Shown here one piece after another: positions 1-64,000 of a stretch of DNA of 64,000 bases. The translations under genes were made by a program, and so were the position numbers. Each line of letters opens with the position of its first letter. Position 1 is the stretch's first letter. The stretch comes from Capniomyces stellatus (Eukaryota; Kickxellomycota; Harpellomycetes; Harpellales; Legeriomycetaceae). Below the pieces are notes generated by a model. That model had not been told where the DNA came from and ran no database searches. It was given only the letters and a program-made list of their open reading frames with translations. The DNA lies in NCBI GenBank assembly GCA_001661515.1, contig LUVW01000015.1:769334-833333 (forward strand), in the 5' to 3' direction.

Positions 1-411
1 CCCCCCCCCCCCCCCAAGCCCCTCAAGTAACACGAACACATGCTCGCCCGGAATACTTGATTACTTTTATTTAAACAGCCCTAGAGCAGGCAATTATAGT
101 TTGCCACGTATTTTCCTATCATCAACATGGAACAAATACACTCATTAAATAAAACAAGCTATTATATTGAAAACGGAGAGCAGAGAGCAGAGAACAGAGT
201 GCAATGCTCGTAACTTGTTCATTGTTGGTGGGTGGGGAAGAGAGGGACTAATTTATTACGCTTACTAAGATATTATTAGTAGCTACTGAAATCTAAAATA
301 ACAAAATTCAAAAAATGGTGGTAGCCTAACAGCTCGTAACACAACATAGTCATAAACCACTAAGAGCATAGCCACTAAAAGCGTACCCATTAAAAGTACA
401 AATATATTAAA
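1..411. other. Left edge, non-coding; begins with a poly-C run
   Basis: The first 15 bases are all C, followed by ordinary AT-rich sequence. No supported ORF or RNA gene was seen. The C run does not form a repeated telomere-like unit and may be an assembly edge. Confidence 0.5.
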
Positions 412-726
412 CTACACCCTTGAAGAGTCTAGCTCGGCTCTAGCTGGTGCTGCAACCACGCCTATCTCCATTGCCACATCGTATGGCGGTACATTGTCGG
501 AAACCCAGTAAGGTGGAGGAGGAGGGTATCTTAGGTCTCTATAGTGATCCCAATGGCCACGCGAATATGCTGGTGATATATTAAATAGCAATCTGACTTT
601 GTTCGAAATCTGGTCGTACTTGATACTGTTTTTTATGTACCTTTTAATAACACCAATTCTAGCTTTGGGGTTTCTTTGGGTCTGATCTCTGTGTACACCA
701 GAAGCCCTGGTTTTTGAATGTTCCAT
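412..726 (-). CDS. Hypothetical small basic protein, 104 aa
   Basis: A single open frame with an ATG start and no overlapping better candidate. I do not recognise the family. The N-terminal two thirds are rich in Lys and Arg; the C-terminal part has a run of five prolines followed by YW, then an acidic/hydrophobic tail. There is no signal peptide and no membrane segment. The composition (basic N-terminus, aromatic residues such as GHWDHYRDLRY) looks like a real protein rather than translated AT-rich DNA, and a small mitochondrial or RNA-binding protein is one possibility. It could be the last exon of a longer gene. It is the only plausible gene in the first 3.5 kb. Confidence 0.45.
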   Translation of the reverse strand: MEHSKTRASGVHRDQTQRNPKARIGVIKRYIKNSIKYDQISNKVRLLFNISPAYSRGHWDHYRDLRYPPPPPYWVSDNVPPYDVAMEIGVVAAPARAELDSSRV

Positions 727-3526
727 AGTCCAAGGATTTAATTAATATGTTTTGCCTAGGCCGTCCTGAACTAAATAATAATATGCCTATCCTGTCCAAT
801 ATATCTCGAGCTGGAGAAGGATGTCGATATAGAATAATAATTTACAGTATAAAGGGTTGTAGATAGCTAAATGCCTAAATTCAATCAAAAGGGAATGTTC
901 AATTATATAGAGCCAAATGCATACAACACAACTGTATTTATAGGGTTTTTTTTTCAGTATCCATCTCATTTCTTTTCGTTTGTTTTTGGGGATGTTTTTG
1001 AGTTAGGATTTGGGTTTAGATTTGGATGTTGATATTGATGATGCTGTTGATTATGATGATGATGTTGGCGATATCAAAATATTTTTACCCAAGTGTATAT
1101 ACTTTGCAATAGTGAAATCAACATTATGGATACTATGTTTAGCAACAAAGTGAATGTGTTGCTATTGATATCGATTTCATTGTTGATAACCTGAATTAAA
1201 GTTTAATTAGCTGCGATTGTCTCCGTCATAATTATCATGAAGATGGCAGACTTGCAAAGCTGGATCCTGCTATCTAATTCGTGCCTTACTTTTCTTGTTC
1301 CAGTTCAGCTTTCATGAAATTTACAACATGACCTACTTTTTTTTTATTTCATTTGTAGCAATATCAAGTTTTTTTTATCACACTTTCAAGTATAGTAAAG
1401 CATAATTAAACTAATAAACGATGAACAAAAGGGAGTCGAAGAATAAAAACAATAACAAAAACAAAGACAAAGAAACTCAATAGTTGTAATATTCTTTTTA
1501 TTCTTCAAAACAAGTAAACCTGACAAAGGGTAAAGTCTCTTATTCTTCTCTTTACCTTCTTTACAAATGCGGTTATTCAAATCACCGAATATAATTACCA
1601 GTCCTAATCGACATTTCCACACATTATTCGTTTTCCTTCAAATTCTATCAAACAACCAAGTCGACTTCTTTTTTTGGCTAAATGTATGCTATTCCGAATA
1701 ATCAGCTAAAAATCAAGATTCTCAGAGGCACTTCATGCAATACATACCGGTTTCTGTACTTATTAGTTTCAGGTAAAAGTTGGCCATTATCTAACGATTG
1801 CTCACAATTGTGCAGCTGTTTTTTTTAATTGACATTAAGAAAGGAAAACTATGTGTTACTGTTTTTAATCCAGTAAGAAAAGCTACAAACAATCCACTAT
1901 TTCTTATTTTTATAACAATGGCCTTCTGAATCTATCCTTTTGTTTCAACAAAACATTGTTCGCATACTTTTTACTCCATTTAAAGCAAAGTAGGCTCCTC
2001 TTCATACTGAAGCAGGGCCCGCTCTTCCGGTTGCTGCAAATGACGTGGTGGCATGTCGAGTATTTTAGCACCTTGTCAAGTGTCGCACAATTGCTGCGAC
2101 TTTAATGGTAGCTTAGCGAGCAGAATCCGTGTTTTGCCGTTTGTTATACAATCTTGAATAGCTTAATATGTACACTTATACTACAACAAACCCGCATTTT
2201 AATGTTCAAGTAAATAAAGCAAAAAATGTTTTTTTTTTCTTTCTTCTTAATTAACTACAGTCACGATAATACAAAAGTTGACTTTATGGTATGTTATCAT
2301 TATTAGTATCATTATTGCCATTACTATTATTATTGTTATTTTCACTGCTATAGTACCATTATTGAAACAATATCTGGTTTTTAAAACGCCACAATATATG
2401 TTATTTGGGTGTTTAGTTGGAATACCAGTCGCAGATTAAATTTCAATACTATTTCTGTGTTATCAACCAGCCAGTGCCTTGGGACTTGGATAGAATTATA
2501 GCATAGAGTTGAGTAAATAAAAAAAACTACCAAAGTGACTAGGCACTCTATCACACCTTGTTAAAAGCAAACATGAGAGTGGTAAATTGGATTGGTGAGG
2601 AGACCATCTAAAATGTTAAAGTAAAATAGAAATTGTTACAAACTAGCACAACGAATGGGAAAGAGTTAGTGCGGATTACCAGTCGTCAACGCCTCTAAAC
2701 CACTTTTTGTTATGTTGTGCATGTAGCAACTGAGCTTGCAAGGGAAAAAAAATTTCAAAAAAAAAATAAACAACCCAAATATCAGTAATGATAATAATAA
2801 TAAACTAACAAACCAAGCTCGATTTATATATATATGTAAAGCCAAAACCACGCTTGGTATAGCACCAATTGGAATCGATACACAGGCCCAAAATTAAGCC
2901 AAATGTTTTGGCGTTTTGTACTGTACTGGATTTAACTTGTCTTGTGTGAACCATTTTGATCTTGTGCACAGCGAAATGATTGCACTAAAATATTGGAGTC
3001 ATCAAAATCTAAAGCAAATAGATAAAAAATACACATTCACTCGCATCTCGAGGAAAAGATAAGAAGCAATAAAAGCTATATCCATCCTGTCCAAAGATGA
3101 ATCGTGATACAAAGATGATTGAAATTAAATGAAAAGCGTGACCAAAACACAGAAATGTGAATGTATTTAACGCAAATTGCAGCAATACTAATAATAGTAG
3201 TAGTGGTAGTAGTAGCATTAATACTTTTCTTGACTTGGTAATAAACCAGAGGATTATTCTGCAACTGACTCTGGGTATACAAACCAGAACTGCAACTACA
3301 ATCAAATGTCCAATCCCTGAAATTTTAAAAATGAGTTTTTGTTGCCTTTCATTGAAACTGGAATAAGAACAAAATGCAAAAAGCAAAGAACAGCGTCATA
3401 TAAAGTAGCATCGGTTTTTCCATAGTCTTGCAGGTTTATTCAATAATCGACCAATACCTTTTTTATCAACCAACTTGTATAAATTCCAAATTTTAGTAGA
3501 AATAAAAACAGCTATTGGTAACCAGT
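727..3526. other. Long AT-rich intergenic region
   Basis: About 2.8 kb with only short frames of low-complexity hydrophobic composition, for example a Leu-rich frame at 3009-3386 on the minus strand. Poly-T/A tracts and trinucleotide-like runs occur near 1030-1070, 2290-2340 and 3185-3225. No gene, tRNA or mobile element could be supported. Confidence 0.5.
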
Positions 3527-5008
3527 ATGACTATCGAGATCGGGAACTCCAACTACACCCGCGAAGATAAACGCAGTCTCAGAGACACAGACACCGGGCA
3601 TATTAACTTGGAAGACCATGGTTTAAGCATTGATAACAAAGAACTAAAGAGTTACCAGAAATATATATTCTACATTATAATCAAGCTAGCAATTATAAGC
3701 TCCGCTGCTCAGCTAAACAATGGCGAAAAGGCCTCCGTTTTTAACAACATCAACAAATTGAACAACTACAAATATACTTCGACAAACTACAGCGGCTTGA
3801 TAAAAATAATTCTAACCGTGGTATTCTCATATCTCTCAGTTTTGCTATTTCACAAAATCAAGCCCAGACTGTATTTTTCTTTAGCAATGGTGTGTGCAGG
3901 AGTATTCATGGCCTGCCTAAGCGCAGCTTCGTCGCTTTCAGCAATCGCAATAGTTGACTGCATAACCAGCGTACTTGTTAGCGGAATAGTATATTCTTCC
4001 ATCATATATCTGTCGTTCTGGACAACCAGAGAGCAGATGGGCAAATGTGTGCTGGCATACTTTACGCTGACGGCAGCACTTAATACCATCACAGGCTTGG
4101 TGTCTCCGTACACCCTTTCCCCTATAATATACACTTCTAGCTCGCTTTTCACATTCAATATCGTTGCCGGGGTTTATATGGTAATTGTTGGAGTAGCAGC
4201 ATTCTTTGTTGTAGAAAATGGACCCGAAAATATAGAATATTGCTCGGAATCTGTCAGAAACATGGTTTTGGATAAACTAGAGAACAGCCAAGGACTCTCT
4301 TCAAAGGTCAAACTGGGAGCAAGAGAAACCTTCAGAATAGCATTCAACAAAAAACTATGGGTGTTTGTGGTCATTAACACCAGCAACTACCTAATGATGG
4401 CATTTGGGTTAAACTCCAGCTTTACTAGCATCAAACTCAGAATCAGCAACTATAGCGTTTCAGATTCGTTCAACATTGGGTCGCTATCGCCGCTTTCTAT
4501 ATTTGCTTTTACGCTACTCGCCTTTTTGCTAAGATCAGTTTCTTACTCGGTCAGAATTTTCTGTTTCCAGCTCTTGGCTGTTGCGGTTTGTTCCACATCT
4601 CTGGCAACATCCAAATCCTCTGGGTATGTGGCCAAAAGCACAATGGATACTCTGGTGGTAGGAGTGACCTCAGCCAACTCGGCTCTGGTCGCTTCCTGGA
4701 TGGCAATCAATTTGGGAAATATTCCAAACATTCTCGTATCCATTCCAGTTCTCGAATTGCTCACAACAATAGCACTGTTTATTGGTTCAGTATTGTTTGT
4801 TGTGACCTTTTCGGTTTCAGACATTTTTGGAATTATATTCGTTACTTTGGTGGCTATGGCCGGATTTGGAACAATATTCGCACTAAACAGGAGCTTTAAA
4901 AACAGAAACTCTGCCAAAGATGGCTCCTCTGAAGATGTCTCCAATCTCTCCAAGGATAAACAAAGAGAAATGGCGGACAACCATCCAAATTATAGATATT
5001 TACTTTAG
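3527..5008 (+). CDS. MFS transporter, anion:cation symporter (allantoate permease-like) family
   Basis: Predicted plasma-membrane carrier for a small organic anion such as allantoate, nicotinate or a vitamin; the substrate cannot be told. An intronless 493-aa frame starting at the ATG at 3527; the four codons upstream begin with TTG. It contains about twelve hydrophobic segments, beginning near YIFYIIIKLAII and separated mid-protein by a hydrophilic loop (about residues 230-270). The C-terminus ends in NHPNYRYLL, which matches the short NPxFRYxL-type tail common in fungal allantoate/nicotinate permeases. That tail and the length (about 500 aa) are the main family evidence. The first half is divergent and lacks an obvious canonical inter-TM2-3 motif. 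It stands alone, with the minus-strand selenoprotein H gene convergent downstream. Confidence 0.75.
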   Translation: MTIEIGNSNYTREDKRSLRDTDTGHINLEDHGLSIDNKELKSYQKYIFYIIIKLAIISSAAQLNNGEKASVFNNINKLNNYKYTSTNYSGLIKIILTVVFSYLSVLLFHKIKPRLYFSLAMVCAGVFMACLSAASSLSAIAIVDCITSVLVSGIVYSSIIYLSFWTTREQMGKCVLAYFTLTAALNTITGLVSPYTLSPIIYTSSSLFTFNIVAGVYMVIVGVAAFFVVENGPENIEYCSESVRNMVLDKLENSQGLSSKVKLGARETFRIAFNKKLWVFVVINTSNYLMMAFGLNSSFTSIKLRISNYSVSDSFNIGSLSPLSIFAFTLLAFLLRSVSYSVRIFCFQLLAVAVCSTSLATSKSSGYVAKSTMDTLVVGVTSANSALVASWMAINLGNIPNILVSIPVLELLTTIALFIGSVLFVVTFSVSDIFGIIFVTLVAMAGFGTIFALNRSFKNRNSAKDGSSEDVSNLSKDKQREMADNHPNYRYLL

Positions 5009-5432
5009 CTTTGTCATTATTGAGCGTTTGTAAACTCAGAATAAAGAAACCACCTGATTTGCTTAACATACTGGCTTTATAATTACCAATAGCTCGGTGT
5101 TAGCCAATGTTTTTTTTTCAAATATTGGGACTATGTTCCTTGAAATGCTATTTGTTTTCAATCTACTCGAGCTGGTGCGGGTTATGTAATATAAACTGAT
5201 TTTTTATTTATATCATTTAATGACTTGGAAGCAAACATGTATGCAAAGCCTAGAAAATTCAAGTACTGCATTGCAACAGTGTAAACACAACCTAAATACC
5301 TCGATAGAAATCTGCGTAGAATCAATGGTATAGAACCAATGGTCTGTCCGATAGTATACATATATATATATAATATCAGCCAGTATATGCTACAGAAAAT
5401 ACCTCGTGGTTATTTGTGATATGAGACTGTTA
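5009..5432. other. Intergenic region between converging genes
   Basis: Lies between the MFS transporter (+) and the selenoprotein H 3' UTR (-). It holds an AT dinucleotide run near 5358-5373 and nothing else that can be supported. Confidence 0.4.
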
Positions 5433-5500
5433 TAAATTTACAATGCCTCCTGACTATGACCCTAAAGTGTTTGTACTTGGGCCAGCTAATCAAGAATTTA
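5433..5500 (-). promoter_or_regulatory. Candidate SECIS element in the selenoprotein H 3' UTR
   Basis: SECIS hairpins recode UGA as selenocysteine. On the minus strand, 80-150 nt past the stop codon, the pattern TTGAT (5493-5489), then 11 nt, then AA, then 25 nt, then GGA (5450-5448) matches the spacing of a eukaryotic SECIS (TGA / apical AA / GA). The stem between them has a strong core, TGGCCC with GGGTCA, and the loop region AAGT/ACTT can pair further. Below the core, TAAATT (5500-5495) pairs with AATTTA (5438-5433). Odd points: the 5' core reads TTGA rather than the usual ATGA/GTGA, and helix II has mismatches towards its base. Position and strand are right. The fold was done by eye. Confidence 0.4.
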
Positions 5501-5578
5501 ATACTGTCATATAGATTGCATATCTTAGTGAGCCGACAAATAATTGGAACAAGGAATCACAATACAAAAACTGGAGAG

Positions 5579-6281
5579 TTATTTTGCATTCAAAACCGAG
5601 TCAATAAGAACTTGTAGAACCTCGATAGTAGGGAATTTTAACTTCCTAGGAGGACCCATCTTGATCCCGCTCCAAACAACTTGCTCTAAAAGTTAAAAAA
5701 AAGTCAACAAACCCATATTTTACCTTCGAGGAATCCAAACAAGATAGCAATAACGCTTGTATACGTCTTTTCGGCTAAACAAAAACAATATCGCTGTACT
5801 TACTTTGATTCCCATTGGAGATTGTAATTTCAAAAGATTTACTGCGAGGCTTGCTTTCGTTATACTTGAATGCAAAAACGCCTGGATAAACCGTGTCGAC
5901 TGCTTTTGATATTTTCAATGCATTCGACTTGTACGTAGATCAGGAAACACAGTGCTCAATGTAGAACAAATGTTGGCCTCCTGGTGATTCATTTCTCAAA
6001 CCAAGAGTTTCCACGGTGCTATCCCTGGCTTGCTTGACACAAGTTTCTGCATTGTTGGTGTTATCCGTGGCATCCTCGGTCTTCATACCTGTGCCTTTTG
6101 CATCTTTAGCTTCGGGGAAAGGCTTAGAGCCAGATCTGTTTGTTTTCTTTTTGGTATCTTTGTTAATTGAAGAACCAGCGTTTTTGATTGTTTTGTTTAT
6201 GACATTGTTCTTGCTGCTGGTCTCCTCCTTCTTTGTTGAGGGCTTTTCCTTGGGGCTTTTCTGGCTCCTAGTCGTCACCAT
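5579..6281 (-). CDS. SELENOH: Selenoprotein H with in-frame UGA (selenocysteine), 194 aa
   Basis: Nuclear thioredoxin-fold (Rdx family) redox protein. Exons 6281-5804 and 5685-5579, one 118-bp GTAAGT...TTTTAG intron; 585 nt in phase. A plain reading stops at UGA (5942-5940), but that codon sits exactly at the redox motif: IEHCVS-UGA matches the IEHCTSU of animal selenoprotein H (CxxU). The frame continues past it with family features: a KPRSKSFEITIS strand and, after the intron, VVWSGIKMGPPRKLKFP, nearly the animal WTGIKKGPPRKLKFP block. Sec is residue 114. The N-terminal ~100 residues are Lys-rich and disordered, like the basic nuclear N-terminus of the animal protein but longer. UGA serves as a normal stop in other genes here. 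A candidate SECIS lies downstream. Pseudogene is unlikely because frame, splice sites and motifs beyond the UGA are intact. Confidence 0.9.
5940..5942 (-). other. UGA codon predicted to be read as selenocysteine (Sec114)
   Basis: TGA on the minus strand, preceded by Cys-Val-Ser and followed by at least 80 codons of conserved selenoprotein H sequence. It occupies the position of Sec (Cys in non-Sec homologues) of the CxxU motif. Confidence 0.88.
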
Positions 6282-7242
6282 AATACGTAAAATACTTTTG
6301 CTAGAACTTTAGAGCTTCGAGTGCAGAGTGAGAGGAATAATTTAGCAATAACCACCGAATATTTATCTGGCCTTGAATTGCAAATCTGGTGACTGAAAAA
6401 AAATATTCGGTCTGCTATGATCCTATTGGTAAACACAAACCAATCTCGATGTTAAGCTGTTTGAGTTGCAGAGATCTTGGCTTAAATGCATTGGTTTTAT
6501 GTTTTGTTTGCACATCTAATTTAATCTATAAAACGAACTTGCTCTATTATTTATATTGCCTCAACACAACACACTCGATCTTCAGCAAATCCCGGCTGAC
6601 ATTTGCTCTGAAAATGCTGAAAGTGGGGCTTTTATTTGCTATTCGTTTGCTATTTCTTTTTCTATTCAGCTATTTTGCTTATTCAGTTATTTTTTCTATT
6701 CTCGCTACTTTTATTACAATTTACAAATCGACAAACTCGAGCCTATCAACATTAAAAAAGGAAAAGGTCGCAAGCTCAAATTGGACAATAAACCAAACTC
6801 AAGAACACCGAAAACTCCGCTTTGTCGAATTAAAATTTGCCAAATATTAAATTCAAAACTACCATTGGGTAAATCCAATGACCTTTCAGAACCAGGTTCG
6901 CTTCCAGTTGCTGTTAACAAAACTTGAACTTGTCACAAACGATTATATTAACTTGTAGTAGCAAAGTTTGATGGAGATGATCATTGGAAATTGATTCCTA
7001 TGACAAGGCACCTTGATAAAAAACGTTGAGGCTAATATAAGACGAGCTGATATTTTCAAGTGGCAAAGTCGGAATTTTTATTTCAGTTTATTTCAGTTTA
7101 TTTCACAACAAAATATTTAAAGGGTGTGCTGTCTTGGTTTATTAATTTATCTTTCTTCACTCATCGTAGCCCCTCTCCCCGAGTAATTTATACTTTAGGA
7201 CATTGAAACTTGTGAATACATCTTATTATATTTAATCTCACA
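6282..7242. other. Divergent promoter region between selenoprotein H and RAMP4
   Basis: Contains open frames at 6389-6850 and 6556-6927 that overlap in different frames and translate to low-complexity hydrophobic or Ser/Leu-rich protein; neither looks real. A short direct repeat of TTTCAGTTTA occurs near 7080-7102. Both flanking genes start outwards from here. Confidence 0.45.
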
Positions 7243-7674
7243 ATGCCTGTACCAGCCGCAATTAGAAAGAAGTCTGAATACTACGACCAAAACGTAAACA
7301 GACGTGGAAACGTTAAGAAATCGTTGGATCCCAAGACCGAGGCCAGAATCAACGAAGGCTTGAATGAGGAGAAGCGTAAAGCTCTTGGAAAAAGCAGCTC
7401 GAAAGCAATGAGCAAAAGCCAAAAGAACTTGATCTTGGCTATTTTTGCTATTCTTGTTGGCTCGACTTTGTACCAAATCTTCTCCCCACTCTTCTTGGGT
7501 GCTGGAAAAGCCCCAAGAAAGGCCGCCAAGAAGGCCGCAAACCGACAGGCAGAAAATAGCCCTGTTTATACCTCTGCCAACAACGAATCCGCCCAAAAGC
7601 CTGCGGCTTCAAAGGCGGAAAGTGTTGTTTCTCAAGACTCTGAGGCAGCTGAGAATCTCAAGAGCAAAATATAA
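7243..7674 (+). CDS. RAMP4/SERP family ER tail-anchored protein with long C-terminal extension
   Basis: Small ER membrane protein of the translocon (SERP1/RAMP4, yeast Ysy6), tied to protein translocation and ER stress. Intronless 143-aa frame with ATG in context cacaATGc. The basic N-terminal block with the RRGNVKKS stretch matches the QRGNVAK motif of RAMP4, and a single transmembrane segment follows at about residues 62-85 (NLILAIFAILVGSTLYQIF). Family members usually end just after this segment (about 65-70 aa in total). Here roughly 58 Lys/Ala- then Ser/Glu-rich residues follow, which would place a long tail in the ER lumen. There is also an insert of about 30 residues between the GNV motif and the membrane segment. 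Confidence 0.75.
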   Translation: MPVPAAIRKKSEYYDQNVNRRGNVKKSLDPKTEARINEGLNEEKRKALGKSSSKAMSKSQKNLILAIFAILVGSTLYQIFSPLFLGAGKAPRKAAKKAANRQAENSPVYTSANNESAQKPAASKAESVVSQDSEAAENLKSKI

Positions 7675-8782
7675 TTCGAGTGTATATACATTTCGCTTTT
7701 TCGACTGTTTACAAATGTAAACACTCGTACGGGTGGTATGCTTTCTTTCTTTTTTTATTCCCATCTTTGCACTAAATGCTCTACTGAGTTTTGTAATTAG
7801 ATACTTTATTTAATTGAGTAACAGTCTCAACTGCATAAACATTTATTCTTACAATAAAACCATTCATCCATTCCTCGCAGTGGCACTACGTTGCCAAATA
7901 GCCCCCTGCTGTACTTTACCTTTTGCACACTTCATACAACAGTTATCGCACCGAATAGTGGCATAATGTACGCTATTTAGCTGTAGTTTGGTTAAGCTGT
8001 GTTTTTGAGCCCACTAAATAAAGAGCAGCACTCGACAAATTCCGAGTATTATTGAATTCATAGAGCTGCTTTTGTAAACATTCATTTTGGCGCTCAGACT
8101 TGGTTGGCACATTACCTTGGCTCACAAGTCAACGCTTAAAAAGGCCAGAGCTTGGATATACTTGGAATATACTTGGGACCTTATGTCTACAAAGATTAGT
8201 GTTTTGATATTACTAGTTGACTACTCGAATCATTTTGCGAGTGATTCATCATCATTCGACAGATCTCGTCCAACAATTGAAATGAATTCTCAAGACTGGC
8301 GAATTATTGATGCTCTAAAAAAATCCCTTCAACCAAAAGCATGCATTCAAAATAGCTACCCAAATAACTGCTACCAATAGTAAACAAACACCAAATTTGC
8401 ATTTCTGTTCTCGAATTAGCTTTAAGGATTCGGTTATTCCAAGTTCAGTTTGTCAATAGCAAGTCTTTTCATCACAGTTTGCCCATTTGGACTGAACTTG
8501 TTAGCTTGTTCATTGAAAAGTAAAGCTAAAAATTAAGTGGGGTTTTGGTTTAATTTGTCGAGACACAAATGAATAGAGTATGAAAACCGTCAATTATTTC
8601 AACAACTGACTTACAACAAATACCCGTAACTTCTATTACAGTGCGAAAAAAAAGAGCTTAATTACGATTCAAGTGTTTTGGCGAATTTCTAAACAGCCGA
8701 GGTGTCTATTTCATCAAAACAAATTGGCAGACAGGGTCTTGTTGGTTAAAAAAACGAAAATATAAATATAAATACAGCAAAA
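7675..8782. other. Intergenic region
   Basis: About 1.1 kb upstream of the SDF2-like gene. A 97-codon frame at 8087-8380 does not resemble a protein family. Nothing else supported. Confidence 0.45.
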
Positions 8783-10124
8783 ATGGTAAAACTGGGCTTT
8801 ATATGCATTTGTGCTTTGGCATTTATTCTTCCAACCGAACAAAGTTGGTTCAATTCAAAAGAAAAGGCTGCCGATAAACTACCAAAGATGGAGCCAGGTA
8901 ACCGCATATAAAATGTTAAAGACAACACAGTTTAAACATGGGAATGTGCTTGTGTTTTATAATAATATACTGAACATAAAAATGACCTTTCCGCTTTAAT
9001 TACTTGGATAGGTTGGGAAAAGGTAACCTTTGGTAGCAATTTTAGGCTTGGTCAACTATCGACGTCCGGCAGATTGTCGATTCCAGGGGTTTTTTACGGT
9101 AAATTTAGTGGACAATAAGGCCTATAAATTAGTATAATGCCGAGTAGATGGAATGAAAACATATTATATTATATTGATTCGAGTGAATAACGGTTCTGTC
9201 AAAACTTTCAGCAAAGATAAATGAAATGAAATGGATATTAGGAACGGGTAGCTCTCAAAATGCGATCACTTTGACATTTGATTCGGTGTCACCCTCAGCA
9301 ATGTGGACTGTTTTGGCAGCCGATAACGTCGTATTTGAGAGAGGGTAAGCACCAACGACTTGGACCCACAGTCGATCAAACGACTACTCGAAAGTACCGA
9401 GTTCAGCATACACATACACATACACATATACATGCACACAAATAAGTACTAAATGATCTGATTTTATAATATGTGTACCTAGAGAGCCTATAAAGTGTGG
9501 TGAGACAGTTGTACTTAAGTCGGCTAGTGGTAATTTATACCTCCACTCCCATCTGATACACGCGTCTCCGCTGAGCAAAAATCAGGAAGTTAGCGGATAC
9601 GAGGGCCAAGACTCGGGTACTTTATTCTACACATATACCTTGTTCTGGTTTGCACCGATGTATTTAAAATAGCAACCAAGACTACTAACTTGGATTTCTA
9701 TAAACGATAATAATAAATTGTTGCCAATAATATGATTTCTCATTAGGTAATTTTTGGGTCGTTGAATGTTCACAAAAATCAGACAAATACTGGCTGCGGG
9801 AGCAGTCGATTAGGCTAAAACACAAAGACACTAACAAATATTTGCAGGCTATTCCTGGGAAATCATTTGGAAGACCAATCGACGGCCATCTGGAGGTTAG
9901 TTGCAACAAGAGTCCAAGCAATAATGACGAAGAGTGGGCTGCTATGGTAAGTTCGGCAATTAAAACCTAGAGTTGTGACTTATTATAGTGTTGCACAGTT
10001 ATACTATGTATTCTGCTGCTTATTAATTTTGGAAAAACGTTGCAAACTCGGTTTGATTTTATTTTTATTAATTAATTGACTTGCTTAGGAGGGGTTTTAT
10101 TTCAGCATCCAAAACAAGGACTAG
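8783..10124 (+). CDS. SDF2-like MIR-domain protein of the secretory pathway, 234 aa
   Basis: Stromal-cell-derived-factor-2 type lectin-like protein; in other eukaryotes it works in the ER with O-mannosylation/DnaJ chaperone complexes. Six exons: 8783-8897, 9012-9098, 9212-9344, 9483-9616, 9747-9946, 10089-10124 (705 nt in phase). Residues 1-20 form a signal peptide. A beta-trefoil of MIR repeats follows. The family block GEPIKCGETVVLKS, then LYLHSHLIHASPLSKNQEVS, then WLREQSIRLKHKDTNKYL and FGRPIDGHLEV, closely follows human SDF2, and the end MEGFYF matches its AMEGIFM. The first MIR repeat is divergent and lacks the usual LHSH. No KDEL/HDEL-type tail is present (ends QNKD). All introns are GT-AG; intron 3 carries a short CACATA repeat. 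Confidence 0.9.
9407..9440 (+). repeat. CATACA simple repeat in intron 3 of the SDF2-like gene
   Basis: A run of CACATA-type hexamer units, entirely intronic. Confidence 0.8.
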
Positions 10125-10358
10125 CATTAAAACAAATGCCTCGCGATGGGCCTCTAGGATATTTGCTTTGCCAGTCAGTTTAGTGTTGTTTCAAATAGTT
10201 GGATAGCTTGACCAGCTCTGTGTTGGTTTTGAAATAGCTTTTAATAAATAAATAAAATTTTATGTAAATTGGGTTTGGAAGTGCCGAGGTGGACTGGTTT
10301 GATAATGGCCTAGATTACAATTATGAGCTATCTTTCTTTGTTTCGTCCTTTCATATAG

Positions 10359-11098
10359 CTATTTCACCAGCGGTCGGTTCCTATCAGAATCATCGGTGCA
10401 CAGCTGTTCTTGGTAGCTATTGAGTGCCTTTATATATGCAGACTCCTCTGGCTTTTTATTTTCGCTATTTGTGTTACTACCCTCACTTTCACCTGCATTT
10501 TTTTGATTTAAGCTAGAAATTGATTCCGCGGCCTTTTCGTTTTTAAAGGCGCTTCTTTTCTTGCCTCTATTTTTCTGCAAATGTTGTAAGCAATGTATGG
10601 ATTAGCTTTTGTTTTATATATCCTGGTTTAGTTTGCCTTTGAGTTGCCACCATTCACGATTTTGAAGTTTATTTTATATGTGCCTGGTTTTTTTTTCCCT
10701 ATTTTTATTGTTTGGGATCGCTTATCAATTATAGCTAAAAGTACACATTCCTAATTCTTACCAATCTTTTTTCCATTTCCTCTCTCCTTCAGGTTATTAA
10801 TTAAGCAATTGTAATTCAAAGATTTTTGAAATTTCACAGGAATATAAATTCGTTAGTACTCCAACATCTTTTACACTACTCTCCTAAACCGCTACAATTG
10901 AACACAGTGACGTATTTTATATATCGCTATTGCGCTTTAACCAACACTGCTGCCATAGTCAAAGCTTTACTAATACCTTTTTAACGAATTAAGCACTTTT
11001 TCTTTATGTTCGTCTTTTTCATCAAGCTTGTTGAATCTTTCCATAAAGGAGCCATCATTGGAAAAGACATTCTTAATCTCTTTGCTCTTTGTTTTCAT
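10359..11098 (-). CDS. TRIR homologue (telomerase RNA component-interacting RNase family), 120 aa
   Basis: Homologue of human TRIR (C19orf43), described as an exoribonuclease that acts on telomerase RNA. Three exons: 11098-10977, a 25-nt micro-exon 10786-10762, and 10574-10359 (363 nt in phase). Two blocks carry the identification. Near the N-terminus, NVFSNDGSFMERF matches human NLFANDGSFLELF. At the extreme C-terminus, CTDDSDRNRPLVK matches human CGDDDKTRPLVK, preceded by YIKALNSYQEQL where human has YMAEVKKYKAHQ. The middle is Lys/Ser/Glu-rich and short compared with the human protein. The micro-exon (REEMEKRL) keeps phase and matches the charged helix that follows the first motif. The 3' end converges on the SDF2-like gene. 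Confidence 0.8.
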
Positions 11099-13045
11099 TT
11101 TGTTTTTGTTTTTGTTTTGGTATAACTTGGCCCTATGTGATGTATGGCTTTTTCTTTTCTTTTTGGTAAGTTAATAAGAATTATAGTTACTATATACAGT
11201 TCTACTAGGTAAATTGTTTGTGTAGCAATAGCGCTAAAAGCAGTTTGGTTTAAAGTTTTTAATGTTGAAGTTTGGTTTAAAGTTTTGAAGGCTTTGAGTT
11301 TTCGAAAAAAGAAAGAAAAGAAAAGGAAAAAAAACCCCCCCACTACTTTATTTTCTGGTTGTTTTCATTTAATTCAACAGCAACTTCCTTTGGTCTTGTA
11401 CAACATTAGGTTCATTTCGTTTTGAAGCTAGCCAGACCATTGGCTAAACTGATTTATGGAAAATTATGTGAGATTAAAAAAAAGTCCTAGAGTAATTTGC
11501 TTAGCTTATTCGTGAGGGGCTATTTAAATATCAGCTGTACCGAATAACCATTATAGAAAGTCGGATGAACAACAGAGTAAAGGTTATGGTAGAGGAGGCC
11601 CAGCCAGACCCGACTTGCTCTGTTCAGTCTGGTACTGAATAAACGACGTTTTGGCAATAGCCGACTCGAAGAAAAGAATTGATACACCATAAGATGCTTT
11701 TTATGATGACATGGACTGCTTCACAACCAAAAGCAGCAGTAGTAATTAACAGAGTATATGCAAGTTTAAAGAGTCAAAGTAAAACTATAAAGACCAGTTT
11801 TGAAGAGTTTCTCTAACAACGCTAAAGCGGTACGAAACGCAGGTATATATCAACTATTCAGTCCAATAAAAAAACCAGGGTGCTAATGCAGAGGGTGCTA
11901 GTGTAAAGTGGTAGGGAAAATTCGGGTTCAACATTCAGCTCGCACTTGATATTGAAAATAGTATGCAACTTTAATTTGTAAAACAAGATCCAAGGCACCA
12001 ATACACAATTTGGAGAGCGAGGTGAGAGTGGTAAGTATAACGTAAAAACAAAATCTAAATGTGAAAAAGTGTGAAAAAAGAAAAAAACACACATCGAATC
12101 AACAAAGTGACGGATTTGAAATTTAAAAGAAACCGAATTTTCAAAGTTAACAGAGTTAGGAAGAATGATGACTATTAGATGGGCAAGTTTATTAGTAAAA
12201 TAGGACATTTTAGCCAGCTGTCCAATAGTTTAAATGAGTGTCAAGTAAAAGAGTTAAAAGGGTTGGGAAAATTTCAAGGTAAAATATTGGTTGAGAAGAT
12301 GTTAAAAATCCAATGTAGAGCAAAAAATAAGTTTAAAGAACCAAAGAGAAGCCCAATAAAACTAACCTTTTCTCCGTTTTTTTTTTCTAATTCTTTTTTT
12401 TCTGATTTAATTTTTTTTTTGATTTAATTTTTTTTCTGAATGAGGAAGCGATAGAAAAGCAAAAGGTAAAAATAAAATAAAAAAAGACATGTAAAAAGGC
12501 TGAAATTTCATCAAACCAAAATATTTTTTTTGTTTTGAACATGAAGGAAAGGATAAAGGATAGCCAAAGTTTGGTCAAAAACGTAAAAAAAATAAAAATA
12601 AAAATGAAAGAAAATTAGTAAACCTTACCAAAAAAAAGAAGAAAAAACTCGACAAAAAAAATAGATGAATCTCGATAAAAAAAAAGAAAAGAATTAAAAT
12701 TCGATACAATCAAAAGTAGAAAATAAAAGTTGGAGAATTTAAAAAAGCCCAAATGGATTAAAGGGGAGAGACTACATAGAATTAGTTGAAAAAAAAAGAA
12801 AATGTGAAGTGAATGAAGACAAATCAATAAATTAATGCAATAAAACAGTCAAAGAAAAAAATCTTTCGACTTTCTCATAAGGGCCTTTTATATATAATTT
12901 TTTTTTAGCAAAAGCATTGATACAAGAATCAATCATCTTTGTTATTTTTTTTTTTCAAAAAAAAGAAAGAAAAGGTCAATTTGAAATCCAAAGTGGATCT
13001 AGGAGATAGATCATTAAACGTCTTGTTTCGGTACCACCAACCACG
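11099..13045. other. Long A/T-tract region upstream of SAM decarboxylase
   Basis: About 1.9 kb, very A-rich from 12040 to 13010 with many poly-A and poly-T tracts; several small frames translate to Phe/Lys low-complexity and are not credible. A two-codon upstream frame (ATG CAA TAA at 12835-12843) lies about 200 nt before the decarboxylase start, but it is not known whether it is in the transcript. Confidence 0.45.
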
Positions 13046-14605
13046 ATGACATCGGCTACTATACAAACACAATACTACGACATGCAAAAAGTCGGTGGCG
13101 TTCTGGAAAGCGAGGACGTCATCGATAATAGGGATTTTGGGAATAGCCAAGTGAGAGATCACAAGGAATCACCCAGTTATTCTCAATCAAATGCTTCGAT
13201 AGACATGGATTACAGCAACACAAACGATACCTCGGAGACATGTAGTGTTGACAATGGAGACACCAATTGCACAAATCTGACAAAGACGTTGGAAAGTGCG
13301 TTGGGATCAATGGAGACTTTGAATGCAGTCTCGCCGGTAATAGAGACGACAGTTTGTGGAGCAAATGGTACATACTCGGAAGGGTATACAGGATGTTTTG
13401 AGGGACCAGAGAAGCTTCTTGAAATATGGTTTAGCCCAGACTCTGTAGCTTCTGAGGCTTCTGAGGCTTCTGAAACAGCAGGGATTAATAGAGTGGAAGG
13501 TGAAGAAGAGTTGGTGGAAGATGCATCACTTATTGAGTACCTGGGAGGGAAGACGCTTGACGAAGAGGATATTGATGAGTTCACGCCAATTAGAACAGGA
13601 CTCCGAGTGATTCCAAGGAGGGTATTAAGAGATATGTTGGAGTTGGTTCATTGTACAGTTTTGGACTCGTTTTCAAACTCGTATTTGGACTCTTATCTTC
13701 TTTCAGAATCGTCGATGTTTGTTTACCCCCACAAGATTATCTTGAAGACTTGTGGAACAACAACGTTGCTAAAGGCACTGGAGAGAGTTCTGGACTTGGC
13801 CCGGGCTTACTGCGGGTTTAAATCAGCCTACAGGGTGTTTTACTCCAGAAAGAGTTTCATGTTTCCCGACAAGCAGCCAATGCCACACAATTCTTGGGAG
13901 TGCGAAGTCAACCATTTGGACCAGTACTTTGACTCTGGCGTGGCATATATTATTGGAAATGTAAATAGCGACCACTGGTACATGTACATGTCAACGCCAA
14001 CCACCGCAGCCCCAACAAAGGCTACCCACGCCCACGCTCGGACCACATCCAAAACCGTCACCAAGTCTTTGCCAGATACCACCATTGAGATCCTGATGAC
14101 TGGACTGAGCGAAGAAAAGATGAAAATAATGTATTGCGGGAATTCACCTGATGCAAATGAGGGTGTTTTGGGCGGAAAATACGTTGAGGATGTTTCTGGA
14201 ATTTCTGCCATTTTCCCCGAAGCCAAGAGCAACTCGTATCTTTTCTCTCCATGCGGATACTCCGCCAATGGTCTGCAAGGTGACCACTACTTTACAATCC
14301 ACGTCACTCCTGAACCTGCCTGCTCATACGCCAGTTTTGAGACCAACATCCCGCTCGACAGTGGTGCGTTTAGCCAGACTATTGACCAATTTGTCGATAA
14401 GGTGGCCCACATATTCGAACCAGATCAACTAACTGTCACCATCTTCCGTGCATGCGAAGACGAGACGTCTAGTGAGCAAGTCCCTGTTTTGTCTACTCCT
14501 ATACTGCGCAACCCAAGCAAGCTTTCTGGATACAAGAAAACCGAACGCATATTATACGAGTTTGAAGACTACTGGCTTCGCTATGCCCATTATGTAAAAG
14601 TTTAA
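13046..14605 (+). CDS. SPE2: S-adenosylmethionine decarboxylase proenzyme, 519 aa
   Basis: Makes decarboxylated AdoMet, the aminopropyl donor for spermidine and spermine. The protein self-cleaves to create a pyruvoyl group. Intronless. The cleavage site LSE-SSMF is present, with Glu221/Ser222 as the scissile pair. Other hallmarks are CFEGPEKLLEIWFSPD near residue 117, KTCGTTTLLKALE, FYSRKSFMFP, NPCGYS-type SPCGYSANG and HVTPEPACSYASFETN. The protein is about 150 residues longer than the human enzyme before the cleavage site. There is a Thr/Ser/Asp-rich N-terminal extension of about 115 residues and an acidic insert (residues about 132-185) between the first strand and RVIPR. No ATG lies close to the conserved start, so the extension seems real. 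Polyamine control via the leader is typical for this gene but not shown here. Confidence 0.95.
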   Translation: MTSATIQTQYYDMQKVGGVLESEDVIDNRDFGNSQVRDHKESPSYSQSNASIDMDYSNTNDTSETCSVDNGDTNCTNLTKTLESALGSMETLNAVSPVIETTVCGANGTYSEGYTGCFEGPEKLLEIWFSPDSVASEASEASETAGINRVEGEEELVEDASLIEYLGGKTLDEEDIDEFTPIRTGLRVIPRRVLRDMLELVHCTVLDSFSNSYLDSYLLSESSMFVYPHKIILKTCGTTTLLKALERVLDLARAYCGFKSAYRVFYSRKSFMFPDKQPMPHNSWECEVNHLDQYFDSGVAYIIGNVNSDHWYMYMSTPTTAAPTKATHAHARTTSKTVTKSLPDTTIEILMTGLSEEKMKIMYCGNSPDANEGVLGGKYVEDVSGISAIFPEAKSNSYLFSPCGYSANGLQGDHYFTIHVTPEPACSYASFETNIPLDSGAFSQTIDQFVDKVAHIFEPDQLTVTIFRACEDETSSEQVPVLSTPILRNPSKLSGYKKTERILYEFEDYWLRYAHYVKV

Positions 14606-15040
14606 CTGCTAGGCACTCTTGTTTACTCTTTTCTTTTCTCTTTTTTCTTTTTGCTCTGTTTTATACTTTAAACGTCATTTATTCTTGTTTCAACTGTTCG
14701 TTTTACTTTTCTTCTCTCCACTCCTCTCCCCACCACTTTATTCTTACCAACAACACTACATGTTGTAGTGTGCTATTTTAATACACAATGGTGTCGATTG
14801 ACTTTAGGAAATCAAATACCTTTTTTTTTTCAATAAACAAAGAAAACTTATAAACTTGGCTCCTTAAACCAACCCAATTGAGTCTCTCACTTGCCAGTTT
14901 TTGCATCTAGTCTTTTTTTCTTACTTCATTTTTTACAACACATTGGCGTTATAAAGCACACTGGAGTAGAAATCAAAAAAAAAATAAAAACCATACCACT
15001 CCGTCCCTTTCCAAGTTTAAAAAACATTTTAAAAAAAAAT
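14606..15040. other. 3' region of the SAM decarboxylase gene
   Basis: Pyrimidine-rich stretch followed by poly-A/T tracts up to the tRNA-Ala gene. Nothing else supported. Confidence 0.45.
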
Positions 15041-15113
15041 TGGAGAACCAGGGTATCGATCCCTGTACCTCTCGCATGCTAAGCGAGCGCTCTGCCATTT
15101 GAGCTAGATCCCC
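15041..15113 (-). tRNA. tRNA-Ala (anticodon AGC)
   Basis: 73-nt cloverleaf read on the minus strand, no intron and no encoded CCA. The anticodon stem CTCGC/GCGAG encloses a loop with AGC. The T stem CAGGG/CCCTG encloses ATCGATA. The acceptor stem GGGGATC/GTTCTCC contains the G3-U70 wobble pair that marks alanine tRNAs, and the discriminator is A. One T-T mismatch lies at position 6-67. Confidence 0.93.
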
Positions 15114-15122
15114 AAGATATAA

Positions 15123-15205
15123 TGATTAGAGTGGGATTTGAACCCACGCCTCCGGAGAGACCGCGGCCTTAACGCGGCGCCTTAGACCAACTCGGCCATC
15201 TAACC
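15123..15205 (-). tRNA. tRNA-Leu (anticodon AAG)
   Basis: 83-nt gene with the long variable arm expected for leucine. Acceptor stem GGTTAGA/TCTAATC, anticodon stem CCGCG/CGCGG around a loop with AAG, T stem GTGGG/CCCAC around TTTGAAT. No intron. It lies 9 nt upstream (in transcription sense) of tRNA-Ala on the same strand. Confidence 0.93.
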
Positions 15206-15721
15206 ACAGAAAATGTGGTAATTTGACAGTTAGTTGTCCCGTACTGCAATTTCAACTATTATTATCATATTTTTTTTGTTGCAACAAAATTTTGGAAATC
15301 AAGTCAAAAACAAAAATGCAAAAAATGACAAATACATCTGGCGAATCAAAGGCTGGAATATACAGTTGGATAAAACACTGCCAATTCTTTTGGACAATTT
15401 GGCGTAAAATCAACAACAAGTAACAGGTTTACTTTTATAAAAGTTGGATTTGAGTGGATGAATTCGTATGAATGTTATTGGGAAAAGAATCTGTTTTTTT
15501 TTTGTTGTTGTTGTTGAAATATAGGATCAGTTTTATGACACTAAATATTCGTCAGAGTCTATTTTATTTATTTATTTTCATTGAAATACTCCCCAAAGTT
15601 TTCAGCATAAAATCTTGACGCCTCCGTTTATGATAAACTCTAGAGCCAAACTTGACTATAATCACCCCAATTACACCAGCAAACTTACTTTATTTAATTT
15701 TTACTCGGCAAGAATTTTGTA
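15206..15721. other. Intergenic region between tRNA-Leu and POLD2
   Basis: No credible frame or RNA gene was seen. Confidence 0.4.
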
Positions 15722-17668
15722 ATGATGGTAAATGCGACTACAGATAGCTTGGAAAGGACCAATGTAAATATCGATATATCCGACTCTACATTTGAAATAA
15801 AAGACTGTGGATTCAAACAGCAGTATTCAGGCATATACAGACAAAGGCTTCAAACGTTATGGCCAATTGTTCAAAAGTCAGCAAAGAATAAATGGAAGAC
15901 CAGTATAGGTTAGGTTCAATTCAATCCAGAAATGCCACACTCTGCTTCGTTAAAGATTTACAGTCTAATATTGTGTTTGTGTGCACTGTTGCATTAATGA
16001 TCAACTAAAGCATTAAATTGTGGCGCTGATATTTAATTATTTATTATTTCTATTGTGTTTGATTATAGACACTGCGCAATTTATGGATAGGGTTGTAGAG
16101 GTAGCGATCGGAGTTCCAAGTATTGTTATAGGAACTGTGTATCAAGAACTATCCAATAGGCCCAGCATACTTGACGAAGTGTCAAGAAGCCAATGGGAAA
16201 CAGAATTGCCTATTCCACAAGTATACTGGAAAGAGGGCGACAGTACCTGGCTCGAGGATGAGTCAGGACGAATAAACATCACTGGAAATGTACTTAATGA
16301 GCAAATTGTAGTGACAGGTAAACCAAAATAATAAAGGAATAAAAAAGGAACAAAAAAGGAATAAAAATATGGTGTTTGTCGAAACATGATCAGTGTACAG
16401 TTGGATATATTAAATACTGGCTATATCTGGATACTGGTTGGGTTAGGTATGGTGATTGCGGCATATGGTCAGTTGAGCCCGGACGGTAGCTTTGTTGTGG
16501 ATGATGTTTGTGTTGCTGGTTTACCGCCCCAGAAAGGTGTTAGAGCTGCATTGGATTCTGGCAATGGAGTTGATGGCGTTGGTAAAAAGTACGTAGCGTT
16601 GATTTCGGGACTAGAGTTTGGTATAAAGGGCCAGATAACAGCACCAATGCAGCTGTTTGCAGATTTTGTGGGAGGGTTGTTGGGAACCAAAGAAAGCAAG
16701 CAAAAGGCAAAGCAGATAACAAGCTTGATTGTAGCGGGCAACTCGATATCCACACCAATCGACAACAAAGAATGCGAGTATGGACTGGCGTCAGTAACTG
16801 ATGCAAGTGAGGTCCTGAAGAACTTGGCAAACGAAAAAGTCAAGCTGGAAAGTCTGGATAATTACTTTGGCCAGCTATCGAGTCTACTGCCTGTTGCTGT
16901 TATGCCCGGAGTTATGGACCCCGCTATCAGGCTGATGCCGCAACAGAAAATACCCACAAACGTGTTTCCAAACGCCCACAAGCTGAGCTCTTTCAACACG
17001 CTTACCAATCCGCAGTTCATTGATGTTGACGGTGTTAGGTAAAGCACACTCATTCATAAACTTTTTTTTTATTTCTTTTCACTCTTTTTGCTTTTTTTTT
17101 GTTCTTTTTCTTTTTTTTTTTGCTTTTTTTCTTTCACTTGTTATCCAGCCTTGTGAGCAAATGCTATAGACTGAAATGATTGGGTAGCTAACAGCTCGTT
17201 GCAACAACTAATTGTTACAAATAGAATTCTTGGAACCAGTGGGCAGAACGTTGACGATATTTATAGGTGCTTGGATAATAAAAGTCGAATTGATATTGCT
17301 ATATCTACTTTGACTAGCAGACACCTATGTCCCACCGCCCCCGACACTTTACGTAAATTACACAGCTTACATACCTTTTTTTTTGGCTGTACTTGGTAAC
17401 AGATATTATCCCCATTATGGACAATTGACTAAAACGACTACTTGTGTACTTTATAGCATGCTTCCCGTCAAGCAAAAACGATCCGTTTGTCTTGACCGAA
17501 TCACCGCATGTATATTTCATAGGAAACCAGCCAAAGTTTGAGTCCAAGATGTATTCGGATTTGAATGGAAATAGAGTGTTGGTTATCCTTGTACCAAAAT
17601 TCAAGACATCTAACCAAGTTGTTCTTTTAGATATTTTGGGCCTGTCGTGTTCATTGCTAACATTCTAA
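15722..17668 (+). CDS. POLD2: DNA polymerase delta small (B) subunit, 455 aa
   Basis: Scaffold B-subunit of replicative DNA polymerase delta (human POLD2, fission yeast Cdc1, budding yeast Pol31). Five exons: 15722-15908, 16069-16317, 16447-17038, 17225-17352, 17457-17668 (1368 nt in phase). The joined protein has the OB-fold N-half (GTVYQELSNRPSIL, then VVTGMVIAAYGQLSPDGSF across intron 2). It also has the inactive phosphatase-like domain: VMPGVMDPAIRLMPQQ, DGVRILGTSGQNVDDIYR across intron 3, and CPTAPDTLPCFP across intron 4. The C-terminal DPFVLTESPHVYFIGNQP block is close to human POLD2. Length is near the human 469 aa. Start codons ATGATG at 15722 and 15725 are equally possible. Confidence 0.93.
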
Positions 17669-18116
17669 TACCAACAAGTGTGCCTTTTAGCCCGAGTTAC
17701 TAGGCCTGGTTACTAGGACCGATTATATATTCATATGTCTCGATTAAAAATAAAATAAAATAAATAATATAAACATCCATATATCCATATATCCGAATAC
17801 AAGTCGTACCGTTATTACCAATTAGAAACGTATTAGCCACCAACAGATCTTGCAATATTAACATACTACACCGGACTTTTTGCGAGTCCTCATTGGTAAA
17901 AATAATATTGCTGCACAATCATAGTTAATTCCTGGTCAAAATGTGGTGAATTGGATGTGATTTTTCACTTTTCATTTATTTTCTCGTTTTAAACTTAAAA
18001 GTAAAGTGATGGTTTGAAGTACAAATATATGCTATTTAACGAAAATAAACGACTGGTTTTCAATAATAATAAAAAAGAAAAAAAAACGACTGGTGTTAGC
18101 TTCAAAATAACCCAGT
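17669..18116. other. Intergenic region between converging genes
   Basis: Lies between POLD2 (+) and the Sec14-RhoGAP gene (-). AT-rich with a short TATCCATA-type repeat near 17775-17792. Nothing else supported. Confidence 0.4.
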
Positions 18117-19998
18117 TTATACAAACATTCTTTTTTGGTCAATCAAGTTATCCACCAATCCGGCAATGATTTGGTCAGGCTCATCCAACCCTTGGTTTCC
18201 AATAATCACACGGCTTTCGTCTTTGAAAATCACAACGAAATGATCTATCATATCCTGCACAATTGATCCAATTGAAGCCGCGGCAGGCCCACAGGCAGAC
18301 ATATTCAGGTCACGAATGGGGTCGTCACTGTAGCATAGATTGGGTGTCCAAACTACAGCTAGATTGTATGATGTCATTCTATTCGTCTCCGAGTTTCTCG
18401 TAACTGTATACAACATACCGAAAAGCTGAGTGAGTAGCTGCCTGACTCTTGGATCTAATTTTGTCAAAACCACATTTTTAATAAAATCTGTTCTCTTGAT
18501 GCTGTTTTCAGCCACCAGCAAATCGTACTCTTTGGCTGACAATTTCCCGTCAGGATTCGTGACTGTAGGAAATTCCTGAAGCAAGTCATAAAACTGCTTC
18601 CCAAAAATCGGTGCTGGAAGTTCCCTAAAGAACATCTTTATCAACACCGCCACCAAATGCGGCCCTCCCAAATCTTCACAGTTCATTGTCCCAATGTTGT
18701 AGTCAAACTCTCTCTTTGCCTCCTGCAGCTTTGCTGACGCGGGTGACCGCCTGAACAGACCTTCCGTCTCCATTCCACTTTTGTGCAAGTATATCAACCA
18801 ATCCACAATCGGCTCAGGCAGAATGAAAGTCTCTGTTCCTGCCAGCTTTTTTTCGCTGCTAATCAACTCTAGCAAGTCATTTCCAAACAACTTTCCCTTA
18901 GGCATCAGCTCTAACTGCACAAGCAGTTCTTTTGGAACCTGCATGTATGCCACCGTTTGGTCGTATGTCATCACTGGCTCAGGTATTACCATTGCCTTCA
19001 TCGGCACCAAATGCTTTAAATGCGACAGGTTGTTAACCCATATCACTTTTTTAAAAAACTTGTAGCTATTAATCAATTATTTACCCATGTTTTACTTGAT
19101 CAGTTATAACAACAAAAACAATAACAAAAATCGCATCATTAAAATCGGTAAATATCCAAAAGTATTGCGCCTTTCACCCCAGAAAAGTGTCGCCAAGTCA
19201 AATAGGCTTACCTGACAATTGTTCCAAAAACATTAAGCATCATTCGTATCCACATTGACGAGTGGACTACGTAGAGACTTTTTAGATTTTTTTTGAATCT
19301 ATTTCAACCCGTACCGTAATCAAATTAATTCGTCTGCCACCCTTCCCTCTCGCCAATACTCGAGTCTCTTTTCCAATTCATACTCTCTCAAATTCAGAAG
19401 CCCAAATTGCACCATTGCTCAATATCAATTAAATAAGAACAATGACTTTATGCAAATAATTAAATATAGAAGGTGTAAACTGTTTTCTTACTCTCGGGTC
19501 AAGTTTTGGTAAGCGCTTATCACCCATCCCCAACTAGGCTTATATTTTATCCCACTGGCAAAAAACACAACTGTATAGTCATTCTCCACAAACTCCTCGA
19601 GTTTATTCTTTATTAATCTATTAAACAAGATTGTTTTTACAATTTATTTATTTTTCATTTACATCCATTCATTCTTTTTTTATAGTTGACTTGTCTTTAT
19701 CACGCATTGTTGAATATGTTCTCTGTTACGTTAGCTACTGGTTCTTTTACTTTATTTTACTTACACCAGCAATTCGTCATAATTTTGAACCGAGGGATCA
19801 GGCAAGTAGCAGGCATAAAATACCATTATCGGTTTCGATTCATAGTCCAAACCTTTACCAACGGAAAACCAAATATTGTTAGGTCCTTTCATTATCAAAA
19901 CATGTTAAAACAATAATAACAGTGTAAAAGTCCAAACATTTACCTGCAAATGACAGAAGCTTAGGGTCTAATTCGCCCAGATTCTTGTTTGTTTCCAT
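18117..19998 (-). CDS. Sec14 (CRAL-TRIO)-RhoGAP protein, ARHGAP1/p50RhoGAP type, 434 aa
   Basis: GTPase-activating protein for Rho/Cdc42-type GTPases with a lipid-binding domain. Five exons: 19998-19944, 19852-19765, 19617-19492, 19298-19212, 19065-18117 (1305 nt in phase). The N-terminal half is CRAL-TRIO: MVFYACYLPDPS, then EEFVENDYTVVFFASG, WGWVISAYQNL, KNLKSLYVVHSSMWIRM and KKVIWVNNLSHL, each matching the ARHGAP1 order. The C-terminal half is RhoGAP with the arginine finger in GLFRRSPAS (Arg224), then MFFRELPAPIF and NRMTSYNLAVVWTPNL. Total length is close to human ARHGAP1 (439 aa). The CRAL-TRIO part is spread over short exons and would be missed without splicing. Confidence 0.92.
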
Positions 19999-20557
19999 TT
20001 TTATAATTGTTTTCGTTACTTTTAACCAATATCGTCACCGTCTTGGAACTACCTTTTGCTTTTGCTTTTATTCTGCTTAATTCGTTAGTGTATACTGTCG
20101 TGTTTGTATTTTAATTAGATGTTTAAAAGATTAAAGTCATTCCACTTGTACTTTCTTTCATCTGTCGATACTAAATGGTTAAATTTTAAAGTTCAGTTAA
20201 TAAGAAGAATATTATGCATTGGTCACTTTATTTCTATTTATTTGGGTTTAATTTGCAATTTAAAACCAACTTTCGTTCAATTGTTCTACTCGATTTACAA
20301 GTTTCACCAAGAATTTAAGACCAATTGTAACGTAATTTGTAACACCAGGCCAATTTTTTGCTCCCAATGAAGTCTTAAAACGATAAGACTACCTCAATAT
20401 ACCATCTGTTGCCCGTACTTACAACAAGTCTCCAAAAACAATCCATACCAACATCGAACAAAGTGGGCCAACAAATAAACGAAATAGCTCAAAGGCCACA
20501 ATATCATTTTAAGCCCATTCCAGTAGGAATGGAAAAAGTAAAAACAAAAGTAAATTC
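19999..20557. other. Intergenic region
   Basis: Upstream of the RhoGAP gene and downstream of tRNA-Ile. Frames here (for example 20119-20370) lack protein-like composition. Confidence 0.4.
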
Positions 20558-20631
20558 TGCTCTGTACAGGGGTCGAACCTGTGACCTTGGCGTTATTAGC
20601 ACCACGCTCTAACCAACTGAGCTAACAGAGC
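20558..20631 (-). tRNA. tRNA-Ile (anticodon AAT)
   Basis: 74-nt cloverleaf on the minus strand. Acceptor stem GCTCTGT/ACAGAGC is fully paired. The D arm reads GCTC...GAGC, the anticodon stem TGGTG/CGCCA encloses loop CTAATAA, and the T stem ACAGG/CCTGT encloses TTCGACC. No intron. Confidence 0.94.
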
Positions 20632-21663
20632 CGGTTGAATTTTTTTTCTTTTGCTAAGCCAAGTTTCTCAGTGGCTAAAATTATTGTAGCATTTGGTGGC
20701 TTTGGCGTAATAATAATATCCTCGTCACAAAAAGTGCCGTGGTTGGTATGGCCTTACGTTTTAACTCACCCCCCCCACCTCCACATATCTATCTAAGTTA
20801 TGGATATACACTTTTATCTGTACAGAAATAACCAACTACATCGAAAAAAAAGCTTCGATTTTTCCGAGTAATTTATTTTGGTTCTTAATCTAATAATTGC
20901 TCCAAATGTGTCAAAGTTTGCCAACTGACAGGTTCTGTTATTGTTTTGTCGTTATTGAATTGATTTTTTGCTCTATTAAGCAGCAGTGTATCAATTCATC
21001 ATTATTTCTCTCACATATATAACCTCGCCAACATGTTTCTTTGTGGTTGTATTTTTCTGTCCGTTTCCAATGCTTTTTTTGAATTGACATATCTTTTACC
21101 AGCTAAGTTGAAGTCTTGGGTTTTCTTTTTTAATTCTGAAAACTATTTGCTATAAAAGCTCTGGTTTAATCATTTTTAAAGTAAAACCAAATCGCGCTTG
21201 AATTGAGAAATCATTGGCGAATCAACTTTCCTGTTGATCAAACCAATTAAAGTGCATACTCTTTTGCTAAATACATTTGCTATTAAGCGATTCGGGCATT
21301 CTATAATATTTAGCAAACTCTATAAGTTGGCAATTTCAATTATGTTTTGCGAAATAAATTGCATCGTTAAAAAAAAATGGTAAATAAAAGTAAAGTTAAA
21401 TTATTGCTCCTACTGGAAATTAAAAATAATAAATAAAAAATAAAGAAAAAATAATAAAGAAAAAAGGATTCGGTAAATGCTAATATTAGAAAAAAGAATA
21501 AAGAAAAAAAATAATTCAAACTAAAAAATAAAATAAATGAAAGAAAAAAATCCAAATAATATGAAAATTTAGATTAGAGAAATATATCCGTTTACTGTCG
21601 AATCTTTCTCTGTCAGGCATATATTACTATTTACAGCCGGAATTCTTTTTGACAATATATAAA
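20632..21663. other. Intergenic region upstream of RPL35
   Basis: AT-rich with long A/T tracts (21365-21560), which give spurious Phe/Leu frames on the minus strand. It probably holds the ribosomal protein promoter, but no motif could be fixed. Confidence 0.4.
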
Positions 21664-22778
21664 ATGGTAATTATTTAAATACATATATATAAAGGAATAG
21701 GATTTCGAATCCGTAATTTGCTATGTATTTAAATATTAACTCTACGAGGCCAGAAACGAATAATGAAATCACTACGGATTCAAATACAAATACGAAGTTA
21801 CTACTGTACCAGCGTGTTAGCAAGGATATATCTATAGCTTTGTGTGTTGATGAATCCCTACGGCTGGAGAAAGTGTGTTTATGAGGATGTGTGTTGATGT
21901 TATGCTCTACCAAGTTGATTTATCACTACGATGATATGTTCCTTGGCTGTTTTGCTTAAAACTTTATATTTTTGATAAAGTTTGTAGCACTATTAATTCT
22001 TTGAGTGTGCACTATGAATACGACCCAAGAACTCTTGGTATTTTTATATTGTCAAAACCACCAGCTTTTTGATGAATATCGACACACATCATATCCCACA
22101 GATACGAATGTGTTTTTGGCTTCAATTCCTTGTCTTGCGCTTTATTTTATATTCTGTAATTCGATGCACATGGCTAACATTCAACTTGTTTTCTTTTCAA
22201 TAAAATTTTCCGTAGGCTAAAGTTAAAGTTGCAGATCTCCGCGAAAAATCAAAGGCTGAACTCCTTCAAACCGTCTCTTCCTTGAAAAAGGACTTGATGA
22301 ACCTTAAGGTTCAACAAGTTGCTGGATCCGCCTCATCAAGTGGTCTTAAATTGTAAGTTCTTGTCTACATACCTATGCAATCGGTTTGTACTGTGGCTGC
22401 TTGTGCTTTGCTGCTAAACACAAACCGTCATATTATATTCAAGCATTAATATTTGTACTTTAATACAGAATTCCTTAACTTTATACGTTTTTTAAATTTG
22501 AATTATTATTCTAACGACGATTGCTATTTATGTTATTAAACGACAACAGGAAGGAAATGCGCAGAAACATTGCCCGTGTTTTGACCGTCATGACCCAACA
22601 AGACCGCAAGAAGGCTCTTGAGGCTTCCAAGGGAAAGAAGACTCCTCTTGATTTGCGATTCAAGAGAACCCGTGCTATGCGTCGTGCTTTGACCACAGGT
22701 GAATCATCAAAATTGACTCTCCGTCAACAAAAGAAGCGCACTCACTTCTCCAGACGCCAATATGCCATCAAAGCATAA
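21664..22778 (+). CDS. RPL35: 60S ribosomal protein L35 (uL29), 122 aa
   Basis: Large-subunit ribosomal protein at the polypeptide exit tunnel. Exons 22216-22352 and 22550-22778 are clear: AKVKVADLREKSKAELL, then KEMRRNIARVLTVMTQQ, LDLRFKRTRAMRR and the end RRQYAIKA all match eukaryotic L35. Neither exon holds the initiator. Exon 2 starts right at the conserved Ala2 after a CGTAG acceptor, so the ATG must be on its own upstream exon. The best candidate is ATG at 21664-21666 directly followed by GTAATT, giving 369 nt in phase (122 aa, human 123). An ATG-only first exon is common in ribosomal protein genes. The 549-bp first intron is longer than others here, so the position of exon 1 is less sure than the rest. 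Confidence 0.9.
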
Positions 22779-23830
22779 ATATAATTAAATCAAATTTTCT
22801 AATCTAGTTTCTTTTGTATCTTTTGTGATTTAATCTAAATTAGATTATTGTTAATTATTTTTTTAATTTCGTGTTCTGATAAAAAAAATCTACAAAGTAT
22901 AGCTTTTGACTGATTGCAGCCCCTAGCTTTTTGCTGCTTTGATATGATATACACCACCGCTCCTTAAAGCTAGGTTTGGCACCACAAAAGCGTGAAGCGA
23001 GATTTTTGATCCTTTTATCGCTTCAGTTCCAAATAACGCGTTTCATCACAGCCCTTGCGTACCAAGACACCAGTTTGCTTTTGCTGGCCTGCTTGATTGT
23101 TTGTTTGTTTGTCTGTCAGTTTGTCAATGTCGGGATTGGGTGTACCTCTGGTCAATATGCATAATTGTTTTTCTTTAATGTTTACACTGCTTGGAATTTA
23201 CAACTAATAAATTACAAATTAGAGTAGCGTAGTGTACTTGAGTTTGATTGTTGTACATTATAACACACACACATACACACACACACACCCAAGTTCTGTT
23301 TAATAAACACACTTTTTTGTTTGCCTTTGGATTGAGGTCGTATACTTGTGCTCAGCTTTATGTTTGCTGCTTTTGGCTAGAATATGGAATATTATTGATC
23401 CCGAGAACTAATATCGTATACATAACAATGTTATATCCACTCGGAATTTTAGCTTTGCCCAAGCAAAGCTGTCCTGCATCATTTGTGCCATTGTTTAATT
23501 TACTGCAGGTTTGCTAGTTTTTATTTTTGATTTTGGTATTGCTTTTACTCTTATGTTAGACCACAAATTTAAACTAATGAGCAGATAATACAAAAAGTAA
23601 TGCGATTACTCTCCAAAACCAATGTTCACTACCAACTTGATTTGATGTTTTTGAAAATTCGCTATCCTCAAAGAGTAAATATAGCAAATATAAGTCGTAT
23701 TGAATATGGATCATATACACAAAATATATAAAGTCACCAATAAATGTACTTTGGTTAAACAGCTCTGTCATCAATCCAGTACACTTCAATTTACAACAAG
23801 AACTATCCATTTATTTCGCCAAAATTAGCG
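22779..23830. other. Intergenic region with a CA microsatellite
   Basis: About 1 kb, no credible gene. The CA repeat is listed separately. Confidence 0.45.
23262..23289 (+). repeat. CA dinucleotide microsatellite
   Basis: A run of CA units interrupted once by CATA. Confidence 0.9.
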
Positions 23831-25039
23831 ATGAGTATCGAAAGTAATAGCGAGTGCGGACACTCGAATAATGACGCAAAGCCCCGCAAAAAGAATGATC
23901 GAGCTGAATCTATCCGTTCCCAGCTAAGCACTCCAGTAATAAAGTTTAGACAGCCGTCGTTTGTTGAAGAGAGTAGCATTTCTTCAAACAGCTTCTATGA
24001 GTCAATTACCAACGCGTGTGGAGTTTGCATAGGATCAGTCAGCCAGGTAATCAACGAGTTTTGATTTCTTTTTGAACTTTGAACTATAAAGTCACATTGG
24101 TATACAAAATAACACTAGTCTAAAATTCTAACTTGCATTATACACTGGTAGATTCCCTGCTGCTTTTGTTTCCCAAAGGCTTACAGGACTGTAGACCAAG
24201 GTGAGGTTGGACTGGTGTCTAGGTTTGGGAAATATTACAAAACCGTAGGCCCAGGAACAGTTTATGTCAATCCATTATCTGAGACGCTAATGTTTGTAGA
24301 CACTAAAGTCCAGGCATCCATTGTTTTTGATATACTTGTGCTGACTAAAGATAGCTTTACTTTCCACTCAGACGTTGTAGTCTACTGGTATATTATCGAC
24401 CCATATGTTTCGCAGTTTGGGGTTGCGAATGTCAAGGAGAATATTTTACAAAGAGCCAAAGTATCTTCAATTTCCAAGCTTGGAGGCCATAACATCAATA
24501 ATTTAATTGAAGACCACGACTCAGTTTCGGTGGAGATAGCCAAGGATTTAGACTACTTTGCCAAAGGGTGGGGGGTAAAAATCAACTCTGTGAAAATAAA
24601 AAACATCAAACCCTTCGAGCAGCTACAGGAAATTCGGCCATCAACTGCAACGTTGAGACAAGAGGACTGGTCAGAAAATATTACTGCAAAGGCCAAGGCA
24701 GAGTCGGCTATACTAGTCAAAGAAGCAGAGAAAATGCTAAGACCGGTATCATATATTGAAACCGGTGATCATGAAGACAAATCGCTTTCAGTTGAAGACA
24801 TCAGCAATGACGAGTTGTATTCACAAGGTTTAGCTTCCAACGAGTCGGTCAGCCCAGATTTGCATTGGTTTGGTTACAGTCCAAGCAACAATATGGTTAT
24901 AAACAAAGATCGAAGCAAAAAGATAACGCAGGAAGACCCAGAAATATCTTATCCCGAGTATAAGAATATGTTGGGTGTAAACAAATCTGGCCTGGATTTG
25001 GCTATTTTAGAAAAAGTTGCCATTTTTGATAAACCATAA
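23831..25039 (+). CDS. Band-7/SPFH (stomatin-like) membrane protein, 358 aa
   Basis: Member of the stomatin/prohibitin superfamily, which forms oligomeric scaffolds at membrane microdomains. Two exons, 23831-24046 and 24179-25039 (1077 nt in phase). Exon 1 encodes a hydrophilic cytosolic N-terminus ending in a short Cys-containing stretch (NACGVCIGSVSQ) that may insert in or attach to the membrane. Exon 2 opens with AYRTVDQGEVGLVSRFGKYY, then VGPGTVYVNPLSE and VDTKVQASIVFD, which is typical of the fungal stomatin-like group (QGEVGLV..FG, G...VNP). The middle has the alpha/beta SPFH fold and an Ala/Lys/Glu-rich helix (AKAKAESAILVKEAEKM). The last 90 residues are acidic and variable. The splice at 24046 is a strong CAG-GTAATC. 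Confidence 0.85.
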
Positions 25040-25253
25040 TGTGGGTTCAATTCGAAACAACATTGAATCAGCTTTTTATTATTATTATACATATCTAGTT
25101 TTCGAAACTATTTTTCAAGCACAACTATATTTATAGTTTATTTAAATAAATAAAGAACAAAAAGACAAAAAAAAACGAAAGACTTAGATTACATTAAGGT
25201 GTTGGAATTATGAAAATATATAGTGGCATTTCTATACTAGTGTACTAGCCTTG

Positions 25254-25769
25254 CTACTTTTTTATTAGCGCATTGGGTTTAGGACAGTACATCCTTGTGC
25301 AACTGACAGTTCCTCGTGGCGAACACCAGCATCTGTTGCAAGTGTGGATAGGATGATTGAACACGGATTTTCCGTCATGGTCTTTGACGCATTTTCTATA
25401 TTCCTCAGTATTCGGCTCTTCTTGAGCTTTGATATCCTTTATTTCGACTGGTGGGATATCAGTTTCTAATGGCAGCACGTCTACTACTTCCTTCAAATTA
25501 TCATTTACCGAGTCTTCATTGCGTAGGAATTTGTTATTTCTCATTCCATTGACTAGGTCGCGCTTAATATCCCAAACAGTTTGTCCCACGCCCACATTTC
25601 CCACATTGCCCACGCTGCCTATGTTATTTGTATTTTGATCGCTTTTGATATCTTTAACTCCGTCCTTGTTAGTATCCCAAATAGTTTGTTTTTTGTCTAC
25701 AGCGTGTATAAGCGCAGCGTTCGCTGAAAGTAGGCATAACACGATGTTCACAGCAACACTTAGCTTCAT
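25254..25769 (-). CDS. Secreted pacifastin-like protease inhibitor, 171 aa
   Basis: Begins with a clear signal peptide (residues 1-18, ending SANA). The mature part has a duplicated TIWD/TVWD-type segment (residues 28-45 and 64-80), an acidic linker, and a C-terminal six-Cys domain at residues 127-162. Its pattern is C-x16-C-N-R-C-W-C-x3-G-x3-C-T-x3-C. The pacifastin light-chain consensus is C-x9-12-C-N-x-C-x-C-x2-3-G-x3-6-C-T-x3-C, so only the first spacing is long. In characterised pacifastins the P1 residue follows C-T; here it is Arg159 (CTRMYC), which would predict action on trypsin-like proteases. Intronless. Pacifastins are known chiefly from arthropods. Function is inferred from the Cys pattern alone. 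Confidence 0.65.
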   Translation of the reverse strand: MKLSVAVNIVLCLLSANAALIHAVDKKQTIWDTNKDGVKDIKSDQNTNNIGSVGNVGNVGVGQTVWDIKRDLVNGMRNNKFLRNEDSVNDNLKEVVDVLPLETDIPPVEIKDIKAQEEPNTEEYRKCVKDHDGKSVFNHPIHTCNRCWCSPRGTVSCTRMYCPKPNALIKK

Positions 25770-28016
25770 TTTTGTGTAGTCCTTTTGTTTTTTTACTTCT
25801 GCAGTTCTAGTAGAAAATAAATCGGTTACTCTAATATTATTGTGTTTAATTATACTTGTTTATTTTTGTAGCTGGGTTCAGTTATATTTGTTCTGTGAAA
25901 GCAAGCAGTATAGTTGAAGTAAGATGGATGCAGAACTTTGCTCTAGCAGCTAAAATATTTACGTTATTTATTTGCCGCTTTCCTAACTGTAACGCATAAT
26001 TCGCTTTTATTTTTTTACATAGTTATTTATAGTTATTTACTTGGGACTTGGCATTCGGGCTATGCTCTAGTAGTTCGACTTTTGTCCTTGTCTTCAATTC
26101 GTGGAGCCAGAATATTTTTACTTAATGTTGTTAGTTTACTATAGGGCAGACAAGTCTATTACCAAGAGCAACTTGTGGTTTTACAAAGCATTTATAATAC
26201 ATATTAATCTGGTTATCTAAGTTAAAACTTGAATATATTTTTAATTCGATAAGAATAGAGGATAAACCTGTAAAAATAATATGAAAAGTGATCAGCAAAA
26301 TTTCCCGTCTAGAGTCCTGTTTTGCATATTAAAGCAGGCCAGTTCTAGCTGTTTTATTCGTTAGATATATTGGTCCATTATACACCCAAATTAGAACTAG
26401 ATAAAACTCAATTATAAGTGCAGAATTTCTTCAGCTGAGTACTTTTGTTGTTGGATTCACTTTAGAGTGGTGTCAGATATTTGTGTTTTGGTTTTTATTT
26501 TATTTCTCTACCCACTATTCTTTTTATTTACTTTAAAAAAATAAAAATAAATGAATTTATTCTCTTAATTCAGATTCCAGCTAAATTCAAAATTTATTGT
26601 CATTTATTAATATTTTATTGAGTTGAAGTAAGCAACTAAACCCAAAGTCTAATTAGGTTAGCTAGTTCCCCAAACTCTTGAATTTCAAATGTATTATATG
26701 GGGTCCAATAAAAATATGCAGAAGAAAAAATTCACAAGAAAAAAAAAATGTTTCGGTATTAACCGGAATCTGTCACCAGCAAAGTAAATTGGCGGGAAAT
26801 TAATACTTTTTATCGGGTAGCCCATTCATGTCATCAAAAATGTTTAACTATTAGTTGGATTGGCTAGAGAAAAGAAAACATTTTTGTACTTTTTAAACAA
26901 AATATTGCCAAATAAAAGCCTGATTTTTAAAGCTGTTCTGTACGTTTTTGTAACAAGTGGTGGAATTTCAAATTGTTTAACAGTTTATTTTGCTTTATAT
27001 TCACTATTATCAAACGCTCAATTTCTCGTTTCTCAAAACGAATTTGGTTCTTTTTTTTTACTTTTCAAGTAAACCTAAGAGTGTTTTAAAGTGTTTTCTT
27101 ATAGCTTTAATATAAGAGCTGAGATTTCGAAAAAGATTAATTGCACTACTATGAACAAAATTAGGCTTATTGGATACCAGCGTAAAACTAGCAATAAACC
27201 ATATTGCGTTCAAACTGTCAGGTTGTTTGTCCAGTCATTAACCAAAACTACTGTTTTCATTTCTCGTGTATTTTCGATTGTTTATCCCCTAATTATTGTT
27301 TATACATTAGCCAGAATTGCAAAGGTTGAGTAACGCCAAAGTCTCAAATTTCTGCTCAAGTTCAAGAGTAAAGAGGGGGGAATCTTGTACAATACCAAAC
27401 ATATGTACAAAGAAAAAAGTGTTTAATACGCTATTGGCCATAAGCTTGGCCAATAAGTCAAAGTTTATGGAATTGAATTACAAATTCGAGGATCGATCGT
27501 TAGACTTCAATAAAAATAATCGATCGTTAATAGATATTAGTAGCCAAGTTTAGTATAATTGAGACTTAATTACATGTTTGAACTAACCTTCGTCTTGCGT
27601 TCTGTCGTAAAGATAGGCGATTTATAAAGGGCGTCAGTATACTTCAATATTCTAGATTGTCGATGATGTAATATCTAAAACAGAAATACTCACTGAGAAC
27701 TGCTCTAATATGTTGCAATTGGTGGTACCAAGGCCAACCAGTAGTGAATGTGAATATTTAACTAGTAAACAAAAACTCGACTAAATAGTAAACACCGAAC
27801 ACAGTATCTAGAAACAAAGCAGCAGAGGTAAAATCCCATATAAGGGTTAGGAGAAAAGTTATTTAGTTGTTCTGTTATTAATCGCTTTGACTGATATTTT
27901 TTTTAAATAACTTTTTTGTGCTATTGTTGGCTATTATAAAATAGGATTGATTATTTTCTCTATTTTTTTCCAATGAGTTTGTAAAGTAAGAGCCAGGAAC
28001 TATTAGAACGTATGAT
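25770..28016. other. Long intergenic region
   Basis: About 2.2 kb between the divergent pacifastin-like gene and SYG1. Small frames (26860-27072, 27317-27553) look random. A short direct repeat ATCGATCGTTA occurs twice at about 27490-27530. No gene supported. Confidence 0.45.
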
Positions 28017-28020
28017 ATGA
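28012..28020 (+). promoter_or_regulatory. Minimal upstream ORF overlapping the SYG1 start codon
   Basis: ATG ATA TGA at 28012-28020. The main ATG (28017-28019) lies within it in another frame, sharing bases with its TGA. It could support termination-reinitiation control, if this leader is transcribed. Confidence 0.4.
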
Positions 28021-31000
28021 AATTCGGCAAGTACATTGAATCAGAGGCTGTTCCGGAATGGCAGACCAAGTATCTAGACTATAAAGGTCTCAAAAAATGT
28101 CTGAAGCGAGTGACAATAGCCCAGAAGAACAAGCCTGACAGGGTGCCAATATTTCCATTGGGCCCAGAGCTTGGTTATGGGTTAAACAAAAGCAGCATTA
28201 ACAACAGCCAAAGCAAAAACAGGTATCGAAGCCCACAAAGCCAAAATAAAAACAAAGATACGCAGAAGCAAAAGCAGCAGCAAGAGCAAAGGCAGCAGCA
28301 GTTAAATCAAATTAAAGAAAGCAGTGATTTAAATTTTTTGAGAGTTACCCATGAAGACGGCAGTAAACAAGGAGTTGTTCCGATAAACGCCAAACTAAAA
28401 AATATTAAAGACGCCTCGCAAAACACATCACATTCATTACCTAGAAATTTTAAAGAAATTGGTAGTATTAAACAGTACCAAAGCCTTTTAAAGGACAGTA
28501 ATGTGATTTCCGAGGAACTGGGCGCAGCAGATTCTATTAATGAACCACATGTTTATTCACGTGACTTGGTTGGCGCAGACAAAAAAGGCTCCAGAAACAC
28601 CTTAACAGCTGAGAGTGAACCAAAAGCGCATAGGGAGACAGATCGAGATAGTATAGACATACCTAAAAATGTTTCGGGATTGGGTAATATTGACTCCGAA
28701 GTAGAAATATTTGGCGGACACAATGGAGAAGGCGAAGCAGCGGATAATGGTCTCGCCAACAAGACGTCGGGCCACGCAGAACAAGCACAACTTTACAGAG
28801 ACGGAACTCCAGAAGGAGGTATGCTTACCAGTTCAAACAATAAGGCGTCAGATTATGGTAGAGTGAGTAGCGTTGGTGCCAATCTGGGAAGAACAAATTC
28901 GATTCAATCGATCATAAACCGATTCCAGTTGGCACCTCCACAAAGTGAGTTTGATGACTTGAGATCAGGAGGGTCCTTTGTAGAAATCAGACGAATTTCG
29001 ACAAGATACCAACCCGAGCAGGTTATAAAGTCATACGCAAGTAGGGATATGTTTTATCGGGCCTTGGAGTTGAGAAGCAAGGAGGAGCAGGAGTTTTTTG
29101 AAAAGTGCGACGACGAGCTTTACAAAATCAATGAATTTTACAAAGAAAAGGAGGTCACATTTTTAAGCCGAATAGAGAGTATAAATAACCAGCTGAGGAT
29201 CTTTGACATGATAAAGCCAGACAACAGCAAAAAACTTGGAATTGGGAACACTGGAGATGTATCCAAAAGCGAAGGAGTTGTGGGGGGCTTAAAAAGCATA
29301 CTGGGTGCAGTTACAGGCAGGAAAAGATTGTCAAAATCAATAATATTAGAGGGAGACGTTGTTTCCGAGGCGCAAGTTGACATATCGACTATAAGAGCGC
29401 AGCAAAGATTGAAAAAAGCGACGCTGGAGGTACATAGGGGCATGGAAATGCTCAAAAACTATCGAATTTTGAACAACACCGGGATGATCAAAATTTTCAA
29501 AAAGTTCAAAAAGACTACAAACTGGAACAGCGGGGCAGTATACTATTTAAACCTACTAAACTCAAACTACTTTGAAAAATCAACCAAGCTCGACACAATG
29601 CTTAAAGACGTTGAGGAGCTATACAGAGTGAACTTTGCTAGTGGATCAGAACACAACGCTAAGACTGCTTTAAGAATGCCACTTGCATCCTACAATGTTC
29701 ACCGTGAAAGTATCTTCAAAAGTGGATTTAATGTAGGGATGGTGATACCACTGACTGCTAGTGTTATTATGCAAGCTGTTACCAAGGGCGATTGGGTAAA
29801 CAGATCTATTGTGATGCAGATATATGCGTCCATGATTCTAGTTTTGCTGTTCTTTGTTCTGTTTTCTGTCAACATGTTGTCGTGGTTTAAGGCTCGTATA
29901 AACTACAAGTTTATTTTTATGTTTGATCCTCGCGACAATCTTTCGCCATGGCAATTCTTCAAAATCTCATCCTCGCTGTATTTAATCTCTGTGCTTGTAC
30001 TAGAAGTCAATTTAGCTCTATCATTTGTCAAGTCCAACCACATAATCGCAATATCGTTGTTTGCTTTCAACCTGTTGTTTTTATTCCTGCCGTTTAACGT
30101 TTTTTACTGGTCTGCCAGAAAGTGGCTTCTAGTTTCGCTGGTAAGACTTTATGCTCAGAGTATATTCACGTTTTTCTACCAAGGAAAAAACTTCTTGTAG
30201 AAAGTATACCAGTATTTACTCCCTACTTTGGCTAAAAAGCACTGGATTTTTCTTCTTCTTTGTTTGATTAAACATCACTGGATTTTCTTACTTTCTTTGT
30301 CTAAACAGGGCTGATTTTCTTACTTTCTTTGTTTAAATAGATGCGATTGCTTTTACCAGGATTTAAAACTGTGGAGTTTCGCGACTTTTTTTTAGGGGGT
30401 ATTTTGTGCAGCTTAGGTTATAGCTTAAATATATTTTATTTACTGGACTGTGGCAACGGGCTTAGCTGGAATGGTGTTGGTGATAAATGCAGTCCTTCAG
30501 TATCATGGGTTGGAACATCGATTGCATGTATTCCGTTTTTCATCCGGTCTGTCCAGTGTCTACGGCGTTACTTTGACTTAAAACACTTCTTCCCTTATGT
30601 AGCTAATTCAATTAAATATGCTCTTGGTATCTGCGTCATTTGGATATCTTATCATGTTAGAGTTGGATCAATTCAGCCACACACCACCTTGTACACTTTT
30701 GCTATTCTCGTCAATGTCATCTCAACCATCTACTCGAGCTATTGGGATCTTATTATGGATTGGGGCTTTTTCGAGGCTGATGCCAAGCACTTGATGCTTC
30801 GTAAAGAGCTAAGATACAGGTGGATCCCGGTTTACTACTTTGCTATTTTCTCCGATCCAATTTTGCGATTTGGTTGGGTTTTTGCTTTTATTGGCGAAAT
30901 CACGATCCATGGCGTCAGGATTCCAAGCTCTGTGCTAGGATTTGTTCTGGCTTTAGTTGAGATTTTACGCAGGTATCAATGGTGCTTTTACCGTCTTGAA

Positions 31001-31120
31001 AATGAGCAGGTTAACAATTGTGGACAGTTCAGAGCCACTTTGGACATCCCCCTGCCATTTGCTGTAAGTTCAAGGTCTAATGACAAAGTTCCTCCTGAAA
31101 ATCTAGATCTAGAGTCTTAG
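28017..31120 (+). CDS. SYG1: SPX-EXS phosphate signalling/export protein, SYG1/XPR1 type, 967 aa
   Basis: Membrane protein of the Syg1/XPR1 family, which senses inositol pyrophosphates through SPX and exports phosphate. Two exons, 28017-30140 and 30341-31120, with a GTAAGA...AATAG intron. The SPX domain opens at residue 1 (MKFGKYIESEAVPEWQTKYL, YKGLKKCLK) and closes near residue 510 with the basic helix KIFKKFKKTT. Between them is a hydrophilic low-complexity insert of roughly 270 residues (residues about 65-330). Membrane segments follow from NVGMVIPLTASV, and exon 2 carries the EXS domain (VEFRDFFLGGILCSL, YSSYWDLIMDWG, RRYQWCFYRLENEQ). Length compares with 902 aa in yeast. The start codon is overlapped by a two-codon upstream frame (28012-28020, ATGATATGA). 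Confidence 0.92.
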
Positions 31121-31769
31121 TATTTAGTCATTTCAGTTCTGACCCATTGCCATTTTGTTTTGCTGGCTCTCTGACTCGCTGGTCTATGTTTTTATTTCTC
31201 TAATCAGTACTGATTTTTTGTTTACTTTGGTTTTTTTTTTACTTTTCTACCTTGGTGTATCTCCTCTACTCTTTTCTCAATATTTAACACCCCATAGTTC
31301 AAACCTAATCTCTTTAATAAATGTACTTTTTCATGTTTTTTTTTTCTAGCGTTTTTTATTGTGCACAACACGCTTGTTCATTAGCACCAAACAGTCACCG
31401 GGCATATTTAGCGGGGGTTTATTTTTGATAAGAGATAGTGGTATATATGCAATTGCCAGGTTTTTTTTCAGTCCGATCTATTTATGATTTTTGATTGTGC
31501 TATGGATCATAAAGTAAAGTCAGTTGAATACTAGAGAAATTTGGTTTCATTAGAAAGAACCCAATGTTAGGAATTGGTGTATTAATTTATAGTTTTTATT
31601 AGTGGAGGTAAAGGAAGAGTAAACAGTAAGAAAATCAAGTGAATAACTTCAAGCTTTAATCAATAAATGGGAATGTATCATCTGATTAAAAGTTGGTAAA
31701 CAGAGCTGATAAATATCAGGAGGCATGTTGTGTTTGTATGTTTTAATAGACCGGGAATGTACAATCTAG
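31121..31769. other. Intergenic region between converging genes
   Basis: Lies between SYG1 (+) and uroporphyrinogen decarboxylase (-). T-tract rich, nothing else supported. Confidence 0.4.
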
Positions 31770-33114
31770 CTAGTTTTTGCTATGTTTATGAACAGATTCT
31801 AAAAACACCTTCAAGTGAGCTGGGTCATGCGATGGCATCATTCCATGACCAAGGTTAGCAATGTGACCCCTGGGGCCAAACTTTCTGCACATAATTTCCA
31901 CCCTTTTGTCAATCGTTTCTGGCTCTGCAAATAGCAAAGTTGGGTCAAGATTGCCTTGGAGGATCAAAGGCTTACCAATCGACTTCATCTTTTCTTCCAG
32001 TCCTTTTCTCACATTTTCAGGATCCAAAGTCCAGTCCAATGAAAACCCTGTAAATTTGGTTTCAAGAGCAAGAGTCTTGATCTCAGTTGAGTGGACACCC
32101 TTTGCAAAAACCAATATTGGGATTTCGGGGTAGCATTCTTGTAACTCGGCAGCGATTTTCTTCAAATATGGGAAACTGAACTCCATAAAGTCCTCAGGAG
32201 AAAGTTCGCCTCCCCACGAATCAAATACCTGCAACATCTGTGCACCAGCTCTAACTTGACCCTTTAAAAAGGCGATAGATACATCAGTTATGCGTCCCAA
32301 TAGCTCATGGGCAGCTTTTGGATGCCTCCATAACCACTTTTTTGCATGTTCAAGAGTCTTGCTGCCTCCCCCTTCAATCATGTACGCCATCAATGTCCAA
32401 GGTGCCCCAATAAACCCAAACAGCGGAGCTTGCCCATCAAGAAGTGTGCGAGTCAACGTAATCGCATCGTAAACATACCCCAACTCACTATCAACACTAA
32501 AACCCGGACTTAAATCCGTCAATCTTTGCATATCAGCTGGTGATCCCAAAGGATTAGGGAAATGAGGACCTTTTCCTTTAACCATCAAGACCTCGAGTCC
32601 CATTGCTTGAGGAATAACAAGAATGTCACAGAAAATAATGGATGCATCAAGAAGCCCCGCATATCTTCTCATAGGCTGAATCGTAACCTCTGCTGCCAAC
32701 TCTGGTGTTCGACAAACCTTAAAAAACTCGTTTTCTGCTCTCATTTCCCTGAACTCTATTATATCCCACATCAATATTCAAAATCATAAATGTATATTTT
32801 TATTGTTGTCAGTCCAAGCCTTTCATTTCAATGTCGGTGATTGCAACATCAATCAGTCATTCGACTAAAATTAGCACTGAATACCAAATTGAAAGGAAGG
32901 GAAAGAAAACACAAATGAAAGGTTTAAAGTATAAAAAATATATGCTTCATTGTAAAAAAAAATAAACGGGTGTAAAAAGTCGAGCATGAAACTTACCAGG
33001 AAGATAACGACCAGCTTGTCTCATACACCACACTGGGGCTCTCTCTGTTTGTTCGCCTTTTAACACCCTCAGCATTAGATCATTTTTTAGTTTTGGAAAT
33101 TCTATTGACGTCAT
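31770..33114 (-). CDS. HEM12: Uroporphyrinogen decarboxylase, 367 aa
   Basis: Haem pathway enzyme converting uroporphyrinogen III to coproporphyrinogen III in the cytosol. Two exons, 33114-32997 and 32755-31770 (1104 nt in phase, 367 aa, same as the human enzyme). The signature [19 protein letters not shown] is formed across the intron and includes the substrate-binding Arg residues. [15 protein letters not shown] holds the catalytic Asp, and [19 protein letters not shown] and the NLGHGM segment near the end are all in place. The start is ATG at 33114 ([12 protein letters not shown]); in-frame codons upstream have no ATG. The intron is 241 bp. Confidence 0.96.
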
Positions 33115-34289
33115 TTCTAATTTGTTATTCAAGCTACAGGATAATGTTTAAAAAGAATGGTAAATTATGTTTCAAACAAGGTTCAAAAGATGTTTGATTA
33201 TTTTTACCGGTTTATTTGTTCTTTTATGCTTTATTTTAACTTGGGATTTTTCAGCTCTTTTTATCTTTCAACTCAATTACTAATTTTTACTCTTTTTCTT
33301 CATAAAAATTAAAGTTGGCTATTTAATTCAATAAAAAAAGGTTTAAGTTTGTTCACATTTGATTTAATTTGATTAAATTGGGATTTAATACGAAACTGTA
33401 GTTGATTTTGCCATTAATTCTTACTCACTTTATTCGTCTTGAACTTGAAACAATCCACAACTATCCTGGTGGTGACAAAAGCAATATCAATGAACTGACT
33501 TGTGGTTAACCAATACTTTCTGAACTATACTGAACATTTATGTTTGAGTTGTTTCTTTTCAAAGCTATACTATCTTTTATTTTCTTCAAGCTTGTACACC
33601 AATAACACCAAGGTGCTATCACACAATACAAGAGTATGAAACATTGTAATGTACCAGAAAAATTGAGATATACCAGTATACTATGACATACTTGCAAGCT
33701 TGTATCCGCCAGCGTCTGTGGTATTTGTAACTACACGCTATTTTGGAAATTTTGATATTGCAAAACTGTGATGTTGAGTCATTTGCTGCTGAATTAAATT
33801 GGTATCTGCATTAATATATAAGTGTTCCTTGGTTTATTGCCTGGCCTTGCTGTCCAGGATAGAATTGATATACACTTTTCAATGCTTGGGATGGTATTTT
33901 TTTTTGGTGACAAGCTCGTATTGATCTCAAGTCAAAAACAATCGGTTTCAATTCGATTCCGTTTTAAAAAATTATACTCGAACCTGAATCGCGCCAATGA
34001 AATAGTTACAAACGGCACGGATTTCAAAGTTTGGATATTCAAAAACCAAATTTTTGAGAAAAAAAAAGACTAGCGGTGTTAATCTGCGTTTATTTATTGT
34101 TTTAAACTCCAAATTGAAATCACAACACATTTTAGAATCAATTTCTGAATCCAAATTTACCATTTATACTCAAAATTCTAAAGGAATAAGTGAGACCGCC
34201 AAACAATTGTATTTCTGTTATAGCAAGAAGGACTGAGGAACAAGCAGGAAATTCAAGTATATCGTTGTTTTGGTTACGAGATTTGGAGT
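33115..34289. other. Divergent intergenic region
   Basis: Shared 5' region of uroporphyrinogen decarboxylase (-) and GatB (+). Small frames only, no feature supported. Confidence 0.4.
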
Positions 34290-36873
34290 ATGGCAGTTTC
34301 AAATTGTTTCAGCATTCGTTGCCATCGATTGGAAAAGCAAGGAATGAGACGATTGTGTAGCAATTCAGGGCGTGTTGACTTTTTGAATATGAGAAGATAC
34401 TCTCCGATAGCTATTTACGCGGAAAAATCTTTAAGGAATAAATACATTCCAGTAATCGGGTTGGAAATACATGCACAGATACAAAGTGATAAAAAGCTAT
34501 TCTCAGGTACTTGAACTTGATGTTTATAATAGGCGAGAGTTTCCTTTTAAATAAAAGGAAATAAACTAGTTTGAATCAATAATAAGAAACATTAAACGAT
34601 GTATAATTCAAAGCAAAGAAATAAAACGCTCTAGTGATTAGGTTCCAAATAAAAATGTATAGTATAAATTAACACCTCTGATTAGGCTCGAGTACGCGGT
34701 GGGATAAGAAGGAAAACAGCCAAATAAATGAGTTTGATCTTTCGACGCCAGGTTCCATGCCAGTGAGTGCATAACCTTTCCACTATTTCGGAAAAAATGT
34801 GATTTGTTTCGAATACCCAAGTATATCTGATTTTAAATATATGTCTACAGAAACTGAATAGAGATGCAGTTTATAAATCAGCATTGGCTGTATTGGCTTT
34901 AAATGGCACAATACAGAGGGAGTCTTATTTTGAAAGGAAGCATTATTTCTACCCCGACCAACCGCTTGGCTACCAAATTACACAGCAAAGAGGTAAGTAT
35001 ACATTTCTGCAACACGTAGAAATAAGAGTAAACGTAGAATGAGAATAAGAACGTACTTATTGTAGGAATATTTGTATTTCATTTCAAGTTTAACATGAAA
35101 ATATTACTGGCGCAATGTTGAAAAATCAGCACCAATAGGAAAAGGTGGACATGTGACATTGACTAAAGAGGACGGTTTACCAGAGCCTCACGAAATAAGA
35201 ATCCATCAGATTCAGATTGAACAGGTACAAAAAAAAGCCGGTTAGCTTTAGTGAAAATGTTTACTGTGATTTAATTGTTGGAGCAAATATGTCATTTTCG
35301 GCATATTGTTTAAATAACGCACACTTAACATATACACCAAGATTGAGAGTGTATTTATTACTATTATAAAACTAGGATACAGCGAAAACAGTAAACGATT
35401 TAGTTCCTGGTTGTGGATTGATAGATTATAATCGAGCAGGTGTTGGGTTGATGGAGATAATTACCAAGCCTGATATTAGGTAGGGTTGGTACAATAAATT
35501 TCTAGGCTAATATTGTGTCAATATCCATTTTAACGAATAAGATTTGTATGATTTGTATGATTTGTATGATTTGTATGATTGATATAATTGATATGGTTGA
35601 TATAATTGACATGATTTGTATGATTGATATGATTGATATGATTTGTATATGTTTAGAAACTCCAAAGAAGCAGCACTGTTTCTACAGAAAACAGCACAAA
35701 TTTTACAGCTTACGGGATCCTCAAAAGCATTAATGGAGGAGGGTTCGTTTAGATGCGATGTAAATGTTTCTGTGGTGCCAATAACCAATTCGGATAGGCC
35801 TGGTTATGAAGAGTATATAAGGTCAGGCGTAAGATGCGAAGTTAAAAATTTAAACTCAATAAAGTCTGTTATTGGCGCAATTGAGTCAGAGATAGACAGG
35901 CAGATTGGTTGCTTGGAGGCTGGTGATACCATTAAGCAAGAGACTCGGAACTATGACATAGATTCTAAAAAGACAATTAAAAGCCGAAGCAAAGAGTCTT
36001 CGCCTGATTACAGGTAATACAACCCATACGAACTGATAAGTAAAGTCAGGCTAACATTTGTCACATAAATGGCTATATGGGTTTTGGATATAATTAAACC
36101 AAATTAACACAGTCTGAATTGGCTGGAGATAGGTTTATTATTGAGGCGGACATGCCAAAAATAAATCTAACAGAGGAGTGGATTGAAAAGGTAAAGAGCA
36201 GGTTGCCCGAATTGCCTGATTCTATACGTGCCCGGCTGGCATCCATGTATGGGTTAACGTCTACTGAAATAGCTGTGCTATTTACCGACCCCGGAAGCAT
36301 AGACTTTTTAGATGAAACCGCAAAACTAGATATCGATCCACGCAAAGCCTACAATTGGTAAACATTATTGCACCAACTGGGTAGTGCTTGTATGTCATTG
36401 CACTCTTGTGATTTTGGCACGAATTAAATGGTATATAACCGCGCTAAACTGTATTAAATTGTTTTAAACGTAGGATTACTGTCGAGATTTTTGGCCTTGT
36501 AAACTATAACAAACTCAGGTTTAAGGACATTTCTATAAAGCCCTTTGAGTTGGCGGAGCTGATTAGGTCTATCGACAACTCGCAAATATCAACTTTGATA
36601 GCCAAAAAGGTTCTGTTAGCCAAGTTTGATGGCGACTCTAGATCTCCCCTAGAAATAGCCAGGACCAACAACTGGATAGTCAACCAAGACACGGACATGT
36701 TACTGGCGCTATGCAGCAAAGTGCTGGCGGAAAATCCTGGGGAAGTTGCTAAATATCGCGAAACCAAAAACAAACGATTGTTGGGTTTTTTTATAGGCCA
36801 AGCCATCAAAAAATCAATGGGAAATGCTAAACCACAATCTATCTCGGAGGTTTTATCCAAACTCCTAAGCTAA
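34290..36873 (+). CDS. GATB: Glutamyl-tRNA(Gln) amidotransferase subunit B, mitochondrial, 538 aa
   Basis: Subunit of the mitochondrial GatCAB/GatFAB complex (yeast Pet112) that converts Glu-tRNA(Gln) to Gln-tRNA(Gln). Eight exons: 34290-34506, 34686-34762, 34851-34992, 35130-35224, 35376-35479, 35657-36013, 36133-36357, 36474-36873 (1617 nt in phase). An Arg-rich presequence (residues 1-50) precedes [21 protein letters not shown]. Then follow the PGSMPKLNRDAV segment (made by exons 2-3), [61 protein letters not shown] and [14 protein letters not shown]. The C-terminal tail domain is complete ([14 protein letters not shown]). Intron 5 holds a minisatellite. The heavily split 5' half means no single ORF shows the gene. 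Confidence 0.94.
35541..35650 (+). repeat. GATTTGTAT/GATTGATAT minisatellite in GatB intron 5
   Basis: Four exact 9-bp GATTTGTAT-type units followed by variant GATTGATAT/GATATAATT units. Confidence 0.85.
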
Positions 36874-38305
36874 ACGCATTGCCAAATGACATAATTTAGC
36901 TTGAAAACAGCATTCCTATTTTACAAATGGAGCTTTGAGTTTACCTTTTTTTACTTTTGCTTCTTTTAAAATAAATAAATAGTACATGTAAAGCGAATAA
37001 AATGATGGCCAAGGTAAAATATGAAGTTAATTTAATGGCGCAGATGTAGAGCTTTTTATTGCTAATAGGCTGGAGTTTAGTTGTTGTAAATTAAGCAAAG
37101 TGCAATACAAAAAACGCGGAAAAGAAACTTATCATACTAAGCGATTCGTGAAATAACAGATCACATTACAAGTACAAAACCTAATTTAGCATCAATGAAA
37201 GTACTAAGCAATTTGGCTATAAATCAGACCAATAAGAGATATGTCTATATGTCAGAATGAATGGATTGTCTAGCCTGAACTATCACATCCATATTATTAA
37301 TCAAAAAATCTTCCTAGTTTATTAATCTAATTTCACTTGCAATAATTGGTTGATAATATCTAAATCGGTGTTATAAATACAACTACAAAACTAAACGACT
37401 CGTTACAACTAAATCGTAATTAACGATGTTTACGTTCGGTGCTCGGCATAATAAGCGTGTGTTTGCTTATGATATATTTACATTATTATCAGTTTATATT
37501 TTACTCGTTGTTATATTTATAGCAAAGAAGGTCAAGAAAAGGATATTTCTTCCTACTTCTTATTAGTACTAATAAAAGTCTATTATAACCTTTACTTACA
37601 AGTTATTTATCATAATATCGGCATCCCTTATCAAGAAAATTCAAAAAAAAACGCCACCAAATAACTGAAATTCATTTACAAAATCAATAAATTTAGCTAA
37701 AATTTTTATGGCTACTATATCACCGAGTTTTTCAAAAAATCTGGTTTATTTAAAAATCAAAAAGCCATTTAAAGAGTAGTTGTATGTTCGCTTGGAGCAG
37801 CTAAAATAAAATTAACACTTAACGCTTTCACTTGACATTAATGTTACTACGTTTGCTAGGTAATTGCAACGAAACTATATTTATTTTATAAATGGATCTT
37901 TAAGTAGAATTTGCCAAGATAGAAAATAAAAGTCATTGACAATGATTTATTATTGATACTAATTTTCACATCAGGCGTTGAATAAATATAAGTCCAACTT
38001 GGCTAGTTAGGTCGGAAAAGGGGAGGGGGGTTGAATTAATTACTAGCCAACTTACAGTCTGACTCTATAAGCCAATAGCTATTAGTTAGCTTGGCCCACA
38101 ATAACAATCCAAAACTACAAATTCGGTCGATATATATCCACTTTAATGTTACATTCCTTTTTTTACCATAATATTTTATTATTGTGTTTTAACATATCAC
38201 TTTATAGTATTTTTTTGAATTATCGTTTGTTTTCATTTCATTTTGCCTTTTTTTGTTTATACTGCCGTTTCTGTTGTTATTGATAATATGTAATGATCAA
38301 CGGCA
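36874..38305. other. Intergenic region left of the first duplicated segment
   Basis: About 1.4 kb, very AT-rich, no credible frame. Confidence 0.45.
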
Positions 38306-39194
38306 GAGTAAACCAAGGATGTGAAGAGTGGTTAGAACGCATCGGTTGAGGTTCATTTGGAATAACGAGCAACTCGCTATAAAAAGCATCGATTTCAACA
38401 AGACAGAAAGGGTAATTTCAATAAATAAATGAAACCAATAAAAATACCGTCTTACTAAGGTTAGAATCATCTCGAGATGTAAAACAATTTAGAACAAATC
38501 AGAGTCAAATCGAAAAGGATCAAAAAAGCAGACAATTTAATAAACCTCACTGATAATTAAATCAAATACGCCATTCTAATTGGCCAACATCGTTTATTTG
38601 CAACACTAATGAATTTTGTTCAAAATAATTTAACCTAAATGGTGTATGATTTATTGCCGTATTTGGCAAAAAAATAGTTCAACTTTTAAAGGAGGTTCGT
38701 AATAAAAACAAAAGCTTTAACTCGATATATTGAATTAGTAATTTGTATTGCAATCAATCAGTGGCGTTTTTTAAAATGGCAATTTTTCTATCCTGTGTAA
38801 ATTAATTTGAATTAAGAGATTTACGCAACAAGACGATTGAATCAGTATAATAAGAATTATCACACATTGGAGGTTAATGTTAATATAATAACAAATTTAC
38901 TAAACAGGAATTGTTTCTCAGTAGGTACACCAAGATTTATAAACAAAAGCTATTTGAAATTCGTGTAGGAAATACAAACCCGTTGAATTTGAAACACAAT
39001 ATACAATTATAATAGCCAAATATCATTTAATAGGCAAAAGTGCGAGTAGCTGTGCAATAATGCAAAAGTACAATTGAAATCTATCTTTAGCGATGCCGAA
39101 TTAAAATTTTTTGAGCAAAAGCAAGTATTCAACCTGGATTATTCATTTCAGCTTAGCAGTGATTAGTTTCTGCTGTAATCACAAGGAGGTTTGC

Positions 39195-39202
39195 TATAAA
39201 TA
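39195..39202 (+). promoter_or_regulatory. TATA box of repeat-protein gene A
   Basis: TATAAATA about 100 nt before the ATG at 39298, within a promoter block conserved with copy B (47840-47847). Confidence 0.55.
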
Positions 39203-39297
39203 TAAACCACATTTTCTTGAAATAAAAGACAATCCGTTGATCGTTTCTATCTTTCTAAATACCTAAATCTAGCGAACTGAACGAATAAATTTGAAAA

Positions 39298-40647
39298 ATG
39301 AAATATCTAGCAATATCCGCCCTAGCTGCTCTCTATGCTGTAAATGCCAAGGTGTTGACTGTTACTGCCGAGCCAGCTATCTGCAAAGTCCCAGTCACGG
39401 TTTATGTGACCAAGACAAGCACAAGTCCAGGATACCCAGGAACCACAGCAGTTATTACCAGCTCATACCCAAGAACCACAGCAGTTATTACCAGCTCCTA
39501 CCCAGGAACCACCACTGCCATTACCAGCTCCTACCAAGGAACCACAGCAGTTATTACCAGCTCCTATCCAGGAACCACAACAGATGCTGTTACAACAACA
39601 GATGCTGTTACAACAACAGATGCTGTTACAACAACCGATGCTGTTACAACAACCGATGCTGTTACAACAACCGATGCTGTTACAACAACCGATGCTGTTA
39701 CAACAACCGATGCTGTTACAACAACCGATGCTGTTACAACAACCGATGCTGTTACAACAACCGATGCTGTTACAACAACCGATGCTGTTACAACAACCGA
39801 TGCTGTTACAACAACCGATGCTGTTACAACAACCGATGCTGTTACAACAACCGATGCTGTTACAACAACCGATGCTGTTACAACAACCGATGCTGTTACA
39901 ACAACCGATGCTGTTACAACAACCGATGCTGTTACAACAACCGATGCTGTTACAACAACCGATGCTGTTACAACAACCGATGCTGTTACAACAACCGATG
40001 CTGTTACAACAACCGATGCTGTTACAACAACCGATGCTGTTACAACAACCGATGCTGTTACAACAACCGATGCTGTTACAACAACCGATGCTGTTACAAC
40101 AACCGATGCTGTTACAACAACCGATGCTGTTACAACAACCGATGCTGTTACAACAACCGATGCTGTTACAACAACCGATGCTGTTACAACATCAGAAACT
40201 AGCACCACATCCGAAACTAGCACCACATCCGAAACTAGCACAACCACAGCTGCTCCTGTTTGTGATGGAGTGCCAAACCCAGCCGCAGAAGCTGAGTGCA
40301 TTGCCTCTAACTCAGCAACACCATGGGCTGACACAGTAACTGGCCAAATCTGTTCGTGCCAAGTTGATGGATGCGTCAAATGCGTCGATGTAGTGTGTCC
40401 ATCTGAAATTGTTAACCCAGTCAAACAGGCTGAATGCGTTGCTGCCAACTCTGCAGATATGTGGGTATCCAACCATCTTGAGTGCAATTGCTTAGCTTCT
40501 GGTTGTGTTGAATGTTTACCTTGTGTAAGAGGCGTTGCTAATTCAGAAAAAGAACTCGCTTGTGCAATCAGACATAACGGTATATTCTGGGAAGAAGCAG
40601 GCGTGATGTGGGAGTGTGGAACTGACGGTTGCGAAATCTTAAGTTGA
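39298..40647 (+). CDS. Secreted Thr-rich tandem-repeat protein A with Cys-rich tail, 449 aa
   Basis: Unrecognised family. Signal peptide at residues 1-17 (ends AVNA). It is followed by a short conserved region (residues 18-40) and four imperfect YPGTTAVITSS-type 12-residue repeats. Next is a tract of 34 TTDAVT hexapeptides (DNA 39577-40194, 18-bp unit), then three TSETST units. The tail (residues 322-449) has three Cys modules of about 42 residues, each of the form C-x-N/P-x-EC-x-W-x-C-x-C-x-GC-x-C, the third being reduced. The Thr/Ser-rich stalk would be heavily O-glycosylated, as in fungal wall proteins and adhesins. No GPI-type hydrophobic C-terminus. An adhesin or wall role is inference. 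Frames overlapping the repeat in other registers are artefacts of the stop-free 18-bp unit. Confidence 0.8.
   Translation: MKYLAISALAALYAVNAKVLTVTAEPAICKVPVTVYVTKTSTSPGYPGTTAVITSSYPRTTAVITSSYPGTTTAITSSYQGTTAVITSSYPGTTTDAVTTTDAVTTTDAVTTTDAVTTTDAVTTTDAVTTTDAVTTTDAVTTTDAVTTTDAVTTTDAVTTTDAVTTTDAVTTTDAVTTTDAVTTTDAVTTTDAVTTTDAVTTTDAVTTTDAVTTTDAVTTTDAVTTTDAVTTTDAVTTTDAVTTTDAVTTTDAVTTTDAVTTTDAVTTTDAVTTTDAVTTTDAVTTTDAVTTTDAVTTSETSTTSETSTTSETSTTTAAPVCDGVPNPAAEAECIASNSATPWADTVTGQICSCQVDGCVKCVDVVCPSEIVNPVKQAECVAANSADMWVSNHLECNCLASGCVECLPCVRGVANSEKELACAIRHNGIFWEEAGVMWECGTDGCEILS
39577..40194 (+). repeat. 18-bp tandem repeat, 34 copies, encoding TTDAVT
   Basis: The unit is ACAACCGATGCTGTTACA in register. 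The first three copies carry ACA instead of ACC before GAT; the remaining 31 look identical at the nucleotide level. Confidence 0.95.
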
Positions 40648-41113
40648 ATGTTGTCATAGTATTACTTTTTTTATCTTGTATATTACTACCTGATTTTTTC
40701 TATTTTTTTTCTATTTTCAACAAAATAGTTTAAATCAACTTTAGTAATTCAATAAAAAAAATTGATTTTTTTAAGCAATCTTGAGTACGGTGCTAAATTG
40801 AACTTAGAGCAAGCCAACCATGACGAAATTTATTTTTAGTTTAAATAAGTTGACTGTGAATATACATGTCTAATTACATTTTCTTTAAAAAAAGAAAGTA
40901 GAAGCCAAACAGTATCAGCAAAGGAAACCTTACCAAAGTTTATAATTTGGTAGGAGGTTATCAAAGTAATGACCTACAATATACGTTCACTCCAATATAA
41001 AAATGAGATATTTGACCTATTGCTTTACAGATTTAAATCTACGATCTGCAAATGGACAGATCTCAGAGCATGGATCAAAGACCTGATAAAAAAAGCCGAT
41101 ACTACATAAGAAA

Positions 41114-41475
41114 GACACTTGGAACAGTGGTTATGTACACTGGACAAGACGCTTTAACAAAGATGACATCCGTAAAGGTGCGACTAAACGTACACTCCAG
41201 GCGAGACAAGCCAGGAATGAAAAAACTGTAATATCAAGGTGGATCAAAAAAGTACATGCCGGCCAGTGGAGCAACTGGATGGGGCCACAACTGATCTACC
41301 CAGACCACAAAAAGGACTAGATATCCTAGCAAGAATCAGAATAGGTCAGTATTGGGCAACAGCGTCGTTTTTGGAGGCTATCTACAAACTCCTGTTACTT
41401 GATCCTGTCCAGGCTTAAAGTAGCACCAATCTCCCTGAACCAATGCCCATCGGGTACGGACGATCTAATTGATCG
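41114..41475 (+). pseudogene. Decayed non-LTR retrotransposon fragment (C-terminal part of ORF2)
   Basis: Broken into several frames. 41114 onwards reads WNSGYVHWTRRFNKDD... to WSNWMGPQLIYPD. After a frameshift it reads GLDILARIRIGQYWATASFL, then a short NQCPSGTDDLID piece. This order (basic segment, LxRxRxGQY, Cys-containing end) resembles the region after reverse transcriptase in LINE ORF2 proteins. Stops and frameshifts show it is dead. Family assignment is by pattern only. Confidence 0.45.
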
Positions 41476-42964
41476 AAGGGGTGTTGGCTAATAGAGTCAT
41501 TTAACATATCAAAATAGCACAGTGTTTTATAGTACTTTTATGGTATTGTTCAATACTGTATGTTTTGTTGTGTTATGTTGTGTGAATTCTATTGCCAATA
41601 AACCACATAAACAAATATCAATCAATTACCTTAAAAGAAAAGCTGATATCTTTTACTACCAAGTAAACAGTTGGTGATTTCATGGTTTTGGAGCCTCGTT
41701 AGCCGTATCATGCTTGTCAATGAGTTTCAGAAAAAAAGTTTCAAAATCAATTAGCAAATGCCTTCAAATAACAAGTATAATTGACACGCACAAGAATTGA
41801 AAGTATCCAAATGCTAGTTTTGTACATATATATAAATATACTACCATTCTCTTGCATTATATCTGAGATTTCTAAGGATTGAGTCTAGATCTCTGCGTAT
41901 CGAGTCACGTACTTGAAAACAGGCTTCTATAAAAAAGCTGTCAAATACTGCTTCATAAAAACTCCAGTACACTGTGCAGACTGAAGGGTAGTTGAAATCG
42001 GTTTAGATAGCATCAAGAATATTACTGTGTAATGATGGGTCTGAAGTAACGGTGCTGAAGGGAACCAAATAAACTTTGTTTGGCTAGAATGAGTGCAGTA
42101 TAGTATCACAAATACAAAAGCGGTGATAATAAACATTGATATTATTGTAAGCAACAGTGATACTACCAACTGTTGGTTTACCCCGAGTATATTGAATATT
42201 TTACTTTTGACAAGTTTTTATTGTTAAAATCAAGCTCTGTAGACCATTAACAAAGTTAAAGCATTTTATATTGAGGTTCAATGGTATTCTGGTAGTTACC
42301 CTTTTTGTCAATGGTAGAATATGTATTTGCACTTGGTTGTGTGGTTAGAGTATTCGAGTTGCCGATGGTCAAACTTCGAGTGGGTAGCTAGAGTGTGGTT
42401 TGTAATTATGGGTCAAATCTTGACAAAAACATGACAGTTGAGCTGTAGCTAAATAAACAAACGCCGTTGCCGTTGGGCTACTATAAAATGGGATGAGTGA
42501 GTAAAAATTTTTGAGTAAATTGAGTAAATTGAGCATATTGTGTGTTAAAACAACACTGGTTTATTAGTGTTGTTGGATATTGATAAGGATGTGTTATTGT
42601 TAATTGATAGCTGGGAATGATAAAACAGAATAAAAGAAAAAATATAGAGTTGTTCAGTCGAAGAAACGGATGAGAGGAGCATATACTTGTCTAGATTGTT
42701 GTTGATTGTGGTTGTTAGAGTGGCAAAGAGACCAATAAAATTAAACCAATTAATTGTGTGAATGAAGGGATATGGGATAGTGCAATTGATGGAGTGATAA
42801 AATCTACGTTGTAACGCTGTTCAAATATAAACATCCATGGTTGGTTTAGGATGGGGAAAATAAACAGTTGTGTCGCGTGTTTGATATGTTGTTATTTAGA
42901 AAGAGTTGGAGCAATGGAATTTTGATAGAGGTATTAAAACAACAATGTCAAACTGGGCAAGTGA

Positions 42965-43095
42965 ATATGGGTAAAGTAAATAAATCAGATAAATAATTTC
43001 AATAAAAAATAAATAAAGCAAATAAAGCAAATAATTTAAATAAAGCAGAAAGCAAATAAAGTGAATAAAGCAAATAGAGAGAATAAAGTAGATAA
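42965..43095 (+). repeat. AAATAAAGC-type imperfect tandem repeat
   Basis: Repeated AATAAAGCA units with variants (AATAAAGTG, AATAGAGAG). Confidence 0.7.
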
Positions 43096-43394
43096 ACGCC
43101 AAGTCAACACCATCAACCAATTATGGATCGAGTGATCTATACATCTGAATGTCTGTGCAGTTCCAAAATAAAGCAAGAACAATCAAACTGATTGTGGAAG
43201 TGGAAATGGAAGTGGAATCGGAGCTAGATTTACAGGGTCAGAATTTAAATTGGGATATGGATATGGCCTGATTGTTCAAGTGGGCAGCAACAATGGCTGA
43301 ATAAATGGGTGAATAGACACTAGCCAATGTATTGGGAGTGTGGGATGTGGGGGCCGTGGACTTGGAAAGTGAAATAGAGCATTCGATCAAATTA

Positions 43395-43620
43395 CATAAC
43401 AATAACAATATAAATGATAATAACAATTACAATAAAAATATAAATGATAATAACAATAATATGATAATAATTACAATAAAAATAATATAAAGATAATATA
43501 ATAAAAAATAATAAAGATAACATTTACAATTACAATTACAATGAAAGTAATATGATAATGAAAATAATAATACTGATAAGGATACTGATGCTAATAATTA
43601 TACTGATAATGATAATAAAA
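43395..43620 (+). repeat. AT-rich low-complexity block (AATAATAAC / GATAATAA units)
   Basis: About 225 bp of AACAATATAAATGATAAT-like variants with almost no other sequence. Confidence 0.75.
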
Positions 43621-43971
43621 CAAGACTAGCAAATGGGAACGGATAATGGTATGAACAAACAGTAAATGCGAGTAAACAAGTGATTCTTGGATCATAGTAC
43701 TAGACACAAACACAAAAAATACCGTGTTTATGCCATCAGGCACGGAAATTGGAGCAGAGACAGCGGAAACAGCAAAAGTAAACAACAAGCGGCGAATGGA
43801 GAGTGGTGAATGGTGATTGATATGATGCGTTGAGCGCGTCCCAAAAACAAACAATGGAGCTGGCTCAAGATGTTTGTGTATATGTAGCACAATCGACACT
43901 TGAAGCAGCAAGAGAGGATTGGTGCATTTAAAAAGAGGGGGAAGAGGATGGAGTTTAAGAGATACAATGGT

Positions 43972-44045
43972 GGGTAGGTGCATATACAGAGAATTAGAGA
44001 GACAGTACTGGGTAGGCGCATATATAGAGAATTAGAGAGACAATG
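43972..44045 (+). repeat. Two-copy tandem repeat, unit about 37 bp
   Basis: GGGTAGGTGCATATACAGAG and GGGTAGGCGCATATATAGAG each begin a copy ending in AATTAGAGAGACA. Confidence 0.75.
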
Positions 44046-44141
44046 GGTATGGGAAGGGTAAACAATGTAAAGTAAACATAGACGCGAGTACGAGTTGAAA
44101 ATACACTAAACAAACAATCAGAAACGGTAGAACCAATGATA

Positions 44142-44261
44142 GTAAGGTATGAAGCACGAAAAACATGGGTGGTAAGAGTATAAAATACGAAAAACACAGG
44201 CGGTAAGAGTATGAAACATAAACAATCACAGGTGGTAAAAGTATAAAACACGAAAAACACA
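44142..44261 (+). repeat. Four-copy tandem repeat, unit about 31 bp
   Basis: Units of the form AAGAGTATAAAATACGAAAA followed by ACACAGG(T/C)GGT, with point differences between copies. Confidence 0.8.
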
Positions 44262-45365
44262 GTTTTATCAATTGTTAGTAGTACATAAATGGAAAAAAAT
44301 CCTGAAAAACAAACAAACAGACATTTTGGAAAAACATATAAATAGAGTGAGATTCGCAGAATCCCTTCATTCCCTCATTCTCTCATTTATTAGAATTTCA
44401 AAATCTTTTACCTAAATAAATTAATCTATTAGCAATTCCAATAAAAATAATATAATACACTGTTAATAATACAAAATAATAATCCCATTTTTTTCAAAAT
44501 ATACCATGGGCCAATCCGGCCAGTTAAGGAGATAAATGTAGTGATGCAGTCAACAACACTAGATCTGTCCAAGCCAAGCACAAGATCAATATTTGCTGGC
44601 CAATATTCTGTACCATGTTGTAGCGTGGAGTTGAGAAAGTTGGGCTGGCATAGAGCAGGCAGTGGTTTATGGTCGTTTACCTGGCGTATTGGTTAAAGTG
44701 TGTCAACACATGCTCTGACCAGTTATATCACCTGTTTATGGCTGTGGGTTACTGTTTGGTTATACTGTCGGTCAAGCACTTGATAAAGCACTGTGAACAG
44801 GGTACAAGTATTGCTTGCAAGCATGGATATGAATGTATGGTTTTGGGTATTTGTGGTTTGTTGGAAAACGTTCTTGAGGAGTAATCATGAGGTAGCAGCC
44901 AGTTTGATGTTAGTAGGTATGACTGGTAGCAATAAATCAACCACACTCACTGCAGTCACCAACTGGTGGCTGTGGTATGTAGGAGTCAACTGCGATGTTT
45001 TACATGGGCAACTGGGTGTTACGATTCTATATTTAGTACATTTATTAAATATAGATCAAGTGGCTAACTATACGCCAGTGCTATAATTACCAACTTGGTC
45101 TATTGATAAATATACCAAATATAGAACCATAACATTTATAGCAAAAGTATAAATAATACATTGCTATATTTCGAACACCCTCAATACAGCAGCTATCACC
45201 GTGGTACTTACCCCACGCATGCATCTAGCTTCTAGCTATCTTTTAAGCTATCAAGCTCTACACTTTACATAGTATATTATTATTTTACATTATTTATATT
45301 CTATTTTATACCTTATTAACATTACATTCTTTGTCTGCTTTATCTCCATTGATAAAGTATTTAAA

Positions 45366-45405
45366 TGATCGAATCGGGTGTAACTTGATAACACCAATTC
45401 GATCA
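45366..45405. repeat. Inverted repeat (hairpin)
   Basis: Arms TGATCGAATCGGGTGT (45366-45381) and ACACCAATTCGATCA (45391-45405) pair with one mismatch/bulge around a 9-nt loop. Possible retroelement terminal structure; no partner found. Confidence 0.6.
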
Positions 45406-45689
45406 ATGTTATTATTCATTCAATAAACATTGTTTAACATTCTTTACAATACTAAACTCCAACATTCTCACTTCACATCTTAATACTGGGTTGAGGAGTT
45501 TATTGCTACAAAGAATTACCGAACACATTGGAATGGCTGCTATTCTGAACACAGTTTGGGTCATAATGGACTGATGATTAAGAACAGTTGGTTGGTGTTA
45601 CAGGCTATAGTTTGAGACGGAGTAAGAGCCGAGTGCCTGCAGGTTGATAGAAATAGCGTGAAAGCGGTATAGCTATCACTGAATGGTTC

Positions 45690-45950
45690 AAAAGCTATTA
45701 TATAAGGATAGACAGAACTGTAGCAGATAGTCTAGTTCTAAATAGAGAGGGAGAAGATATTATAGACCAAAAAGAAAAGTTGGTAGTCTGGACAGACCAT
45801 TTTGGAGAACTAGCCAAATACACGTCAGGAAACAGCAGGAACCCTGAAAAGTGGGAGAAACGTAGGAAATGTGATGAAGACCGCTTTACAGAATGCAGCA
45901 AGCCAGTTGAATATAAATACGTTACAGTCCCTATGAACCAAAGTCATTAA
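45690..45950 (+). pseudogene. Decayed non-LTR retrotransposon fragment (ORF2 segment before reverse transcriptase)
   Basis: An open stretch reading RIDRTVADSLVLNREGEDII, then VVWTDHFGELAKYTSGNSRNP and EKWEKRRK. The pattern (Leu-x-x-x-G, then W-x-x-HF-x-x-LA, then G-x-SR-x-P-x-x-W) is that of the linker between endonuclease and reverse transcriptase in LINE ORF2 proteins. No intact RT domain follows, so it is a truncated copy. It is a different copy from the fragment at 41114, because the order of parts is reversed along the DNA. Confidence 0.5.
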
Positions 45951-47839
45951 TGCGTGGTTGTTACTAGTGGAAAAAGAGGGAATANGAATAGGATAGTTTT
46001 AAGTAGTGATTTTGAGTCTTTCAATATTGGGGTTCTTTTGTAGTATTATGGTGAGTAGAAGAGCATGTATTTATGCCAATCTGCAGTAGAACCGGTGTCT
46101 ACAAAGTATGTGTTTATTTTTTCAATAAAAAAACATTTGAAAAGGCTATAGTCTGTGGTATATATATCTATTGCTACTAAAGTTCTAGCTAAAGTATTAC
46201 TGTCTTGTATCTGGAGATATATTGATATTTCTAAAAAAATCAATTTATGATTTTTGTGTAACCAAACTGCTGCTTTTGCAAGTCCAAAGACTGGAAACCA
46301 ATTATTTTTCTATTTTTTTATATATTGAATTAACAGCTGCCAAGTTTTGCAATTTCCAGTAGTTTACTTTACGTATAATGGCAATAATAACCTTTCTGTT
46401 TGCTTCTCCACTCACAATTTATTTAGAATATTCTGATCTTCATGTCGGATGTTCGATTTAACTCGAATTGATTTACATGCTTTGGTGTTAGCTGTGAGGA
46501 AATGTAGTGGTGTATGGTTAGTAATTGGTTTAATTTTTAGGCCATGCAATTGGAACTGGTCGAGCTCAGCAAACATAAAACACGTAAAAACACCATGTGT
46601 TGGTTTTTGAGAAGCTGGAGCTGAAGCTATGTTGTGCAGACCATTCAAATACATGCTCTTCCTTGTACAAAATAAATAGCTTATTTCGAAATAGGGGTAA
46701 TTACTATTTCCATCAAGCTTACTGTTCTACAAAGCAACATGTTCAAAAGCAAAGCAAGAGTTGCGCTTTAAAATTGCCGAGTAAACCAAGAATGTGAAGA
46801 GTGGTTAGAACGCATCGGTTGGGTTCATTTAGAAAAACGAGCAACTCATTATAAAAAGCATCGATTTCAATAAGTCAGAAAGGGTAATTTCAATAAATAA
46901 ATGAAGCCAATAAAAATACCGTCATACAAGGGTAAAGTCACCTCGAGATGTAAAACAATTTAAAACAAATCATAGTCGAGTTGAACAAAGCAAGTTGTAT
47001 AATCTGGCAAAAAAAAGTAACATGATTCTATCTATAGTGGTTAAGATAATTGTTTTTCGAATCAAGTCAAAGTTAAATATCCAAAGATGACTAATAATCA
47101 AAAAGGAATCAAATTTACAGTCATTTTAATAAACTTTACTGATAATTAAACCATTGAAGCTATTTTAATTGGCCAAAATCATTTTTTTGCAACACTAATC
47201 AAATTTGTTCAAATATTTTAACTTAAATAGATCTAGACTGATCGACGTATTCAGTAAATAAATAGGTTCAATTTATTAAAGAGGTACATATTCAAGTCTA
47301 AAGCTAAACTCGATATATATTGAATATTTATTTTTTGTTTAAATTTATGTTTAAATTTTTTTTAATTTGTATTGCAATTTATAACGTGATTTGTAATGAA
47401 ATTTATAATGCGATTTGTATTGCAATCAATCAGTGGCGTTTTTAAAATGGCAATTTTTTTCGAAATTTACGCAACAGACGATTGAATCAGTATAGTAATA
47501 TGTATCACACATTGGAGGTTAATGTTAATATAATAACAAATTTACTAAACAGGAATTGTTTCTCAGTAGGTATACCAAGATTTATAAACAAAAGCTATTT
47601 GAAATTCGTGTAGGAAATACAAACCCGTTGAATTTGAAACACAATATACAATTATAATAGCCAAATATCATTTAATAGGCAAAAGTGCGAGTAGCTGTGC
47701 AATAATGCAAAAGTACAATTGAAATCTATCTTTAGCGATGCCGAATTAAAATTTTTTGAGCAAAAGCAAGTATTCAACCTGGATTATTCATTTCAGCTTA
47801 GCAGTGATTAGTTTCTGCTGTAATCACAAGGAGGTTTGC

Positions 47840-47847
47840 TATAAATA
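47840..47847 (+). promoter_or_regulatory. TATA box of repeat-protein gene B
   Basis: TATAAATA at the same distance from the ATG as in copy A, in the near-identical promoter block. Confidence 0.55.
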
Positions 47848-47942
47848 TAAACCACATTTTCTTGAAATAAAAGACAATCCGTTGATCGTTTCTATCTTTC
47901 TAAATACCTAAATCTAGCGAACTGAACGAATAAATTTGAAAA

Positions 47943-49130
47943 ATGAAATATCTAGCAATATCCGCCCTAGCTGCTCTCTATGCTGTAAATGCCAAGGTGT
48001 TGACTGTTACTGCCGAGCCAGCTATCTGCAAAGTCCCAGTCACGGTTTATGTGACCAAGACAAGCACAAGTCCAGGATACCCAGGAACCACAGCAGTTAT
48101 TACCAGCTCATACCCAAGAACCACAGCAGTTATTACCAGCTCATACCCAGGAACCACCACTGCCATTACCAGCTCATACCCAGGAACCACAGGTACTACC
48201 ACATGTACTACTGCCACCACAGGTACCACCACATGTACTACTACCACCACAGGTACTAACACCACCACAGGTACTAACACAACAGCCGATACTACCACAG
48301 ACACTACCACAGACACTACCACAGACACTAGCACCACNGAAACTAGCACCACATCCGAAACTAGCACCACATCCGAAACTAGCACCACATCCGAAACTAG
48401 CACCACATCCGAAACTAGCACCACATCCGAAACTAGCACCACATCCGAAACTAGCACCACATCCGAAACTAGCACCACATCCGAAACTAGCACCACATCC
48501 GAAACTAGCACCACATCCGAAACTAGCACCACATCCGAAACTAGCACCACATCCGAAACTAGCACCACATCCGAAACTAGCACCACATCCGAAACTAGCA
48601 CCACATCCGAAACTAGCACCACATCCGAAACTAGCACCACATCCGAAACTAGCACCACATCCGAAACTAGCACCACATCCGAAACTAGCACAACATCCGA
48701 AACTAGCACAACCACAGCTGCTCCTGTTTGTGATGGAGTGCCAAACCCAGCCGCAGAAGCTGAGTGCATTGCTGCCAACTCAGCAACACCATGGGCTGAC
48801 GCTACAACTGGCCAAATCTGTTCGTGCCAAGTTGATGGATGCGTCAAATGCGTCGATGTAGTGTGCCCATCTGAAATTGTTAACCCAGTCAAACAGGCTG
48901 AATGCATTGCTGCCAACTCTGCAGATATGTGGGTAGCCAACCATCTTGAGTGCAATTGCTTAGCTTCTGGTTGTGTTAAATGTTTACCTTGTGTAAGAAC
49001 TGGTATTGAAAATCCAGAAAAAAAACTCGCTTGTGTATTGAGGCATAACGGTGTATTCTGGGTTGAAGGAAAAGAGATGTGGGAGTGTGGAATGGAAGGT
49101 TGCGAGTTCATGTATGGATTGATGCCATAA
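47943..49130 (+). CDS. Secreted Thr/Ser-rich tandem-repeat protein B with Cys-rich tail, 395 aa
   Basis: Paralogue of the gene at 39298. The same signal peptide and first 60 or so residues, including YPGTT repeats, are nearly identical at DNA level. In place of the TTDAVT tract it has short TTTCTT/TTGTNT and TTDTTTD stretches. A run of 21 units with core ETSTTS follows (DNA 48339-48716, 18-bp period). The tail (residues 263-395) has the same three Cys modules with scattered replacements and ends in GCEFMYGLMP. The ambiguous base at 48338 is in the third position of an ACN codon, so the residue is Thr whatever the base. Function unknown; a glycosylated surface or secreted protein is inferred. 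Confidence 0.8.
   Translation: MKYLAISALAALYAVNAKVLTVTAEPAICKVPVTVYVTKTSTSPGYPGTTAVITSSYPRTTAVITSSYPGTTTAITSSYPGTTGTTTCTTATTGTTTCTTTTTGTNTTTGTNTTADTTTDTTTDTTTDTSTXETSTTSETSTTSETSTTSETSTTSETSTTSETSTTSETSTTSETSTTSETSTTSETSTTSETSTTSETSTTSETSTTSETSTTSETSTTSETSTTSETSTTSETSTTSETSTTSETSTTSETSTTTAAPVCDGVPNPAAEAECIAANSATPWADATTGQICSCQVDGCVKCVDVVCPSEIVNPVKQAECIAANSADMWVANHLECNCLASGCVKCLPCVRTGIENPEKKLACVLRHNGVFWVEGKEMWECGMEGCEFMYGLMP
48339..48716 (+). repeat. 18-bp tandem repeat, 21 copies, encoding ETSTTS
   Basis: GAA starts every 18 bp from 48339 to 48699. The units are identical except near the end, where CACC becomes CACA. Confidence 0.95.
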
Positions 49131-49874
49131 ATACTGTTTACTTTTTATTGTTTAGCTTATTTGTTTGACTGCTTAAAAAAAAAACCAATGTAAAAGCAAA
49201 TATATTACTTCAAAATTGAGTTGAAAATGGTATTGTCAATTTGTGATTTTTGATATTTGCGGATTATCGAACATTAGTGTAATTACCAATAGTAGGGATT
49301 AGGATAATATTGGGTTCAGTTGGCATTGAATTAGAGTATAAAGTGTAAACGAGAATAAAAGGATAAATGAAAAATAAATGGAGTAATTAGAATAAGGATA
49401 ATTCGGGTTTTATGGTATTTGATTCGTTTAAATTAGGCTGAATTATGGCAGGAATTGCACGTTAAATTGTTGAGTTGAAGGGGAACCTGCCTTTAAAACA
49501 AAATTTAAAAGTTGGTAAAATTGATTAAACCAAAACCAACAATTAAAATTTGAGGCTACTTGGTAGTTGAAGGAGTTGTAAAATATTTGAATTCTTTTTG
49601 ATTGCTTTTGAACAATACAACTCTTTTAATTAAACAAATACGCGTTGTTAGAATCCAATACTGCAATATTTTATCAAAATAAAGACTAGTAAAGCCAAGA
49701 TAAACACGAGGAATTAGAGTATCTAGCTAGAAACGGAACAATTGGCAGAAAGAGGAGAAAATAAGTATGAAATCAATGTAGTAAATGTAATAGGAAAGAT
49801 ATACCGATAACAAAGTAGCGAGGAACTAAATTGATAGACAGATTCAACTTTAAATAGAACGAGGGAGTATAATA
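49131..49874. other. Intergenic region upstream of the helicase gene
   Basis: No credible frame or element was seen. Confidence 0.4.
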
Positions 49875-52800
49875 ATGGAAGCTATCGATTTGGATATGGA
49901 TTCTGAAGATGATTTTGAATTCGAGATTGACGACGATGAAATATTAAAGATAGTAGAAAACACTAGTTTTAGCAGCGGTAGAGAGGTAGGATCGACCCAG
50001 AATGGATTGAATTCCACTGGTATTAACGCAGGTAATTCGGCCATTTCACTACAAAAAAGAAAAAGAGATTCAAATAATAAAGCAGTTGAATGCTGGCTAA
50101 ATCTACCGTTCTTTGGAGTCGAATAGTTTACAATAGCAAATAACTGGTGCTGCTAATAGAGTGTCTAAATAGGGAGGTGAAGAGAGGACCTGAGAAAAAG
50201 GATGCATTTAAACTAATTGAATCCGAGTTCCAGAGTGTAAAAGGAAAAACGGATTTTGGAAGTAATAAGCGACTTCGAGAAACTGGTATGCATACATTTA
50301 ACGTTAATAGACAGGAGCAAGGATCGAGTTATTCAGGGGCTTACAATGGATATGGCGGGGGTAGGGGAAATGATAGCACATATGGCAAGAACTCTAGTAG
50401 CAGCGACAGTATGAGATATCTAAGCGCTGGTGGAGGAAAGATGGCAGGAGGAATAGGTCAGAATTTGACAGGAAATAAAAAAGCCAAGTATAATGAGAGT
50501 GGCAAGCGTCAAATGTTGTTAGGAGAAGCGATTTCAAATTCAAAGTTGGCGGGAGTGAAAAGTAGAATGAATTTGCAGCAAAAAGTAAACAATTTTTTTG
50601 GAGTGAATACAGACAAAAATGCAAATAAAAATGGAAATAGGACAGAGGAGATATGTTCAAATGAGGATAAGGGTATATACCTGGATATCAAAAACAAAGT
50701 AAGCAGCGTGTATGGGATAAGTGATAGTAATATGGGCAAATTAGGGGTGGGTGAATTAGGAACGATAAACGCGAGTAGTGTGGCGGAGATCAAAGAGGAT
50801 AGAGATGTAAATAGTGGGGTGGGGGAGGGTCATAATAACGCGAGGATAGACTTGAGTTCTGAGGTGAGCGATAGTGCATTTGAGGAAATAAACTGGGACG
50901 AGATTGATATGAGAGAAAAGAAGACGGATTTGGGGGAAGGAAAATATGTTCAGCAGGAGCCAAGAGCCAAGGAGCCAGTGGTGAAGAGCAGCGAGATTTT
51001 CTACAATAATGGGGAAATGGGGGAGATCCCGAAATTGGCAGAGACAGGAGAAATAGAGGAGGGGCATGTGTATGATGACAAGGCAGTTTTGAGCTACCTG
51101 TACCCGATTATGGAGGCGCAGGAAGCGCGTGGATACCAGATGACAGCGGTAAGGAGTTGTTTTAAGGAGAACAGTTTGGTGGCATTGCCAACAGGGGTGG
51201 GGAAGACGTATATAGCGGTAGTGGTTATGGGAAATTACAGTCGGTGGTTTCCGGAAGGGTTGGTGATATTTATGGCGCCGAGTCGTCCTTTAGTAAGTCA
51301 GCAGGCGAGGGCGTGTGGGCCAATGCTGTGGATACTGATGGAGCAACCAGTAGTAAGTAGTGAGGAGTTGGAGGGGCAGGTCAAGAACAGTAAGATGGAG
51401 GTAACAGACTCGCAGATAGACAGCGACCTGCGAGAGAGTTTAAAGGGGGGGAGAGCGATTGAGGATAAGAGGATAATAGAGATGACAGGGGCGATGAGTA
51501 CAGAGAAGCGGCGGGTAGGATGGGCGAACGCAAGGGTGGTGTTTGCAACGCCACAAACGGTGCAGAACGATTTGAAGAGCGGGGTGTTGGGGGGCAAGGA
51601 TGTAGAGCGGCTTACGTTGCTGGTGGTTGACGAGGCACATCGGACGCGGGGAGGGTATGCGTTTGGGGCGTGTATGGATGATTTGATCAAAAAGCAGCGG
51701 ATAAAAGACGGGTCGACAGAGCAGAAGAGAGGAAGGTTCCGGGTAATGGCTTTGACGGCCACTCCGGGGACAGATGTGCAAGGGGTTCAGTCAGTGGTTG
51801 ACCGGCTGCATTTGTCAGGGTCGTATATGCGGACGGAGCAAAGCATTGAAGTTTCACCATACCTGCACGGCAGGCAGACGCTAGAGGTCAATGTGGAGCT
51901 GCCGGGCTGGTTCAAGGGGGCAGCGGGGTTGCTTGAAGAAGTAGTAAAGAAGCCGCTGCTAAGGCTGAGCCAGGACTATGGGGTGATGAGTATGGTGAAG
52001 GACGTGAAGAAGGCGGTGCCCTACTATGTGATGATGCATACGCAGAGGTGGGCATCGTTCCATAGCAGCAAAGGAGGCGGAGGACGGAATAAGGCAAAGG
52101 AAAGTTTAGTTTGGAACGACTCGATGTTGGCAATAAAACTGCTGCAGGCGATGCAACAGTTGCTGACACAGAGCTTCTCATCCGCGTATAGGCTAGTGAT
52201 GGAGCTGAAGACGGAGGTCGAAAGGGCAAGGCAGAGTGGTGACGCCAGCGGGAGCAAGTCAAAACTCGAGTGTGTGGAGTCAAGTGAATTTGCCAAGCTT
52301 GAAAAGTGCTGGACAATGATTAATAGGCGAATAGGAGCTGAGAATCACGAACAGGAAAATCAGCTGCCAATTGAAATTGTTGGCGTAAAGATTCCTGCTG
52401 GAAAACTGTACCCACACCCCAAGCTAGAGGAGTTGAACAAGATTATCCAGAAGCATTTAGACAAGTATGGCGAAAAGACGCGCATTATTGTGTTTACCCA
52501 GTTTCGCGATTCTGTTGATGAAATTGTAGGCTCGTTGAAAGTTTTTGAGCCTGTGATCAGAAGCGTTGGGTTTGTTGGACAGTCAAAAGCAGGCAAGTCC
52601 AACCAAAGCAAACCCAGTGCCAGTTCAAGTGCCAGTGCCAGTGTGAACTCTACTTTTAGTGGAGGTGGAAATGTATATCGAGGCAGGCCAGGGTATGGGT
52701 ATGGAAATAGGGGTAGAGGTAGAGGTGGTGGTAGAGGTAATGGTAGATTTGGTAACAGTAGGGGTAAACCGTGGACAAAACCAAACTCAAGGCCTGATTT

Positions 52801-55800
52801 CCCCAGTTTCAACACGTCCATGGATGAATCTGGGTTCGGGTCTGGGCTTGGACTAAATGACATTGAGATCGATTTGGAGCCAAACCCAACAGTGGAAAAC
52901 GAGTCGGTGGGCCAAAAGGGTCAAAACCAAAAAACGCAGCAAAAGGTAGTGAACGAGTTCACGTCAGGGCTCTACAACGTGCTGGTGGCGACATGTGTGG
53001 CTGAAGAAGGACTTGATATAGGTGAGGTGGATCTGGTTGTTCATTATGATGCACCAAGGTCGCCAATCCAGCTGCTGCAGAGAACAGGCAGAACAGGCAG
53101 GTCGCGTAAGGGAGGATCGGTGTTGTTACTGACCAATGGAACAACAGAGTATGAAAAGTACAAGGAGGCTGGCAAAAAATACCTGAGTCTGCAAGCACAG
53201 CTGATGAAGCCTGGGGTGTTGAAGTGGCACAGTGGGCTGTCTGCAAACCTGAAGCCGGTATCGTTACAAGACAGAAAGTATGCGAGGAAGTGGCCGCGGG
53301 TTGTGAGGTTGTTTGTCAGCAGCAGTGACTTTAAAGTAGCTGGACGTATGGCAGGTATGGACTTGATGAGCAATAAGGACTTGAAGCTTTTGGCCCAAGA
53401 ACACAACCCGAAACCTGTGAGGAAAACTAAAGAGGAAAAGGAGGCTGAAAGGCAAGCTGAAAGGGAAAGAAAAGCTAATCTTAAATTGAACAAAACCAAA
53501 CCAGAATCAAAAACAAAAGTCAAGACTAGGGCGAAACGCGGTAAAGGATCAAAACTCAAAAAACCTGCACATTTGGTCGATTCGGACCCATCAGATGCTC
53601 AAGACTCAAGCGGTAAGGACTCGGATTTCAACTCGAGTTCAGATTTAGATTCGAGTTTAGAGTTTAACAATGAAAAAGACTCTGAATCAGATCCTGAACT
53701 TGCTGAAATCAATAAAATGCTCAAACTAAACAAGAAAATTAAACTAAAAAGATTAACCGCACCAGATAAAGCCACCAAAACCAAAACACCAGCCAAAAAG
53801 GCAAACCTCAATGCAAACGGTAATATTACAGTTGAAACAATGAAAAAACCTGTAAACAAACCTACCATTGATTTAATCACAAACAAAACATCAACTGAAA
53901 ACCATAATTTGGATATTTTGGATGGAGATTTAAAGTCGGATTTGAGTTTAGACTTGGATCTTAACCTGGATCTCAACTTGAATCTCAGTGCAAGTCTGGA
54001 TTTAGGAGTAGTCGATGAGGCTGAAAGTTTGGTAAAGTCAAAAAATAAACTGAGTCTGTTTTTGAACCAAAGCGTAAAGCCAAAGAAGCCGATTGCAAAG
54101 GAGAACAAAGAAAATACGGATAAAATAGATACAGATAAAGTATATACGGATAAAATAGATAAAGTAAAGGGCGAGAAGAGTACGTTTAGTTTTTCCAGTT
54201 TTAGCATAGATCAAGGGATTTTGGAAATGGCAAAGGAACACAATTTGAGCCTAAGGATGTTTTGTGTTAGCGAAGAAAAGCTTGCTGGCAAAGCAGAGAG
54301 CGGGCCATCAAAGAACGCAGACTTTTACGGGTACAACAATCCAGTAAATGTTGTAGGTAGTGTTGATGAAATTAGAAGGTCATTTCTAGCCGAGGAGTTG
54401 AAAGCCCCAAAAGTTTTTGGTGGTTTGGGGATGTTTTCCAAGCTGGTTGATTCGGATGACGAGTCTAAAACGGAATGTGGATTTGGTGGTTTTATTGGTA
54501 GTACTAATGGTGGTGGTGGTGGTGGTTTCAAGTTGGGTACTGATGTTTCCCAAATAAACGCTGGTAAAAGCAAACCCCTAACCCACGATTTTAGTGACAA
54601 ATCCAGTGATGTCGTTGAGATTTCTGATTCAGAGTTTAATTCAATTCAAATCGGCACAAGAAACTCTGATCATAAACAGAATGGTGTTGGAAATATGCCT
54701 GTTAATCCAGCAGAGTTGCAAAGTGTATTCACTACAAGAGGAACAGAAATCGGTACCGTTGGTGTTGGTAGAGAAGGTACAAATTCGGTGCTCGAGTTAG
54801 ATTTTTCTGATGATTCGTTTTCAAGTGGGGTTGTTGATATTGATTTTACTGGAATCGAATTGACAGCAAACAACAATACCAGAATTTATAACTGCCCAAG
54901 TATGGTTGAAGATGAAATAGTAGCTACAGATACAGTTACAAGTGCAAATAGACCGTTGGACGTCATTTTCTCAAACGAAGATTACAGCATCACCAGCCCA
55001 ACAAAACCAAATAAATCAGTCAGTGACTCTCAAGTTGGTGTTGAGCTTGGAACTAACGGCTCCACTTCAGTCGTTTACGAAACTCCGGTCCAGATTCCCA
55101 ACCCGAAAATACCCAGAAACCCCTATTTTAGCGGTGCTGAGCCAACCTGTACAGCCCCAGAAAAGGGACTAGGAAATATTAAGGATCCAATACGCTTGGA
55201 ATCCAGTCAAGGTGAGGACAGACCCCTTGGAAAGGATCTGAACATGGACGTTGATTTGGATTTGGGTATGGATTTGGATTTGGGAATGGATATGGATTTG
55301 GATTTGGGATGTAACTTGGACTACAGTTTGGATCTGGATCTGGATCACAGTTTAGGCCGTGGTTTGGAAGGAAATAAAGAACAAGTAAAAAGTTTGGATA
55401 AGGATGCAAGTAGCGATTATAGCCAAATCACCCCAATAAAACCAACCAGAAAAACGAACCAAAACAAACATGTGTTCCAAAGTCCAGCCACTCCAACAAT
55501 CTCAACAGCAAACAAAGAACCAAATCTGACCATAAACAGCAGCAAGAAAAGTGTCAAACAAGGCCTTGAAACTGCGTCAAAGTACTTTGACAATGGCAGC
55601 AAAACCAGCAAAATTTCGAACGTTGGTACAGACAAAACAAAAAATGCAAAGATTTCCCAAGAAAAAATAGCAAAAGAAAAGTCAAAAGCAAGTGAAAGGT
55701 CAAAAAAAAAGACAAAACCCACACATAAAGTCGGTAGGGAAAAAAATCCGTTTTTAGACATTGAGGCGTACTCCAACGACGATGAAGATAGCGAGTCAGA

Positions 55801-56593
55801 AGGTGAGGGAGCAAAAGCCAAAAACAAAGCCAAAAACAAAGCTAAAAAAGCCAAGATCCGCAAAGGCAGCGAATCAGACGACGACGACGATGATGATGAT
55901 AATGATGACAGCGAGTCCAACCTCACAGGGTTTGTGGTGAGCGACAATGACAACATTTCGTTTGAAGACTCATCGTCGCAAGTAACCAGTTCGCAACCAC
56001 AATTTACACAGAACCAAAACAGCGACAAGTTTGATAAAAAAGCAAATGAAAAGGCAAAGGCAAAGGCAAAGATAGTTGAAAAGGCAAAGTATCGTGCTGA
56101 TAACGATATAAACTTGTACAGACAAGTGTTGAATAACCAAACAACTCCTGTTTCCCAAATCAAACGGCAAGTCAGAATGTGGGAGGAACAGCGCAACTAT
56201 TCTGGTGGAATGAGTGATTTTGGACCGAACAATTCTGAACTGGCAAAATCGACCAAGTTGGGCAAGTTGGATGGCGGTCACGAAACCACCAGGGGTCCCC
56301 GGGACAATATCTATGATTTTGATGGGTTGTCTGACTCGCCAGAAAAGAACAGTGGTAACAATCACCAAGCAGACTTGAATTTGGATTTGAATTTGAATTT
56401 GGATTTGGGTCTGCTAAGTAGCGAGGACTGTGACGATTTGTCATTGGAAAACTCAATTCTGTCTGATTCTCCCGACGAGTTTGATCAACTACTCGATATT
56501 GAGTTTAACAAGAGTAAAGCAGCCAAAAGTGCTAAAATTTCCAAAAGTGCCAAAAGTGCCAAAAAACGACTAGTTAGAGGCATTAAAAGGTGA
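49875..56593 (+). CDS. MPH1: Mph1/FANCM-type SF2 DNA helicase, about 2196 aa
   Basis: Branch-migrating helicase of replication-fork repair. Two exons, 49875-50031 and 50160-56593, with a GTAATT...CTAATAG intron (6591 nt in phase). Helicase block 1 has GYQMTAVRSCFKENSLVALP leading into TGVGKT (Walker A, about residue 396), RWFPEGLVIFMAPSRPLVSQ, and DEAH at about 543, then ALTATPGTDVQ. Block 2 has RIIVFTQFRDSVDEIV, VATCVAEEGLDIGEVDLVVH and QRTGRTGR (about 1027). FPEG..FMAPxRPLVxQQ is distinctive for FANCM/Mph1. Within block 2 (about residues 887-927) is a Gly/Arg-rich RGG-like insert. The C-terminal 1100 residues are mostly disordered and acidic with LDLDLNLN repeats. Near the end is LTGFVVSDNDNISFE and INLYRQVL, which resemble tail motifs of the family. 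No ERCC4-type nuclease domain was seen. Confidence 0.92.
52659..52785 (+). repeat. RGG-box-like coding insert in the helicase C-domain
   Basis: Encodes a Gly/Arg/Tyr-rich segment with repeated RGRG units between FTQFRDS and the VATCVAEEGLD motif. Confidence 0.8.
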
Positions 56594-56814
56594 CCATGTT
56601 ACACGAGTTAGCGTTCATTAAGCTTATTGTTTCTTCCTTTTCCGATTTTTTTTTTTTTTTTTGTATTTTATACTTGCTTTTATTTACAAGAGTTGGGAAT
56701 GAATATTTATTATAATATAAAAATCAATATCTATAGTAACATAATTTACAAGTACTGGGTTGATGTTGCTTGTTTATTCCACTTTGGTTTTGCACATCAA
56801 TTATAATAAATGTT

Positions 56815-58550
<1,736 letters not shown>

Positions 58551-58629
58551 TTTTTTTAACCCGATTTTAAATAAATCTTAATCTAAAGTTAAATATAACT
58601 ACAAATATAACTACAGTAACAGTATATAC

Positions 58630-59244
58630 TCAATTACATTTTAGCTTTTCATTGATTGCAGTTACGTCCTCTACCTTCCTCGCGTTTCTGCTTTGATCCA
58701 CATTCGCCCTTTTGTTACTTTTTGCGCTTTTGCTTTTCTTTATAACCTTGGTGTTATTGGAAACCAAAACTTTATTTATTCTTGCGATCGGATCCTGAAC
58801 TGGTCCATTTTTCTTTTTCTTTTTTGTGCCGCTGTTTGTATTATTTTTCAACTTTGGAATCGTTTTTGACTTTGGCTTTGGCTTTGGAATTGGTTTTGTT
58901 TTTGTTTTTGTTTTTGGAGCCGGAATTGTTTTGGTTTTTGGAGCCGGAATTGTTTTGGTTTTTGGAGCCGGAATCGTTTTGGTTTTTGGAACTGTCTTTG
59001 CTTTGGTTTTTGGAGCTGGTTTTGCTTTGGTTTTTGTTTTTAGAACTGTTTTTGAAGCTGGTATTGTTTTGGTTTTTGAAACTGGTTTTTTTTGCTTCTG
59101 GACTTGAGCTTTGCTGATTCCAACAATCATTATGCCTTCTGTTTTCGGTATGATACTTTTGTTTTGTTTTTTGTTTATACCATTAGCAGTTTTTTTAACT
59201 TTGGTCGCGCTTCCCTGTTTATTCTTTTTGCTCTTTGCCGCCAT
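58630..59244 (-). CDS. Lys-rich repeat protein, hypothetical, 204 aa
   Basis: Unrecognised. An intronless frame with an ATG start, very basic. The centre (about residues 55-135) is made of KTKTIPAP- and KPKPKSK-type repeats. The C-terminal 60 residues (DPIARINKVLVSNN ... VEDVTAINEKL) are less repetitive and may be the functional part. Lys/Ala/Pro-rich tails of this kind occur in linker histones and nucleolar proteins, but no globular H1 domain is visible. It lies head-to-tail upstream of TGS1 on the same strand, with only about 80 bp between its stop and the TGS1 ATG. Confidence 0.55.
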   Translation of the reverse strand: MAAKSKKNKQGSATKVKKTANGINKKQNKSIIPKTEGIMIVGISKAQVQKQKKPVSKTKTIPASKTVLKTKTKAKPAPKTKAKTVPKTKTIPAPKTKTIPAPKTKTIPAPKTKTKTKPIPKPKPKSKTIPKLKNNTNSGTKKKKKNGPVQDPIARINKVLVSNNTKVIKKSKSAKSNKRANVDQSRNARKVEDVTAINEKLKCN

Positions 59245-62232
59245 ATTTACTGCTATTTACGTCAATCTTGTAACTCGACTTTGATGTTCATTCAGCTTTA
59301 TGGCCTTTTTTTAAAAAATTCAAATTTATCTACTTTGGAACAAAGAGCGAAAAGTAAAAAAGAAAAAAATAATATTGATCCATGTTTAACCCAAAGTTTG
59401 TTAAGATTCAAATCAAAAAAAAAGTTTACTACCAAATCTCAACTTTACACAAATAAGAATGGACTTGAGTTTTTGTATTTTTGATTGGCCAAATTATGTT
59501 TTAATTTTTTTTAGACTAGTAAACCAATCTTGGTAATTTAATGCAATATGTTGTATATTCAAGTTTGGTTTTCGCGTTTTTTTTTTTTTTAAAGAAAAAA
59601 CTTAACACAAACTCTTTTTTACTACAGCAGCCAAGTGATCCGAAACCAAAACCAAAACCAAATAGCATAGCTGATTAACCAATGTTTTAACAAGATCACA
59701 TGTATGATATCGTTTTAACTCTTGACCTTTTTTCTTTGTTTTCAATTAGCCAAACTCGATGAATCGCCCTTTGCACGATTTATACTTTTAAAAAAAAAAT
59801 CGGAATCAACTGATACACGCTCATAATAAGTAATACGTTACTAGTACATTACATTACTGATTAATTAAAACACATGCCGCCTTTACAATTGTTATAACAT
59901 GACTATAAACATAAACTTGGTTAAAACGAGTATAGTTAATCGAATAGAAAAGAATAACCGTTTTCTCTCTTTAACTAGAATGATTTTTTGAAATGAATGT
60001 TTGTATGATTGAATGTTTATTTGTATGTATGATCGGGTGATAAAAAGTTAGCAGCAGTATCACACTTATCAAACAAGCTGTGGATTACTGAACTTGATCA
60101 TTTAGCATGTGGTCACAACTTAGATAATGATTTTTTGGCTGATGTTCTATTATATACCATTCAAGGTTGCATCCTGTCTTATGTTTTCAGCTAGTTGTTT
60201 GCTTAAATTATTTCTATTTGTTATTTTTCTTGTGTCTAGACGATTTGGTGCTAAAATATCATTAGAAACTACTTTGCTTTGATGTCAAGCTTTGGCACTT
60301 ATTTATTTTGCTGTCAAGTGCAATGGCCAATGCTATTGCAAGTGATTATTTGTGTTGGAGAATGTGATATTTTCTATGAAGATACATACACGGTACATTT
60401 ATCCAAATATGTTTTTTCTGGTAGATTTTATTTTAAACCCCTAGGATAGATGTGGGACTCATTATTTGATAAAACCAATACTTTGAACAGATAAACTCCC
60501 TAACTAAATCGGTCGGTTTAAACAATCACATATATTCATTCCCCACAGCAGTATTGTGTTAGTGATGTGTTGAAAGTACGCAAGTGTTAAAGGAAAAGCA
60601 GCGGCAATCTTAAAGTAGTCATAAAACAACTAATCTGCAAAACAATTCTAGAAACAATTCAATAATAAAAGATAAGTCTAGAAAAAGATAGGATGATTAA
60701 GGTTGTGCCATAAAGTGTAAGGCTTTAGGGCAGGATAGATTGGTCTGGTCAAGTCAGATAAATCAGCTGATTGTTATTGCTTAGATAAAACAGAATGGAT
60801 AGAAAAAGAATATTTGGTTTAGCAAAAGATTAGGAGCGCAGCTGTTGTGATATGGCGATAGACATTACGTTCATTTATACTATGAACCTTATTTTGTTTC
60901 GTCATTTAATCATTGTAAATTAAATTGAGTCTTTTTTCTTCTTTTTTTTTGCTATTATTTCCAATTTTCGTTTTTTTATTGTTAATAAATTTTGGCACTT
61001 TGGCATTAAAGCAATTTTTTAATTGATAAGAAGCCAGTAAAACCAAAGGTCACGATTGTTGGATCATATTTTTTTGAGTAGCTAAGAGCATGTAAAAGAA
61101 AGAAGGAAGAGCAGAATCACATTTAATTTGGAAATTAAGTTGGGGGAGCAGGTCCAAAAAACAGAACCAAATGACGTTGATTTGGTGGTTATTTTACCCT
61201 GGCGAAAAAAGAAAAAAAACAAATAAAAAAGAAACACAGTAAGGCAAAATTTCCAAGTCGAACCAAAGTAAACTGGTGGGTGTGCTTTGGATATATCATT
61301 GGTAAACAATTTGTAAAAAGTTTTTTTAAATAAAAGTGGTAAAAGACCAACAAGACAGAAAAGACGAGAAAAGTATTTCAAATTAAAGGTAACAAATAAT
61401 GCTAGACGTTTTTTAGTGAATAAGAATGCAATAAATTAATCATACCACCTTTGAAATGTCTTTTAAATCAGTAAAAACAAATGATCGATATTTTTTTTTG
61501 TTAAACCCAATTATTACCAATTTTAATAGTTAATTGAATAAGGAAAAGAAAAAGTCAAATTAGAAAAATAAACCCGAAAGCCTGTTTAAAGCAAAAAAAA
61601 AGGAAAATTGGGAAAATAAAAAAATTTATCAAATGTTCTTAATTCTGAAAAATGTTGACAATGAAAACACGAGAATAAACGTAAACTCAGTCTTATTATA
61701 AATCTGTTTGGGCAGTTTGAAACTACAAAGCCAAAAAAAAGGGACTATTATACATGGATAGCAAGGCAACAGACTTGATAAACAACATATATATACTCTC
61801 ACGTCTTTAGTATTACTTTGGCACCGCTTTGACAGTTTTGGCTATCTTTTATTTTTTGTTTACTATCAAGTTTTGGATTTGTTTCCTTGTTAAAAAAAAT
61901 AGAGTCAACATTATAAAGCTCAAGTAGACAGGGGCACGGCGTATAGAACAAAGAAGTAAAGATACATTGACAATCACCATTGGTTAGTTACCATTTTATA
62001 GTGCAAGGAGTCAACACAACACACACATTTTAGCAGTTGGAATTGCATAATTAGAACGTTGCTTTGTATATCAAGCAATTAAGCCCACTTTTGGACGGTG
62101 ATTTAGTGGTGGAATTCGACATAGACAACATACATACAGACAGTATAGATATAATTTTCTGTTTGTAATACCAAGTATATAGTTGGTTTATAAACCAGAG
62201 GAGGAAGAAAGAGTTGAGAAGGGTAAAACAGA
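59245..62232. other. Long intergenic region
   Basis: Nearly 3 kb, AT-rich, with poly-A/T tracts (59578-59600, 61490-61500) and random short frames such as 61082-61381 on the minus strand. No tRNA, gene or element could be supported. Confidence 0.45.
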
Positions 62233-63940
62233 ATGTTTTTGGGCATAGGTAAAAAGAAAAAGTCAAAAGTAGAGAAGGAGAAGGAGAATGAAAAAAAGTT
62301 GACAAAGAATTTAATGTTTAATGAAAGCGAAATTGAAAACGAAAACGAAAACGAAAATAACGAGAATGGGAATGAGAATGAGAATGGAAGCGAAATTGAG
62401 TTAGGGGTAGAAAGGAGAAAGGGAATTTCAGAGCAGCCTCAAAATCAAAGGCGGAATCAAGAAGCAAAACAGCCAAGACCAGTGTCAATGATTAGTTTTC
62501 TAAGCGACAGGAGGAAATCAGGAGTATATGAAGAAGGGCTAACAAGAAGTCGAAGTAAGTTGGGCCAATTGGCGTCAGACACGGTTGCAAAGTTGAAAAG
62601 AAAGCTAAAACCCAATAAGGGACTGAAGCAAGGAACCATTCATGAAGGCGATACGCCAGAGCTGGTATACAGAAATGGGGGGAGTTTTGTGTTTGGCAAG
62701 ACAAAGAAAGAAGAGAGTATGGGCTTTGAAAAAGGGTCAATTAAGGGGCGAGTGGCCTACTCGGAGAGTATTGACGAGAGTTTGGAGAAGGAGGGGAATC
62801 AAGCTCAACCCCAAGCACAAGCCGAGATAAACATAAATAAAGGAAATGGTAAGATAAATGCATATAGTTTAGAACCAGCCAATTTGGGCAAATAATTGAT
62901 GATAAATATTTATATATGACAGTGATTGATAATTGTATGTAAATAAAAACAACAAAAAATAGGTTTGAAAGGAACAAAAAGTATGGATATAGTACAAGGG
63001 AGTATAGAGGCGTTGCCATACTCGAAATCACATGTAATGATTTTGGAAAGAGAGTACATTGAGGTAGAAAAGGCGTATTTAGCGTATACAGCAGAGAATG
63101 AAGTCGGTCCGGAACAAATGAGGGTAAGAAAGGAAATAACAATACGAGACCCGATATATATATACATATATATTGGATAAAGAGATGTAGATATTGAGAA
63201 TGGTACAACAACAACAACAAAAGGAGAAAAAAAAGAATGAAAAATAAACAATAATTTGACTTGATTTGACTTGACTTGTATTAATATCATTACTATTTTG
63301 TTGATTTAGAGGGTAAAAGATAGAGGAAAGTCACTTTCGTCACCACCACTGGTGCGTATTGATAAGCGGCGGGCAACGGTTTCAGAGAACTACAGATCAG
63401 AGTATTGGCAAGGAAGTCAAAAAGAGCAAAGCATGCAAAACATAACAGACACGTTGAAGCCAATGTACATAAAGAGGAGATCGTCAGTCCAAAAGATGGA
63501 AAACGGTTTGGCAAGTTCAAGGTTCAACAAGATCGATTTTAATAGAGAGAGGGTTAGAAGACTGATAAGCTCACCAACTTTAGACCATCCGAGCAGCAAT
63601 CACAGTGGCGGTGGTAGAAGGAGCAGCCCAAGTAAATCTCCAAAGTTTTCCAAGAATATAAGGGAGTCAAATCACAAAAAGGACAAATTAGATGAAAGTG
63701 GACGAATTGGAATGGGTGAATCGGGTAAAGTTCCAGAAAAAATAGTTAAACAGCTGGAAGAAGATGTTAGTACAGATGCAGTGTGTCCTAATAGAATCAA
63801 CAGTCTGAGGCCTATAACAGGGCGTAGAAACTCGTTACTGTCACATAAGAGTGATGTTAGCGATTTAAGCGAGTATGAAGTTCCAATAGCAATAGCGACA
63901 GAAGTGGTTGAGAGTGGAAAATTTTACAGCACTAGAAACG
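62233..63940 (+). CDS. Unknown Ser/Arg-rich protein, 3' end beyond the window
   Basis: Not recognised. Three exons: 62233-62848, 62963-63123 and 63310-63940, all in phase. The last ends at a good donor (AACG-GTAAGA), so the gene continues past the right edge. At least 469 residues are visible. The N-terminus is GIGKKKKSK, then a low-complexity Glu/Asn tract (ENENENE), then basic Ser-rich segments with likely phosphorylation sites (RRKSG, RSRSK, KRRSS, GRRNS, RRSSPSKSPKF). Exon 2 encodes a compact conserved-looking helix pair (EALPYSKSHVMILEREYIEV, EKAYLAYTAENEVGPEQ). This suggests a cytoskeletal, polarity or signalling regulator, but that is a guess. Confidence 0.6.
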
Positions 63941-64000
63941 GTAAGAGTTGATTAATAAAATGATTGGAAATAATAAAAAGAATAGTATTAATTGAGAAAC

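Follow-up and report, generated by a model that had tools for sequence, protein, structure and literature searches.

Is a UGA codon in the middle of an otherwise open fungal reading frame the end of a gene, or is it read as selenocysteine (Sec)? The frame in question lies on the minus strand of the window, i.e. the whole stretch of 64,000 nucleotides analysed here, and resembles selenoprotein H (SelenoH), whose animal form is a redox protein of the thioredoxin-like CxxU type, basic at its N-terminus and probably nuclear. We suggest that the locus is very probably a working selenoprotein H gene whose UGA codon 114 would be read as selenocysteine by a Sec machinery encoded in the same genome. 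The features of the gene are as follows:

5579-6281, minus strand: SelenoH coding region in two exons, 194 codons with the UGA, TAA stop; exactly the interval marked by the first-pass annotation, which named no strand.
5804..6281, minus strand: exon 1, with the ATG at 6281 and a lysine-rich N-terminal part followed by LFYIEHCVS-U-STYKSNALKI.
5940..5942, minus strand: in-frame UGA, codon 114, at the CxxU site C-V-S-U; presumed selenocysteine codon.
5686..5803, minus strand: intron of 118 nt, GTAAGT...TTTTAG, phase 1, placed by splice consensus and the restored frame.
5579..5685, minus strand: exon 2, which begins KQVVWSGIKMGPPRKLKFP and closes ...VLNAK, with TAA at 5581-5579.

Exon 1 reads MVTTRSQ...HLFYIEHCVS up to the TGA at 5942-5940 and continues as STYKSNALKI...ITISNGNQ to the donor GTAAGT at 5803. 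The C-V-S-UGA stretch occupies 5951-5940, so the UGA sits at the U position of CxxU. In exon 2, GIKMGPPRKLKFP corresponds to the GPPRKLKFP-type C-terminal motif, and the N-terminus is, by eye, rich in lysine, two features that set SelenoH apart from SelT and SelW; VVWSGIKMGPPRKLKFP lies near the C-terminal end of the 194-residue protein. The resemblance to animal SELENOH (Rdx / SelT-SelW-SelH) extends to CxxU after IEHC, the GPPRKLKFP C-terminal motif and the basic N-terminus. Unlike the animal protein, the fungal one carries a tail of about 100 residues N-terminal to the domain, and no canonical SECIS element was recognised with its gene.

Profile searches support this reading on both sides of the stop. 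The spliced protein, with C written for U, matched TIGR02174 (CXXU_selWTH) with 44.2 bits (E 1.7e-11), above the curated cut-off of 34.2, and the alignment joins SelenoH residues 108-187 to positions 3-72 of the 74 in the profile, spanning both the UGA and the splice. The 80 residues 3' of the UGA gave E 5e-8 and 33.1 bits with this family when searched alone, just below its cut-off; the 113 residues before the UGA had no NCBIfam match up to E 1. The claim of the first-pass annotation that the frame stops right after IEHCVS and goes on beyond the UGA as selenoprotein H is therefore confirmed. Its description of the intron as in-phase is wrong: the intron is of phase 1, and the open frame consequently shifts across it. 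Pfam Rdx (PF10262) matched weakly, with 19.4 bits against a cut-off of 22.6, and the unspliced gene scored 30 bits with TIGR02174 in the genome search, also below the cut-off. The PDB sequence search returned no match at E up to 10, and a protein database search with residues 90-194 yielded nine candidates, none at E up to 1. No second SelenoH, in Cys form or otherwise, was found in the genome: the search with TIGR02174 and that with the protein itself gave one hit each, both at the gene described here.

The UGA would be irrelevant if it were removed from the message by a small intron, and by eye there are GT and AG dinucleotides in exon 1 that could delete an in-frame stretch of 48 nt around it. 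These sites, however, lack the GTAAGT donor of the other SelenoH intron, and their use would cost the protein its CxxU signature and the profile-matched residues behind it. We consider such splicing so improbable that it can hardly compete with the reading of codon 114 as Sec.

UGA is not generally reassigned. As had been stated for the other genes of the window, it serves them as an ordinary stop: TGA ends 7 of the 24 stop-to-stop frames of at least 200 codons (a set that includes antisense frames), the longest of them having 2149 and 450 codons, and in six of the seven the next stop follows within 46 codons. The seventh, at about 53601 of the window (minus strand), has 184 open codons after its TGA; it is antisense to the plus-strand frame of 2149 codons and was rejected as a selenoprotein candidate.

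Incorporation of Sec requires more than a codon, and the window's own assembly (24,510,316 bases in 59 contigs) was searched for the remaining parts. The first-pass annotation had predicted tRNA-Sec, SecS, PSTK, SPS2, SBP2 and eEFSec. Five of these are well supported, including all four (tRNA-Sec, eEFSec, SecS, SPS2) for which it had proposed a genome search; PSTK is weakly supported, by a match far below the NCBIfam cut-off. The possibility that the machinery is absent from the assembly is thereby contradicted.

The gene for tRNA-Sec is represented by a single Rfam match above the gathering score (64.1 bits versus 47), full-length and with the anticodon tca, and ARAGORN calls tRNA-SeC at the same place. 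In a published benchmark, none of 42 fungi assumed to lack Sec gave a false positive with this Rfam model, but ARAGORN had many false positives in fungi (PMC5330540). The other eight of the nine hits of the tRNA-Sec model stay below the gathering score (39.4 and 37.2 bits), and the two loci that were scanned are tRNA-Ser(tga). Seven of the hits (L002 to L008, at position 1501-1581 of each) have the same score, 39.4 bits. In L002 and L008 the tRNA-Ser(tga) stands beside a tRNA-Gly(gcc), which suggests that a tRNA-Ser(tga)/tRNA-Gly(gcc) pair is dispersed in the genome.

For SepSecS, all four Pfam matches are collinear, lie on one strand and exceed the cut-off; one of them runs across a TAA, taken as an exon border. 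Since 3 of 14 control genomes also exceed the cut-off of this Pfam model, one exon was searched against solved structures. All seven matches at E up to 0.01 were to a single molecule, O-phosphoseryl-tRNA(Sec) selenium transferase, the exon reaching E 3.6e-20 with it. The third domain of eEFSec exceeds its cut-off here and in none of the 14 control genomes, and the best solved relative is a Sec-specific elongation factor (E 1.3e-20). The candidate for PSTK is a P-loop protein of 440 residues, for which the best NCBIfam family is selen_PSTK_euk, at 39.7 bits versus a cut-off of 382. It also matches Pfam KTI12 (38.5 bits, cut-off 22), and in the PDB, up to E 1, it matched nothing but a different kinase, weakly (E 0.12). 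We regard it as a probable PSTK.

The selenophosphate synthetase adds a second UGA gene:

L016:4150-4148, minus strand: in-frame UGA of SPS2 in WRLTSYSGLKG-UGA-GCKG; the TAG stop of the gene is at 2578-2576.

The selD/SPS family is represented by three exon matches to TIGR00476, scored exon by exon and each below the whole-protein cut-off; compared with solved structures, one SPS2 frame matched selenophosphate synthetases (E 1.2e-42). The WRLTSYSGLKG-UGA-GCKG stretch lies upstream of the matched frame on the same strand, in an exon that, judged by eye, probably ends a few codons after the UGA. We take the UGA in LKG-UGA-GCKG, placed by its sequence motif, to be the Sec position of SPS2. Among other selenoprotein families, GPx was searched for; neither of its two matches in the genome has an internal stop.

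These findings bear on the view that the SelenoH gene is decaying, or that its UGA is an assembly error for TGC or TGT, so that the true product is either a Cys form or a truncated protein of 113 residues. The lack of a recognised canonical SECIS would fit such a view. Against it, the frame is otherwise intact through two exons with good splice sites, the UGA falls exactly at the CxxU site, SPS2 of the same genome has a UGA of its own, and the Sec machinery is present. Decay or error thus seems very unlikely, and we favour the reading of the UGA as a Sec codon.

SelenoH with its UGA, tRNA-Sec, SepSecS, eEFSec, SBP2 and the UGA-bearing SPS2 can be read directly from the DNA; the decoding steps that would connect them are taken from the known eukaryotic pathway. 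According to this pathway, Ser-tRNA-Sec would be phosphorylated by PSTK, and SepSecS would then make Sec-tRNA-Sec with selenophosphate supplied by SPS2. eEFSec would bring Sec-tRNA-Sec to UGA codon 114, aided by an SBP2 that binds a 3' UTR structure. The resulting protein is predicted to be a redox protein of the thioredoxin-like CxxU type, with an N-terminus that is basic and probably nuclear.

Sec insertion in eukaryotes is expected to depend on a SECIS element in the 3' UTR, whose canonical form contains a k-turn with a UGA/GA quartet. The recoding signal of SelenoH is not recognisable as such an element. The Rfam model RF00031 gave no genome match up to E 10 (of 362 first-look candidates, 132 were scored), none in the window at the gathering score, and none within 4300-5950 at E up to 10. 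Scans of our own, which looked for TGA/GA or GA/GA on the two sides of a stem and are uncalibrated on animal SECIS elements, found no outstanding site of SECIS geometry beside SelenoH or SPS2. Applied to the SelenoH message, with exon 1 and the 100 nt that precede its ATG, the scan returned a single weak site, which lies within exon 2. Behind SPS2, at +270, there is a k-turn-like site whose loop lacks AA and CC, and another lies in the end of the SPS2 coding region; such sites occur in 31% of 100 background pieces. Directly 3' of the SelenoH UGA there is a modest fold (z -2.07, reached by 7 of 200 shuffles).

Convergent with SelenoH, the plus strand carries a stop-to-stop frame of 500 codons (window 3506-5008) with many hydrophobic stretches, resembling a membrane transporter; the stop codons of the two are about 570 nt apart. 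A TGA/GA stem at +759 behind the SelenoH stop (window 4819-4751, minus strand; -26.2) has 29 nt from the TGA to the loop AA. It was the strongest site of its scan and lies below the first percentile of a 500-nt background, and 3 of 118 window pieces of 1078 nt contain one as strong. It was set aside as a SECIS on account of its 29-nt spacing, its position antisense to the convergent frame and its match by these 3 pieces.

The most stable structure of 56 nt within 440 nt behind the SelenoH stop is a different one:

5447..5496, minus strand: candidate recoding hairpin, starting at +83 behind the SelenoH stop; -19.3 kcal/mol, z -4.24.

It has a 10-bp stem, a 2-nt 5' bulge, a second stem with a 2-nt 3' bulge, and a 6-nt loop, ACAAAC. 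Behind the stop of SPS2, the most stable short hairpin starts at +90 (-17.0, z -3.18). Both consist of two stems, bulged on the 5' side where they meet and on the 3' side within the upper one, and are capped by loops of 6 or 7 nt. Compared with the canonical SECIS (RF00031), the SelenoH candidate is similar in its place behind the stop, its two stems, its junction bulge and the AAA in its loop; it differs in having no UGA/GA quartet, its junction being closed by Watson-Crick and G-U pairs.

Are these hairpins a signal, or chance structures while the true signal lies elsewhere, be it a canonical SECIS that is weak or a coding-region structure? Taken alone, the SelenoH hairpin is equalled in stability by 2 of 100 shuffles and by 5.8% of 156 window pieces. 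The SPS2 hairpin alone is unremarkable, with 14 of 100 shuffles and 20.5% of the 156 pieces as stable, which favours chance. Stability and position taken together are, on the other hand, rare: two hairpins of -17 or better whose starting distances differ by no more than 8 nt were seen in 37 of 90000 shuffled pairs and in 11 of 8001 pairs of real window pieces. The same joint test by energy sum gave 0.06% for shuffled and 0.22% for real pieces, where pairs share pieces and are not independent. Among 43 other regions behind open frames, which are mechanical frames and not all gene ends, seven have equal or better stability (two of them behind the GPx matches), one has the position, and none joins the two. 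As the criteria were chosen after the hairpins had been seen, which itself speaks for chance, these statistics serve as a lead only.

Sequence comparison of the two 3' UTRs likewise leans towards chance, as their near-diagonal similarity is reached by 30 and 33 of 200 shuffles. When anchored at the junction, the 5' arms agree at 14 of 25 positions (binomial 0.0013), or at 14 of 28 (0.0042), over a stretch picked post hoc, and the 3' arms at only 7 of 19. A MAFFT alignment was incompatible with the structures of the two hairpins taken together and gave no basis for a covariance model. A genome-wide search with the shared 5'-arm pattern revealed no third gene: the two exact matches are the source genes, and four places have one mismatch, i.e. 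six places at up to one mismatch versus 11 for a reversed control. Of these four, three fold weakly (-1.4, -4.1 and -7.1 kcal/mol) and the one in L042 is another simple hairpin (-11.2). Upstream of them, short TGA-interrupted frames were seen at three of the four, a survey that says little since it missed both source genes.

Taking into account also the other sites mentioned above (+759 of SelenoH, +270 and the coding end of SPS2, SelenoH exon 2 and the fold after the UGA), we regard a chance origin of the two hairpins as somewhat the likelier explanation. The hairpin at 5496-5447 is nevertheless the best candidate for the SelenoH recoding signal, put forward here as a putative one and as a lead only. 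Most fungal selenoproteins reportedly lack consensus SECIS elements and have other RNA structures instead, as the abstract of Mariotti et al. 2019 is said to state, and the +83/+90 hairpins may be among the structures of that study. Our literature search found nothing that joins SECIS with Harpellales and no use of the phrase 'fungal SECIS'; 'fungal selenoproteins' occurred in none of the matches listed, and no description of a shared element at +83/+90 was seen.

The protein expected to bind such a signal is encoded in the genome as well. The SBP2 homolog was identified by an L7Ae domain in a frame of 786 codons. Over residues 6-144 this frame aligns with 7zjw_B, a solved SBP2 chain, at E 2.8e-22, far ahead of the next best matches, ribosomal L7Ae proteins (0.018). 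FQxR and KAKTK are kept in its RNA-binding domain, where FQxR stands at the place of the RFQDR motif said to be required for Sec incorporation (PMC2746813). Upstream of this domain there is another frame, with a likely intron between them (GTGAGT donor). The full upstream exon has no PDB match up to E 10. For a 56-residue piece of it, picked by eye, the PDB search gave a single match, to SBP2 503-542, at the weak E value of 0.15. The core of the Sec-incorporation domain (SID) of SBP2 is given as K517-R543 (PMC2746813), and the piece is, on this weak similarity, probably the SID core of the fungal protein.

The frame of the SBP2 homolog (L031:2337-4688; contig C32, about 33336-35687) continues uninterrupted after the L7Ae domain into ankyrin-like matches. 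Ank_2 (27.5 bits versus 27.3) and Ank_3 (22.7 versus 22.3) are barely over their cut-offs, and Ank and Ank_5 are below theirs. The fungal protein shares the L7Ae-type RNA-binding domain with SBP2 (7zjw_B) and adds about 640 residues behind it. We know of no SBP2 with an ankyrin tail. Among the literature matches listed there was no description of an SBP2 with ankyrin repeats, and the main text of PMC2746813 does not contain the word 'ankyrin'. A protein database search with the fungal SBP2 gave one homolog (7995 candidates scored), and neither this search nor that with SelenoH yielded a recognisable Harpellales relative; the predicted structure of the frame had a pLDDT of 33 and was set aside. 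It can be imagined that this lineage swapped the canonical SECIS for a quartet-less hairpin 83-90 nt past the stop, read by an SBP2 with an ankyrin tail. Such linked changes would constitute a new variant of eukaryotic UGA recoding; we consider this proposal doubtful.

Selenoprotein H of Harpellales fungi was reportedly dealt with in 2019 by Mariotti et al., as described in PMC12611240. The suggestion of the first-pass annotation that Sec is used in a few early-diverging fungal lineages agrees with the literature (PMC10778597, PMC11378755, PMC12611240). Sec use in nine early-branching fungi has been in print since 2019, as cited in PMC10778597 and PMC11378755, which softens the surprise that the locus might otherwise cause. 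According to PMC10386755, seven of the nine Sec-using species belong to the Harpellales, and PMC12611240 describes the Sec machinery and SelenoH as common to this order, with RNA-seq said to show expression. The gene reported here resembles the Harpellales SelenoH of PMC12611240 in that a Sec-bearing SelenoH and the Sec machinery occur together in an early-branching fungus. In comparison with Zancudomyces culisetae, the GC content is 36.6% (this window) versus 35.56% and the genome size 24.5 versus 27.2 Mb, values in keeping with a Harpellales genome from an insect gut. The gene is accordingly a further member of a known fungal kind, perhaps one that has already been listed.

Sec use by fungi was denied until 2019 and can be overlooked even now; PMC8559351 still states, in 2021, that fungi lack Sec. 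The main interest of the present case lies in the missing canonical SECIS alongside an SBP2 that has kept its RNA-binding domain. How UGA can be recoded in a eukaryote that has no recognisable SECIS may be studied well in this genome, which is fairly contiguous and contains both the machinery and two UGA genes. Should the +83/+90 hairpin prove to be the signal, setting it beside the standard SECIS would reveal what SBP2 can do without in its contact with a SECIS.
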